Origin: Lasiosphaeria ovina
Lineage: Eukaryota > Ascomycota > Sordariomycetes > Sordariales > Lasiosphaeriaceae
Length of the DNA stretch: 64,000 nt
Assembly: GCA_033439765.1 (NCBI GenBank)
Contig: JAULSN010000009.1
Span: 806,001-870,000, forward strand
Direction: 5' to 3'
The notes under the pieces were generated by a model. The model ran no database searches and had not been told where the DNA came from. It saw only the letters and a program-made list of their open reading frames with translations. Positions 1 to 64,000 of this stretch are shown in pieces. Made by a program: the position numbers and the translations under genes. Every line of letters starts with the position of its first letter. The stretch's first letter is position 1.

Positions 1-1
1 C

Positions 2-106
2 CTTCTCGGTATCCCATTCTGGAAATCGGACCAGGAGATTCTTAAAGACCCTCTATTAGACTGGCTAGGTATAGAAAAAGATACTGAAGGACTTAAAGCT
101 ATATAA
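2..106 (+). CDS. 3' end of an unrecognised gene cut by the window edge
   Basis: An open frame enters from the left edge and stops at TAA 104-106, giving 34 residues with a coding-like mix (starts LLGIPFWKSDQEILKDP). No family is recognised. The TAA could be an ancestral CAA, because the same and a neighbouring frame stay protein-like for some distance beyond it and in-frame TAA/TAG are common in the window. The real gene may therefore have continued to about position 300. Only its tail is visible. Confidence 0.3.
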   Translation, partial: LLGIPFWKSDQEILKDPLLDWLGIEKDTEGLKAI

Positions 107-700
107 CAAGACTTGGGGACCGGCTTTTATTAGGTCTAAACTAGTAGACGGCCCCGTTATTCATTAGTCTATAGTTACAATACTCCTAGCTAGACGGAGC
201 CCCCACTATGCGCGTGTCTCCTTCCGGAACTGGGCGTGGGTTAAGAACTAGCTCGATGCTGATAGCCTTCTCTCGTCCCTCCCCTGTACCGAGGACACTA
301 GGGCCCTAAAGAAGTCGTCCAATAGTCATATTTCATTTCGTCAACCCTAACCCCGTGGCCGGACTACCTATCTATCGATTACTTTTACCAAAATATTAGT
401 AAGGTCGCTAATACTCATAGGAATTTGCTTGTATATATCTAAGCAAGACGGAAATGGATAGAGCTTACCGCAAAATAGGCGATATCCGCGCGTTAGATAT
501 GATTGCTGAAAGCAGCGAGTCTACTTTCTCATATCGACCCCGAACATGTTTAGGGATCGGTAAATGCACGCTAGCTGGTCTTGCCGCGACGAAAATGGTC
601 TTGAAGAGAGGCCGTAGTTGTGGGAGCGGCTGATATTATCATCACTGATCCGTCCGATCGCGAAAAAAATTGAGATGTGTCCCCCCCCCCCCTGAGCAAA
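107..700. other. Decayed AT-richer stretch without an intact gene
   Basis: All frames are closed by frequent TAG/TAA. Many ctag, tata and ttag words fit C-to-T decay of older coding DNA. A run of 12 C lies at 681-692. Nothing else is recognised. Confidence 0.4.
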
Positions 701-1640
701 TTAGATGCGATGCCGCGGCTGTCGATATGTATATACCTGGTTCCCCTCAATACCGTATTCTTCAAGATCGCCCACCAACTGACCCTCGCGGCTCGGACTA
801 CCAGCGACTGGTCCTAAACCGGGACCTGAGACATTCGTAAGACCTAGTTCTAGGCCCGTAATGGTGGTCCCTGTGCTTGGACCGTGGAGTGTGTTCTCCT
901 CCATGTCAACCATTTCCTGTCCCGATTCGATGAGATGCGTGATTGGTAGAGAGGACCCGTTTGGGAGGCTGACCCTGGGCAGTGCACTGCTACTCGCAGA
1001 CTGGATGGCACTCAGGGTCTCCTTTCGTTGCGTCGATAAGCGCGTGGATTCAGCAGCCATCATTCGAATGGCAATGGAGGCCCTACGTACGAGTCCCGCC
1101 GTTGGAACCGCCGACCAGAGCTGGTGCTTCGGGTCGACCCATCTTGCGCGCTGGATCTGACCCGTCCAAGAGATTGGTGCTAGGAAAGTTCCCCTCGCCG
1201 TTTCTCGACAGTATCTGGATCAGGAGTCGCGGACTGGGAACGTAACCCTGGCGTCGGACAGCGCACTGCTACTCGTAGATAGGGTGGCACCCTAGGTCTC
1301 GTTCGGTGTTCGTGGTCCCTCTCGGCCTCGGATGTCGACTCTTCCCTCCTACCCGCTCGACCTTCCTCAGCAAGATGTTCGAGATGTGACAAATCTTGGG
1401 GTGCCGGCTCTCTTCACCAGGCACGTTCGAGTCGCTATTGTCCCCAATTCCGTCTCGTCGCGTCTCCCGTCGCTTCGTGCTCGTCACTGGATTGGTCGGC
1501 CCGCTCTGAAGCTGGCCTGATGTCGTCGGCTCGTCGCGACCGTGCGTGCTTGCCCGGGTTGATAGGTCGAAACTGCTCCGTCGAGCTCTCGTCCGAGCTA
1601 CATCTTGAGGCAGATTCGCTCATGGGAAAGGGAGTTTGTC
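701..1640 (-). pseudogene. Remnant of a Ser/Arg/Glu-rich disordered protein gene
   Basis: Minus-strand frames at 701-1063, 1180-1392, 1269-1487 and 1435-1623 are individually open and all rich in Ser, Arg, Glu and Pro, without hydrophobic core patterns. Two stretches near 980-1030 and 1255-1310 are diverged direct duplicates (both contain gcactgctactcg), each encoding a Ser-rich segment of the LSAIQSASSS type. Frame changes between them mean the gene is broken or spliced. No domain is recognised; function unknown. Confidence 0.25.
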
Positions 1641-3299
1641 TCCATGCTGGAAGATGTCATCGACCCGCCAAATGGAGACGAGTTTCCTCCTGTCGCTGCT
1701 GTTAGCCCAAGGGAACGATCATAGATCGATGAAGTCTTACTTTTGGCAGGGGCGGCAGCATCTACCAACCCGCACTGGAGATGACGGGCGTCGGCGCTGT
1801 GAATTGCCTTGCCATGAGACTGGTTCCGGTCCCCTCACGAAGCGCTTGACTCCTTTGTTTTCGATGATTCCTGCGCTGATCAGAGGGGGTCTCACGTCTG
1901 AAAGTTGACAGGCGACGAGCGTCCTCGACTCATAGGTGGTGTGGAAGCGTTCGTAATCTTCCTCCTGATTAAGTATGGTTGCCTTCAAGGCCACGCAAAA
2001 TCATTGTGTAGCTACATCTCCGTCAGCCCAAGTACTCTGCCGGCTTCGTGAGTCTTACCTCCATCGAAGGCCGCCCATGCAGAGTTTGATAAGGAACGGG
2101 ATCTAGAATGGTAGGGCGGCGTGTATTTCGGCCGGAACTTCGTAGAGCGGGATCTTGTCCGTAAAGAGAACATTCTCGTCGCCCCTTGGGCAATACGTGT
2201 GAAAGTGAAGACTCTGGCCTCCTACGGAGACGTTAGTTCCTGAGAAGGCGCTGACGGGCTAACCACTTACCAAGAAGAAATAGCTCGAATGCACGGTGCT
2301 TAAGTCCGCGTCGAAATTGGCACTCCATCTCCTGAACGAGCCATCGCACCGCCGCCCGATCTTTGGCGAGCTGGTCGTCCCCCCGCTTCGCATTGCCCAC
2401 GACATATTCTCCAGAACTCCGTCTGCGCAGTATTCAACAAAGATAGATAATGGATGGCCAAGATGCTCTGCCACGCAGCACGCTGCTATGAACACCAGTA
2501 AGTTGGAAATGAGAGATGTTGCTCGCAAACTTTCCTACTACAATCATATGGCCAGCATTCTGCCCAAGGATACACAAGGTCTGTTGTACGTCGTTACTCG
2601 TCGTATCCGTGGGGTTAGAGATGCTGTTGATGTCCAGCCGGCTGACCCTTATGCAGTCAATCGCATGGGAGAATGCCGTCTGCATCAGACAGACAAGCAA
2701 CTCTCCTCTACTCGACCCACTGCTGCTCCGACGCGGGTGCGTTTTGGAAGAAGATCGACGTCCCGTGTCACCCATGACGAGGAACTGTGACTCTTAGGCG
2801 ATGCAGGCGGCGGAGGTAGGTGCCTTCTTGTAGTCGGTGGCCGGATCCCAGGCCTTGATGTTGCAGCTCAGTGCTGGACGAAGTCGAGGCACGATCGTGG
2901 CTTTCGCGCAGGAACCGGACGGCCTCCTCGAGGCGCGGTCTGCCAAAGTCATGTGCCATGGCTCCGCGAGCATTGCTTCTCATTCGAGCTCGTGTCCGTC
3001 GTGGACCTCCAGCAGACCGAGAGAAGGGGAGGTTCGGGTATACGGCGAGTGGGGTGCGAGACAGAAGGCACAGTCTCGTTTCATACGGAGGGCTGCTGAA
3101 GGAATTCGGAATGGACACGGCCGAGGACTCAACGAGTATTATCGGCTCCGTACCGCCCTAGAAGACGTCCCCTCGCAGCGATCGAATAGGCCATCGTGAT
3201 ATGCGATATCGTGGTATGTTTTCTCCGGCCAGGCTCCCAAAGTAGGCTACTGACGGGAACGCAGGAGCCCTGCCCCAAGATTCTGGACAAGTTTTTGCT
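1641..3299. other. Region of short competing frames, no gene assigned
   Basis: Both strands show frames up to 164 codons (2296-2790 plus; 2434-2775 and 2768-3118 minus). None has a recognisable domain and they overlap each other. A minus-strand peptide between about 2260 and 2110 looks protein-like but is interrupted. I cannot assign a gene. Confidence 0.3.
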
Positions 3300-4366
3300 G
3301 TGTTGCGTCTTTATTGGCTTGCTGCTGCGCGTGGATTCGATACTTTCATGAGTTGGGCAACGAAAAGACGATGCGACCGGCAGAGAACGGGCAGCTGGAG
3401 ATGCATGAGATATCACTTCTTCGTGCCCTGCTTGAGTCTGCCGAAGGCAAGATGGGTGTCCTTCAACCCAGATTCAACAATGAACGGTCAGCCAACGAAA
3501 AACTTGGCGAGTTTCGGCCACCTCCTCGACCTCCGTCCTATGGAGGGGGTGTCGTTCAGCAGCTTTGACGCACAGGCAACAAGGAAGGCTCTCCTGCGGT
3601 CGAAAATATCGGGGGATAATGAGGTGCATGTCGTGGAGCTGAAACGGACCATTGTCGGCTATGTTCCGATTGGGTTTCCGGACAGGATATGTGAGACCTT
3701 GCCAGTCCAGTTGGTCCACAATATTAGGCATGGAACCGTACAAGGGATCCAAATCCAGATGTAAGGCTGCCTTCCAAAGCTCTCGAAGGAGTTGTACTCA
3801 TGTGCCACAGGGCCAACGCATATGGGCAAGTGCCTTCGCTGAAAAAGCCCGAGAACGACATGTTCTTGTTCCTGTGCCATTGTTATGGTATGTAAGACTT
3901 CTTCCCTATACCCCGGATGAACTCTCTACACCTATGCATGGTTCGTACCTTTGGGATTTTGGACGGCTCTTCAATGGGCAACGACTCAAGAGCCGGCGAG
4001 CAGTGTTGGAAAGAATGGCTCTTTCAATCCGCCGTGTTGTTAGCGGAAGGATGCCCCCCCCCCCCCCCCCGGCTTTCCTTGTCTTACTCGACAGCGCTAT
4101 TGGGGTGCAACTACCACTAGATTGGCTTGATGGGTTGTCGGATAGATATTGGAAGGGCAGTTTCTGTGGCCGAGTGTCGTATGGGAGTGCCTGGAAAGAG
4201 ACTCGATGCAGATCTGAGGAAGAGATCAAGCGAGTCAGCGATAGTAGGTGGGAGCCAGAGGCCGATGGCGGGTGGATCTTGGTGGATGAACACCCGTGAG
4301 CGAGATGCGGAGCCATCGGCAGAGTCTCCGTATGTCAGGCTCCGCATGGTTGATGCATGTGCTTAG
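3300..4366 (+). pseudogene. Hypothetical gene, frameshifted
   Basis: Plus-strand frames 3300-3764 (154 aa), then 3652-4299 and a third frame to 4366, look like one gene read in shifted frames. The first part is balanced in composition and the last is rich in charged residues with a W-x-P-E-A-D-G-G-W-I stretch near 4245-4285. A run of 17 C at 4054-4070 sits at one of the frame changes. A GTATGT at about 3886 could be an intron donor. No family is recognised. Confidence 0.25.
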
Positions 4367-4394
4367 GCAACAAGGCAATTCTGCAGGGTGGTGA

Positions 4395-5427
4395 TTAGCT
4401 GGCGTGGGGCAACAATTTGGGGCCCAGTTCAAAGACTTGGTCACTGCACAAGTGAGAATTGATGCTATCCCCATCCTGGCTGTCTGGAGCGGCTGGAGGA
4501 TATAAAGGCTGCGTTGCACCATGAGCAGGACAAAGGTGGCGACGAAGCGTGCCCTCAGCCACGGGTCGGACGGCCATGTGAATTTGAGAAAGATGCGGAA
4601 CGATTTCAAATATGGGAGCCATCCGCCAAAGCTCCTTGATTTCTGTTTCGACCAGCTTCTTGACTTCCACCTCGTCAGTGGTATCATCGCCCTCGTCGCT
4701 GTCACCGCCGCTATGAATGTCGGCATCTTTGTTGCTGTCGCTGACGTTGTTGCCGTCGCTAACGTTATTGCCGTTGGCGTCGCCGTCGCCGCCATTCTCG
4801 ACGGCGTTGTCGCCGTCGCCACCATTCTCGACGTCAGCGTCTTCGGGGTCGGACCGAACCCGCTTGTAGCCGTTGTGGTGGAAGGGGACGAGGAGAACAA
4901 AGAGGACAAGACACAAAACTGCTCGCAAGATTGGGATAGAAAAGAGCAGTTGCGCGTACGGCGACGACGGCAGCGAGGGTCGCACCAGGACGCGGACCGA
5001 TGAAGCAAGCTCGACGAGGACGAGAAACAGCCAAAAGGCTGTCTCTTCGGTCGAGATGGTCTCCAAGCGGAGGACGATGAAGCAGATAAAGGCGACACTG
5101 GAGACGGCGGCGGTGTTGTTGGCAAGCTCGCGGATACTTCTAAGCGACTGAACCAGGAAGACGACGGGATCGAAAAGATAGGACGCTACCAAGAAAACCG
5201 GCAGGACCGTAAAAACACGCGGGAGTTTGCAGTCGACCGCCTCCGCAGCGGCGGTGTTTCCTGATAAGAAAGAACGAACGCAGCTTCGGGACGACGATAT
5301 TCAGGACGGGGAGGATGATGATGGCCGTGTTCTGCCTAATGTAGAGGAGTTCGTCTATAGGGAAAATAGGGGCGCCCGGATCAGATTTCGGAGAGTAATG
5401 GATGGGGCGAAGGACTTGGAAGTTTAG
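4395..5427 (-). pseudogene. ABC transporter N-terminal region (HMT1/ABCB6-like), frameshifted
   Basis: Reading right to left, 5192-4870 encodes several hydrophobic membrane-spanning segments, followed by an acidic Asn/Asp/Gly-rich linker at about 4860-4680 with repeated NGGDGD units. The next segment, RMAPIFEIVPHL, is continued in another frame by FLKFTWPSDPWLRARF and a hydrophobic run with QRSLYILQPLQ, the order found at the start of the first transmembrane domain of heavy-metal-tolerance half-ABC transporters (vacuolar exporters). More N-terminal membrane sequence lies at 5200-5427 in yet another frame. No Walker A, signature or Walker B motif follows, so the ATPase half is missing and the copy cannot work. 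Family call is by pattern memory only. Confidence 0.45.
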
Positions 5428-5429
5428 CG

Positions 5430-6760
5430 TCGAATGTCGGAAGGTGCTTAACTATATGAATTTATCTGCCACGACGGCAGACGAGGCGAGGCTGCTGGCC
5501 GCCCTGAAATCCCCAAGGTCTTACAAACAAACAAATAAAACACCATCCAAGCCCGGGCCCTGCTTAATCTCCATACCGCGCCTTCATATAGAGCCTCAAG
5601 GTCCGTTCGGGCAATACCACTGCGACTCTCGCCCAATCGGCTAAGAGATGATGCCTACGTGCAGAAGCGCGGTACGTTTTACCTTCTTTGCTAGGTAAGG
5701 ATTCGCGGTGCTATTATCCAAGCGAACGTCTGGGGAGGTGAGGCCATTAGATCAGCATTATAACCTTCCCGATGCGTACTGAGCTGCCCGTCGCTTCCAC
5801 TGGTCGACACCTCCCGGGCCGCAGCCGACAGCGCGTCGCGCGGGAGAGGTTGGAGGAAGTCGGTGAACTTGCGGCAAAAACAGCATCCCAACCACCTCCG
5901 GCCCCTGAAATGTGCATAACCGCAGCCTGGGACGGTGCGATATGAGGATGATATGCCAACGCATCAATGACGCCAAAGGAACCCTATGGCAACGCCGGAA
6001 GAACTTTGGTCGAAGGGCGCGACCCAAAGGTAATGCCGAAAGAACCGGTCAAGGGGCCCGGGGCAAGGAAGCTAAAGTATGTCGAAAGAAGGCAACAAAG
6101 TCGTGCGCAATTAAAGGGGGTTCGCCGAAGGACCCGCGGAAGGGCGGAATACGACTCAGGGACCACGAAGGAGATAGTACAGGTGTCGCAAGGAAGGACA
6201 ATTGTGCACGGGGGAGATCACCCCTTTGTGCACATTTTACGCAGTGGTTGCTTGTGTGACAACAGGATGTACAAAGGGCACCAGGAACGTCGTAGGGAGC
6301 TGGCTGCATATAAAAGGGTGAAGGGCATGCTGAAGAAGGGGGTATGAGCAAGGTACGAGCAAGGGTATGAGAAGGCTTGGAGGGTACCAGGTTTTCCTTG
6401 CTAAAGAGTTTATGCTTTCTCTGTACGGCGTATATGGGTTTCCTTGTGATTGTTCAAGCGTAGTTTTTCCCAGTTACGGCCTTAGTAGAGCTTGCACGCC
6501 GGAGCGGAGCAGTCGCCAATGGAGTCTGCGCTATGTGCTGTCAGCCTCCCTGGGGGCGTCCCGTTGTCATGGCCGCGTTCAGGGGCTTCAGGGGGATCAA
6601 AAGGGGCGGGCACGTACACCCCCCGGCTAAAGGGGTAGCATGTCAACATCACCTAGAAGGGCCGACCCAACAACGAAATCGCCCATCAACGAAATTGACC
6701 CACACCATGCCCACACCCACCCCACGGGCGACGCAAATTATCCATTTCTACACAAAATAA
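5430..6760. other. No recognisable gene
   Basis: Short overlapping frames on both strands, the longest 126 codons at 5967-6347 plus, with Lys/Arg-rich low-complexity content. Purine-rich plus strand between 5960 and 6360. Nothing recognised. Confidence 0.3.
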
Positions 6761-7080
6761 CTAGCAAAAAGGTACCCAATCCTCTTCTTCAGCCTCTCTG
6801 CATTGCTCAAGCCCACGGGCGATTATTTCCCGGGCTTCTTCGATTGCATGTGGCTGATTTGGCGCCCGGGCCGGTCTTTTTCGCTTGGGGGGGGGGGGGC
6901 AATTGACTGGCTTTTTGGGCATTGTCAATGTCCTGAATACATGTAGATTTCTCATTCCCATCTTCGTATACCCTCTTGCGCGTGCGAGGCTTTGAAGCCT
7001 CTAATTCGGTCGTGAGATGCGTAATCTGTGCCTTCAAAGACGCCATCTCTGTATTCTTCAAATCCAGGGACCTCTCCCTA
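6761..7080 (-). pseudogene. pogo/Fot1-like transposase, C-terminal fragment
   Basis: The minus frame from 7061 begins with a leucine-heptad coiled coil (SLKAQITHLTTELEAS) followed by a basic patch PRTRKRV and an ID-x-AQ segment. This is the usual tail of fungal DDE_1 transposases of the Fot1/pogo type. A run of 13 G at 6887-6899 shifts the frame; the continuation 6761-6961 (AIEEAREIIARGLEQ) is helical and acidic and ends with a normal stop. No catalytic core is present upstream, so this is a truncated relic. It is unrelated in orientation or linkage to the fuller pogo-like copy at 52-55 kb. Confidence 0.5.
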
Positions 7081-8440
7081 CCTTAGTAAACAAGACCTGA
7101 GGCCCCTCCCCGGCCTCGATCTCGGCCTCTTGGGCCCTGGTCTCGGCCCGCCCCGCCCTGCTGGCTCGGGGTGGCCTTGGGCGTGGTGTGGCCTTGGGGC
7201 GTGGTGAGCATTCTAATCTTGGTAATATTCCTCCACGAGGGCGTTCCTGAGTTTGTTTCCGGATCCGGAAATTCCTAATCGGGCGCTTCCTCCTTCAGCA
7301 ATCTTGGTCAAGAATATTTGCCCCCAGGCAGTGACCCTTCTGCTTACTACGCGGCTCATTCTGCCGTGTCAATCCTGGTCCTCTCTGCCCACACAACCAA
7401 GGCAAGTCCTGCCATAATCCCTCTCGGCCACGGTGGTTTCTGGCCTCGTTCCTGGCCCGGCTGGGTCGACCGTTTCTGGCGATACGGCTAGACCGACACC
7501 TGGCCCTCTCTCGCTCTCTACTGTGCGGATTAATGCTTTGTCGCTTGGGTACTCTTCGCATCGAGTAGGGCAAAAATGTCCCAGATGAAAACGTGATGCT
7601 CTATTAGTAGGACAGGTCGCCTGGAGAGAAATGACCCCCGTTCGAACAGCCACATGGCCGTCTATACTGGCTTCCAGTGGCGTCTTTGCGGCGCCCACCC
7701 TGGACAGCGAGTCTGTGTTCCTATTCCTGCGCTATATGGTTTGGCAGGCAGTAGACGATATAGGTCGGACTAGACTCAGTATTCCCCCATGGTCCGTATT
7801 GCTGCCGGATCCTCCTGCACGAACCGGTGGGGGTGAGATCCGGCCTCATGCCTCGTCCGTCGGTCGGCCGCACGTCTGTGGTCCGAAATATCGGGTTAGG
7901 TTCCGGCCGCATCCTGGATTTTTCTCAGGCTCAATGCCGATGTGCTAGGCAAGACTATCTATATAGCCACGGGGAACGAATCCTCCCAGGTCTTCGGCAA
8001 GAGTTTTGCTGCATGAGCCCCGTACGGCCTCGATCAACGGCTTGAGGGCGCTCAAACTGGCGCCGATCGGACGTTCAGAGAGACTGGATTAGTCGACAAC
8101 GCCTTTAAGCATGCCATTTCCGACCAGCATATTTTCCGCGTCAAGCCGGTCGTTATGTGGCGCCTTGTCCCAATTGTTGTCGGACGACGGAGAAGGCTCC
8201 CCGACCAGGCGTGTTTGCCACCGCAGACAACGCCGCCGGCCCTGGGCCAGGACTGGTGTGCTTCTTGAACACGCCATCAACTGTGACACGCCGCAATATG
8301 GTAGGGCGACCAGCTGCACGGCGAAGCTGCCCACTAGTCCCGCAAGGAATTTCTCCCCCCCCCCCCAACGCCCGCGAAAGCGGCGCGTATCTGCCACGAG
8401 GGGGCGGCCCCCCCAGCGCACTCCAGCTTCCAGACGTGTA
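7081..8440. other. Pyrimidine-rich, repetitive non-coding stretch
   Basis: 7090-7560 is C/T/G-rich with repeated ggcctc and ggccttgg words. Frames of 105-131 codons at 7631-7948 and 8111-8506 have no recognisable content. A 12-C run lies at 8355-8366. Confidence 0.3.
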
Positions 8441-8444
8441 GGCC

Positions 8445-9347
8445 TTAGACGCAGCCCAAATACAGATGAGTTGGGACAAGTCTTCCGTACACTTTTTTCG
8501 CTCTGACCAGCTCGTCCTTGTCGAGGTCGTCAGTCCGGAACTGGAACAGCGTGATGGGCGTAAGACTATCGGCGTCTTCGTTTGCGTCCTCTTCTTCGTC
8601 GTCCCTAGTATTGCCGTCGTCCTCGAATTTGCCTTTAAGACCACCGTCAACCTCCACTTCGTCCGATTCCTCGTCCGATTCCTCGTCCGATTCCTCGTCC
8701 TTTCCCTCGTCTTCGCCCTCGTCCGGTTCGTCCGGATTCTGCGTGGGGGCCTCCACACTATCGAGCCTGACGGTGTAGCAGTCGTTATACTGAACCTCGA
8801 ACGCCCGGGCTGTGGCTATATTATTGGGATCGCTGCGTCGCTCGCTGGGTCCGGGTGCGTCGAGTTTACGGCCGTGGAACTCAAGGGCCATTTCGTGGCA
8901 AAATCCGCGCCTAAGGCCAGGGTGAGCCTCGAGAAACAGGCGGACGCGTCGAAGGTGCTGAGGGAGCATCTCTCGAAGATCGGCAAACGTATCGACCGTA
9001 TCCGGCGGGAGGGCATCTCTACTGCCGGGGCTTTCCCATCGGAGCTGCTGGTCGGGCTTTTGCTCGGTTCTTAATACCCCGGGTCCCCCAATAGTTCGAG
9101 CTCCCGATTCCTCTCTACTCTCGTAGTAGCTTCTTCCCCCGCGTCCGGATCGTAACGGCTGCCGACCTCGGTGAGCTTGAAAGAGCAAGACAGCACCGAA
9201 TTTCTCCAAGGCCAAGACGAGAAACCGTGGTACGAGCAAGTCTATACCGATTTCTAGATGATTTGTCGTTACCATGACGAATAATGCACCGGGAAGTATA
9301 ACGAATGGATAGGGGCTAAATATGCGGAAAGAGAGGAAGCGAAACAA
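8445..9347 (-). CDS. Intact 300-codon hypothetical protein with acidic repeat
   Basis: This is one of the longest uninterrupted frames in the window. The first ~65 residues contain two hydrophobic stretches (around residues 8-25 and 36-56) that could be a signal anchor and a membrane segment. The middle is a mixed globular-looking region with LFLEAHPGLRR near residue 140. The end is strongly acidic, including three DEESDEE units (about residues 218-232, encoded by the repeat near 8670-8710). No family is recognised. The opposite strand is also open over much of this stretch, because the repeat is open both ways, so some of the length may be a composition effect. The start is the first ATG of the open frame. 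Confidence 0.35.
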   Translation of the reverse strand: MFRFLSFRIFSPYPFVILPGALFVMVTTNHLEIGIDLLVPRFLVLALEKFGAVLLFQAHRGRQPLRSGRGGRSYYESREESGARTIGGPGVLRTEQKPDQQLRWESPGSRDALPPDTVDTFADLREMLPQHLRRVRLFLEAHPGLRRGFCHEMALEFHGRKLDAPGPSERRSDPNNIATARAFEVQYNDCYTVRLDSVEAPTQNPDEPDEGEDEGKDEESDEESDEESDEVEVDGGLKGKFEDDGNTRDDEEEDANEDADSLTPITLFQFRTDDLDKDELVRAKKVYGRLVPTHLYLGCV

Positions 9348-10082
9348 AGCGCGGAGGAGCCGCGATAATAAACAAATATTTTTCCACCCACGTGAGAAAG
9401 GCCGTGCCGGTTTAGAGCCGCCGTTAACCGACTATTGACCGACGCGGAGACGTACAGGTCCGCGTGAGGTACGTGTTGCGTGAGGAGGATCGAGCTTCCT
9501 GAAAATCACCGACAAGGGGTAGCCAGCAATCCTGACTACCTTCTACGGCAGCGATTAGGCGAGCTTTGAGGCCCTCCAGCGGCTCGAGGCGCTAACGGGC
9601 ACCCACCGCCCACACTCGCAGGATGAAAGGCTTCTCACGAGACACACTCATAACGCTATAGCGTAGTGGTTTCCTCTTTCTGTTTTACGGTCACCGATGG
9701 TGCAACGGCTCGCGCGGCGGGGAACACGACTAGACCAATCCAATTGCCGGGCACTAGGTGATCAATTTTTTTTTTAATTCATTCCTCCCCCTCCTCCTCG
9801 CCGCCCCTTCCCCTCCTCGCCGCATCCGCACCGTCCCCTCGCCGCACGTCTCCCCCTCCTGAAGCAACAGCGCCAAACAAACAATTCCAGCAGAGCCCAC
9901 ACCTACAACGCGGCAAACTGGACAATTTACCCGGCAGTGGTGACAAGTCCCGCCTTGCTCTCTGTGGGGGGAATGACCAACCCGCCCTAGGTTATCGCTG
10001 GCGTCGCCCATCGCCCCTCGGAATCGGTAGACCCTTGAGGCGCATTCAATTGACGCCGTAATTTCCCCACGCACGTACGGTA
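9348..10082. other. No recognisable gene
   Basis: Only short frames. A T-run lies at about 9767-9775, followed by C/T-rich sequence. Nothing supported. Confidence 0.3.
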
Positions 10083-10539
10083 CTACCCCTCTTCCCCAGG
10101 CTTGATAATCATGCATCCAAACCCCTCGTCAAATTGAAAGCCGCTGTTGAGGATTTGGTTTTGCATGAGCGTTCGAACCTTTTCGAGCTGGTCGTATAGA
10201 ACCGCGGAATGGCTGGTGAACTTGACCCAGTAGCGATGCAGTCCTACCATCGTAATTTGGAACTTGTCCTTCACTCGAACTGCGAGACCTGTCCGGGGCA
10301 TGTCCCCTCCAGTTGTCGACTTGACTAGATCGGCATCAGCATCTCCGGCTCTGGCTCGCGGTAGTGCGCCCTACGTTGAGGCTCAGGCTCAGGCCTCTGC
10401 ATCTTCGTGCCTGCCGCGCAACCCCGTCCGTGGACCTGGCCCACGCATATCATCGTCCTCGGCCCATAATAGGTCCAATCTCGGCAACGAGTATGTTCCC
10501 GGGGAACCAGTTCGTCCCGAGGAGAGGGACACCACGTCG

Positions 10540-10915
10540 CCAGTCCTCGCCACCGTCACCAGTTTCTGCACCAGCTTCTGCAGTTCCACCGTCACCAGTT
10601 TCTGCAGTTCCACCGTCACCAGTTTCTCTGCGGTTCCAGTTCCACCCCCGCCTCCACTTTCTCTGTGGTTCCAGTTCCACCCCCGTCTCCACTTTCTCTG
10701 TGGTTTCAGTTCTACCTCCGTCGCCCCTTTCTCTGCGGCTTCAGTTCTACCTTATTTACCACCGCCATGCAAAATCAAAGTTTCCGCCCAAGGCACATAA
10801 AGAGCACCAAATGTCCCCGGCACCACTTTCTCTGCCGTTCCTCTGCGCTTCCAGTTTCTCTGTACTTTTGGTTCTACCCCCGTCACCCGTGTCTCCGGGC
10901 TTCCAGTTCCACCCC
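10540..10915 (+). repeat. Minisatellite, cagtttctctg-ggttccagttccac type
   Basis: Imperfect tandem copies of about 36-45 bases built from 'cagtttct', 'ctgtggttccagttc' and 'cacccccgtc' fill this interval. They encode Pro/Ser/Phe-rich peptides on the plus strand and a Glu-Thr-Gly-Asp-Gly-Gly repeat on the minus strand. The long frames on both strands at 10264-11000 are consequences of this repeat. Confidence 0.7.
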
Positions 10916-12059
10916 CCCCCCGTCACCAGCTTCTCTACGGTTTGGCCAAGACAATTCCGATAAAGCCCGTATGCGGCCAGCATTTAAAAAGAGGTACGGC
11001 AGCAGCATAAGTCAGCCAGCATTTTGGCATCTCTCTCTTTCTCCGCACTGCTCGTCTCTTCCCGGGCGCTGTCCTTTCCCGGACACGGTGACTCCTGACC
11101 CTGACGGGCAATTGCCGATCTCGACGAGCAGTGGCAGCCTCAACCGCAATGCAGCAGCAGCAGCAGCTGCGTCGTTCCGCCACACTTGCCCAGCGCTGGC
11201 GCAGCGACAGCCACAGCGACAGCAACGGCTTCGCTCCTCCGCGAGTTTCCAGGTCCCAGATCCCGCCGTCCCCGCCCTGGCGCCCATCGGCAGGGCCCCG
11301 ACTTCCTCGACCAGTTCGCCGACGTCGTCCTCGAGCTGACGACCACCATCGCCCTCGCCCCAAGCCGGCCAAGGCCGAAGGGGAACGTCACGAGGAGAGG
11401 GACACCACGTCGCCAGTCCTCGCCACCGCCCTGGCCATGGACGTGCTCGCTGGGCACAGAGGTTTAGCCCCAGCCCCAGCCCCGGCGGGCCACAAAGCGC
11501 AGCCGGGAACAGATGTGCTGGAAGAAGGCCTTCCTGCCCTTCCCCTTCCACACGTCACGCCGGCCTGCTCCTCACCAAGGGGCAGGACGGTGTCTTGTTC
11601 GAAGCGTGGGAGCTCCTGGCTCCAAACGAGGCCGCTACGTCGGCAGGGCCCCGACTTTCTCGACCAGTTCGCCGACGTCGTCCTCGAGCTGACGACGACC
11701 AGTTCGCCGACGTCGTCCTCAAGCTGACGACCACCATCGCCGCCGCCGCCCACCGCCCGCCCCAAGTCGACCAAGGCCGGAGGGAAACGTCTCGCCGACT
11801 ACCCCCGAAAGGGCACGAAGCAGTGTTGTTGTTTTTTTTTTTTTTTTTAAAAAAAAACAAAATCCCCCCTTCCCAAAACGCCGAACGCCAAACGCCCACC
11901 CCCTCCTCCCTCCTCAACCTCCCGGTAACGCCCCGCCAGCTCCCGTCATCAGAGAGAGGAACTGCTACATGCGGTCCTCAATCTCCTCGAGGATGGCGTT
12001 ATGGAATAACCACAAGACCGTTCCGGCAGGGCAGGACCCCACTACGACCTCCTGGTCCG
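10916..12059. repeat. Shuffled duplications and low-complexity DNA
   Basis: A ~50-base block (tcgaccagttcgccgacg core) occurs at about 11301-11353, 11652-11702 and again from 11697. A second block (gaggagagggacaccacgtc) occurs at 10519-10555 and 11390-11426. A CAG run at 11151-11168 encodes a short polyGln. A T-run followed by an A-run at 11828-11857 marks the right part. Frames near 200 codons on both strands are composed of these repeats, and I do not call a gene. Confidence 0.5.
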
Positions 12060-12870
12060 TCTTCAGCCAGGAGTCGTCGCCTAACGACATGTTCAGAGAC
12101 GGCAAGCGGCTACTCAACTGTCTGCCCAAACTCGTTTGGGCAGACGGTTGAGAACATGTTCTACGAGTGTGGGCAGACGGTCAAAAACAAGACGGCAAGC
12201 GGCTACGAGAGTCGTCGCCCAAAGACCTTCTTCCCTCATCGGCAAGGCTCCTTCCCGAGTTTAACGGGGGCGAGACAGAGCGGCAGTTCGTGGATACTGT
12301 ACGTCGCCGCCCAATCCAAGCCTGATATGTATCAGGTTGGGCAAGCCATCTGTCGGTCGTCCAACGACATATTCTACATCTCCTTTCTCATCCGCGAAGG
12401 CAGCGTGAAGTTTGACTTTGACAAAGACGGCTTCCCCGAGATAAGAGACGTCGCCCAACGACCTTCTTCCCTCCTCGGCAAGGCTCCTTCCCGAGTTTAA
12501 CGGGGGCGAGACAGTACCAGGGCGACTACTCTCTCTTGTAGCCGCTTGCCGTCTTTGAATAGGTCTACCTACGATGAGTCTGATGAGACTCAGAAACTAC
12601 ATGGATTGCAGAAAGAAAAGGAGGCAGAGCTGGAGGCAATGAAAAAGAAATATATCCCAATTGAGCAAAAGATGAAAATCCTCACCAAGCAAATGGAAGA
12701 GCTTGATGCTGATGCCCTCAACGACATATTCAGAGACGGCAAGCGGCTACGGGAGTCGTCGCCCAACGACAAATTCTACATCTCCTCTCTCATCCGCGAA
12801 GGCAGATGTAGAACATGTTCTCGACCGTCTGCCCATGTTCCCCGACGGGGAACATGACGTTGGGGAACGT
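12060..12870. repeat. Cluster of direct and inverted repeats
   Basis: Blocks recur in different orders: 'cagagacggcaagcggctac' at about 12092, 12189 (partial) and 12731; 'acgacatattctacatctcc' type at 12363 and 12770; and a ~60-base block with 'ctcggcaaggctccttcccg' at 12238 and 12473. An 11-bp perfect inverted repeat with a 4-base loop lies at about 12121-12146 (gtctgcccaaa). The same gtctgccca/tgggcagac word recurs near 12170 and 12826 next to a gaacatgttc palindrome. A coiled-coil peptide (EKEAELEAMKKKY) is encoded at 12546-12720 plus. Confidence 0.5.
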
Positions 12871-12899
12871 GAAACTGCTTCGATCCCGCGGCCAGATGG

Positions 12900-13560
12900 G
12901 ACATGATCCAAAGGATTTTGCCGTATTTTGATGCCTCAGACCCGGTCGCTGGCCGGTGGGCCCCCAAGATGATGGCGATCATGTGCCCGACGCTCCCCGC
13001 CCCGGCATCGAATCCCAACTATCAGCCTTCCAACCTCCTGCCCAAGCTTTTCACCTTGCTCGCCCTGCATGAGGGCGTTCGTTTCCGCCGAGAGCCTCCT
13101 AACCATATTTTCCAGGCTGGCGGCCGATCATCTCCCGTACGAATCGACCAACTACGGAGCCCATGGGATTTTCCACGAGCTGCAGTTCCGCGAAATACTC
13201 GGAACAGTCTGGACGCTGGGCCAAATTGGCGATGGGACAGGCAAGCCTTCGTTTAGCGATGAGCCTGATTTAGGCTGGAGAATGATCGCCGAGAGGGCTG
13301 CTCTCCTAGGTCAAACCGGCAGCGGTTGATAAAAATCAGGCGAGCTTGAACAGGATCCACGCGAGCTGTGACGTCCTGGCCATCGCTGCTGCGGTCTGGT
13401 CTTGGCATTCACCATGATGGAGTGAGTGCAGGGACTGAATGCTCGAAGCCCTCTTCACGCTCAGCGAGGCGGCGCTAGGGGGAATCGACGCCGAAGAGGC
13501 CAAGAATGCTATTCAGACTTTCAAAGGACAGAATGAGCCTAGATGGATTGGACAGGAGAT
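12900..13560 (+). pseudogene. Blm10/PA200-like proteasome activator fragment
   Basis: Frame 12903 gives RILPYFDASDPV, then CPTLPAP and a YQPSNLLPKLFTLL segment. A frameshift near 13085 leads into ESLLTIFSRLAADHLPY followed by HGIFHELQF and LGQIGDGTG, open to 13329. This succession (ILPY..SDPV, LP.LF.LW, F.DLFSRLARD, G.FT) is the N-terminal HEAT-repeat region of fungal Blm10, the ~2000-residue nuclear proteasome activator. A later frame at 13439 (LSEAALGGIDAEEA) could be a further part of the same protein with sequence missing between. Only a few percent of the gene is present, so it is a relic. The family match is from memory. Confidence 0.45.
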
Positions 13561-14585
13561 CCCAACGCCCAGGACTGAGAGCACCTTGTGCACGCGCCCG
13601 CGCTCAGATGGCTGCGGAAAACGGGGCCAGGTGCAAGCCCAACTCCTCATATTATCACTGCAGTGTTGCGCGGGGGATTACGGAAACGCATGGACTTGGC
13701 GGAGAGCGCGCAGAGGGCTCCGTGCCGCGGGCCGTCAGGGTGTGCGATGCGCCTCTCTACAGGGCTGGGGCAGGAAAGGCGCCGTTCGCCGTGGCAGCCT
13801 GGGAGGCTAGCAACACTTCGGAAAAGGGTAAAATACGCATGATACAAAAAGCCGACCCGGGGTAGCCACCTATGGTTTGGCCCCCCTCGCCACACTTGTC
13901 GGCTCAAGAGCACCACTTCCATTAAACGCGGCTGTACCGGGTAGTAAAAAAAAACATTATTTTTTCGGTCGAATTTTTGAATAAAAATTACTTACCGGCC
14001 GCCCTCCGTGTACTTGTCCGAATTCTTTTTGTTTTCGGTCGACTTTTTCTGAACAATGGCGCGGCGGGCGCTGACAGGCTAAGTGGATGCATGCCACGTT
14101 TGAGTCAATGCTGCGGCTGCAACGTGGTTTTTCCTTTTTTTTTGACACGGCTGAGGGGGTTAAAATCTTCACTCATCAACTGACTCGGTGTTTTATTGAC
14201 CATGCTGCAGCGCAACAATCTTTCATAAGAAGTCCTAACACGCCCGCACCTATCTCGGCCGCTCTTCTCTCCTCACCTTTCTGCCTTCCCACGAGCCGCA
14301 AAACAGGCCACCGGAAAAAAATTAGATGACGTTCGCAGACCTAACAAAAGGCGCGTTTCGCCCGGTGCTACGAGCCCACGTTCCCTTGGCTTACATGGCG
14401 AATATAGTTTACATGACCACCCTCGACTTCCCCGCGCTTGTTGCTCTAAATACGCGAGTATGAGCAGCCATCGTGCTCGAGTCCCGCGGCAAACAATCTA
14501 TCCGTCGGCCGGGTCACGCTCCCCGTTGCCAACTTTGCATATAACCAACTAGGTATCGCCCAAACAGAGAAGAGACGGTATTTGA
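13561..14585. other. No recognisable gene
   Basis: Short frames only. AT-richer from 13940 to 14180. Nothing supported. Confidence 0.3.
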
Positions 14586-16250
14586 TCAGTCGAAAGGCCC
14601 TCCCTCCCAGAATAAGAGAAATGACAAAAAAAATGCAGGAAAGCTAGTGTCTAACCGACAAATCCCTTTATTGCCCAGACCGCCCAAACAGGAGTACGGG
14701 AAGCCAAAAGAAGAAGAGAAAACAGAAGAACCAGGGCCGTGTACAGGAAGAAGAGGCTCAGGTTGTCTTTGACAAGCCGCTAGAGCACCTGGGGGCGATG
14801 CTGGAGCCAGGGCCGGACCTTCCGACGTATCTATTATGGTGGTATGGGCGTCCTCTACCTCTCCGTCCTCGCAGTCGGTGCCTTCTCCCACGGCTTCCTG
14901 GTCACCGCTACCGGCACCTCGCCATCCAGCGGATTGGAAACGCCGGTGCCATTAGCCATGAAACCAACCAACACGCGGTCAGCCGAGGTTGGGGCGACAG
15001 GATCCCAGGCCTCCTCGTCATTTGCATCCCTGAGAAGCCGGCCGAAGGGGCTCAGGTGGAGCGAAAGACTGATGGCGCCCGCCTCCTTGCTACCGCTCTT
15101 CACCTCCTCGCCCGTGCTGCTTCCACTGCCGCCGCTCCCCGGGAGCATGGTGCCTGGGGCCTGCCCGTCCGACGGACGGTTGCTCTCTCTCGGGTCTCGA
15201 TGAAAAATTTGCTAGAATCCCAGTCGCCTTCTTTCGGCAGGCTGGGCATCGGACTCGACCAGCGCCGGCTTGATCTACTTGGGCCGGCGTCGGCCCGGCT
15301 TCCTGGAGCCGTCCGTCGATATTGGGCCCGAAGGTCTTGGATAGCTGTCTGAAGGCGGGTTCGGCCCAATCAAGCCCTGAAAGGAGGTCTTGGATCAGGC
15401 ACACCTCAAGTCCTCCGTCGCTTCTGAGCAGGTCTTGCGTTGCGGCAGTAGGCGCAAAATGGACAGAGATTCTGCCGCGGTTGACTTGTCTGCAGGTCCA
15501 TCGCCTCCGTTCCCCTCCGTTGCCGCCTTGGCAGATTCCTGAGCCGTGTTTTGGTTGTAGATATGGCCTTCTCCGATGGCTCAAGGGGGTCTTTTGAGGT
15601 CTCGGCGGGTTCCTTGAAGGCCGTGACCGAGGCTTCGGCGTCTTCCGAGGACTACTCGGATGGATCCTCTGCCGGGCTCGACGACACGACCCAAAGGCGG
15701 TTCTGCACCAGGCAGTTGAGCCACGCACACACGTCGTGCCACGGAATGGCAGCGCGATGCCGCTTGAGCATCTCCTCGTCTCCGGAAGCGGTGAGGATGA
15801 ATGCAAAGATGCCGACCCCAGAACTGCAGCAGCGTGTGGGACAGGTTGTCGACTCGCCCCATCGTCTGCATCACTCTGCTTGTGAGCGTCGCGGCATTTC
15901 CCCGCCACCCAGGCGTTGAACCGGACACCCGGGCACTTTTTGGGGGGCCAACAACTTCAGCGAACGATGCAGAGTACGACAAGACAGTGCAGAGCAGATG
16001 GATGGAGATTAACCGCCTGTCACACGGTCAGTTTCCCGGTTCAAACACGACGGAGAGATTCTTACCCGAGCTCCGCCGACCCTTCTCCTCCGGCTTCCAT
16101 ATCTCTCTTCAGAGCCTCGACAAATGAATCAAGGATGGGCTTGAATGTCCCAGGGGGAACATTGGCTAACTACGAGACGGTCGTAAACTTTGGGCCAGAG
16201 CTTAAGAGAGGAGGGACCACCTCCCTTCGGCCCTATATCTGAGGCGACAG
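14586..16250 (-). pseudogene. Frameshifted gene, possibly Est1/Smg7-type domain
   Basis: Reading right to left, fragments in several frames look coding: a helical piece LDSFVEALKRDMEAGGEG near 16100, then VGIFAFILTASGDEEMLK, followed by AAIPWHDVCAWLNCLV at about 15815-15700, then a piece with LLSGLDWAEPAFRQL near 15380. A hydrophobic helix followed by IPWHDVCAWLN resembles the 'PW..L..FLN' signature of the Est1/Smg5-7 DNA/RNA-binding domain (telomerase and nonsense-mediated decay factors), and 'EDL..GL.WA' resembles the later motif of that domain. The remainder to 14586 is Pro/Ala/Glu-rich. Long minus frames such as 15090-15908 mix correct and incorrect frames. The assignment is tentative. 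Confidence 0.25.
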
Positions 16251-16310
16251 CCGGCATTGATTCTTCCTCTCCGTCTGAGAATCGAACGAATTCTTCAGCC
16301 TCGCTGAATC

Positions 16311-16372
16311 CGGAGTCGGATAAGTCGGAGTCGGATGAGTCGGAGTCGGAGTCGGAGTCGGAGTCGGAGTCG
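16311..16372 (+). repeat. ggagtc hexanucleotide simple repeat
   Basis: About ten copies of cggagt/gagtcg encode a Ser-Glu(-Ser-Asp) run on the plus strand. Typical low-complexity coding-like repeat; no gene is called around it. Confidence 0.8.
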
Positions 16373-16402
16373 TCTGCCCTGAAGTCTCTCAGTGCGCGCC
16401 CT

Positions 16403-17316
16403 CTATTTTATCGTCAAGCTTCCCCGCCTGGTAGCGCGCCAGGACCAGGAAATGCAATTTGAACATGGGGGGTTGCGGCTGATGTTGGCTAGAAGGCGGC
16501 TCACAGAGGAGTGGTCACCGCCCTCCCTAATTATGGCCCGAGCTTCGAGATGAGCAGCGTTCAGCCAGAGCTTCTGATATTTTAGGGATTTCTTGCTCCT
16601 GTTTGAAGGAGGGTTGAAGAGGAACACGTCAGTATTGCGACTGCTTTGAGGCTGAGAAGAGGTACATAGATGGACTAACAGCTTGTTGAAGTTCATCACT
16701 CTGAGCCTCATCAGCTCGAGCTTGACGGAGCATCCACCGGGGGGAGGCCAACAATGGCGTGGTATAGCGCAATGGCTGAGAAGGCGTAGAGATATTTGAC
16801 TACCATCTCGTAGACGGAGCCGCGCCCGAATAGCCCCGGAGACCGACTCCAGAAAAAGGCAAACCTCGGGGACCACCACATTGTACCAGATCTCGCCCAA
16901 GAGACCCTGTTCCACGAGCCAGGTGGTCATCGCTTCGCCGGCTCGCTCGAGCGAGGTCTGTACGGATGTCGCGATAAGATCACCGAAAGTTTTTTCCAGC
17001 AGGCTGAGGACCAGATGTGTTAGACCAATAATCGACTCGTCGCTAGTAGGGGGACATTCGATCGTCTTTCTCATTTTGGAGACGTGTGAGAGTTTCGATA
17101 ACGATGGACGCCTGTTGTAGAATAGCTTGCGTGAGCCGGCCAAGCCTCCTCTCGTGGGCTTCCTCGCAGGTGAGTTGGGTGTTCCTGGAGTTGTCGACGG
17201 ACTGCCGCTTGCTGAGGAGCTCGATCAGGAATTCCGAGGCGTCTTTGAGACCGAACGCATCCTTGTGGACCAAGCATCCTCAAAACTGCCCCCCACAGTA
17301 GCCGGGGCAAGGACAC
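16403..17316 (-). pseudogene. Hypothetical fungal protein, frameshifted
   Basis: The frame 17273-17043 encodes a helical segment (DASEFLIELLSKRQSV... RRLGRLTQAILQQ) that ends at a stop after RLQNEKDD. A second frame continues with CPPTSDESIIGLTHLVLSLLEKTFGDLI and a further amphipathic stretch to about 16800. The two read as one alpha-helical protein broken by a frameshift near 17060-17090. Downstream sequence to 16403 becomes less protein-like. No family is recognised. It lies directly after the membrane-protein relic at 17317-18880 on the same strand. Confidence 0.3.
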
Positions 17317-18880
17317 TTATGGTGTTCGGGCAAGGCAAACAAACTTGATTTGAAGGAAGCGTGTCAGGGCCTGCGAAAATGATGATTTGGGGAGTTGAGA
17401 CCAGTCCATAGTGGCCGTGTGAGCTGTCTCGGTGTTTGGGGCGTCCTCATGCCTTACAATCTCTTCCATTCCGTGACTGACCTGCATCATGGCAGAGACC
17501 GGTCGGCGCTGTACAAATTGTGGCCGTATCTGACCAATTTTCTGATACCCGAGACGGATGACGCGCATTCTGATTAAGCCTAGCGGTACTACCACCTTCA
17601 CTGGGCCACCACATATCCCAGATTGATTCCAGACTCAGAACGGGTGTCTGACATCTCAAGGCTTCTCTGGCGACGGCATGGCCTGTTGCCCGAGAAGACC
17701 CCACGGAAGAAGGGGCAGTCCCAGATTGGCAGCCATGGCGGTAAAGGCCTCGAGGGTGGTTAATATGACTTAATCGGTGATGGCTCCCTGGCGAGTTGTC
17801 ATGGTCAGCGCGGGGTAAGAGAGGGAAGTTGACTCTTGGCTTTCGTCCTTCGCGGAACGGGACACACTTACAGGTGAAAGTCAGGATCCAGGAAAGTATT
17901 CAAGCTGGTAACCTTGGCAAAAGCCACCATGCCCGACCTGTGCGCACGAGGCCTTGTCAGCGGATCACGGAAGGGGGGGGGGGGGCTGGATCCTCATTCA
18001 TACGCTAGACCGAGCGACAGAGCCAGCATCAAGGGGATCTTGACCCGCAGTCCCAGATTGACCTTCCAGACAATGGCCAGTATCAAGAGCACAAGCAGGA
18101 TGTCGGTACAACCAGACACGGCTAAAGAGAGTCAGCATAAGTAGGCCAGAAGGAGATGGGGGGGCCGTCCATAAATGCTGAACTTATGGCGAATGCGACA
18201 AGCATGCGGCCCGTGATTCTGTCTGGATAGTACAGATGGACCGACAAGAGGATAACATTAATCAGGAGCACGAGTTGGCAGATGCCTGCGATGATCAAAG
18301 AAATCACCCCGTACTGCCGACCCTTTTGTAATTGGGAGACGACGCCAGTAGCTAGTATCGCTACAGACATCATCTTGGGTAGGGGCCGAAGGAGGCAATC
18401 CCCGAGCATGAAGCTAAGATTTGTCCACCGGATTGCGTCTGCCGCACGGTCGGCAGGCAGCGCGTCTGAATGTGCTTGCCCAAGCCGAGTGACGTCGCCA
18501 TGTTGATGAATACCGCGCTGACAATGAGGGCGGCCGGCCTGTTGGAAAAGCCAATGTCAGCATGGTCAGGACCCCCTCACGGAGTAGCCTCTGCACGGCT
18601 TCCAGACTTAGCAGGGCGAGCGTTGCAATGGCTTCCTGGAGGACGGTGGCCCTGAATTGGCTTCCGGATTCAGGATGATACCGCAAGCGGAGGTAAGCGG
18701 ATAAGATGCGGAGGAGGAGATATAAAAGGACGGACAATACCAGCGAAGCGTAGACAGTTGTGAGCACCTCGCCGCTTCTGTCTTCGATCGCCCGCCCGCC
18801 CGCCCGGGCACTTCAGCGAGAAGGGAATGATGCATGGCGTGTGAGAAGGAGAAGGAACGATCAAGATGATGCCATCCATC
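17317..18880 (-). pseudogene. Rhodopsin-domain (PF20684-like) integral membrane protein, decayed
   Basis: Reading right to left, several hydrophobic segments appear in alternating frames: LVLSVLLYLLLRILSAYL (about 18760-18700), a segment with SVAILATGVV, then GVISLIIAGICQLVLLINVILLSVHLYYP (about 18330-18230), and TDILLVLLILAIVWKVN with LRVKIPLMLALSLGLAY near 18110-18000. The 'D-x-x-L-x-x-L-x-I-x-x-x-W-x-x-x-x-x-L-R-x-K' pattern followed by LSLGL is typical of fungal rhodopsin-domain membrane proteins. Then VTSLNTFLDP and LEAFTAMAANLGLPLL match the regions after helices 6 and 7. An in-frame TAA near 17771 and several frameshifts, one beside a 13-G run at 17973-17985, show it is not functional. 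The cytoplasmic tail runs to about 17317. Confidence 0.5.
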
Positions 18881-21640
18881 GTTGACGGAGAGGGAGTCGA
18901 GAGCGTCTATTATATCGCTGGAGAGATGGCCCCTTATGTAAACTGATAGCCTTTGTGAGAGATATATATATGCATGGACAAGGGACGATTATACGTCCCC
19001 TCCTACGTTAAGGGTTGTGAGATGCCCCATCGCAGACTAGACCAGATGCCCGTCACAGACTAGACCAGATCCGGTCACGCCATAACCTCTTCCGCATAGC
19101 AAGGAGGCAAATGAAGACAACTTCAGCCGGCTCATACTGGCGGCTCGCGAGTGCGTCGCGGGGACCCCTTGAGCGAAGAGAATACAAAGTGGATCGAGAG
19201 GGGGTCGGTTCTGGCCCAGTCCGAATCGGATTGTTGTCATTACCGGGCCAACTAGACTAGATGGAGGCGCGCCTTGAGCATGTCGAGACGCGTTGACCTT
19301 GGCTGTCGAGCCTTGTGGAAAAACGAGAGTGGAACATGTACGGATTCCTGTTATTTCAACATGTTTAATCCAGTGCGGATGAGGGGTGTGATGCTCACTA
19401 ATAAGACGTCATTGTGTGTATATCACGCATCCTAAGCAACTTCCCTGGGGAAGACAAGACGCAGCGGGCAAAACAACCATCACCACCACCACCACACGGT
19501 CAGCGAGCAGCGCATCATCGTATAGGATCAGATCATACCAGCTATATATCATAGGCTCCCCGGTCAAATCTTATCTCTGCTCTCGGGCTGCTCTCCTTCA
19601 GGCAAGCGGCTGTGGAATTGCGGACCCCTCCGACTATCCACATTTGGGGAAATATCACCACCCCAATCAAGCAAGGTTCGACGAAAAAAGAAGCCCTAGG
19701 ATTTCGAGTCTCTATTTGAGTGCTGGGCTCGCGTCCGGCTGTTGAATCTCTCCCCTTATCCGCAGGCAGTGATCCTCGGCCCCTTGCTCATTCGTCATCC
19801 CCGCAGCCAGAGACCCGCAACTCTGAGTCTTTCGCCCCAGGTTTCGGGTAGATGCCGGAACCGGAACAGTTGAAGGCCTGTGGCCTGGGCCTTTGCTCTC
19901 GAGATAAATTTTAAACTCGTGCGCCCCTTACCCATCCTTTCTGCCCAGCAGAGCACTGGCACTGCAGAGTCCGACGCGGCAAGGGCCCATACCCGAAACC
20001 GGTCCGGCTGTTTTCGGCTATATATGCAGTTTTCGCCTATGCACCCTCTGCCGGAACTGCTTCGTGCTCCGCCGAAACGAAACCCCATCTACTTTGGGAG
20101 GCCTATTATATGTATCCTCCGTCATAGCTGGCTCGACGTTTGGAGTCTGCCGGCAAGGTGGCCGGTGCGATTATATCCACTGCTACGAGTTTCGTGTTAC
20201 TACCATATACCGGGAGGTGGGAGCCTTTTCCTTTCAGGACGACCGGTCTAGGGCAGATATGACGAGTTGGGAATTCGGCTTCACAATTCTGCTTGATGCG
20301 CTAAGTCAAATCCGAAGGAGGCCCACATCTAGATATATAGGGAAGGAAATCTCCAACTCGTACCAACCACTCACCAAGACCACGGCACCAACCCGACACT
20401 GCTCGGGGTGGGCCACTTTTTTGTTGTGCTCCTCCATCTCCCATCCAGTACAGGCAATCGGTAAGGCGGCAAGATCGAGGAATTGCTAGGCATCTCCGAA
20501 GTGAGTGGAATGCGCCTAGTACATATGCCTACTCGCGGCCTCCATGTAGCTCGTGTAATTAAGGGGACCGGAACCGGAAGACTCTGGGGGATCACAGCAA
20601 TACTCGCAGTGCAGTGCAGGATGAATCGCTTCGCGCCTATTTGGAAGATAGAGGTTGTTGAACAGCAAATTTCCGAGCAGCTTCTCCAATAGTATCGCGG
20701 GGCCCGTTGCTGGCCGTGGCGGACCTCTGAAAAGGACTAGGCTGTCGCTCCACCACCACCCCTTGAAGCCGTTGCTAGGCAGAGAGGGCCGCTCACAGTC
20801 CTGAAGCCCTGTCTATACGAAAAAAACAGCTCATTACGTATTGGTGGGTTCTCGAGAAAACGGAGGAGACAGAAGGTCGACTCGTAGCGTAGCCGTCGAA
20901 GCATTAACAGGGAGTGGCGGAGGAGCAGAGCGGGTTGAGCTTTGGTGTGGCGCGACGGACGACGCCAGTGAAAGTCGGCGACTGGAAAAGGAAAACCTGG
21001 GGAAGCCGCCTCTCGTGCAGATGCCAGTCTTTATGGTTCGTCCGCCCCGGGGCGCTCGGGGTCTTGGTGGAAACTGGGGACTGCCATCTATCTGGCTATT
21101 CAATATCGTGCATGACCGGCGCTGCTGTAACAGTCCGAGCAAGACCGGCGTCGTCCCCGGTCTGCGCCCGGCCTTCCATAGAGGACCTGAGGGTCCTGCC
21201 AGGTTGGCCAGACTCTACCTAAGTAGTACCCGCCGTCTTGCCAGTCTCGTCGGTATTCGCTTGAGCTGGGCCAGCTCGCTAGATGCGGTATACAAATATT
21301 AGGTGGTGAGGTGGGAGGGAAGTTGCCTGTGATGGTGGGAGGAAAATAACTCCCGGGGCCGCTCGGGAAGACTTTGTCACAAAGTCGTGTCGTCGGCAGA
21401 ATAATAAATTAAAAACAAGATCGATTCCGTCGTCGATGCTGGTCGTGGCCATAGTCTCTAAGAATCTGGTCGTAACTCTATCATTTTGTAGCGTGGGTGG
21501 GGAGCCAATCGCGCGACATGTAATTGTGTCCGTCCTCCAATTTGTAATGGCCTCCTTGCCGTGGTCGCAATGATGATAACTATAGAAAATGTCTGGCGCG
21601 CCCGGCGATGACGATTCGGGTCTTCCGGGCAGCAGCTAGC
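18881..21640. other. Long stretch without a recognisable gene
   Basis: Many short frames on both strands, the longest about 153 codons at 20841-21302 plus. A protein-like minus frame at 20371-20595 (VPVPLITRATWRPRVGICT) overlaps an equally plausible plus frame at 20483-20692; neither is recognised. 19460-19500 holds a caccac simple repeat. No mobile-element ends were found. Confidence 0.3.
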
Positions 21641-21642
21641 CG

Positions 21643-22500
21643 TTGTCCCTGCGCCTACGCGGTGAGGACTCAGACTCAGACTCGCAGCTCACCGGCCTGG
21701 GCAGCACCCCTGAGATTTCTTCTTCACCTTCCAGGGCTATAGAAGCCTTACAACGCATTGAAGAGGAAGATGAAGTGGAAGATGACGAGTCAGACGACTC
21801 TGTACATCCAGCAGACGATATTTTACAGAAAATCATGCGAATTTGGGAACAACTTCGCAAGAACATCAACAACTAAGTTCGCCGGCAGGGAGCTGAGCGT
21901 CAGAGATACAACCTCGATGCCTTCCTCTTCAAGTTGACTAGCGATGGCACTCCGAATCACGTTGCAATGAACACCCGGCGGCTTGGAGAGGCTTTCATGA
22001 ACCCTTCTATTCGGGATGCCCTCAAAGTTCAAGGTATTACCGCCGCCAGCGATGATCATGTTGCCGAGGCCGGGTCTTTCAGCACCACTATACGCAGGGA
22101 GATGAAGAGCTTGATCAAGGAGCCGGTTTTTGGTGTACTTGAGCCTTTTCAGGGGCAGTCTGCAGTACCTACTACTATTACACAAGTCTATGACACTACC
22201 TAGCTCGAAAACACTTTCAAAGAAGCCTAGCCAACTCTCAAAAAGGAAGCCCCGAATATGGTTACCTTTTTATCACAGGTCCTTCAGAATCAGGTACGTT
22301 TCCCATTCCCGTTGCTCTTTATCCCATTCCCATAAGTCTCTCTCCCATCATTGTACTAATATTGTGACAGCGCATGACCCAGAAAGAGCTGGCCAACATG
22401 GAATTTGACGATGATAAAAGCTCCCAAATCTTCCTACTCGCCTCCCTATTTATAGGCGGTTACGCGCGCAACAACAGCTCCTTTTTGAGGGATATTCTTG
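21643..22500 (+). pseudogene. Fragment of a transposon-linked fungal gene (DUF6589-like N-terminal region)
   Basis: An acidic Ser-rich lead (21643-21876) is followed by a frame from about 21905 with NTRRLGEAFMNPSIRDAL and QVYDTT, continuing past two TAG codons (22201, 22228) that stand where Trp is expected. An intron with GTACGT donor at 22293 and TGACAG acceptor ending 22370 joins QVLQNQ to RMTQKELANMEF and a hydrophobic block (IFLLASLFIGGYARN, LRDILGLNM). The arrangement resembles the N-terminal part of fungal proteins adjoining DUF6589 in transposon-like genes. Coding sequence ends abruptly at about 22505, where the Helitron fragment on the other strand begins, so the Helitron junction truncates it. 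TGG-to-TAG changes fit RIP-like mutation. Confidence 0.4.
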
Positions 22501-22503
22501 GCC

Positions 22504-23760
22504 TCAATATGCTCGCGAGTGGAAATGCCATGCCGCGATGTGTGGGTTCTCCCGCAGCAGCCGGCGCGATTTGGCCATGCGCGCATGCTCGTCCAGAACC
22601 TTCCACTCCTCGTACTCGGGCATGTGCTGGTACAGGCTCTGCCAGTGCAAGTCGGCAGGGCTTTTTGGGTTATGAACGCGGCCGGCACCCCAAGGCAGGA
22701 GGCGAACGCCTCGCACTCGCGGCGGCGTCGGTACCAAAAAGGCCGGGTGCCCTTTATCACACCGGCAAAACGCGAGATACGGTTCAAGATAGCCTGGGCC
22801 TCAGGCTGCTCCGGGTCAGCCAGTGCCCGCTGGAGATCCTCCTTGGTGAGAGGCGTGCGGTGGTGCTTGCTGATGTAGAACTTGCTGTTGCTGCGGGCTT
22901 GCTGGCGCATCAGCGTGTTCAAAGCAATGAATCGGAAGCTGTGGTGCCTGGCAAACCGGCCATCCTCCCACTTCATTGCGTGCTCGATATAATCCTGGTA
23001 GGAGATGTTACGCTACCTGGGCTCGACAAAATCTACAACACCTCGGGGAAACAAAGTAGGGCAGGCCAAGGAGAGCAGGGCATATTTCTGGTTGAATTCA
23101 TCCAGAGGCGTGCGACGGATAGATGGCATTTGTAGCCGGTGTGCGGGTAGTGGGTCGGCTGGCTATAAGGGGGGACCTGCTCGGCATCTTCAGCAATAGC
23201 ATTATCGACACAGCCTTGGAGTTGGTTGAGCTCGGTCTCTTGGATTAGTAGGTTAGGCACTGCGGCCTCGTCCACAACATCGCAATCTTCTAGCTCTAGC
23301 TCCCTAATCGGCTCATCATCAGGGCCAAAATCAGCAGGCAAACCCACAGTCTCATCAACCTCATGGATGTTTTAGCTAGTCGAAAAACGTTACCCATCCT
23401 CAGGGAGCTAGGAAAGGTTATCGTAATTCCAGGTGAAATCTCGGTAGCCTAGGTAGTTATTTACGAGAAATCCGAGCCAGGCTTCCACTGCTACACGGCG
23501 GACGCGGAATCGTCGGCGGAACTGCCGATCCATCTGGGCCACGTCCTCAGATCCACGTGGCCGAAGGATAACAACGTCCAGATCCTTAGGCAACAATAGG
23601 AGCTCACTATAGACCTTGCCAACGTTACGCAGGAAGTGTACAACATGCCCACGATACTTGTACTGCTGCCCACGAACCTGTATTTTGTTAGCTACCACAC
23701 CCTTTGCTTTTATCCTCGCTACGTACCGTAAATATATTGACACTGACGTATACCCTCACG
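22504..23760 (-). mobile_element. Truncated Helitron: N-terminal part of the RepHel protein
   Basis: Reading right to left, 23743-23408 encodes RGQQYKYRGHVVHFLRNVGK and LLPKDLDVVILRPRG followed by RQFRRRFRVRR, the segment that precedes the replication domain in fungal Helitrons (DUF6570-like). 23347-23033 is a charged linker. From 22976 comes FRFIALNTLMRQQARSNSKF, with KGTRPFWYRRRRECEAF, then (shifted frame at 22737) DLHWQSLYQHMPEY and ENPHIAAWHFHSR: the Helitron_like_N domain. At least two frameshifts and one TAG break the frame. The HUH replication nuclease motif and the helicase domain are absent because the element is cut at about 22504. No terminal hairpin or CTRR end is visible. This is a dead 5' fragment. 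Confidence 0.7.
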
Positions 23761-23839
23761 GCCTTTATGTTGGCCGTGACGGTGCTGCATGAGTGAGTTC
23801 GTATTTATATTGATCAAGCCCCTGAGTTCGGGGGTTTAC

Positions 23840-24460
23840 ATCAGAACACGCCAAACCACCAACGAGAGAGCACAGACTGGGACATGCAATCTACTGGAAG
23901 GGCTTGCGTGCTGCAAACCGGAGCATGAACGAGCCCTACTTTGGCGGCGATCTTGAAATGGAGCTTGGCGACAGCTTCATCGCCTCCATATTCGGCGGGT
24001 GGACACCCGTCCCCATCGAGCACACACGCACGACGAGTTTCCGGTGGCGGGGGACCTTTGAGCGCGGACTGGCTTGGAGGCAGCACACCTGACTTGGGAT
24101 TTCCATCGGACCAAGCCAAGATACCGGGCTCACTATTCCATACCGGTCACGTCAGGTCGCGAGCGCGCGGTGCTGTGGTTCTTGTTGCCCTTTCCCGGCC
24201 AGCTGCTCGCTCTGGCGTCGGCGGCCCTGTGCGCTCTGGCGCAGCTGTGCAGGGCCACGAGCGAGAGCCGCCACGCGGCAGCTGTACCGGCTGTGTAGCT
24301 GGGCTAGTCCAAAGTCGGCCAGCTTTAGTTCGAGTCCGCCGCTTTTCGTTACCAAGTATAGAATGTTCGAGGGGACACGAGATCACCGTGCCTGCCGTAG
24401 ACTCTGTAGTGGTCTTGGGCACAGCCCAGTGTCTTGTCCGGTCGGATCTTGGCAATTAGG
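23840..24460 (-). pseudogene. Protein kinase catalytic-domain fragment
   Basis: The minus strand near 24395-24365 encodes an HGDL catalytic-loop start, followed after a frameshift at a CCCC run by SNILYLVTKSGG and LKLADFGLAQ, the DFG magnesium-binding motif (about 24355-24290). HGDLxPxNIL followed by KLADFGLA is the arrangement of fungal kinase-like proteins with Gly replacing Arg in HRD. Sequence upstream (the glycine loop and catalytic Lys) is not recognisable. Downstream, 24119-23841 is an open frame without a clear kinase C-lobe. It is a fragment next to other gene fragments. Confidence 0.5.
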
Positions 24461-24879
24461 ATTGCGCTGTAAAAGATTTCTGGCAGGTGTCAAAAGGGGG
24501 GGACTGGGATGTTCCCCGGACCGCTCGTTCGGATGGCAGGCAAATGGACAAGCAACGCGGGTCGAGGCCGTCTTCTCGGCTGCGTCCACCCTGCAGCCCA
24601 CCCCCCCCGGCCAGACACTCGCCGGGACTCCAGATCCTGGTAGGCAGTATCGGCTTCCGGGTCCTCGTGGTTCTCGTCCTTGCGCTGGCTCCAGACCCTG
24701 ACGGCGCGTGCGCCATTGGTGTGTTCGTGACGAAGCACGAGGTGTTGAAGCTGAGGGCGGAGGCATGTCCGGCTGCCGTTGCAGTGCCTCGGGTGTGGTT
24801 GAAAATCCCAGGGCCCTGAACCCAGCTGCTGTACTATGTGGCTTGACCGACTGGCTGGTGAGCAGCAGTCTGGCTGGTG

Positions 24880-25116
24880 GTCATGACGATCTTCCTGGGG
24901 AAGGAATCCATACGGTAGGCCTTCCACTTTGCAGCGACTCAGCTCGCCGCGTCGGCCGTGCACGACGCCGCGGGCTTCAAATCTATCGCCGGCGGCTTCC
25001 TCGTGCAGCACGGCACGGGCGACGATAACGTGCACTTCCAGAACTCGGCGGCGCTGTACAAAGATGGGATGAGGTTGAACGTGCGCGCAAGGTCGACCAA
25101 CAGTTACGACGGCTGA
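24880..25116 (+). pseudogene. Dipeptidyl peptidase IV-type serine peptidase (S9B), C-terminal fragment
   Basis: The plus frame from 24883 contains [12 protein letters not shown], then [20 protein letters not shown] at about 24997-25056. The [12 protein letters not shown] motif carries the catalytic Asp of prolyl-oligopeptidase family S9B (Ste13/DPP-type). The catalytic Ser (GxSxGG) that should lie ~80 residues upstream is absent, and the catalytic His region (DSDH) expected ~30 residues downstream is replaced by an early TGA at 25114. An in-frame TAG is present at 24916. Only about 65 residues of a ~800-residue enzyme remain. Confidence 0.6.
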
Positions 25117-25129
25117 TCAGCGTCGCTTC

Positions 25130-25860
25130 TTCCTCCTCTGGTCGTATATGAAACCCAAACCCTACTTCCTATTCCTCTTCGTCTACGTCTTCGATTTATA
25201 AACGGGGTAGGAACTAGCGGAACTACTAGTCCCTCCCTATACCTCCGCGAGGACACGACTCGCAGCGTCTCGTGCAGAAGTTCGCCATGAACCGCGGCGA
25301 GCCGGACGACCTCCTCCGGCTTGCCAGCACCGTCAAGGCGACTGAGGACATTGTCAACCTGCTCCAGGCCTCCATCGCGTCTCATACAACATAGGAGCAT
25401 CCAGATCGGCCATCCATCCGCAGCTGTTTCGACGCTACTTTTTCCGATAAGGATGTCGAGGCTATGGCCAAATTGTTGATGAAAAAGGTACCGCAATCGG
25501 AACTCAGGCAACCCAAGATCATAGTCATGGTGACGCTCATGAAGATGTCGCGGCGGCGGATGCGGTCCTGCAGGTAGGCCGTCGATGTCGGAGCCGTCGA
25601 GCACGGCGTTGTCGAGGCGGTCGATGAGCTTCTCGTCGTTGATCTGCGACGTCAAGAGGGCAGGGCTCGAGGTCGCTGAACTTGCTGAAGCGCAGGACCC
25701 ACTGCTGGACGTGGACGCACAGCTGCTGGCAGCGCGAGTCGAAGTAGTCGACGTCGTGCAGGGCCAGGAAATCAAGCCTAGGCGAGTGTGGAGGCGGCGC
25801 AGCCAGCGTGGAGCTGCTGACGGCGGACCTGGGAATGCAAGTGCCGATGGCTAATTATGA
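25130..25860 (-). pseudogene. Conserved ascomycete protein of unknown function, fragment
   Basis: Minus-strand pieces in two frames give DSRCQQLCVHVQQWVLRFSK (about 25745-25686), then SQINDEKLIDRLDNAVLDGSD (25640-25580), then in a shifted frame DRIRRRDIFMSVTMTMI (about 25570-25515) and FRLRYLF. I remember this order (QWVLRFSKFSD, EINDEKIIDRLDNA.LDGSDVD, RRRDIFMSMTMTMIWEF..TRYLFG) as a widely conserved fungal family without known function. The continuous minus frame 25104-25775 covers only part of it correctly. Frameshifts make it non-functional. It is the third unrelated gene fragment within 2 kb of the Helitron. Confidence 0.4.
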
Positions 25861-26559
25861 TCCGCGCGGCTGCCGAGTGAAGGCCGGGCTCGAGGTGCCT
25901 GTCTGTTGGAGAACTCAAGTAATAAGAAACAAAAGCAAAGGAAGCGAAAACGGCATCCGACTCAGAACTGCCAGCGACATACGCTGCCTCTAAGCTGTCT
26001 TCCGTATTCTAGACTGACAAACAGCAAACAACAATCACAGACCAGGACGTGTGGGCACACAGCCACCCTCCACAACCAGCACCAGCTCTCCTAGACACCC
26101 GGTGAAGCCAAAACAATCACTAACGCACATCCCAACCCTAGCCCAGCCAACTTCCAAAACCCCAGCGCTGGCGGCCGCCGCGCGAACCGAGGCTGGCATG
26201 TCCTCGTGAGCGGGATTCTCGCCGCGAGTCGATGGCGTAGAGGCGGGGGGGACGTAGCTGTTGGTAGAATGGTGGTGGGTTGTGTTAGCTCATTGAGTCG
26301 TTGCGACTCTGTGGTGAGCGGCGAGGTTCCGGAGGTCGGAGGGAGGCAGAGCCCGGCAAGGCCCGTCGGTTATATAACAACAACTCAGGTCGATCATATC
26401 ATACTCGGCATCTCGTGATGGCAAACGCCTAGTTACTTTGACGACTGGGGTTATGCGGCGGGCATGAGAAGCCGTTCCTTTCTTATGATGCGAACATGTA
26501 CAAAGCAAGCCGGGGAAAACATCAGGCTCTAAGCCCGTCCGGCGGTTCGTAGTCGAGGC
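25861..26559. other. No recognisable gene
   Basis: Short frames only, C/A-rich from 25960 to 26160. Nothing supported. Confidence 0.3.
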
Positions 26560-26755
26560 TTCGCTGGCCGTGGCCCGAAGGCCGATATGGTAGAACAGTC
26601 GCCACGTTCACGTCCGGCTGGGTTGTACTTGGGCCCGGCGTCCATCTGTGGCTTTGCTGGTCGTGGCCCAAAAGTCCGATATGGCGGAACAATCGCCACC
26701 TTCATATCCGGCTGGATTTTACTTGGGCTTAGCGTCCTCTCTGGCTTCTCCTCCG
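26560..26755 (+). repeat. Two-copy tandem duplication, period about 95 bp
   Basis: The block beginning 'ggccgatatgg' near 26580 recurs at about 26675 as 'gtccgatatgg', each followed by gaacaatcgccac-, ccggctgg- and cttgggc-type words, with moderate divergence. Confidence 0.7.
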
Positions 26756-27757
26756 TCCCCTACTCTTTCTTTATCCCGATCCGGCTCTTGGCAGAAACCC
26801 AGTCTTAGGCATGATAAGCACTCGCCGTAAATGGGCTGTCATTTTTTGGCGATAGTAAGGAAGCAAGTCGAGGCTGCAGATTCAGAGTACAAGGAATGCA
26901 GGCAAAAAAACCTTTGCAGAGGCTGCAAAACTGGCCAGGCATTGGCGAATGATTAGTAAACTATATCCTGTTAGAATCCTAGAAGCTGGAAAGCCTATAC
27001 GTCATGTACGACGATTTTGAGGTGTAAATAGCTTCAATTTTGGCATTGTGGAGGTGAGCACCTCCTAAAAGGAGGTCAGGTTTCCTGAACGTGGAAAATG
27101 TGGGGCGGGGCACGGGTACCGATAATGATTGTTGCCTGCCAACCGGACCCGGGGGGGGGGGGGGGAAATGGCCCCTTAGTTGCAGCCGGTACGCTGATAG
27201 TGGCCGTCGATACGGCTTGCGCTTATATTTTTCGCTTTCGACTTTTTTTACGCTCGGGCCCGATTTATTTTGAGCCGGCAGGGTAGGGTGTACAAGACCT
27301 TTACCTGTGCCAGGCTATATATCGAAAGCGGCCAAACTCAAATGGGCATGCCGCCGGAATAAGAAAAGTCCGTCTCTCGCTCCGTGGGGTAGCGCCATGA
27401 GAGCGGCCAACAATACCCAAATTGGGGGGATTGCGGCCAGAATCCGTCTCCACTGATGGGCGATTGGCAGGCGACCGTGCCACCCTTCAAAGTGGGCAAA
27501 GGTCTGTGGGTCCAACGACGTAGTGTGTGCGGCTCTCCATAGCCAAAAGTAAATAAACCTATTTAGCTCGTTCTGAATAGTTAATTGAGTTTGGGCGGCA
27601 CGGGAAAATCCGTGAGGCTTTCCTTCTGTGGCGCCGATGCCGATGCCAGTAAGCGGCTAGGTGGGGGCCAAGCTCCTCATCGACGCAGCCCGACTGGAAT
27701 GGGGTGGGGGAGGGGCCAGCCGCCAGCAAATCGGGAACTCTATATTTGCTTTATGTG
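26756..27757. other. No recognisable gene; 15-G run
   Basis: Short frames only. A run of 15 G lies at 27151-27165. 27301-27515 is open on the minus strand in two frames without recognisable content. Confidence 0.3.
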
Positions 27758-27890
27758 GTCAAAGTGAGGCTATATTTGAAGCCCTTAATAGCCTCTCACA
27801 GTCCGCTGATATTGCCGGGATCGAGAGCATGTCAAACTTTTTCCTATTATTCCACCAGCGCCACTTGAGACAGGAGTGCAGCGATAAGCA
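27758..27890 (-). repeat. Internally deleted hAT relic (same family as 58 kb)
   Basis: The words 'caaagtgaggctatatttgaa' and, directly after, 'ctctcacagtccgctgatat' match 57889-57910 and 58151-58180 of the hAT element at 58 kb, where they are ~240 bases apart. The minus-strand peptide DMLSIPAISADC is the start of the hAT dimerisation domain. This is a deletion derivative or decayed second copy. Confidence 0.55.
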
Positions 27891-27924
27891 TTAGCATTAT
27901 TTAGTGCTGCCGATTGACCGAAGA

Positions 27925-28095
27925 CGGACGGCATTCCTACCGGTAATAAAATAAAGCCATACTTTCGCCTGCCTGCAGTAAAATAAAGTCGGAACTCGGT
28001 GATATATATGACGGTGTTGAATGATGCACACATATAGAAGAGGCATTCCTACCGGCAGTAAAATAAAGTCGTACCTCGGTGATATATGTGACGAG
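27925..28095. repeat. Imperfect tandem repeats with cattcctaccggcagtaaaa core
   Basis: The block 'gcattcctaccggtaataaaataaag' recurs in part at 27975 (gcagtaaaataaagtcgga) and almost fully at 28049, each followed by cggtgatatat-. Three partial copies with unequal spacing. Confidence 0.65.
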
Positions 28096-28360
28096 GGCAC
28101 TAAGGCCCCTCCATGGTCTTTTCGGTCTTACAGGTGGCCTCGAGCACCTTGATTTCGCCGTCAACTTTGGTTCTCTCCTCTTCCAACCTGACGAACTCCG
28201 GGGGCCACATAGATTTCTTTCCTCTGGGTCTCTGATAGGCCCTCTCGAGCCGGTGGTCGGCGGCGTTTGCGGCTCATATATTGTGAATCATCCCGTGGTT
28301 CCTCCTCGGTCCCCGCAATCATGGGCTTGGAGACCCAAGGCTCGAAAGGCCGTCACGTAA
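28076..28360 (-). pseudogene. Coiled-coil protein C-terminus
   Basis: A minus frame encodes WPPEFVRLEEERTKVDGEI followed by KVLEATCKTEKTMEGP and a stop near 28101: a short charged coiled coil with a natural-looking end. Upstream sequence to 28360 is open only in shifted frames. No family is recognised. It sits head-to-head with the AT-hook gene starting near 28640. Confidence 0.3.
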
Positions 28361-28639
28361 TGCGCTTCATAGACAGCATCACTGCCCCCCGGTATGGTTC
28401 ATCATGGGCCCTGCGGTCTTGAGGGCTGACTTTCGCTACGGAGAGGGGGAAAAAAAATGTCAGTCTCACGGCACAAAAAGTTCAAACATATATAAGTATC
28501 TCGTGGAATGGGGAAACGTACTGTTCAACTCCCGGGCGGTTCCCCACACGACGCATGTCGTAAACTGAACCCGCTCGTATCCCAGCTCGTCGCCGAGATC
28601 TTTCAGATACACCCGACAACGGGGCGGCCGCAATGGGGC

Positions 28640-29082
28640 CCCCGATTCCAATGCCACAGGACCTGATGGATGATGATCTTTTCCCAACCTACGACGGACG
28701 GGCTCGTTGAGCAGGGCCCCCGTCAAAGACACAAAGTCATCCATCGTGGTCCTGAAGCTGCCCAAGGAGAAGATGCCTGTGCCTGTGGTCGCTGTGGACG
28801 ACTCCGATGTGGAAGCGGTCATAATCCCAACTAGAAAGCGGCAACCACGGAAGGATATCATGGATGATGATTGGACCCCCGCACGATCAACGAAGTCAGG
28901 GCCGATGCTGAGGAACGCTCCAGTCAGAAAGCGGCCAGAACGTAAGCCGAAGTATCCAGTAATTGAGGCATCGGCCTCCATCAAGAAACGGCCAGGACGG
29001 GAAGCCAAAGAATATGCTCGTGGATGGGGAAATCGATCCCCATAAAACGGCCACGAGGGCGGCCACGAAAGAACTTCACGTA
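28640..29082 (+). pseudogene. AT-hook repeat protein, C-terminal part
   Basis: The frame 28707-29045 carries spaced basic motifs TRKRQPRKD, VRKRPERKPK and KKRPGREAK about 20-35 residues apart. After a one-base frame change near 29040 comes KRPRGRPRKNFT and a stop at 29080-29082. RGRP flanked by K/R is the canonical AT-hook that binds the minor groove of AT-rich DNA; the other three are degenerate hooks. An acidic segment (VAVDDSDVEAV) precedes them. This looks like the tail of a nuclear DNA-binding protein. The start is not defined. Confidence 0.4.
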
Positions 29083-29092
29083 GACGAACTAG

Positions 29093-30519
29093 GCCACAAC
29101 AAGACAGAATGTCGCTTCACCGAGTGTGCCGCAGCGTAATCTCGAAAGCTGTACAAGTCAATTGCCCGCACACGAGGAGCAAGAGGAGGAGGATATATGG
29201 GGGAAGACCATCGTGGTCCGTCCGATATCAGAGCACACGAAACTCGGGCGGATGGACTACGGGGATGGACAAACCTTACGACCGCCAGCGACGCTCTACG
29301 AGACGTTATTTCCCGGCGAAAACGATCAAGCTGGAGTAGGCAGCGAGAGCCGAGTTTTATTTTGTCCACCTCCTACTATCCTAGTCCCGAGATACATGAT
29401 ACATATATACCACCACCAGAGTGGAACGTATCTTGGAAGGCCTATCCTGTCCTATCCTGTCCGTCGTTCCGACAAAGAGTGCAACCACTTACAAATCTCA
29501 TCCACGTCGGCTTAACAGCACCACCAGCCCGAGTTGGACTCTTCGGTGGGATTAGAACCCCTGTTTCCCTCTCTGTTCTCGTTTCCCTCTCCGGGGCCGG
29601 TCGAACATAGTAGCTTTTTTGGCTTGACCACTTATTCCGGCCATATACCAGCCATATTGCGGTATAAACAGCCTAAGGGGAAGCTACTGGTGGTGGTGGT
29701 GGTGGTGATGGTGGTCACAGGGTGAGAGAGAGCAAGGTCTAACGGCTCGCCAAACTGCCAAGGATACAAACAAACACCAATTATTCTCGTGACTTTCCTG
29801 CCTGGTCAATCCGGTCGCCGTAACTACCCACCCAGAGTGTGGCCAGAATCTATTATCCGAAATTGCGAAGGGGGACAGGCTCACCTCAGGCGTGCGACGG
29901 CGGCGTTGGGGTCATTGGCGACTCGGCACTGAAAGAGCCCACAATAATCAGACGTTCCTCCTGCGATAAGCCGAGTGGCCCACCTTGACGCGTTGTATCG
30001 GCACGATCCAATGATGAGAGAGTAGGCAAACGCGACATTGTGTGTATGGGTAAGTCATAGAGGCAAGTCCGACGTGGGGCGTAAGCACAGTGTCTGAAAC
30101 GAGTAAGCTTTGGGCCAGTCCTGGAGAATGAAGCTTGACAAAGTCCAGCAGAGGTAGCAGTTCGGTGCGCGATTCATGGCTTTGGGACATCCACGACACA
30201 TGGGCTGTCATATACCAGCAACGTACCGATCTCGGCCTCCATACTGATACTGGGACGAGCGAGAAGGATCGCCGACACGTGCAGGACGACAAGGCAGCTT
30301 TCTGGAGTGGAGTACCGGTGAACTTCAAAGGCATATATGATCGTCTCAGTCGTCCTCTTGCTTTCCTTCTGCTCTGCCAGGCATCCCTCGTTCTCTCTTC
30401 TTCTGTCACATACCGCTGCCCTTCTCTACCAACGAGCCACAGGTACGCCCCTTTTCTACGAACAGACGACGAACGCGTCTCCTCCTCCCGGGCATCACAC
30501 ACCACCAGAGCATCCAGCC
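29093..30519. other. No assigned gene; ggt simple repeat
   Basis: Frames at 29126-29515 plus and 29197-29610 plus are unremarkable. 29690-29712 is a ggtggt simple repeat. The minus frame 29948-30505 (185 codons) abuts the spliced gene at 30520 and may be chance. Confidence 0.3.
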
Positions 30520-31859
30520 ATGGCCGAGGAGTCGAGCCCTGTCGCTATCGTCGCTATCGACGTCGTCCCGCAACAAGGCGATTCTTGCCGTCTCGTATAT
30601 AACCTATGTCCCAGAAGAAATTGTCCTCCTCTCCGCTTTCAAGACTCTGAAGAGCATGCCGAAAGTCACTCTCGTCTTTTCCACGAGACAACAGATCCGG
30701 AAAAGAGGGATCGCTATCATGGCAAGCCTCTCGACTTCCTCGAGGCCGCCCGCAAGGACCTTCCGAACCAGTGCCTTAGGCTCACTAGTGAGCCCCCGAC
30801 CTCAACCGAAGAGGGCAACACCCAATTCCGAAGTAGGTGGAGCGTAGTGCGCAGAAGCATAGCTCGATGCGAGGAGGCTGTTGAGGCACATATGATCACT
30901 TCCATGTCCGCGCTATCCTATCGTCTCAGGACCAAGCAGTTGGAAGCCCTGGTGTCATTCCACACCTTCCTTGGACATACCATCTTTAATCTATTTCTTC
31001 ATGCCCAAGTCTCTCCCGAGGTTGTCGAACGCTCTGGGATTCTGAAGTCCTTGTGGACATCTAGGTTCGACAGCCCAAGTCGTCTCTTCGAATGCCACGC
31101 GCCACGCGACAAGAACTGCAAAGAACCCTTCAGGAAGCACGTTTCGGCGACAATTGCTCTCTACGAGCTGGTCATTGAGCACATGTCACAGTATAAAAGC
31201 ACGATTCACGGGTTCATAGCTTCAGTATATCAGTCCGCGTAAGTTACATCCAGTTTCTTTTCGTGCCGCTCATATGACATTGGCCGTTCGACGCTGATCC
31301 ACATGATTAAATAGAATGCGAGCGATTCCAGCGGATCGGAAATGGCTCATCAGTGCAACTTCGGGCGCCCATCGTATGGCAGCCCTTGCGAGCCCGGACT
31401 CTGCTGAAGCGCTTTGCGACCTGGCACTTGACTCTGGCGACTTTAATTTGTCGTATTTCTTCCGCCTCCTCCTCAAGTCGATGAACGTTGCCGGAGGAAA
31501 ACCCTCCTACCTGGCAGAGCAAATGTTTGATGGGCTGTGCAAACGCGCCAATTTCCAGGACCACTATCATCTCGGGCCCAACGACGCATATCCGGAGAGC
31601 TTGGAAGCGCTATAGATGAAGCTGTATTGCTCGGTCGTCAGTCTTACGGCCTACGACCAGTACCAGTCGACTTTAGAGGAGTTTTTACGTACTGTGGAGG
31701 ATGAACTCGTCCATAAGAATAGGAGCTGGAGCTCGTCTGGGTATGCAGATTATGTTCCCATTCTCATCATGCACTCAACATGACAGTGCTAATTTTGTGC
31801 TGGGTACCGCATTGTTACGTCTTTTTGCCTCGGCGTGCTGGCGTACAATGACGGTTTGA
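30520..31859 (+). CDS. Best-preserved gene: spliced hypothetical protein, ~405 aa, one in-frame TAG
   Basis: The start is chosen at 30520 because the context gccATGGc is strong; an in-frame ATG 61 codons upstream lies in low-quality sequence. Exon 1 (30520-31238) joins through intron 31239-31314 (GTAAGT...TAG) to MRAIPADRKWLISATSGAHR. Exon 2 contains a TAG at 31613-31615 (likely ancestral CAG) and continues open to 31740. Intron 31741-31786 (GTATGC...CAG) leads to exon 3, which ends LFASACWRTMTV at TGA 31857-31859. The three exons sum to exactly 406 codons, supporting the splicing model. The protein is mostly alpha-helical with no signal peptide, membrane segment or motif I recognise. Function unknown. 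One stop makes it a recent pseudogene or a truncated 5' gene. Confidence 0.6.
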
Positions 31860-31896
31860 AACCCGGAAAGTAAGCCACACCACGACTGCTTCTACA

Positions 31897-31947
31897 CGCT
31901 AGTAAACGGCGTGTCCGAGCCAGACGTGGACACGCCGTTTACTAGCG
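31897..31947. other. Perfect 20-bp inverted repeat with 11-base loop
   Basis: Bases 31897-31916 are the exact reverse complement of 31928-31947, separated by 11 bases. The hairpin starts about 38 bases after the stop of the spliced gene. It lies at the start of the open frame 31911-32279, so it could be a transcript hairpin or a relic of a palindromic insertion. Confidence 0.75.
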
Positions 31948-32279
31948 ACGGCGAAGAGCAGAGTAGCGCGAAGGAGGGCGAGAAGAAGAAGGGCGACGGT
32001 CCTGTTACCCCCGACTGGATGAGCCCATCACGGCTAGACGATCTGAAGTGCGTTCCCATCATCGTCCAAGACACCAAGAAGCAGAAGAAGCAGAAGCCGA
32101 AGCCGGCAGGCGAATGCGAGTGTGGGCTGTGGCCGAGACTACACCAAATGCTGGGCGGCATGGTTGACCCGAGAACAGCTAGACATTCATGTTCGGGACA
32201 AGGCCTTCGTCTTAGCGTTGGGATCATGGCGAGTTTGATTATGAAGAAGAAGCCATGCCATGTTGTCGCCAAGAAATGA
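31911..32279 (+). CDS. Small charged hypothetical protein (122 codons)
   Basis: An open frame beginning inside the hairpin at 31897-31947 encodes an acidic then Lys-rich stretch (AKEGEKKKGDG, DTKKQKKQKPKP), then a Cys-containing segment ECECGLWPRL, and ends with a basic tail. No family is recognised. Composition is compatible with a disordered protein or with chance. The opposite strand is also open for 126 codons. Confidence 0.25.
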   Translation: MSEPDVDTPFTSDGEEQSSAKEGEKKKGDGPVTPDWMSPSRLDDLKCVPIIVQDTKKQKKQKPKPAGECECGLWPRLHQMLGGMVDPRTARHSCSGQGLRLSVGIMASLIMKKKPCHVVAKK

Positions 32280-32649
32280 CCCCTGCTAATGCAAACGCCT
32301 GCTTTTCTCTCCTTTGCACCCGCCCTTGCGTTCGGAATACCCTCATTCCGACTGCATCCCTTGCACCGGAGATTCGTTCGTGTGCCGGGATCATTCTTTA
32401 GTCACTCATGTTGGATGCCGCACGGAGCACATGATTACCTGTATCGCATGCTACAGGTGTGCAGTGTAGATTTGTTCACGGTGCCCGTTTTATGACACGT
32501 TGCACATTTTTACACAAGTTTTCTTGTTGTCTATCTGCAGAAACATTCCATTTCACCACTTCCATTACGTGTGCCTTCTTTTCTTGTCGACGTATCTATC
32601 GCTGAGAGACTGATATAGATATGGTTAGATCATATCTATACCTTAGACG
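32280..32649. other. Intergenic, nothing recognised
   Basis: AT-richer from 32490 to 32660. No frame of note. Confidence 0.35.
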
Positions 32650-34060
32650 TAGCTAGAGGGCTGACTCTCCATGCCGTTAGACTCGTACAACTCCTTCATG
32701 TTTACCGCGGCATTTTCCAAGTCCTTCATAGTGGGCGAGCCGCCCTCGTTCCGCATCTTAGCTCGTAACCTGGCATTCGATATATCAGGCTGGAGATGCC
32801 GCGAGCCGTGAACACCTTTCTTTTCTCGATCATGCGTTCGATATCGTAATTCTTAGCCTCCAGCCCGTGTCGGACAAGCACCAGCTCCCACAGGTGCTTC
32901 GCCGCGACGTCGATGTTTTGGACGCGCGAGTCCTTTTGTTCCAAGGACAGAAACTTAACGCCGAGGGTTGTCGCGTGAATCATGTCCGGAGACAGGTTCC
33001 CGATGTGAGCAGTGGTCATTATGGCTACGATGCCTGGCACTTTCTCGAGGTAATCGAGGAAGTAATCGACCCCCCAAATAGTACTGCGAGTCCCGATCAT
33101 AGCTCTGTGGTAGGTCCCTCCCTCTTCAAGGCGCGTTAATGGGCTCGTGGAGGTACGTTATGGCTCCCCATCGGAGGCACAACTCGTTGATATAGAGAGG
33201 AAGGTAATTGTTCCGGGTCGATTGTGGCACTCCTCCCTAAGAACATGCGATTAGTTTTACTTGACAGTAAAACAAACCAAATTTTACATCTAAGAAAAGA
33301 CTTACGCGGATCACAAACTCTGTTCGAACCAAGGGGCACCTTCGCTGCTCGGCTATCACCTCGACTGCCCATTCCTTACCTACATTTTCCGGGCCTCCGC
33401 TGCAATCTCGTTAGAATGGGGAGGAAAGGTGACGGACTGACGGTCAGCTTACTGGAAAACAAAAAGTTTCGACTTCTCGGTTTTTGGCATCATTGGTCCG
33501 CCTTCTGCAGACCTTGCTCGACCATTTTAGCGGCCAGCTTGCAGCTCCACTTTCTCCTTCTCCGACATCGCGACGTCATGTGTCTTGGGGTTGAATGCCA
33601 GAACAAATGGGCTGCAGAATATCAGGTCCTCGTCGCCCAAATCCGCGGGGTCTAGCCAGCCCGTCGCTCCCGGAACCACGGACGGGAGCAACTGCTGCTG
33701 ATCATCCGGAGCTGCATGGAGCCTGAACCCAGTATAATCAACCATAATGCGGGCATCCCACTCAGAAAGGTCTGAATTCGAGACTTCCGTGCGAGCAACG
33801 GCTTTGTATTGCCTGTGGTAGACGTCGCCGTTGGTCGGCGACATAAAGTTGCGCCCGAGTTTCAGCAGTTCGTCGCGTGTATCCTCGGGTTTTTAGCGTG
33901 GAACCGCAGGGGATAGACGGTGAGAGGGTGTTGATGTTGCGACGATCGCTAAACCGTGGAACTGGGGTAGTCCACTCATCGAAGCCGTGATGTTTGCCGG
34001 CGTTGATAAAGCGGTACCGGTACCGGAGAGTGATCTTTAAGAGTCTGCCGTTCGCCCATG
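32650..34060 (-). pseudogene. AAA-family ATPase with DUF7025 N-terminal domain, diverged or decayed
   Basis: Reading right to left, 33930-33880 gives TVYPLRFHAKN then, one frame over, EDTRDELLKLGRNF, joined to the frame 33844-33527 with YHRQYKAVA, WDARIMVDYTGF and LGDEDLIFCSPFVLAFNPKT. This order is characteristic of DUF7025, the domain ahead of the AAA module in many fungal ATPases. A 69-base intron at about 33236-33304 (GTAAGT donor, TTCTTAG acceptor) precedes 33100-32726, whose VDYFLDYLEKVPGIVAIMTTA aligns with the sensor-1 region of the AAA domain (FLR.LEY..GI..LTTN), and ARGISSLIY with its C-terminal helix. No Walker A motif (GxxGxGKT) is visible, so the ATP-binding core is lost or lies in sequence I cannot frame. 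Confidence 0.45.
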
Positions 34061-34074
34061 GTATGGGTTACTAG

Positions 34075-34640
34075 TATCAAGGTCTCTCTAGAAGTAGCTT
34101 TTTCTAATATGAGGATTACCCTGAACTTACTCCTGGTATCCCGTCCTCAGGGCCGGATCCACCATCTCGTATCCTGTCCTTAGGGCCGGATCCACCATCT
34201 CGTCGAGTTCCGGATCCACCGTCTCGTCGAGTTCCCGGAGACGAGCCTCTCTCTCCTCTAGCTGCTCGCGGATGAAGTCAATGCTTTGTTGGAGCTCGAC
34301 GCGTTCGGATTGTGCCTTGCCCTCCGCGCCTGTCTCGAGAGCTGCTAGTCCTCTAGTGGGCGTGGTATACGTTGTTAGTATCAAGGTCTCTCTAGAAGTA
34401 GCTTTTTATGATGAGGATTCCCCTGAACTTACTCCTGGTATCCCGTCTTCAGGGCCGGATCCACCGTCTCGCCTGTCTCGAGAGCTACTAGTGATCTGGG
34501 TCCTCTGGTGGGCGTGGTATGGGTTGTTAGTATTAAGATCTCTCTGGAAGTAACTTTTTATGATGAGGATTCCCCTGAACTTACTGTAGGTATCCCGTCT
34601 TTAGGGCCGGATCCACCGTCTCGCCTCTCGCCTCGAGTGC
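34075..34640 (-). repeat. Three copies of an exon-intron unit within the bHLH gene
   Basis: An intron-like block beginning GTAAGTTCAGG on the minus strand and ending tctagagagacc-ttgata occurs at about 34075-34135, 34377-34437 and 34536-34596. Each is followed on the plus strand by a block with 'agggccggatccaccgtctcg' type sequence that encodes D/E-x-VDPxL-x-TGY. Copies 1 and 2 differ by few bases; copy 3 is more diverged. Confidence 0.7.
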
Positions 34641-35043
34641 CCGGATAAGAGCCTCTCTCTCCTTCAGCTGCTCGTGGATATGGTAGATGGCCTTCTGGAG
34701 TACGACGCGTTCGGCTTGTGCCTTGCCCTCCGCGCCGGGTACGATGGCCGATAGCCGCTCGAACCCATGGCGAATGCTTCGTCGGCGCTTGTACTCTGCT
34801 TAGGTAGAAGCGAAGGCAAAGATAGTAGTATACCCAGTTAGTAGAGTGAGACTAAGATGAATGGTAATAATATGATTCTTTACCGATTTTATTGTGTCTG
34901 GCCCTCCTCTTCTCCTCGGCGAGGCATTGGTTGTCGTCCTGGTCTGACATGAGTCGTCCGTCGCGCCACTGCTGGCCAGGAAAAGACTCGGCGAGGCGCC
35001 TCTTCTCCTCGGCGAGGCGCTGATTGTCGTCCTGGTTTGACAT
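34127..35043 (-). pseudogene. bHLH transcription factor with duplicated helix-2 exon
   Basis: Exon 34884-35043 encodes two similar DNQxLAEEKRR segments and ends ARHNKI, a basic region. An 85-base intron (34799-34883, GTAAAG...AAG) joins it to EYKRRRSIRHGFERLSAIVPG followed by KAQAERVVLQKAIYHIHEQL: loop and second helix of a basic helix-loop-helix domain, which dimerises and binds E-box-type DNA in the nucleus. After the first GTAAGT intron unit, a second copy of loop-helix 2 (GAEGKAQSERVELQQSIDFI) appears at 34384-34230. Tandem duplication of exon plus intron therefore occurred inside the gene. TAG codons and shifted frames in the duplicated part suggest the downstream half is not functional. 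Confidence 0.55.
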
Positions 35044-35185
35044 AGTCGTCCGTCGCGCTACTACTAGCTAGGAATGGACTTGGCTTAAGAATAGAGTAAG
35101 TGGAATATCGAGTAGATTAAGATATTGACCTGAAGAAAAAAGCAAGTTAGCAAATAAGATAGGCTAAAATAAGCTACCTGGCAAG

Positions 35186-35383
35186 TCAGGAAGGGGTCGC
35201 TGAACGGTGCCTCCGGCACCTCGGTATTGCGCGGCTTAAGGAATCCGAGGATTGTCCGATCGACCAGTCCCCCGAGTCCATTTCGACACGGACGTAAACT
35301 GGCCACTCACCGTTCGAAAAATATTCGGCACCCTCACGGTAAAAGAGAAGAGACAGCCTCTCTACGCCACCTCGGGCTCGCAA
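35186..35383 (-). CDS. Short unrecognised frame, possibly an exon upstream of the bHLH gene
   Basis: A 65-codon minus frame with a protein-like segment (GVERLSLLFYREGAEYFSNGEWPVYVRVEMDSG in composition). It could be a separate exon of the bHLH gene, which lies in the same orientation downstream, but no clear splice sites were confirmed. Unknown function. Confidence 0.2.
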   Translation of the reverse strand: MRARGGVERLSLLFYREGAEYFSNGEWPVYVRVEMDSGDWSIGQSSDSLSRAIPRCRRHRSATPS

Positions 35384-35556
35384 GCTCGCCTACGGTGGCT
35401 CCGTTCAGCTAAATGATGGAAGAATATAGGGGAAACTTACCTTGAGAACGATATATAGGTACCAAGGTTCTCTCCGTATTTGCCAAAAGAAAAGGGGAGG
35501 AAGAGAAAAGGGGAGGGCATAAGGGAGATATACGAAAGAGAAAAGCAAAGTCTGCC

Positions 35557-35890
35557 CAGCCTGATGCCCCCGAGCCGAGGTATAAGCGAAGTCCAAGCCA
35601 TCATTTCCACATACATACTCCGCTGGGCCCACAATCTAGTCACCACTTTCCTGCCCACGGCAAAGGCAAATACGGAGAACCTCCGTACCTTGTGATTACC
35701 CTCTCTCGTATACATGTCTTTCTCAGCCTAATGCCCCCGAGGCGAGGCATAAGCGAAGTTCAAGCCATTCTTTCCATATATATACTCCGCTATAGCCCAT
35801 AATCTAGTTATTACTTTCCTGCCTACGGCAAAGGCAAACACGGAGAACCCCGGTACCTTGTAATTACCCTCTCTCGCATACGTGTCTTTC
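35557..35890. repeat. Two-copy tandem repeat, period 167 bp
   Basis: The unit starting 'cagcctgatgcccccgagcc' at 35557 repeats at 35724 with a few percent divergence, including 'ataagcgaagt', 'ccgcta/gggccca' and 'ttaccctctctcg'. The second copy ends near 35890. Differences are mostly C/T transitions. Confidence 0.8.
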
Positions 35891-35967
35891 TCGGTTATTA
35901 AGTTACCGGCCAAAAAAGCCTGATTCCCCCCTCGCACCTATATATTCCTACCACGGCCCTGACTACC

Positions 35968-36345
35968 GTGTCTAGGGGAGTTCTCCTCGACCATATATAT
36001 TATCATTATAATAATCATGTCTTCACCAACCGGTCGAGGAGCTCGACCACCCGATCCATCGACGGAGAGGAGTCGGGCTCGATCTGGGCGAACTACGAGG
36101 AGCGTGGTGTCTGTACTAGACGCGCTTCCCCAAACTACTCAATCTCGGCCACTCCGAGGGGGGTGGTCGCCTCCCCCAAATTACTCAACCTCTGCCACTC
36201 CCAAGGGGGTGGCGGGTGTTCGGATATCTTGATCACCGTAAGTGCCTGCCTACATCTGCGTGTCGTTCGCCTGTCTAGCACAATCTGATACGCTCGCTAG
36301 GTCGTAGGCGTCACGGGGGCGGGCAAAACCAGCTTCATCAAAAAA
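35968..36345 (+). pseudogene. 5' end of a P-loop NTPase/GTPase-like gene, cut after Walker A
   Basis: The open frame from 35968 reads through a Ser/Arg/Gly-rich leader to CSDILIT. An intron at 36238-36300 (GTAAGT...CGCTAG) then joins in frame to VVGVTGAGKTSFI at 36301-36339. DxLIxVxGVTGAGKxSFI is the start of a common fungal family of small P-loop GTPase-like proteins. Directly after FI the sequence becomes aaaaaat repeats and a minisatellite, with no switch or NKxD motifs, so the gene is truncated there. The exact start is uncertain. Confidence 0.5.
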
Positions 36346-36520
36346 ATAAAAAAAATAAAAAAAATAAAAAGAGAGACAGGGCGCCGCCAACTCGCACTAC
36401 CCCACGGGCCCATGGGCGGGCAAATTACTCAACCCCGGCCACTCCGACGGGGGTGGCCCCCTCCCCCAAATTACTCAACCTCGGCCACTCCGAGGGGGGT
36501 GGTCGCCTCCCCCAAATTTG
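36132..36520 (+). repeat. GC-rich minisatellite (actccgaggggggtgg type), two blocks
   Basis: Units of about 40-50 bases with 'aattactcaacctcggccac', then 'tccgaggggggtgg' and 'cgcctccccca' occur twice at 36132-36215 and twice or more at 36421-36518. The blocks are separated by the P-loop exon and an a/aaaaaat repeat at 36340-36370. Confidence 0.75.
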
Positions 36521-36822
36521 AGGGGGGGGGGCACCTTTCCCCGCGATAACGTCGGCGGCCCGGGGGGGGCAGCTCAATCTCGCACTTTACCCTCTATCTT
36601 GAGCATCTCTTTCCTGGGCGTGGTGTCGCACCGGCTGCTCCCGTTGCACGTCGTTGGGGTCGAAGCAAAGACAGGAAATACACGGCGCTTCCCGCACCGC
36701 CACCCCAAACATCAACAATTGTCGATCCCCTCACCAAGGTCCCCTCAAACAAATTGTCGAGAGGAACCACCCAAGGGACGAGCGAGCGGCACGTATCAAC
36801 GTGTCCGATCTGGTTAACCACT

Positions 36823-36830
36823 GAGAGAGG

Positions 36831-36861
<31 letters not shown>

Positions 36862-36876
36862 CGAGAGAGCGAGAAA
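36823..36876 (+). repeat. GA microsatellite
   Basis: An uninterrupted gagaga run grades into gcgagaga units. Confidence 0.9.
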
Positions 36877-36890
36877 CAGCGCGACGCCCC

Positions 36891-36960
36891 GCAGCAACAA
36901 CGGCAGCAGCAACAACAGCGGCAGCAACAACAGCGGCAGCAGCAACAACAACAGCGGCAC
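36891..36960 (+). repeat. CAG/CAA polyGln-type trinucleotide repeat
   Basis: Mixed cagcaacaa/cggcag units, open as Gln-rich sequence in the frame 36754-37176 plus. That frame then continues with an unrecognised 70-residue segment ending near 37176. Whether this is a real gene is unclear. Confidence 0.8.
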
Positions 36961-37371
36961 TGGCTCTCAGATCTTCTTCCTGAAACTACCAGAAGGCGCT
37001 ATTCGCCGTTTTATGGCGTCTATTACCTCCTAGACGCCCCCCCATTTCCCTGCTTCGACGACGACTCGGAGGACGTCAGCGCCGCGCTGGCCTCGCTCCC
37101 CAAGATCGCCGTCGATGTTTGCCGACCAGGATGTAGTCGCCCTCGGCGTCCAAGGACGGCATCTTACGTTGCCTAGGACGGCCGAGAGCAGCGGCGACAG
37201 CCAAGACGGGCCACGGAGTGGGCGCGGAGGAGGAGGAGGAGGAGGAGGAGGGCAGGGCCGGGAATGAGGAGATCGAGAACCAAATGAAGCGGGATCGATC
37301 GCACGGAGCAGCGCAATGAGATCAGGATGCTTCTTCCAGGCGCGTGGAAATTCGAGCCAGAATCTCCACGT

Positions 37372-38078
37372 ATTAAGCAGACGGGTTAAATACGATGAGG
37401 ACGTGAAACCAGTCAATTTATATGCCAGAAAAAGCCGATGCATCTGAGTACAACGACCAAGAGTTGGCCAAGATACAAGACAAGGATCATATATTCTACT
37501 CACAGGACTATGTGGCCAATAAGAGAAATTAGTCATCCGGTAACACATCTAGCAACGGTCCGCTATCCCAATGTCCAGCATAACAAAAACTCTCTCTCAA
37601 GGTTGGTGCATAGGTAATGCTAATCAAGAACCTAAATGCTAAGCTAGTCAATGGTATAGTAGGACAAATAGTAAAGTTCATGTACCTTCCTGAGCGCAAG
37701 GACAGTTCTTTTCACAAGCAAGGAGAGATGGGTGTCAGCGTGCCTGTGGTAAGGTTCAACTTGGCTGACAAAAGAATGTTCATACAACCCATAGACTCCT
37801 CTGTATGGGAATCCAGGCACACCGAGAACAGCCTCATATGCAGCCGTAAGCAAATACCACTAATACTTGCTTGGGCCATAACCATACACAAGTCACAGGG
37901 TCAGACAATACAACACCTTAGGATAGATATGAATGGCATATTTGAGTTCGGCCAGGCATACACAGCAGTAAGCAGGGCAGTGTCACCACATACACTGGAA
38001 GTAGTAAACTACCACCCTAATGGTGTACGAGTAGACCCTGAAACATTCGAGTTCTGCAAAGAGCACGACCTGTTCTGA
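37372..38078 (+). pseudogene. Pif1-family helicase, C-terminal part
   Basis: Pif1 enzymes are 5'-3' superfamily 1B DNA helicases. Here the segment DVKPVNLYARK (about 37399-37431) is followed, after one extra A in a five-A run, by DASEYNDQELAKI. Later come LSLKVGA, an in-frame TAG exactly where Pif1 proteins have Gln, and VMLIKNLNAKLVNG. The open part 37617-38078 holds the conserved late motifs: PLILAWAITIHKSQGQT (motif V region) and FGQAYTAVSRA (motif VI with the arginine finger), ending naturally at TGA 38078. In-frame stops are TAG 37530, TAA 37581 and TAG 37611. Motifs I-IV (Walker A/B) are missing. The canonical spacing argues against a Helitron helicase, which has a different motif VI. 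Confidence 0.8.
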
Positions 38079-38165
38079 TTCACGGCATTACTTACTTTTA
38101 AAACTGATTATTTAAGCAACCTCGTTGCTTCAAGCACCGATTGGACCAGACACAATACCGTTACA

Positions 38166-38740
38166 ATGCAGCAAAGCTATACAGACAACAACGCAGGTAA
38201 TGCTGTACACACTAAGCCGCTATCCATACGCAGACATATAAAGGTGAACAATCATGTAAGTGTGGTAAATATATACGTGGATGGATCGTGCCTGGACAAT
38301 GGAACAGACAGGGCTATAGCTGGGATGGGCATCCACATAGGTGACACAGAGGGTCTAGACGTGAGCGATGGTGTACCAAGTGAGCTAAAGCAGACCAATC
38401 AGGTTGCGGAGCTTACCGCCATAAGACGAGCTTGCGATATAGTGAAGCAGCAGAGGTGGACAAAATGTAGCCATACATACTGACTCTGCTTATAGCATCA
38501 ACTGCCTTGGCATATGGTACGATAGCTGGAGAAACAGAGGATGGCTGACTACTAAGGGTACGACCCCGGAGAACCTTGATCTGATAAAGAGCACACATGG
38601 GATCATAGATAGCCTCAGGGAATCCAATGTGCGCGTAGAGCTGGTTGAGGTACGTGCCCATAGCACAGACGTTGGAAACAACAAAGCGAACAATCTTGCA
38701 GTAGCCGGGTCAACAGCTGCAAGGGTAAAGCTAGCGTTGG
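38166..38740 (+). pseudogene. Type I ribonuclease H, one-base frameshift
   Basis: RNase HI cleaves the RNA strand of RNA-DNA hybrids. From ATG 38166 the frame gives VVNIYVDGSCLDNG with the first catalytic Asp at codon 280-282 of 38 kb, AGMGIHIG, then QVAELTAI with the catalytic Glu at 38409-38411. An extra base in the acaaaatg run near 38465 shifts the frame; the continuation has HTDSAYSIN with the third acidic residue at 38482-38484, then RGWLTTKG and VRAHSTDVGNNKANNLA. The last catalytic position, normally Asp in the final helix, is Asn. It starts 88 bases after the helicase stop on the same strand. After about 38740 the frame runs on without a stop into the next region. Confidence 0.8.
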
Positions 38741-39950
38741 ATGCCACAACCACAGCGATGAGGTTGCACACGGATCCTACTGACATAGCTGCATTCAGTG
38801 GCATGGCTGAGAAGATAAGTGGGATACTAGATAAGCACAAGACTGTTCTCGATGCGGCCTCTGTGAACAGCTACGCGGGTGATGCTAGCACTGTGCCAAG
38901 GCATATGCCAAGTATGGAATACACCAACACAGAACCTGATCCTAGGATATTGGCAGATGATAGCAGAATCAGTTTGCCAAAGATGGAAATTGAGCTGGGT
39001 ATAGCCATACACATGATAGAAGAAGTGGGTTCAAGACTGGCTGTAGTAGAGAGTCGATTAGATAACATAGAGAGTAATCTAACGAATATGGCTAACGACT
39101 TTAACTCGTACTTCGGGAATGCTGGAATGAAATTGAATCAGGTATTGACAAGGGTTCGTGGACAATCTAGAGGAGCTCAACGAGCCACTGATGGACAAGT
39201 TGAACTATACAGTCAGGAAGAGACAGCTCTGGTCACTGAGAGACACTGGTGCATGCCTCAAGGTACGTGGCTCTGGTTGGAGCTACAACGGAGTACCGCT
39301 CCGGGGAAACATACACACAGCAGTGGATATGCTAGCTATGTCCTTTGGGTCACCACTAAGTGTACATTCTAATCACGCATGGATAGAGTCCATGGGGGCT
39401 AAAGATAGTACTTTCTCAATGGGAATATACACACAGCCTCTGGAGACCACAGCCGTTCCTGGAGTAAATGGCACAATACAGAACTGCCAATTAGTCGATC
39501 TGGCTACAGAAGGCGATAATGAGTATCCCGACGAGGAATACAGAAATGAGTTTATAGACACATACGATGGATTCCTATGTAGATTGTTCACGCCACATAC
39601 TGCTGAAGCCGGTCGTGTGAGAAGAGTGTGTTCTAATATTTACGTGAGGATCCTATGAAATGCCATGATATCTCGGCTTCAACAGGGTATAAGCATAGCC
39701 TCGCGCTACGAAAATGGAACAAAGCAATAGATACTGTACTATATGGGTAAGTTTGTCAAGTGCACGTCTGGATCTATATATGCACTAAGAAATTACCTAG
39801 TATCGTCATCTTTCACCAGCCCACATAGTGCTACAATATACATTGATGTGGACACACGTTGTGCTATGGTAGGGATATCATCCGGTACACTAATGCGGCG
39901 TGACTCAAAAGAGATGCTAGTAGACACACTCTCCATGAAGAAGTCATCAT
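38740..39950 (+). pseudogene. Coiled-coil protein followed by RNA polymerase second-subunit-like region
   Basis: The RNase H frame continues into helices with SRLAVVESRLDNIESNL-type heptads. An extra G in agggtt (39151-39154) moves the reading to the frame LEELNEPLMDKLNYTVRK and a globular-looking region. At 39569-39628 this contains G-x2-C-x3-T-P-x5-G-x-V-R, the spacing of the 'GxxCPxxTPEGxxxGxVxxL' motif of Rpb2/beta subunits. After TGA 39656 and TAG 39728 the same frame resumes and includes ATIYIDVDTRCAMVGIS, comparable to the 'VFVNGxWVGI' strand that follows in Rpb2. Whether the RNase H and this region are one fused protein or two genes is not clear. The polymerase call rests on motif spacing alone. 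Confidence 0.4.
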
Positions 39951-40640
39951 GGCCTCGACGAGCCGAAAACCTGGCTCCACAGAGAAGTGACTCGACGCAT
40001 CAAGCCCGTGCTCGAGCTGCAAGCCGAGAAGCATCTACAGGTTGTCCAGAAGGCAATGGACACGAAGGCCGTCGCCATTGTCCAAGACGTCAAGGTCCAG
40101 ATCCTGCGAATGTGTTAGTGGACTAGACAATGTGCCTGTCTCACCCAGCTTCGAGGACGAGTCTGAAGAGAGCCGCCCGCCAAGCCCTAGTCCGTCGTCG
40201 GGGCTGATCGACTTTGACCAGATCCTCGAAGAGCTCAGAAACGAACCGCTCGTCCCTGGACTGTCCGATAACGCAGGAAGCCTTGGCTTGAATGCGTGCG
40301 TGCCGCAGGGCTTCCCTGGCGAGTCTTTCACTGACTCTGGCTACGTCTCCCATCCGTGGACGGTAGACGACAATGCCGGATATGAAGTCCAGGCCTACCA
40401 CATATTGAACCACGCGAGCTCGTCCTCTTTTCTATTCCGTATCTATAATCATATCGGTATCATCTTGACTTTATGCCCATTCAAGCCGGCGTCCAGCCGT
40501 TATCCTTTACACTTATTCTTATTTTATTATATCGCAGACTTCTGGTTTAATGGCCTTTGGCTTTTCTTGGGATTAGTGCTTGTGCTTGGTGCGGATTGGA
40601 GGAACACTGGCCTGCAATTGCCAAGACTTGTTGGCTAAGC
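39950..40640 (+). pseudogene. Host-type gene fragment beside the island (acidic/Ser-rich protein)
   Basis: GC-rich fungal codon usage resumes. A frame at about 39962-40115 gives a helix VTRRIKPVLELQAEKHLQVV, then 40120-40420 encodes a Ser/Pro/Asp-rich stretch with DFDQILEEL and ESFTDSGY, as in transcription-factor tails. 40430-40630 is hydrophobic. The island boundary lies just upstream, and the gene's 5' part is not seen on the other side. No family is recognised. Confidence 0.3.
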
Positions 40641-41169
40641 TATCTCAAATTTGGCAAAGATACATCTGTAACTTGAATAGCACCCGGATCATCCCCGCCA
40701 CCCCATTCCTCGCCAGTGTGGGGAGGAGCTTTCTCTTTCTGGGGAAGAGTTTCGTGTCGGGCCGCTAATAGGCGGCGCTCCCTTCCTCGTCTCGCTTCGT
40801 ATCGAGAGCAGCCGTCAAAAACAGGGAGAAGCTACCCTATGTTGAACACGGGGAGGTGCTAGCTAATATTTAACGAGGTTCTCGCCCTTGACTCAACCAC
40901 GCTTCTTACAAAATAGGGAAATAATTTTATTTAATGCAATGCATCTGAACCTCGGGGTCCGAGTTTCGATCATTCATTTTGAGCAAAATTTAGAACCACG
41001 TCCAGTTAACAGGGGTACTACAGTTAGTTGCCCAGGGGCATACACACCTGGCTGGCAATGGCTCAAATGTCAGTTGGTCAGTCATGCGGCGTGGTTGAGG
41101 AGTTCTGGAAAACCGCGCCTCCTCCGGCTTGATGAGGTTAGATAAAAGCAGAGATTCTTATTAACAAAT
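40641..41169. other. Intergenic upstream of the tRNA
   Basis: No frame of note; AT-richer near 40900-41000. Nothing recognised. Confidence 0.4.
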
Positions 41170-41264
41170 GGGCTGTTGGTCTAGAGGTATGATTCTCGCT
41201 TTGGGATCCCTACACCCACAAGTTCTTCTGCGAGAGGTCCCGGGTTCGATCCCCGGACAGCCCC
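41170..41264 (+). tRNA. tRNA-Pro (anticodon TGG) with 23-base intron
   Basis: The acceptor stem GGGCTGT (41170-41176) pairs with ACAGCCC (41257-41263), discriminator C. The T-stem CCGGG/CCCGG encloses TTCGATC. The anticodon stem CTCGC (41195-41199) pairs with GCGAG (41230-41234). The loop reads TTTGGG with anticodon TGG at 41202-41204, and an intron at 41206-41228 lies at the standard position after base 37. The mature length of 72 is normal for tRNA-Pro, which reads CCN proline codons. All stems are perfect, so this is probably the one functional gene I can be sure of here. Confidence 0.96.
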
Positions 41265-41277
41265 ATCACATGATTCC

Positions 41278-41287
41278 TTTTTTTTTT
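41278..41287 (+). terminator. RNA polymerase III T-run terminator
   Basis: Ten T residues begin 13 bases after the tRNA 3' end, the standard Pol III stop signal. Confidence 0.8.
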
Positions 41288-41589
41288 GGCTTTCCAACCC
41301 CTGGATTGCGGGTGGGATCAGCTCCGTTTCTTCCTGCATACCGGTTTCTTCAAAGGCCGAAACAACGTTGGCCTGCAGAGACTTTGCCAATGGGTAAACA
41401 CTTTCCCAGACGGCACTTTCCCAAATGACAACTGCAGCGTGCTGCTCGTCAGCTTGCGCCCCAGGGCATTGGAGGGTATGACAACGATAGTAACGAAATA
41501 TTGCAAACCGCCGGTCTTGGAAGCCTGCTAGTAGGTCAAGCTATAGTAGTTATAATAGTATGTTGGCTGACGTTACCTCTTTTGATATA
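41288..41589. other. Spacer between the tRNA and the RIP-hit gene
   Basis: No recognisable gene; the short frames are uninformative. Confidence 0.4.
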
Positions 41590-43309
41590 GGTTGAGGCCC
41601 CGACGCTGTATGTATCTGTAGACCCAAAAGATTGCCAGACCGCCATTACTAAGATCGGTCTCTCGATGCTCCAAGAAGTCGACTCTGTTATGCCGAAGCC
41701 CGAATCCAAGGACTATATCGAGCTTCTCACGACCTCGTTGGGTACTGAAAAGAGAGGGACAGACCTTAAGTTCCTTCTATTCGGAGTGCTCGTCAGGAAT
41801 AGCGAGGGCCAGGCGCCGTTCAACATTCTGTAGCCTTCGTTCGAGGACGCCTAGGAGGTGAGCAAACTATAGCTACTAAAGAAGCAAGGCCCAGACGATT
41901 ATATCGGTTTATTCTCGTCCAATACATTCAGTACTCTTATAATGCTTGACTTCTGGAACCCCATCTACTCTTGGCGACGTGGTGTCCTGATATAGTACGT
42001 TCCTTAGACGGGCCATATAGAACGGGACAAACTACGATCTGGAGGCTCGGTTCATCTAGAACGTTACTAACTCGCCGGAAGCCAAGAACAAACTGGCCGA
42101 TGGCCCCCGAGTTCCAGTCCCTACAGCTTCTCAAACTCAACCTTGCCACCTATTAGAGAAACATCGCCAAGTACTTCGCGGCTGTGGATAACTATGTGGA
42201 CTACCTATCTCTCGCAGAATCACGCCGGCGTATCTACCGTTCCCTTAGATTGGTTCACCCATGCCGTACGCTCTTGGAACCAGGCCAGACAAACCGCCCA
42301 TTGAGATGACAGCTAGCGGGAGGGTGCATATCTGCCCGCATGGTGCTTAATTTCTTGTGGTTGCTGGCAACTCTCTCTGGCCTGAATGGAACGAAGCACT
42401 TTGATGAGCCCTCAAAAAACACATATTAACAGCTACGACTCAAACCGGTCTTGTTAACGCTGTCGAGCTCTGTCCACAGCGATTTGAGATCTTATGCCAC
42501 ACTTTCCTAAAAGGGGTCTCCCAAAATGGATGCGGTAGCTGTCCTAGGCACTGGTATACGCTAGAATTCTCGCCACCGTTACGATAATTGCCGCCGCTGG
42601 GGACGACGCCTCCTTTGGTCTTCCAGGGGTGGGATTAACCACACGCGTGGAGCAGCCAGCTATTATCCTAAATGGAGAGACCTGAGTATCCTATTTCGAG
42701 TCTAAACCCGATAAAATCAGAAGATCGAAATGGTCCGAGAGAGGTTGGACGTATCGAGAAGGCCTATTTTCACGGCGACGTCTCTTCTTTGCTGAAGAAC
42801 AAGCCTACTTCGAATGTAACAACACCTGTTGCCAAGAGACGATTGCCTATGATCTTCATAATCTGAAAGACATAGCCGATAACCCTTTGGGGCTCTTCAC
42901 CGGTGGATTCAGCAATCATACAGATATTGTACTACGTATGCCTACCGGTATATTTGCTCTGGTTATTTGGTATGCTATCCGCATGGGGGAGGCGGAGGTG
43001 GAAGAAGCGGAGGGAGAGGCAGGCATCTAGGACTTCTTCGTCCCGAGGAGGGTAGGAATTACGAACCCTGTTAGGCTCTCGAAGACGAGCGATAGGAGCG
43101 GCCGCTACACTAGGCGGAACGTCTTATCGGCCGCGGAGTTCCTTTTCGAGTATGGTGACTACGATGGTGGGCTTGAAGGTCGACAACAACCATGGCTCCG
43201 AGAGATGGAGAATGCATTCCGCGTCTCCGCTTGTCGACTCATACCCGGCGGCGTCTTGGGTATAAAGCAGCGGATCGTAGGACGCTCGCTAAGTTATAGC
43301 TATACTTAG
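41590..43309 (+). pseudogene. RIP-damaged gene of unknown function (~570 codons)
   Basis: A long protein-like reading starts near VEAPTLYVSVDPKDC (41592) and runs through PKPESKDYIELLTTSLG, DLKFLLFGVLVRN, DDYIGLFSSNTF, YFAAVDNYVDYLSLAES (about 42170-42230), ALKKHILTATTQTGLVNAVEL (about 42410), YDLHNLKDIADNPLGLF (about 42860) and LFEYGDYDGG, ending SLSYSYT at TAG 43307-43309. It is interrupted repeatedly by TAG/TAA, often where Trp or Gln fits (IL*PSFEDA*EV, VP*TGHI), plus two TGA and a few frame shifts. This is C-to-T decay on both strands. The protein looks soluble and fungal, but I recognise no domain. Confidence 0.45.
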
Positions 43310-43339
43310 ATACAGATATGGCCTTTTTTTTTGGGTCTC

Positions 43340-43460
43340 CTCCACTGGTGGAAAGACACCACAACAACAAAAACAATAGTAAAACCAGGGCGAACCTTGG
43401 CGGGCGCAAGCGCAAGGTCCCCTCACAAGAAGGTCAAAGCAATAAGAAAAAGGCACTACT
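43340..43460 (+). repeat. Dispersed repeat, inverted copy at 55150-55262
   Basis: About 115 bases (ggtggaaagacaccacaaca..., aggtcccctcacaagaaggt) match the reverse complement of 55150-55262 with roughly 80-90 percent identity by eye. Both encode a Lys/Arg/Asn-rich peptide. Probably part of an unrecognised dispersed element. Confidence 0.65.
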
Positions 43461-43779
43461 GCGTGTAAAGCTATATTCTCTAATCCAACTATCTTACACG
43501 GCAGAGTCTTCCATTCCTTCTTACCGCTCTCGTTGCTTCTCGACCCTCCGTTTCGCTTAACCCTCCGTTCCCTCTCAATTCTCCCATCAAATCAATTCCT
43601 GGCCCTGCAGCGAGTCCAAATTACCAACCAGCTTCTCCAAACCCACCAGCATAGCCTCCAGGACAAATCAGCTACAGCTCACCCCAGCTCAGTATTGCGA
43701 ATGAAAAAGGAAATTTCGTGCGCCCAGATTCGTCGTAGACAACCAGGCTGTTTTTTCTCCCTTTCTTACGCCCGGAATG

Positions 43780-44418
43780 CCCTCTAAATCCCTGCACTCC
43801 TTTTGCCCGGAATGCCTACCCTGTATACGGATTTCCGTGGGGATATTCAGTGATCTTGAGCCAAGGCTGCCGCGGTCTTCCTGTGGGACCCAAGAAAAGA
43901 TGGCCGCTGGCGAGCAGTGCCACCACCGTCGGATAGAATTCAAGAGCATACCCCAGCGGGCCCCGCCCTCGCCCAGGAGCAGCAGCAGTAAGCCCAGAAG
44001 CAGCAAAATAAGATGCCAGCTTCTTGAAGAGCCCAGTGCCGCTGCCAATAGGGAGGCTCCCTGAGGTACGGTGTAGGTAGAAAGCCTCAATGTCGACAGC
44101 CAAGGCTGAGAGGCTTGCTGGAATTTTAGCAGCCTTCTTCTTCATGCTCTTGCCCTGCTTCTCCGTTTCGTGCGTTTCGAATGGCCATGCCCCGCCCGCC
44201 TGGTTCTCAAGCGTCGTCGGCAGCGGTTCCCATATCATGGACCAAGGAGGATTTGCAGAATCTTCAGTACTGGGCCGACAACATGACCCATCCCGTCCTG
44301 TTATCTGCTCTGCTCGTGCCGGAGAGGTCCCCCACGGACCACCGGGTATGGCGACGGCGAACTGTTCTTCGCCTTCCCCTTCCTCGCCTTCGACAGATTC
44401 GTCAGCCGCTTGTAGCAC
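43780..44418 (-). CDS. Hypothetical protein, 200-codon frame
   Basis: The open minus frame 44418-43816 is acidic at its N-terminus (EGEEGEGEEQ), then has a mixed region with IPASLSALAVDIEAFYLHRT, LFKKLASYFAASGLTAAA and LEFYPTVVALLASGHLFLG, which look like real hydrophobic core patterns. No family is recognised. Plus-strand frames at 44090-44443 and 44181-44504 overlap it and look like shadows. Possible fungal gene, intact over this length. Confidence 0.3.
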
Positions 44419-44504
44419 TGGGTGTGCAGCCTGGGTCTTGTGATCATTCCTTGGGTAGGGCGGAAGAGAAATTGATGTTAGGCCGGCATCAGAGTAGACG
44501 ATAG

Positions 44505-45000
44505 AACAGCGCGGCGAGGTGGACGGGCGACAGCAGCATCGACAGCGTCACGGCGTCGTGGCAGCAGAAGCGGGCCGTTGATGGCGATTTCCCAGGTTCG
44601 AGTTCGAGCCGTTCTCGGCGACTCGAGCGCGCAGCGACCTGTCTCTAATCTAGGGCAGACCGAAGAGAGACGGAAGCGGGGGAAACCTGCGACGGGCGGT
44701 AGTGCTGGAAAAGACGAAGGCGGATGTAAATCGAGGGCAAAGAGTGTCGCAGGAATGCATGCGTCCGTAGGAGCGAGAACTGGTAAATGGAAGGCCGTCT
44801 CGGACTATTGCATTGGATGTTATATGTGACTGGTGATCGATCGGCGAATGTGCTCTGGTGTGAGAAGGAAAGGGCGAGACTCTGGGGCGGTGGGAGGAGT
44901 CTCCAAGATCTGCGAGAAATGTGTGGATTTTTCGCCGGGTTTATGCTTGGAGACCGGAGAGGTTAATGACGGGGGAGGGGTGCGAGAGTCTGGGCTTATC
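44505..45000. other. No recognisable gene
   Basis: Short frames only, purine-rich plus strand. Nothing supported. Confidence 0.3.
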
Positions 45001-45800
45001 TCTAAATTCAGATAAGGGGAAAGGGAAAGGGAAAAGGGAAAGTGTGTTTCCAACCCATGTTGTGTGTTGGGCCGGCGGGGCGGGGCTGTTTGCTGCCGAG
45101 AGCTACCTAGAGTTTGATGCCTGCTGACGTGGCCTTGGCCTTGCCCACAATTTCTTGTGCTTCTTATTTGATGCTATTCCGACCGTCGGATCAGCGCTGA
45201 AGTCAACGCCACCTCGGCCTTGCCCTCAATTTCTTATGCTTCTTATAATGCCAAACTTGCATCGCGTTAGTGGTGGCCTCGGCCTCGAACAGGCTCCAGG
45301 GTATCGACTGAAGGGCATCGAATCGAGTCTGAGCTTATCTCTAAATTCATATAGGGAAAGTGCGTTCCAACCCATGTTGTGTGTTGGGCCGGCGGGGCGA
45401 GGCTGTTTGCTGCCGAGAACTACCTGGAGCTTGCTGCCTGCGACGCGGCCTTGGCCTTGCCCATACTTTCTTGTGCTTCTTGCTTCTTGTTGATGCTGTT
45501 CCATTATGCTCTGCATCTTCGGAAATTACCCAGACGACTCGATCATGCGACGAGCTAATCGCCTGATCTCGACGATTCGTTAATGCTGTTCCGACCGTCG
45601 GATCAGCGCTGAAGTCAACGCCACCTCGGCCTTGCTCTCAATTTCTTGGGTGGCCTCGATGCCTGCACTCGCTCAACATCGTGCATCGGCTTTCACAACC
45701 GCGGGGCTGTTTGCTACCCAGAGCTACCTGAGCTTGCTGCCTGCGACGGTGGCCTCGTCTTGCATGATCTCGACGATTTGTTGATGCTGTTCCTGTTCCT
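45001..45800. repeat. Degenerate direct repeat array, unit about 0.3 kb, about 2.5 copies
   Basis: 'aacccatgttgtgtgttggg' with the following ccggcggggc and 'gctgtttgctgccgagag' occurs at 45051 and 45369, with a partial copy at 45704. 'ccgaccgtcggatcagcgct' with 'gaagtcaacgccacctcggc' occurs at 45178 and 45590. 'cttggccttgcccac' and 'tttcttgtgcttctt' recur in each. The copies are shuffled, suggesting unequal exchange rather than a simple array. Confidence 0.65.
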
Positions 45801-45936
45801 TGGCGAGGGAACTTGAACTTGCATTACCGCCTTAAATCCTCAGTCGTGACGAGTTCACGAGTTCCGAAGCTTCTAACGGGTTGTTTTGCGAGGTGCCTTC
45901 GCGCAAGATATCGCAGAAAAGAGTTGGGAGACACGA

Positions 45937-46035
45937 GAGGCCAATATTACATTGGCTGCTCCGGGCCGTTGTCCTGGTCACGGAGCGGCCAATATTACGT
46001 TGGCTGCTCCGGGCCGTTGTCCTGGCGGAGGTTGC
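45937..46035 (+). repeat. 48-bp tandem duplication encoding a repeated peptide
   Basis: 'gccaatattac-ttggctgctc' with 'cgggccgttgtcctgg' occurs twice in direct succession. In the frame 45886-46104 it encodes ANITLAAPGRCPG twice, so the unit is a multiple of three and keeps frame. The surrounding 72-codon frame is otherwise unrecognised. Confidence 0.7.
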
Positions 46036-46372
46036 AGTGCTGAGCCGGATCCTGAGGAGGAGGAGGGGAAGCCTACTGCTTGCTGGCCGAAGGAAAAAGA
46101 GTAATTACTCTTCTTTTTTCTCCAGCTATCACCCTAACTAACCTTTTTGCTCAGGTACGACGACGAGACGATAACTTCATGACTCCGACACCATCGATAT
46201 GTTATATTGCCGCCCTCTTTCCCCCTTGCCGATGGAAGCATCGTTCTTCCTACGTATGCCGGGGTTCTTCTTCCGCTACTTCGAACGGCGAGTGGGATGT
46301 TTAGTCTAACTACACTCGGCCTGCCACTAACCCCTCTACCAAGCCCGGTACTAAGTTATTTTTCAACAACAA

Positions 46373-46885
46373 GAACTGATAGTGGCTTTCCCTGCTTTCC
46401 CTGCAGGATGCGCTGCTAAAGAAGCTAGAGGATTTCGACAGGAGGTTGCGGACAACGACCTTTCGAACTGATAGTGGCTTTCCCTGCAGGATGCGCTGCT
46501 AAAGAAGCCTGAAAGAGGATGAAGCCAGAGAGCTGGCTACGCTCGATATCCTCGAGTAGCCTGTGCAGACGCTCATCCAGAAAGCTGACGAGGTAGCGCG
46601 GAGAGCCCGGCAGCTCAACTATCACCTCAGCGGCCGAAAAGCCGCCATCAATTCTCGCCGCTCACCGCCGGTTGCTCAACACGGCTCTAGCTTTCAGTCT
46701 ATGAACCAACCGCCCGTACGCTCAGGAGGGCCAAATCCGGGATACGATATTCACGCCGACCTGCTGCAGCAGTTTTCGGTGCTGCCCCCCAACACGCTCT
46801 TTCCTCTGCATCTACCGCGTCCTTACCTGCCCTGTCCGAACCCAGAGGATTTCGACAGGAGGTTGCGGACAACGACCTTTCGCTG
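46373..46885 (+). repeat. Local direct duplications
   Basis: 'aactgatagtggctttccct' with 'gcaggatgcgctgctaaaga' occurs at 46374 and 46466. 'gaggatttcgacaggaggtt' with 'gcggacaacgacctttcg' occurs at 46430 and 46846, the second inside the frame 46563-46976. The first copy probably arose from the gene copy by local rearrangement. Confidence 0.7.
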
Positions 46886-46976
46886 GTATCTGGTTAGTTG
46901 GACACCCTTAAGTAGGAGAAGGACGGCTTTGCCTCGGACAGGAAGGGCGGCCCGGGCGCCTCAGTATCGCTCATAG
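46563..46976 (+). CDS. Hypothetical protein fragment upstream of the leucine-rich gene
   Basis: A 137-codon frame with a helical start (TLIQKADEVARRARQL), a Ser/Arg/Pro-rich centre and a segment YDIHADLLQQFSVLPPNTLF followed by PNPEDFDRRLRTT. It may be the first part of the gene continuing at 47004, possibly separated by an intron near 46890. Not recognised. Confidence 0.3.
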   Translation: MQTLIQKADEVARRARQLNYHLSGRKAAINSRRSPPVAQHGSSFQSMNQPPVRSGGPNPGYDIHADLLQQFSVLPPNTLFPLHLPRPYLPCPNPEDFDRRLRTTTFRWYLVSWTPLSRRRTALPRTGRAARAPQYRS

Positions 46977-47003
46977 AAAACCAGTCCAAAACAGAGGCAA
47001 GAG

Positions 47004-47662
47004 TTGGAGAATCTCAACGCAAAGAGCGCGCAATCTCTCGATACCATGCGGCAGCTTCTATCCGTCGCCAGTTTGCCAACTCGATGCCAACTGGAGGAAG
47101 CACCCTTATCCCCGAATACTTGCCTCTTCTTCAACGGCATCGTCCTACGGACGGGATATTTACCTATCATGCCGTATCCCGGCGCGTCCCGTTCGAGTAC
47201 GACTACCACCTACTCGAACCGCGCCCTTCGGCTGCACCTACCCCTACACGCACCGCCTGGGACGAGCTCGCCCCGGCCTGCTAGCACCTCGAGGCTATCT
47301 CGTTCGACGAGAGCGCCGGCCTGACCGCCCGGCCTCTATCGGAATGCCACCTCCCCGACGCAGCCCAGCAACTCGTCGACTCCTTCGGCTCAGTTCTGTC
47401 AGGCCAGCACCTCGAGACTTTGACCTTCGCGCACATCGCCGAGGAACCCGCTACCGCTAACCTGCCGGACCCGGAGGCTTTCTTCCCGCTGACGGGCGCC
47501 CTAGCGGCCATGAATTCCTAGCTGCCTCGTATGAGGGTTCTCTCGCTCGTTGGTATTTCGGCCACGCAGGAGCAGCTCGAGCGGCTATACGAGGCGCTGC
47601 CCGAGGACCAGATGGAGCGCATCATGTTGTACGACGTCAAGCTGCGGCCGAACGGGCGCTGA
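47004..47662 (+). pseudogene. Leucine-rich fungal protein, two TAG stops
   Basis: In the frame of 47084 the reading gives LIPEYLPLLQRHRP, RRVPFEYDYHLLEPRP and AWDELAPAC, then TAG 47282, then HLEAISFDESAGLTARPL, HLPDAAQQLVDSFGSVL, HLETLTFAHIAEEP, another TAG at 47519 and LPRMRVLSLVGISATQEQL plus LYEALPEDQMERIMLYDV. Regularly spaced LxxL...LxF/LxL segments resemble leucine-rich repeat or F-box-associated fungal proteins. Both TAGs stand where Gln would fit. The frame closes near 47662. Probably a RIP-inactivated gene. Confidence 0.4.
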
Positions 47663-48849
47663 CACTCCTCCCGCCATTGACATTACGCATCTCCGTTTGC
47701 GCATCGAACATGTCGGTGAGGTGTTTGATCATACACTCTCGACAAAGAAGACCTTTGAGGGCCCTTTCGGGATGTGACCCACCTCGTTATCGGGATTGAC
47801 GTATTGAATATGCCGGAAGAACCAACGGAAAGGAAAGGAATGGTTTAGCGACTAACACCGAATAAGGGAAAAACGATACTCTCGACAAAGACCTTTGAGG
47901 TACCTTTCGGCATATCCCGAAAAGAATAGCGGAAAGAACCTCCGGAGGGCCAGTCTATTAGGCTGGTTTCATGGTTCATGTTCTAGTATTCTACACCGTC
48001 GTCGCCGTCGTCACCGCTACGTATACCTTCACATATTGGGCCGCTATTAGCCTGTGGCCGTCGACTGAGCACCGAGTGAGAGCAAGAGCTGGCTGGCCCT
48101 GGGGCTTGGTCTTCTCAATCGAGCCGAAGCGCATAATCGAGAGCCACACAACAGCCACGCAATACATCATCCTTGGCGCTGGTGATACAAGCAACAAGCA
48201 CCAAACACCAAGCGCTCTGCCAGTGCCAGAGCCAAAGCCAAAGCCAAAGCACCCAGCGCCCTGGCCGCGGCTCACCATTTGAGCAGCCCGGCTCGGAAAT
48301 CACGTCTCTGCTTTATCACTGCTCTCCGAGACAAGTAGACGAAGGGAACAGGAAACCAGAGACATGCATCGTGGGTCCAAATCCCTCCCCCCAGACAGCC
48401 AGCGAGCAAAATCTCTCAAGAAATCTCGAGACCCTACTTACACTGCTCGTGACACCCAGCAGCCCATCTAAACCATCCTGCCCGCCCTTGTTCCGTCCGT
48501 CACGGACCGGACAATCCATTCACTGCCCCGACAATGAAACGCTCCCATCACATCCCCGCCGTCGCAATACACGTCAGCAATGCCTTTGTCGCAGCCGTCG
48601 CCCACGGCTTTGAATGCGCTAGCTCTCGCAACTGTCCCAATTCGTTCGACGGCTGACGAGCTTGGCGTGGCGTGGCGTGCTTTCTCTTGGAAACCCGTTC
48701 CATAATGATGATGGCTTTCGGTGGTTGAAGTGGACGCACGCAAAGAGCTGGAGCTGGAGCTGGAGCTCGTGTTGGAGGCGGAACGAACCTGTCCTGTCCT
48801 CGTTCAAACGAACCGAGAGCCTGGCTGAGCGTTTCGGGCGCCCGCTCCC
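47663..48849. other. Spacer with a local duplication; no assigned gene
   Basis: 'actctcgacaaaga-acctttgagg' occurs at 47734 and 47878 with similar flanks. A 103-codon plus frame at 47971-48282 has a hydrophobic start (VLVFYTVVAVVTATYTFTYW) and a Lys-Pro repeat tail, unrecognised. The rest is featureless. Confidence 0.35.
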
Positions 48850-49022
48850 TGGCGGAAAGTGCCGGTGGGTTGCATTGGTGGCGTAATATACTAGCCACCT
48901 GCGGCCTAGGTTATTATGACCTGAACAGCATAAAGTATGGTATGCAGGGCATGCCCACCATCCTTTCTTCTTTCTAATACCACCACAATTGTGCCCTATT
49001 TTACATGCCGTTGTATGTGACA
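48850..49022 (+). repeat. 5' LTR (173 bp)
   Basis: Starts TGGCGG (one change from TGTCGG) and ends GTATGTGACA. About 95 percent identical by eye to the 3' LTR, with a few substitutions and a 3-4-base gap near 48930, implying some age since insertion. Confidence 0.85.
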
Positions 49023-49359
49023 ATTAACAGTCTGAATCCGCGCATCGCAACGAATTGATGCCTTCAACATGCATACAACGCAGGCCATCCTGTATTACAG
49101 AATGAAGCCCTTCTTCTTCCATATAATCACGATCATCGATGGAACACGCCGCCGGCCGAGTCAATGATGCCCGGCCGGTCCCCGCAAAATGCTGCTGCTC
49201 AATTGAACGGCAGCCCGGCCTGACCTCCGGTTGGGGCTCTTCGACCTGTGACGGTCCCCGGGCGTGCTGGAGCAATGACCTCCTTACACGCCGTCGTAGC
49301 CGACAGAGGGCACGACGCCTTCATGTTGCTCCCTGGTCAGGAGACTGTACAAAAGGTCG

Positions 49360-50790
49360 GCCAAGAAGAGAGGCATTTTGTTGACATCGCCAACTTGCCC
49401 AACTCGGCACAGCCGCCCTGTGCAGATTACGGGCAAGCAGCATACAAGCCCCGGAAAGCATTGCCCCGGGCACGCCGCCCTGCGAAGAAGAACGCGGGCA
49501 GGCAACAGGAAGCCGGCATAGAATGCCCGCTCCAAGAGAGCATGAAGCAGTGGATATATATACCACAACTCCTTAAGATCCCCGAGAAAAGGACTCACAT
49601 GCTGACAGCCGCAGGGAGGCATATTGTCAATAAAAGACCACATCGCCTCGGGCACGCCCCGGGCACGCCGCAGGCGCATACGACCCGGGCACGACCCGAG
49701 GGCACGCCGCCCGGTAATCATCACGGGCAGGCAACAAAGCACATTACCCACAGAGAGCACGCAGCCGGCACGCAGAGGATGTGCCGCGCAGGCGCGCTCA
49801 CCGGCATACGGAACACAACCGCAGTAGCTCACTGTCATGAGCCTCACATACTCCCGCGACCGCAGCGCACTAGTTGCCGGCACGTAGGCATACCGTCCTG
49901 CAAGCAACGCGGGCAGGCATCACTCTCACGGCCTTAAGCCCCGGCAGGCACAGCCCCGGGCATGCCACCACCATACCTACGACACATTCTTGGGCCACAT
50001 ATACACTACGGTAGTGGCCCTTTTGTGGCCTATGAGCACCGTCAACAGTCTTCCATAACCATGACAACTTTTCTGACGGACTGGCAACACCTGTGAATGC
50101 TCCCTGACAGCCGCAAGCGTGCGAGCATTCGAGGCTCGCAGGCGAAAGTGGCTGTAATCGCATTCTCTAGCCTGATCCCGATTTTTCAGATCTACCGGAC
50201 CTGACTGCCTAGTCCAGACTCCTTACACCTGACTGCCTAGTCGGCACCACCTGCCGGCACTGTCCACGCACCTGTCAACATACCTGTCGGCCCGGCTCAA
50301 TTTGCAAGCACCTGTCAAGACCTACCTTGGCACCCCCCAGGCCAACACAAAACACCAAGCCATGCCGCCCTGTGAGCATCGCGGGCATGCAAGTGGCACG
50401 CAGCGGAACCGCAGTTAATACGCACCGCAGGCTAGGCCGCCCTATGAGCCAGCCATGCCGCCCTGAACACACATTCTTCGACTCAATACGGCTTCTTCAT
50501 GGCGGACCTACGAAGCCGAGGGGTGGGCTGGCCAGGGAGATCCCCTGAGCTAAGCAAGCCGAAGTCAACATCATCAACATCATCATGAGCCAGGCTGCTT
50601 TACGGACCAACTCGTCATTACTCAAGGCCCGCAGCTGGCACGCAGAGGGCATGAAGCTCTCACCATATTAGCTCACCTCCATTTCGCTCGGGGGGGTGAG
50701 AGGGGTGGCAGAAAAGAGGGCATAAAACCCTCACCACATACTCACGAGAAGGGCACGCAGCCGGCACGCAGAGTGCAGGCTGACGGCCTC
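49360..50790. repeat. Degenerate interspersed repeats inside the LTR element
   Basis: Words such as 'cgggcaggca' (49497, 49727, 49911), 'acgcagccggcacgcagag' (49768 and 50757), 'gccgccctgtg' (49412, 50363) and 'ggcacgc' recur irregularly. Long frames on both strands (49248-49937 plus, 49284-49907 minus) are by-products of this composition. Confidence 0.55.
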
Positions 50791-51179
50791 TCCAATAGAG
50801 TGCACAGCACATGCCGTGCCCGCACACATCAACATACCAGACAGGCATTACGCCCGGGGGTGCGCAGAGACCCCCTATGAGGAACCAAAACACCACAAAA
50901 TCATCACTACATTCATCGTCCCTGGCGAACTGACCACACCTGTCTGTAAGCCTCAAAGGAAGCCTGGCAGATGCTAGCATTTAATTCGACACTCGGGTAT
51001 GCCCGGCCAATCAGGAAGTAAGAAGCTTCTTTACATAGGGAGCCCCTGGGAAAGAAGAACCGCAGGCAAGAAGCTAGTCAGGGAGCTACAGAGCCACAAC
51101 TTAAACAACTTCAGCCGACCTGCCCTCCCGTGGTACCCTCCCGTGTGTAGCCAGGCTCCCACACTAACATCAACCAATA

Positions 51180-51530
51180 ATGGCACGTGGAGATTTCTTC
51201 ATGGTGGCAGTGCGCCGCCTGAGGGCCGCGTACCAGGAGCTGCGAGACGCAACCAACCTCGGCCCCCCAGGCGGCCGATATGTTGTTTGGAATGACATGA
51301 ACACGGTTGACGGTAGAGTCTACCACAGGTATTGGTACGAGAATGCCTTGGATATCGATGGTCTGGGCGAGAATTGTCGCGTCAGCATACAGGCCTATGA
51401 AGGCCTCGCGGAAGGAATGAAGGACAGCAGGGTCCAACAACAGGTCCAAAGAATGACCGACAGGGCACAGATAAATCGGGATCACGAAGGAAAGACACAT
51501 GTGACGGGGAAAGTACCCTCAACACCATGA
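51180..51530 (+). CDS. 116-codon ORF inside the LTR element
   Basis: Starts at ATG 51180 and ends TGA 51530, 75 bases before the 3' LTR. Composition is balanced, with a helical N-terminus (MVAVRRLRAAYQELRD), GRYVVWNDMNTVDGRVYHRY, and a charged C-terminal helix (QQQVQRMTDRAQIN). It is not a retroelement protein I know, having no zinc knuckle, protease or polymerase motif. It may be a captured host segment or an element-specific protein. The opposite strand is also open over the interval, but with a less protein-like product. Confidence 0.35.
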   Translation: MARGDFFMVAVRRLRAAYQELRDATNLGPPGGRYVVWNDMNTVDGRVYHRYWYENALDIDGLGENCRVSIQAYEGLAEGMKDSRVQQQVQRMTDRAQINRDHEGKTHVTGKVPSTP

Positions 51531-51593
51531 AAAGTATCACCAGCACGTAAAATGTAGCTAGGTTGAGCTTCATGAATACCCTTCTAGGCCAGT

Positions 51594-51605
51594 CCTGAGG
51601 GGGTG
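51594..51605 (+). promoter_or_regulatory. Polypurine tract of the LTR element
   Basis: The purine-rich stretch gagggggtg directly abuts the 3' LTR start, the usual position of the plus-strand primer. Confidence 0.55.
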
Positions 51606-51780
51606 TGTCGGAAAGTGCCGGTGGGTTGCATTAGTGGCGTAATATACTAGCCACCTGCGGCCTAGGTTATTATAACCTGAACACCGCATAAAGTAGGGTA
51701 TGCAGGGCATGCCCACCTTCCTTTCTTCTTTCTAATACCACCACAGCTGTGCCCTATTTTACATGCCGTTGTATGTGACA
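51606..51780 (+). repeat. 3' LTR (175 bp)
   Basis: Starts TGTCGG and ends GTATGTGACA. It shares with the solo LTR at 60717-60901 the end words 'TGTCGGAA' and 'cctttcttctt-ctaatac', and 'ATGTGACA', so they belong to related families. Confidence 0.9.
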
Positions 51781-51785
51781 CTCCC

Positions 51786-51876
51786 CGCCTCCTCCAACTC
51801 TGGTGTAGTATCGGGTACGACTTCTTCCGCACGGGGACACAAGACACATAACACACACACAAGGGGACTTTGCTTT

Positions 51877-51934
<58 letters not shown>

Positions 51935-52272
51935 TAGGGAGGAAGAAAACCATGTGTACGAGGCAATTGCAAGGTAGTAAGTAAGGTGCTCCGTTTTTTG
52001 AACTGGTGATCAGGGGCTCAGGGGCTCAGGGGCTGGACAACAAGGGGGGTTGTTTATACCCTTGCCTAATATAATATAGTGTAATTTTCTTTTTTCCTTC
52101 CCTTTTCTTGACTCACCCACCTCCTATAAGGAGGACTGCCGCCCTCCCTCTAATTAGAGGCCGGTATGGCTGGAGGGGACCTCCATCTCTCTCTTCTTCT
52201 TTTTTAGGGACAGTCCTCAGAAAAATCACGTCTTTTTACCATGAATTGAGATCCCCAGACCAGTGCACGTAG
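51786..52272. repeat. Microsatellite stretch between the LTR element and pogo element
   Basis: A CT run followed by a CA run occupies 51877-51934. Its flanks (ggggactttgcttttctctc before, aggcaattgcaaggtagtaa after) recur around the CA run at 56520-56578 and in weaker form inside the MITE at 55875-55945, marking a dispersed repeat that carries a variable microsatellite. 'aggggctcaggggct' is tandemly repeated near 52011-52033. No gene. Confidence 0.5.
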
Positions 52273-52416
52273 TACCATGCCCCACCTCCCAACGAATCAC
52301 CCTAGCAGTGGATCACCCTTTTACACCAAAACAACTACATCTTTGAACAACAACAGCGCACTCAATTGTGAAGCTGTTTACAAGCCAAATATAGCAAAAT
52401 GTAGCTAATGGACTGT

Positions 52417-54853
52417 TCAATCCATACGTTGTGCTGGCACACGAAGTGCAAAGCCAGATCTTTTCAGTCTTGCAGGCAACTCTTCTTCTTCAGCCTCTTC
52501 ATCAGCCTCACCTTCATCATCCACCTCTTCAATTTGAGGCTCTGCTTGAGGCTCGAGTTGCGGCTCTGCAGGAACATAGCCGCCTAGTAGTATAGTCCCT
52601 AGGTCCATGGACCGCCTGTTAGGATTGGGAATTTTCCTTCGTTTTTTGGGGCCTAATGCGCTCCAGTTGAGCCTCCAGGGCTTCAATACGGTGTTGCTCG
52701 AGAACCAACTCGGACTGAAGCTTCTCAACGGCTGCCGCAGCTTTCTGGAGCTTCCATCTCGTCCGGGGACTGCTTCCTTTGCTAAAATCCCTAATATGAC
52801 GCCCTGTAGTCTGTGTACTAGGGACTCCGGAGAGGACAGGGGGTTCAGGGGTCTTTGCCCTGTCTTGCTGAATCTCTGGGTGGCTCATGGTTTTTGGCCT
52901 ATTAACAGGCCAATATCCGGTCGTCCGGAATGATGATTTGATGGTTTTTTCTGTCAATGCTTCCTCCCTGGCTACCTTGTAGCAGCGAATGAAGTTGATC
53001 TTGTCAATAGGTGCTGCGTCAGTTAGACTAGCCAACTTTGGAGTTGAAAGGCCCGTTGTCAAGTGGCTGTAAGCCGTGAGAGGTGTGGGCCGACATAAAG
53101 CAAAGGTATGTATTGTTTAGGCCGCATATCGCCATGAAGTCGTCCTATATATATATAAATATATTGTGAGATTACTGGATGAAAGAGCATCAAGGACTTA
53201 TCTCGTACAATCATGTGGCTGCCGTGGCCATCAAGAGTAAGAAGCTGAGCCTCAATTTCGTAGTCCAGGAACCTGTCGGTTTGTGGAATAAAAATATCCT
53301 CAAGCCAGCTGATCGCTATTTGGTTGTCAGTCCAGCCCTTTTCTGTGGCAACGAAGCGCTAGTTGCAGATTTCTGCATTTGCTCTTCAAACCGCGATGTT
53401 TGAAGGTCTTTTCCTTTAAAAATGCTCCCGGATCGAGTGCGAGGCCCCCGGCACCGATGCATTCGATCATGGTGGACCAGCCACGACCTTGGTCGCTTTT
53501 CAGGTAGGATTTCTTCGTCTCTGACGTCCTTAGGACAATGAATCAAGCCCTATATAGTATGAGTAATAGATAATATAGCTAGGTATTATTTACTTACCAA
53601 AGCCCGCCATAATGCCGGCCTTATCGACGTTGAAGGTAAGCTCAGGCCTGATCCAGTCGTAATCTTTCTCCCTCATATTAAAGTACTAGTTGACGGCTTT
53701 GGGATTAAACCCGTTAAAACGAGCGGCTTTCATTCTCTTACCTACTTTAGCTCATTTGAAACTCGCGGGGGAGGCCAGAACCCGCCCCCCTCATATCGCC
53801 ACGGCAATATGACCTGGTTTCTGGTATCGGCTATTCGGAGTTAATCTCGGGCGATTAATGACATTACTGCCGCCGCACTCGAACGGGGAGACTTGGCAAT
53901 TGAATCAAGAGGCTGCGCGGTAGGTGCTCTCCGGGAAAATCGACTGCTAGTGTTATTTCGGTGCCCTGTGTGGTGTGCGAAACCGGAAGACTCTAATTTA
54001 AAGAGTGGCGAGTTGACCGAGACCGAGTTGCGGAGAGATAGCTTGTTATTGTCCTAACCCAGATCTATCGCAACGGATCGTCAGCTCCGGTTAAAAATAG
54101 ATTGAGAGGTATCGATCGGGCAAGGATTCAGCAGAGCCGCAATCCCCTTTCGTCAGAACGATTGGCAGCCTCGAATATTGGTTTTCGCGCTGTTGGCTAA
54201 ATAAGCTTTCTGGACGGGGGCTGCTGGGTGGTATATATCCAAGTTTAAACCTCCAGGTTATTGTCAGGTCCATACCAGCCGAAGCCAGTGAAGTGGCTCA
54301 GCTGGCCTGACTGGGGCGCAAAAAAAGTCAAGTATCTCGAAACCCAAACGCGGAAACAAAAGCTTAATAACGCGGCAGCCGGGGAAAAATGAAAGCATAT
54401 TTGAAATCTAAAATCGGCTACGACCGAGGAGGTCAAGGGTTCAATTCCCGGCTGCGGGAGAAAAAAAAAATGAATAAGAAAAAAATGCGTCCCAACAAAA
54501 AAAGAAAATGAACCCTTGACCTTTTGCTATTTTAGCTCGAATATCAGCCCTACAGGATCTTTTTGCCCTGCTTCTTTACAGAGTCTTGTAGTAATGCTAC
54601 ATAGTGCTGAGTAACTCGGAGCAAAGCCGAGTATTTCCTGCTTGACGATCCAGTCAATGAACCGCTTTTCTTGAGGCTCTGTGAGCCTGCGTTGTGTTTG
54701 GAGGACTTCTTTTTTGGGGGGGACTCTTCTGAGTCGTCGGTTCAACGTTGTATAAGGAAGTCCATGCTTTTGAGCCGCTTTACGAATAGAAAGCTTGTTA
54801 TCTGTGACGTCTAGGTATGCATTGACTATATTATCGTCACTTTTTTCAGACAT
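52417..54853 (-). pseudogene. pogo/Fot1-like transposase (split, frameshifted)
   Basis: The N-terminal helix-turn-helix segment (54853-54540) has SIRKAAQKHGLPYTTLNRRL (psq-type) and RLTEPQEKRFIDWIVKQEILG (CENP-B type). After the insertion, 53750-53600 has MKAARFNGFNPKAVN, TAG in place of Gln, and ELTFNVDKAGIMAGFG carrying the first catalytic Asp. Near 53232 LLTLDGHGSH carries the second Asp. 53062-52614 has APIDKINFIRCYKVAREEALT and TIKSSFRTTGYWPVNR, then a coiled coil. A frameshift at a T6G4 run near 52650 leads to the acidic C-terminus ending at 52417. DDE_1 transposases cut and paste DNA at TA. Stops, frameshifts and the insertion make this copy inactive. Confidence 0.75.
53754..54530. mobile_element. 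777-bp nested insertion with 8-bp target duplication
   Basis: The transposase coding sequence is interrupted between 53753 and 54531. TTTAGCTC occurs at 53746-53753 and again at 54531-54538, as a target duplication would. The insert has no coding capacity. It contains a tRNA-like A-box word (tggctcagctgg, 54292-54303) and a B-box word (gggttcaattcc, 54437-54448), then an A-rich stretch. An exact 14-bp inverted repeat joins 54430-54443 and 54509-54522, and 'gcagccggg' (54374) pairs with 'cccggctgc' (54447). It could be a tRNA-derived SINE-like element or a non-autonomous hAT (8-bp duplication). Confidence 0.55.
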
Positions 54854-55149
54854 TGTGGTGGTATAAGTTACTATTCACACTCAAAGGTAGGGGGAGAAGA
54901 ATGTCAGGAAGCTAATTTTGAGTTAATTTGGAGTCACTTTGCGACGATGTAGCGAAAAGAGTAGGGCTTGTGGGCTGACAAATCTACACTAAGATTAAAC
55001 TGCATGCAATCCCATAACTCGGTCAATTGTTTGCTTGCGAATAGCTTCATAATTGACTACGTTATTGTTGTTCAAAAAGGGAGTGTTTTGGTGTAAAGGG
55101 TGATCCACTGCTAGGGTGATCCGTTGGGGGGTTGGGGGGTGGGGTATGG

Positions 55150-55262
55150 TAGTGCCTTTTTTTTATTGTTTTGACCCTCTTGTGAGGGGACCTTGCACTT
55201 GTGACCGCTAACTTTCGCCCTGATTTTACTGTTGTTTTTGGTGTTGTGGTGTTTTTCCACCG
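55150..55262 (-). repeat. Dispersed repeat, copy of 43340-43460
   Basis: Reverse-complement partner of 43340-43460. It lies immediately outside the pogo element's right end, so the element inserted beside or into this repeat. Confidence 0.65.
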
Positions 55263-55267
55263 CTTCA

Positions 55268-55650
55268 CTAGCTAAGAGCTGGATTGTTGTTGAATTCCAC
55301 GCCAGACGAGTTTGGCTGGTTATACATGCCGTAGCCCGACTGGGGGATGTGTTGCACCTGCATGCTGAGGAGCATGCGAAGCTGCTCGTCGAGGCTCCTC
55401 CTCGCACGTTTCGACTCCGGCGTGAAGCTCTCGTGGAGCTCCCTATGCCTCCGCTGCCAGTCGCGCCTCATCTCGGTCTCTTTCTCGCGCTATTCGCCAT
55501 CCTCTTTCCCGCCGCCCGGCAACTTCTTCCGCGCTTCTTCCAACTCTTTGACCTGCCCCCTCCTCTCCTTTAGTTCGGTTTCTGGACGCGAGCATTCGGC
55601 ATGCAGGTCGCCGTTTTCTACACGAAAACGTTCAGCTTTCTCATCCCGTC
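55268..55650 (-). pseudogene. Coiled-coil protein C-terminus with one TAG
   Basis: Reading right to left, a frame has ENGDLHAECSRPETELKERR, KELEEARKKLPGGG, an in-frame TAG, then EKETEMRRDWQRRHRELHESF and DEQLRMLLSMQVQHIPQSG before a stop at 55268. It is a charged helical protein with a Gln/Asn/Gly tail. Upstream, the sequence is replaced by microsatellites and the MITE. Unknown function; it may belong to an unrecognised transposon. Confidence 0.35.
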
Positions 55651-55777
55651 AGTAGGCCTCTCCAACTCTGTCTGTCTCTGTCTCTTTGTGCCTACCCTGC
55701 CATACCCTGCCTGCCTGTGTGTGTGTGTGTGTGTGCATTTTGGTCGGCAACTCAACTGCGGACGGGCATAGCACAGA

Positions 55778-56002
55778 TTTCGAGCGTAGCGAGCAGCCCG
55801 CGGCAGGCGCCCCCGGAGGGCCGCCGGAGGCAAAAAGAAAGAAGGAAAAGAGAAATAAACCACCACGGTACGGGGGGACAGGGCAAGACTTTGCGTTTCT
55901 CTCGCATATATATACACTAGGTAGGTGGGAAACTATGTGTAAGGTAATGCCTCCGGCGGCCCTCCGGGGGCGCCTGCGGCGAGCTGCTCGCTGCGCTCGA
56001 AA
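55778..56002 (+). mobile_element. MITE-like element, copy A (225 bp)
   Basis: Terminal inverted repeats of about 54 bp: tttcgagcg-agcgagcag then cgcccccggagggccgccgg at the left, with the exact inverted counterpart ending cgctcgaaa at the right. The interior includes aaataaaccaccacgg and a ttctctcgcatatatata stretch. Copy B lies at 61786-62001 in the opposite internal orientation. No coding capacity. No clear target duplication. Confidence 0.75.
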
Positions 56003-57200
56003 GTCGTTTTTGACTTGTGCTAGCGCTACTCGAAATGGACGCTTGGGTAATCGTGGAAGATGTTGTCAAAAAAAACGGCGAGATGCTGGCGACGACTTCC
56101 TCTTTCTGGCTTTGGATGTCCTGGAAGGGAGGGAAAGACCGCATCGAAACCTAAAAGTCGGTTGCGCGACCTGGAGATGTGTAGGTTGTGAGAGTTCGGG
56201 AGGGTCTGGAGGTTCCGAGGGGTCTAGTTGTGTAGTCGGAGTGGCCGCGGCGGTGGTCTTGGAGTACGGACGAGCCAAACGCAGTCCTCTGCCTTTGGCG
56301 CAGTTTGGGGGATCTTGTTCATGCAGTGCGGGCAGACGAGGCAGAACGCCGGGGGGTTGATGTGGCTGGCCGTGCGGCGCAGCGGGACGCGAACGCCCTC
56401 GTCGAGTTTCGGGGCTTCGCAGCAGGGATCAGAGAGACAGACATCCAGGCCATGTACGCAGGAGGTGGCAGCGGGACGCTGTCTGCCACAGTGTTCAGGA
56501 CAGGACAGGGGGGGGACTTTTGCTTTTCTCTCACACACACACACAAAACATATAGACAAGGCAATTATAAGGTAGTAAGGTGAGGAAAAGCTCAGAAGAA
56601 ACCCAGCAGATTCGGGAGTTTGTTCGGTTAGTCGATGCCATGTACGATTTGAAAGGGTCAGTCTATCTTTTTCTTTCCGAGGGAGAGAACATAGGTAAGT
56701 GACCTATATAGCTGTCACTGTCGCGGTCTGTGAGCTTGCCACCGGAGCGGAAATCGATGGCATCGGCAGTACGCCAGTAGTCTGCGCAGCAGGGAGCGAA
56801 GCAATCGAAGACGCTAGAGCGATCAAAAAACCACTGGGCAGGCTGGGCAGCGAAAGTCCAGGTAGTAGGCAACTCTCTCTCTCTCTTCCTTATTCTCTCT
56901 TCGTACCCTGCCTTGTGTACGGACTGAGGTGGTGGTGCGCTGCGCTGGTAGTCGCTGGTTGAGCGATGCACGCGAGCCTAGGGGTTCAGTCACTGCGCTT
57001 ATGCAAGCGACAGCGATTGTGGCGGCGAGAGCACCTCTGGGTGTGAGCAGAGCCCGTTGCGCAGCAAAACAAGCCAGGGTTGTTTTGTCCCTCAGTTGTC
57101 TCTTTGGAAAGAGTCAGTGCCGGAAGCCACACACTTTCCAAGGTTCGAAAGGCCTTAATAACACTCTACGGCTCGCCCTAAGCGTTTTTCGTCGAGGTAC
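56003..57200. other. Repeat-rich stretch; inverted partner of 63770-63850
   Basis: 56305-56370 is the reverse complement of 63775-63850 (gttctgcctcgtctgcccgc core); both encode a CPHCMNKIPQ-like peptide on opposite strands. A CA microsatellite lies at 56531-56546. Frames at 56228-56583 are open on both strands. No gene is called. Confidence 0.45.
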
Positions 57201-57201
57201 C

Positions 57202-57960
57202 TTATCCTTGTAGAGGGTTCAGCTGATCTTGCGAGAGGTTCTGCTGGGACTGCTGAGGGCGAGTCGATGGCCATGGATGTTGGTTCGACATTTTAGTTTG
57301 AGCAGTGATTGGTTGGACAGTGGCTGGTAGGAAAATGGCTGGTTGGGGCGATGATGACAGTCGTGTGATCCGTGATGACAATGGTGGTAGAGTTACTCGT
57401 ACTTGCTGGATTTGGTGTTGTTTTGGTGAGACAGTTGGAGCTGACAGGATTGGTACTGGTGATCGTGGCAGGTTGGGTAGGAATCTTTGGAGAAACTGGG
57501 TCTTGGTGTCTCTTCCTTCCAGTCTTGGTGCCAAGTTCCAGGTAGCACGTCTGGTTCGCTTGTGGGCTGGGTGACTGGAATAGGTTCAACCGATTCTGCG
57601 AGAGTCTGGGAGACTAATTTGGCGGTGGGTGCAATTGTTGCCCACAACGGCCGCTGTGCGGGCGGCGCTGTTTCCACGACTGGCAGCTGGTGAATCTGCG
57701 GGAGTGGAGTGGTTGTGCGGGCTGTGTGCTGGGGACGACTGATTGTCGCGCGATTGGCTGCTGCAAAGGTTGGATTAAAGAAGTAGTTGGCGATGGTTGC
57801 TGCAATGATGAGACAACTGGTGCCAATGGTTGTTGGTCCTCAATAATTGTGACTCTGGCTCTGGTTCTGCCGTTTGCTTTGTTTGGCAAAAGTGAGGCCA
57901 TATTTGAAGCCCAAAAAGGCATATTGGGCTTGATTCGAGTGTCTGTACTGATTTGAACTG
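57202..57960 (-). pseudogene. Pro/Gln/Thr/Ser-rich low-complexity coding relic
   Basis: Three minus frames (57202-57534, 57293-57589, 57393-57677) are open and strongly enriched in P, Q, T and S (QPITAQTKMSNQHPWPSTRP; SHFPTSHCPTNHCSN). Upstream to about 57870 the same composition continues. Such disordered segments occur in fungal transcription regulators and in transposon ORFs; none is identifiable. It lies directly after the hAT 3' end on the same strand. Confidence 0.3.
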
Positions 57961-58044
57961 GATCTGAAAAAGTTAGTCCGGCCCGGGCCATGTACAATTC
58001 TGCATCCCGGGACGCCGGAAGCCAACTATGCCCAGCACCCGGCT

Positions 58045-60290
58045 TCAAGAGAGGCCATTTCGCAGACAATTAACAAGGCATAGAAGCTTGTGAATGGTAT
58101 CACCATGAAGCTTGTGTCTTTGAAGACCAATGAGCAGTTTGGCGACGCTGAATAGCCTCTTGCAGTCAGCTGACATCGCCGGGATAGAAAGGATGTCAAA
58201 GTCCATGCGAGAAAGCCGTGGAAAGTCCCCCCTCTCAATCCACCAAGCCAGCACGTCATCAACAGGTTTGACGACTTCTTGAAGGTATTCCTGAAGCTCT
58301 GATCTGTTGGCGGCGGGCTCAACGTAGTAGTTAGACCCGTAAGGTAATCGTTGGACCGGTCGGTGTTGGCTCTTAGCGGCACGTCAGGAACCTCGATGTG
58401 GGGGTAATGCGAGTCGAAGAACGCAGTGGCTAGGGCCAGGATGACGAACCATCGCGACCCAGTGAATTGGTGTTGCTTCCAGCATCGTGATGTATTTCTT
58501 GAGCTTCGTAATTGCCCGGTCGAGGCTCTGTGCGATGAAGAGGGTAGTGTCGTCGCCGAGAAGGTGCCCGGGCGCCGCGGCAGGGTCGGGAGCCGGCGTA
58601 CGAAGACTGGCGACGATGTTGACATCTGGAGGCATCATGGAGCCGGCCCGGGTGCGGCGGGGGGTACTGAGTTCGAAGTCCTGTAGATGATTAGGGCGCT
58701 GGCTAGCTCGTTGCGATCTTCTTGGTGTTGAGGGAGGCCCTGCAACGCGAATTTCATCAAGAACCGGCTCGGGCGTAGGACTTCGGGCTGCAGGGCGGGC
58801 AGGTGCAAAGGTAAGCCTGCGATTCGAAAACTCTTCAACCAAGTAACACATTGTGGGGATGACTTCAGAGAAGAGTGGCTTGTTAGACTCGAATCTCTTC
58901 GTGATAACCTTGAATGGTTCCAACTGGGCTAATATTTCGGTTAAAATGAGCCAGTCTTCGTCGCTCAACACATCCTTGGCTGGCACTGACTTCGTAGGGC
59001 CGTTGTACCGGGATGACTGGTAACACCATAAATCCAACATATCGCGAAGTCGTATAGGCCTCTGAATCATGTAGTACGTCGAATTCCACCGTGTACTGTT
59101 GTCAGCTAGTAGCTGGAGGCCAGCCACGTCCTCGTCGAAGAAGCCCTGCTCACTAAGATCGCCATATTCATCAACACCGAGTGTTCTTTTAGTGACGTCG
59201 ATAAATGAATCACAGCGCTGTGGACTGTACCGTATGTAGTAGACGAGGTTGTGAAGCTTACCGACTGGCCCTCTCTTACGCCATTCGGCTAGCTTCCTGT
59301 CTTCTTCACTCATGTTCGCTACCACGCGGTATTCCGAAGCCCTCTGCATACCCAGACTGCTGCCTCGAGGAAGGCTTTCGCCGAGAGGTTGATAATGTGG
59401 CCAAACAACGGACCCGGCGTAAGGCTTCCAACCGAAGACGACCGCGGGCATCAATACCAGGCAAAAGCTGCTCAAGCATATACCGAATGTAGGTATCGTT
59501 GTCAGGCGCATTATCGGCTTGAAAGAAGCCAACCGAGTCGCTCAAGCCGGCGTCCTGAATGATGTTGAGGATGACTGCGCCTAGGTTTGTGCCTTCGTGA
59601 GATCCCCAGGTGCGCGGCACACCGAGGGTACAGTTGGTGACCTTTCCAGAGGCATCAACAAAGTGAACGAAGACCCCGAAAAGCGAGTAGGCATTTGGCG
59701 AAGTCCAGCCGTCAAAGGAGATGTATTTTTGGTGAGGGCTACTAGCTAGCCTAATGCGCAGTTGTTGTGACGTATGTTCGAATCTTTGGTCAATCCAAGC
59801 CTTGATCGTAGGGGCAGTGCGCGACAACAAGGTCTCCGAAATACCCGGCGAAATGAGGCTCATCATATGGCGGAAGGAAGGACTTTTGATCATGTGGAAA
59901 GGAATGGATTCCGAAATAATCCAGTTGACAACGGCATCCTTGAAAGCACCGGCTTACGGCCTGGAAATGGGGACAACATGTTGCGCTCTTGTTGATGCGG
60001 CTGGGCGTTGTTGCTCAAGGACATTCGCATACCTCGACCTCTTGCTTGACGGCGGGGGTTACTTCTCGCCGCCATACACGCCGGTATACCGAGATGACTA
60101 GAAGCCGAAGACGTGGCGATGGAATTGAAAAGTATTCCTTCAACACACGAGGAGCAGAGCCAAAAGGAACCTTCGAGCCGGGCCCGGGAAGCGCTCAAAC
60201 TGACCAAAAACGTGCCATGTGCGGTAATCCACGACCTCCTCTTCCTCTTCTTGTAAATCCAGTCTTCCGACACGTATCGCGATCCCCTCA
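58045..60290 (-). pseudogene. hAT-superfamily transposase, frameshifted
   Basis: Reading right to left: a BED-type zinc finger (KRRSWITAHGTFL, FWLCSSCVEGILFN..SSHL, about 60270-60110); VNWIISESIPFHMIKSPSFR and PTIKAWIDQRF; KYISFDGWTSPNAYSLFGVF and FFQADNAPDNDTYIRYML (59893-59440, the RNase-H-like core with the catalytic Asp residues); EEDRKLAEWRKRGPVGKLHN and NSTRWNSTYYMIQRPIRLRD (59280-59040); and finally the C-terminal dimerisation domain FPRLSRMDFDILSIPAMSADC with RLFSVAKLLI (58220-58110), ending NGLS. The order is that of Restless-like fungal hAT transposases, which cut and paste with 8-bp duplications. At least four frameshifts disable it. Element ends were not located with confidence. 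Confidence 0.75.
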
Positions 60291-60711
60291 AACGAACGCA
60301 AGGCCAGGTATTCATGTCAACAGACAGGGTGTTCACGTCGACGGGGTTCAGTGCTTCGAGCTGGCTCGCGAGGGTCGCTGTGGCCTAACTGGCAGTGAGG
60401 TCGAAAGGGAGGGGGGCTCGCGGGCCGTTTCGACGCCGTGGAGGCCGGGGAGCCGGGAGGACTGTCGGAAATGCTAGACATCGTGACTTCGAAGCAGTAT
60501 TACTGCGTAGGAATGCGAGGTTTGTAGTTGTGTAGGCTTGCAGGCGAGGTTCGCGGTGGCCTGGGTCAATTTTTGCAGGAATACTGAGCCTACCATGCAA
60601 ATGCAGAGTTTTCGCCTTGGAAATCCACTTTTTCCTAGGCCCGGAAGGTGCCGCCAGTACACTGCACTATGGTAAGAAATGGGCTTCTATCCATTTCCCA
60701 GAAAAAGGCGG
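60291..60711. other. No recognisable gene
   Basis: Probably the 5' flank of the hAT element. Short frames only. Confidence 0.35.
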
Positions 60712-60716
60712 TCTTC

Positions 60717-60901
60717 TGTCGGAAGAAGCCGCATTTGAGCCACATGTGGGCGCAGGTGGCGTATATGCTAGACCCCCTACGGCCTAGGCTGTGTAAGCCG
60801 AATGCGACTTATACCGGTATCTAGGCTATGCCCACCTTTCTTTCTTCTTCCTAATACAAGCACTCTTTTGCCCTCACTTTTGCATACCGTTGGATGTGAC
60901 A
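60717..60901 (+). repeat. Solo LTR (185 bp) with 5-bp target duplication
   Basis: Begins TGTCGG and ends ATGTGACA, flanked by TCTTC at 60712-60716 and 60902-60906. It resembles the LTRs at 48850 and 51606 (tatgctaga, cctaggc, gcccacctttctttcttctt, ctaatac) but is diverged. It is the product of recombination between two LTRs of a related element. Confidence 0.85.
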
Positions 60902-60906
60902 TCTTC

Positions 60907-61566
60907 TACCCCTGAAAATGCATTTTTTCATGGCACGGAACTTGCCGTTGATATCCTTATTTTGGGGGGAAATAGCCTGTAAAAAGGGATTAAAGCAATT
61001 TCAGAGAGCATTTCTATACACTGTTAAAATCGTTGCCTGCACTGTAGGTATATCAGCGCCGAGTCCTTACAGCTCGCCGCCTAGGAAATTACCATATTTG
61101 TTGGAAAGCTGGCACCAAAGTAGGCCCAGAATCGGTTCAAATGTAACAGTCTAATTGTGTGTAGAGTATTGGGGAAGTCCTTGGGACCTCCCAGCTGGGG
61201 ACCCCATTTTACCCTGAAAAAGAGGGGGTTTCCTGGGCTTGGCCCAGAAGGTTGCCTTGCATGCGCCTGCAGGTCAGACTGCCGGCGAATTCCGGGCTTG
61301 GTCAGGACCTCGAAAATCCAACAACAATCTTACAGCCAAAATTACCACTTTCGCTGGCTGCACCGCTCCAAGCGCTGGCAACACAATTGTACCGCAATTG
61401 CACCTCGCCGCCGTCTCTTAAGTCAACACACTTCCGAAGGCGGTAATTCCAGCTCAGGGCCGTAGAATCGCCCAACTCGTTCAAATCTACAATAAAAATC
61501 GAAGCTGGCTGGCTTCGTTGAATTTGCTTACGTAACATGGCTGCGGCCTGTTACAACTGCTCACAA
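60907..61566. other. No recognisable gene; flank of the MULE
   Basis: Two plus frames near 100 codons (61157-61465) have no recognisable domain. This interval should contain one end of the MULE, but I could not identify its terminal inverted repeat. Confidence 0.35.
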
Positions 61567-63720
61567 CTACTGATCCATCCCTTCCAATGCCCAGGCACTC
61601 GGTCGCGGGACCGTTCCACTTCGTGTAGGCCTTACAACACGACCTTCAGCCACTGCAGAGGCTGCAGGGCCACGTGAAGCTCGTGATGTTGTGCCGCCCC
61701 GGCTAACACGCTGCGTGCCTTGGCGTTGAGCACTGCTTGTTGCCCTGCCAGCCTGGCTCCCTATGCCCCGGTTGCAAAGAGCGACTTTCGAGCGCAGCGA
61801 GCAGCCCGCCGCAGGCGCCCCCGGAGGGCCGCCGGAGGCAAAAAAGAACAAAAATGTGCATATGCGAGAGAAAAGCAATGTCCCCTTTTGTGAGTCTTTG
61901 ACCAGTCCCCGTGCCGTGGTGGTTTATTTCTTTTTTCTTTCTCTTTTGCCTCCGGCGGCCCTCCGGGGGCGCCTGCCGCGGGCTGCTCGCTGCGCTCGAA
62001 AACATCGTCGTCAACATCGCCGTCGTCGTCGTCGTCGTCGTCGTCAAGAGCAGCACCCTCCCGCTGTGAAGGAGTCCGTCGAATGGAAGGCATGAGCGCG
62101 GACTGGCTGCAGAGGCAGTAGTAGTGTTGCGCGATGGCCTTCCCCGGAGGTGTCCGACTCTGTCAAGCTCCTGGTACTGCAGGTAATCGTCTTCAAGTAA
62201 TGACCTGTCCAAGCACTAATATGGATGGAAATTAACCTTCCGAAGCTTCAGAGCACCTACCCTGTGGCGCTGAAGAAGCTCGTGAGCGCAAGGGATGCCA
62301 TGCTGCGCCCGGAACCGGCCGGTGCAGGGTCGGAGAGGCCCCCGGGGGTGGTCCCCGAGGCCATCTGTCGTCTTCCGGTATTGTTGTGCAACACGGTCCA
62401 AGGCGGCATGGCAGATGTTGTAGGGGGCCTCGCCAAGCCACTCCTTTCCTAGGTAGTCGAAGCGAATGCGAGTTGTTTGTTCGTGAGTCACCTCGTCACA
62501 AGCTTCCTTCATGCCCTACACCATGTTGAAGCTCTGCTGACGGTCTGGTGGATAGAGCTACTGCCGGTAACCACAAAGGTCTTGAGAAGCTCGTTTACCG
62601 ACCCAACTGGTGATGTGGTGCTCTGGCCGAAGTTGAGGATGTTGTTGGTGTAACATGTCGCCCATTCCCTGGCGAGTGGCATATAAGTATCGTCAAAATA
62701 CTTTAGGATGGCTTTTTGGGCGGAAAACCCGGCTTTTATTATCTCCCAGGCTTAGTTGAAGCCATCAAGGCCAGGCGCGTACATCATGTGCTCCCAAAGT
62801 AGGTACATTCCCGCCTTTGTATACGGAACCTCGGCTAGCAGGGGGCCCATAACAACTCGTTGACCATCATGAAGTCTTCTTATGCGGAAAACAACCTGGT
62901 TTTCTTCCCCGTTGTTATCGTCGTTCTCTTCATTATCGTTATTATCCTCATCGTCATTTTCTTCCTATTGTTGCCCGCCCTAAGCCTGTGCCTGAGCCCG
63001 GGCAACCCCCTTTGCAGCGGCTGTATTCCATTTCTTCTTGAACTGAAGGACCACATTCTTGTTGATGTAGAAGATGCAAAGTTGAGGGTGAGCGTCAGGG
63101 TAAACACTCGCAATTGCAGACCTCATAGCCTTCTTAAAGTCGGTAATTGTAACCTGGGGAGGTGGCGCGCCGATTCTTTGGCGATGTGCGTTGACCCGCT
63201 CCATCAGCCAGTTGAAGCCTTCGTCACGTTCGTTATTTATCAAGCCGAAGGCACAACTGACTGCTTTGCCCAGGTGGTTCTTGACAACTACCTGGAAAAG
63301 AGCGAGGCCCTTGTTATTCGTTTTGTATGTGCTGTCATACAACTGGACCCAATGGAAGCGTTTCCACTGCTCTTTACACTACTCAGGAACCTGAAAAAGT
63401 CCCTCTAGCTTGGTTCGGCCGGGATCCGACCATTTGACATCGTAATGGACGCCGTCATCGTCAAGCAACTTCATCGTGGCTTGAGGTACCGTATATCCCT
63501 TAGTCGCAAGCTTCCTAACACGCCAGCGGCAGTGCCGTAGCTGTGTGCGGGTGAAAATGAGGTCGGGAAATTGCTTGCGAAGCTCCTTTTTGCATTCAGC
63601 GAGGTCAAAAAGAGGGTAGAATATGATGCATTCTAGTAGGAAGAAAGAAGGGCGGAATGCCCTACCTATGACAGTTAAATGCCTGCTTTCTAGCATGTAA
63701 GCACTAGGCCGTTCTTGGCG
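61567..63720 (-). pseudogene. Mutator-like (MULE) transposase, interrupted
   Basis: The N-terminal region (63690-63400) has QLRHCRWRVRKLATKGYTVP and DDGVHYDVKWSD. The core at 63342-63010 has LYDSTYKTNNKGLALFQVVV with the first catalytic Asp, SCAFGLINNERDEGFNWLME and FKKAMRSAIASVYPDAHPQL: the MULE transposase domain. Upstream of the end, 62512-62216 has PCTGRFRAQHGIPCAHELL, a CxCxnCxH SWIM zinc finger. HLRGRPSRN follows, then an Asp repeat at about 62045-62010, where the MITE copy B (61786-62001) is inserted, and the C-terminal tail (61785-61567) resumes beyond it. Frameshifts and a TAG near 62753 add to the damage. Family normally inserts with 8-11-bp duplications; ends not found. Confidence 0.75.
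61786..62001 (-). mobile_element. MITE-like element, copy B (216 bp), inside the MULE
   Basis: Same ~54-bp terminal inverted repeats as 55778-56002, with the interior in opposite orientation (gtggtggtttatttc). It interrupts the MULE transposase C-terminal coding region, so it inserted after the MULE. Confidence 0.75.
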
Positions 63721-64000
63721 TAGATCAACACCCGTAAACGCGCCATTCCAAAGTGGCCCTGTTATGGAACACCACCCACATCGACCCCCCCGGCGTTCTG
63801 CCTCGTCTGCCCGCACTGCACTGCATGAACAAGATCCCCCAGGCTTCTTCTGGCAGCAACCCGTATGACCTCCGGACGCATTGTCCACGCAGACGCTGTC
63901 TAATCACACTAGTCGGGAAGACGGCGAAGGTGACGGAGTCGGTGCTGGCGCGGGCGACGGCATGAATGACGGCGACTGCGAGGGGCCGCCGCGCTGTTCT
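63721..64000. other. MULE flank with inverted copy of 56305-56370
   Basis: 63775-63850 repeats, in opposite orientation, sequence at 56305-56370. The rest is unrecognised up to the window edge. Confidence 0.45.

What the first reader, a model, noticed from the sequence alone, without database searches (positions are those of the whole stretch)
37372..39950. Captured fragment of an undescribed large DNA replicon (virus-like) in a fungal genome
A 2.6-kb island has lower GC, ATA-rich codon usage and intronless, tightly packed plus-strand genes: Pif1 helicase C-terminus, RNase HI and a probable RNA polymerase second-subunit-like region. The surroundings are GC-rich fungal DNA with introns and transposons. 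The combination of DNA-processing helicase, RNase H and polymerase fits a large dsDNA virus, jumbo phage or plasmid-like replicon, and does not match any transposon in the window. Both edges cut genes, so more of the source genome may lie elsewhere in the assembly. Chimeric assembly or contamination is the main alternative.
Basis: partly seen in the sequence, partly recalled or inferred. Interest (0 to 1): 0.92.

Follow-up and report, generated by a model that had tools for sequence, protein, structure and literature searches.

The report
Decayed DNA-virus fragments in a fungus
A fungal chromosome carries at least two small, decayed pieces that look as if they came from the same unknown large DNA virus, which matters because hardly any large DNA viruses of fungi are known.

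Summary
The island is real. Over 37.38-39.95 kb GC is 45.5% (window 54.1%). Three plus-strand coding stretches follow one another, all broken: a PIF1-type helicase C-terminus, an RNase HI with an extended tail, and an orphan whose RNA-polymerase identity could not be confirmed. They are not host copies: the host's PIF1 and RNase H1 lie on other contigs. In trees the helicase forms a supported clade with two unnamed database proteins, beside the host's nuclear PIF1 and apart from the phage and bacterial rows included.

Outside the window, about 170 kb away on the same contig, I found a second low-GC island (46%) with a broken, very divergent B-family DNA polymerase and a weakly supported P-loop piece. 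Both islands use ATA for 82% of isoleucines (40/49 and 18/22; host genes 18/199), so they probably share one source. Neither looks RIP-mutated. Island B also holds a dispersed repeat and an 87-bp scrap of a host gene.

Best reading: decayed captures from one undescribed large dsDNA virus, probably of fungi. No capsid or packaging gene was found, so its lineage is open; a non-viral replicon or foreign nuclear DNA is not excluded.

The parts
37379..39946 (+). Island A: decayed virus-like fragment, single copy in the genome at DNA level
   Evidence: edges are where coding resemblance and low GC stop, so about +-20 bp
37379..37613 (+). Broken upstream part of the helicase (frame change, three in-frame stops)
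   Evidence: translation; genome search with P0002 matches from 37536; of four pieces compared with P0002 one beats all 300 shuffles, the others do not
37614..38078 (+). PIF1-type helicase, C-terminal 154 residues and stop
38166..38459 (+). RNase HI, first part (no hybrid-binding domain seen ahead of it)
38461..39139 (+). RNase HI, second part after a frame change, with an extended tail that looks coiled-coil-like by eye
39152..39658 (+). Orphan coding stretch; RNA polymerase subunit-B motif suspected by eye, not confirmed
   Evidence: ATA 5 of 7 Ile
39731..39946 (+). Further open frame, probably the same orphan after another frame change
   Evidence: ATA 4 of 5 Ile

Best explanation
Island A is a decayed piece of the genome of an undescribed large double-stranded DNA virus (or virus-like replicon) captured into a fungal chromosome. 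A second piece of the same source lies about 170 kb away on the same contig (C32, about 672.2-674.5 kb; island A is 843.4-845.9 kb). Likely route (inferred): viral DNA present in the cell served as filler in the repair of double-strand breaks, or one longer insertion was later broken up. The pieces were not domesticated; they decayed by frame changes and stops, and in island B by insertion of a repeat. In the source genome the recognisable genes served DNA replication: family-B DNA polymerase, PIF1 helicase, RNase H and perhaps a P-loop helicase. Shown: both islands, the polymerase, helicase and RNase H identities, the decay, the shared GC and codon signature. Inferred: viral nature, single source, fungal host range, route of capture.
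For: Tandem, intronless, broken replication genes in a low-GC single-copy island. Second island with a divergent PolB: PF00136 27.8 bits over cut-off 23, PHROG polymerases 7e-9 to 4e-6, no PF03175 (protein-primed) hit. Same GC (45.5 vs 46.0 and 46.2%) and same ATA share (40/49 vs 18/22, Fisher p=1; each against host 18/199: 2e-23 and 4e-13). Helicase clade with P0002 and P0003 at 100/94, stable without P0003 (100/92). Host orthologues exist elsewhere (L002, L090). RIP-type depletion absent: (CA+TG)/(AC+GT) 1.21 and 1.05 against 0.42 in a nearby RIP-like stretch.
Against: No virion or packaging gene: the one capsid model tried (PF04451) gave 0 hits, with a control that could not ring. No extra RNA polymerase subunit loci beyond the host's. 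The P-loop piece is weak (PHROG 0.003 and 0.03; PF19263 0 hits in the genome; no solved structure). Helicase and RNase H have fungal-type best named matches, which nuclear DNA of another fungus would also give. No related viral contig was found: 8 viral-contig scans gave only distant helicases and three subunit-B loci. The first RIP index (TA/AT 0.97-1.05) is above the usual threshold (recalled, 0.89), the second is not RIP-like. The single-source case rests on 22 Ile codons in island B, 9 of them from the P-loop piece.
Confidence: 0.68

Rival explanations
1. Foreign nuclear DNA: pieces of the genome of another, compact and intron-poor eukaryote (for example a parasitic or yeast-like fungus) taken up by horizontal transfer.
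For: Helicase and RNase H are of eukaryotic, fungus-like kind; PIF1, RNase H1 and a family-B polymerase are all normal cellular genes.
Against: Only replication genes are recognisable in two separate pieces; the polymerase is far from the host's polymerases (at most 28.5 bits); the third gene has no relative among 5.8 billion proteins within the tool's length limits, which would be odd for a cellular gene.
Confidence: 0.15
2. A non-viral selfish replicon, such as a large plasmid or a virus-derived transposon, that carries its own replication genes.
For: Replication genes without any virion gene; fungal plasmids and large elements are known (recalled).
Against: The polymerase matches PF00136 and not the protein-primed family at E<=1; no integrase or transposase was recognised in the island frames tested; the Helitron helicase scores only 23.8 bits.
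Confidence: 0.09
3. Chimeric assembly or contamination.
For: Composition differs sharply at both edges; reads are not available.
Against: The contig is 2.5 Mb of a 32-contig assembly; the pieces are broken genes; island B contains a repeat found at many places of the genome and an 87-bp piece of a host gene.
Confidence: 0.05
4. Diverged host pseudogenes or RIP-mutated host DNA.
For: Fungus-like helicase and RNase H; the genome does hold a RIP-like stretch at C32:678001-684500, and RIP can raise ATA.
Against: 33-35% identity to the host's own genes, less than to P0001 or P0002; second RIP index not RIP-like; ATA bias is strongest in the coding frames.
Confidence: 0.03

Closest known systems
Endogenous giant-virus region of Rhizophagus irregularis (PMC10640383; abstract and passages seen)
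   Same: DNA of a large dsDNA virus in a fungal chromosome with composition unlike the host; includes a family-B DNA polymerase and lacks a detected major capsid gene
   Different: There 1.5 Mb in one block and related to Asfarviridae; here at least two pieces of 2-3 kb, decayed, lineage unknown, host probably a filamentous ascomycete
Mesomimiviridae single-virion genomes with putative ascomycete hosts (PMC9894930; abstract and one section seen)
   Same: Large DNA virus thought to infect Ascomycota, with genes of fungal origin
Eukaryotic nuclear PIF1 helicase and RNase H1
   Same: Same domain families; helicase groups beside the host's PIF1; RNase H 48% identical to P0001 over 84 residues
   Different: Separate helicase clade with P0002 and P0003; RNase H without the N-terminal domains of the fungal enzyme and with an extended tail; ATA codon use
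Phage Dda-like helicases and RNase HI (PHROG 325, 531)
   Same: Same domain families; PHROG 531 gives the best profile score for the RNase H (84 bits)
   Different: Single-sequence similarity is lower than to fungal proteins: helicase 78.6 bits at best for 80 bacterial loci and 90.9 for viral contigs against 96.3 for host PIF1 and 117 for P0002 (scores are HMMER's); RNase H 58 against 82 bits

Membership tests
Endogenous Nucleocytoviricota | Double jelly-roll major capsid protein | tested here: inconclusive
   PF04451: 0 hits in the genome at E<=1, but no control rang either
Endogenous Nucleocytoviricota | Family-B DNA polymerase of the viral clade | tested here: inconclusive
   A PolB is present in island B but about 70 aligned residues and no viral reference set do not allow a placement
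Endogenous Nucleocytoviricota | Viral RNA polymerase subunits | tested here: inconclusive
   Orphan 39149-39655 not significant against six subunit-B proteins; PF04565, PF00562 and PF00623 ring only at what look like the host's three polymerases
Endogenous Nucleocytoviricota | D5 primase-helicase | tested here: inconclusive
   P-loop piece in island B, PHROG primase/polymerase 0.03 and 0.003; PF19263 0 hits
Endogenous Nucleocytoviricota | A32 packaging ATPase, VLTF3 | not tested
Mirusviricota | HK97-fold capsid, terminase, portal | not tested
   No model searched
Caudoviricetes (jumbo phage) | Helicase and RNase H group with phage proteins | tested here: not met
   Helicase outside the phage and bacterial rows in 56- and 64-row trees; both RNase H pieces nearer to fungal P0001 than to four phage enzymes
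Protein-primed PolB elements (Polintons, linear plasmids) | Polymerase of family PF03175 | tested here: not met
   Only PF00136 at E<=1 for the 108-aa piece
Helitron | Helicase nearest to Helitron helicases; Rep domain | tested here: not met
   Helraiser 23.8 bits against 91 bits for the best PIF1 chain; the Rep domain was not searched
Ordinary host gene | Host-like composition and codon use; near identity to a host paralogue | tested here: not met

The most novel reading that the evidence does not exclude
The islands are remains of a large dsDNA virus lineage that infects filamentous ascomycetes and belongs to no described viral group. It would carry a very divergent family-B polymerase, a PIF1 helicase and an RNase H of fungus-like kind, an unrecognised third gene (possibly a strongly altered RNA polymerase subunit) and a codon preference with ATA for 82% of isoleucines. 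P0002 (on a 198.7-kb contig) and P0003 would be relatives.
Probability: 0.3. Interest if true: 0.87.

Novelty: new variant of a known kind. Interest (0 to 1): 0.63.

Why it matters
PMC10640383 (abstract and passages seen) states that no double-stranded DNA virus infecting fungi was known in 2023; the evidence it names is endogenous sequence in early-diverging fungi and single-virion genomes with putative ascomycete hosts. Two fragments with a shared codon signature in what is probably a filamentous ascomycete would be a fossil record of such infections. The codon signature and the helicase clade also give a handle for searching other fungal assemblies, so that the question whether ascomycetes have large DNA viruses becomes testable.

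Tried and rejected
RNA polymerase identity of the orphan: six subunit-B sequences (three host, three from viral contigs) as HMM and as hhalign profile gave no significant match. AlphaFold2 on the single orphan piece gave mean pLDDT 34, so no fold search was run. The hairpin between helicase and RNase H (about 38114-38130), first taken for a transcript-end signal, folds no better than shuffles (z -0.54). A third island on contig C1, suggested by an 87-bp match and a weak P0002 hit (E 0.84), was rejected: the place lies in a host gene that looks like a WD40-repeat protein by eye, of which a scrap lies in island B. The contexts of helicase hits L009 and L014 look bacterial/prophage and phage by eye; the other viral-contig contexts were not annotated. 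No tRNA gene in the window. A codon scan (at least 45 aa, at least 5 Ile, ATA share at least 0.7, GC under 51%) lists all five island A frames and three island B frames, but also five short frames elsewhere in the window, one each in L345, L346 and L188 and nine in the RIP-like L344, so it is not specific by itself. Codon counts took the first RNase H piece one base out of frame; one search is the corrected count and the one used. Rows dropped before trees: database proteins under 140 aa and rows with under 100 aligned residues (56 of 75 kept), ten long or redundant rows left out, and 18 of the 80 bacterial loci added.

Full report
What is there. The window is C32:806001-870000 of a 51.7-Mb, 32-contig genome. 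Between about 37.38 and 39.95 kb GC is 45.5% against 54.1% for the window. A DNA search of the own genome with the stretch finds only itself. It holds, on the plus strand, the C-terminus of a PIF1-type helicase (37614-38078), an RNase HI in two frames (38166-38459 and 38461-~39139) and an orphan in at least two frames (39152-39658, 39731-39946). The helicase reaches left to about 37379 through one frame change and three in-frame stops. Its upstream pieces, compared one by one, follow the order of the nearest database relative P0002; one of the four beats all 300 shuffles and three do not (12, 68 and 28 of 300 reach the score). A genome search with P0002 matches from window 37536 at 47% identity with two stops inside. 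So this is a decayed fragment, not a set of working genes.

Helicase. Among solved structures it scores 91 and 85 bits with two chains named ATP-dependent DNA helicase PIF1 (8xak, 7otj; yeast and Candida by recall), 66 bits with another set (6hph, human by recall), 31-37 bits with Pif1-type proteins recalled as bacterial, and 23.8 with the Helitron helicase Helraiser. Trees of 56 and 64 rows put the island with P0002 and P0003 (100/88 and 100/94). In the second tree that clade sits in a 16-row group (100/98) with the host's nuclear PIF1, one named basidiomycete protein (P0027) and unnamed rows, apart from the phage and bacterial rows included. The pairing with P0002 holds without P0003 (100/92). 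The island's branch is long, so its exact place is unsure. By BLAST the host PIF1 scores 96.3 bits, the best viral contig 90.9 and the best of the bacterial loci 78.6. P0002 seems to begin in mid-protein, so its gene may also be interrupted or spliced (inference).

RNase H. Both pieces are nearer to a fungal RNase H1 (P0001, Xylariomycetidae; 82 and 59 bits) than to the host's own (60 and 35 bits) or to four phage enzymes (at most 58 and 23 bits). P0001 was the only hit at E<=0.001 among 1357 candidates. A PHROG profile of phage RNase H scores 84 bits on the second piece; profile and single-sequence scores are not comparable, and no fungal profile was at hand.

Orphan. hhalign puts its best spot on the subunit-B fork motif, but with E 0.46 and probability 0.1%, and in an HMM search shuffled versions head the list while the piece itself is not in the part shown. 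No relative was found in viral contigs, phages or the protein database. I keep it as an orphan. Nine of its 12 Ile codons are ATA, which agrees with coding.

Second island. A search of the own genome with the DNA polymerase B family returned five places: three strong ones and one short one in long open frames, taken as host polymerases, and a broken piece at C32:673324-673776, minus strand, about 170 kb from island A. The 108-aa frame matches PF00136 at 27.8 bits (cut-off 23) and three PHROG polymerase families at 7e-9 to 4e-6. The best solved polymerases are 'DNA polymerase II' (26.5 bits) and pol alpha (24.8); host polymerases give at most 28.5 bits by BLAST. A following frame (L165 1447-1629, minus) looks by eye like the next part of such a polymerase, but Pfam, PHROG and structure searches did not confirm that. 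The PF00136 match needs a cellular/RNA-primed type of polymerase rather than the protein-primed family, which did not ring. Beyond it lie a dispersed repeat of about 380 bp (46 places, of which one is the island itself, one a C1 host gene and 44 match the repeat part; 40 of 68 candidates scored), a plus-strand P-loop frame (weak), and an 87-bp piece of the C1 host gene (96.6% identical).

One source. GC is 45.5% for island A and 46.0 and 46.2% for two parts of island B. Their second RIP index is 1.21, 1.05 and 1.18, against 0.42 in a RIP-like stretch nearby; their TA/AT index (0.97-1.05) is raised. ATA makes up 40 of 49 Ile codons in island A and 18 of 22 in island B, against 18 of 199 in four host gene stretches and 31% in all frames of the rest of the window, where 2 of 144 600-bp frames reach 75%. 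In island A the preference is strongest in the coding frames. The P-loop piece, 7 of 9, was included after its weak match had been seen; without it island B has 11 of 13. RIP can also make ATA-rich frames, as in L344, so this is support and not proof.

Interpretation. The recognisable genes all serve DNA replication and processing, are tandem and intronless, differ from the host in composition and codon use, and have decayed in place. Captured pieces of one large DNA virus explain this best. The fungus-like helicase and RNase H suggest a virus that has exchanged genes with fungi (inference). Against it stand the lack of any virion gene, of which only one capsid model was tried, and the small number of genes. 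Foreign nuclear DNA or a non-viral replicon remain possible. The patchwork in island B (virus-like DNA, host-gene scrap, repeat) fits capture during break repair, but that is inference.

Literature. PMC10640383 (abstract, passages) states that no dsDNA virus infecting fungi was known and describes a 1.5-Mb Asfarviridae-related region in Rhizophagus; PMC9894930 (abstract, one section) reports mesomimivirus genomes with putative ascomycete hosts. My nine searches listed no title on such fragments in a filamentous ascomycete; the listed papers were otherwise not read, and the library lacks most subscription journals and preprints. That the host is a filamentous ascomycete is itself an inference, from its RNase H1 (58% identical to P0001 over the last 118 residues) and the RIP-like stretch.

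Noticed in passing
Contig C32:about 672.2-674.5 kb (L165, L179), outside the window: Second virus-like island: broken PolB on the minus strand, dispersed repeat, P-loop frame, 87-bp scrap of a host gene that lies on C1.
   Followed up: partly
L344, C32:678001-684500: Strongly AT-rich stretch (38.6% GC, TA/AT 1.50, second index 0.42) a few kb from island B, looks like RIP-mutated repeat DNA.
   Followed up: partly
window 43346-43465, 52010-52269, 55149-55270: Pieces of the same dispersed ~380-bp repeat that sits in island B; a TCAGGGGC tandem array lies at 52010-52034.
   Followed up: no
window 54527-54874, minus strand: Frame that looks by eye like the N-terminus of a pogo/Tc1-type transposase; it lies in the other low-GC part of the window (51.5-55 kb).
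   Followed up: no
L003 (C29:1996232-1996549) and L004 (C28:753655-754041): Further PIF1-like places in the genome, the first in an 874-aa open frame, the second with two in-frame stops; possibly Helitron-type or other PIF1 relatives.
   Followed up: no
window 35557-35892: Two-copy tandem repeat of 168 bp left of the island.
   Followed up: no
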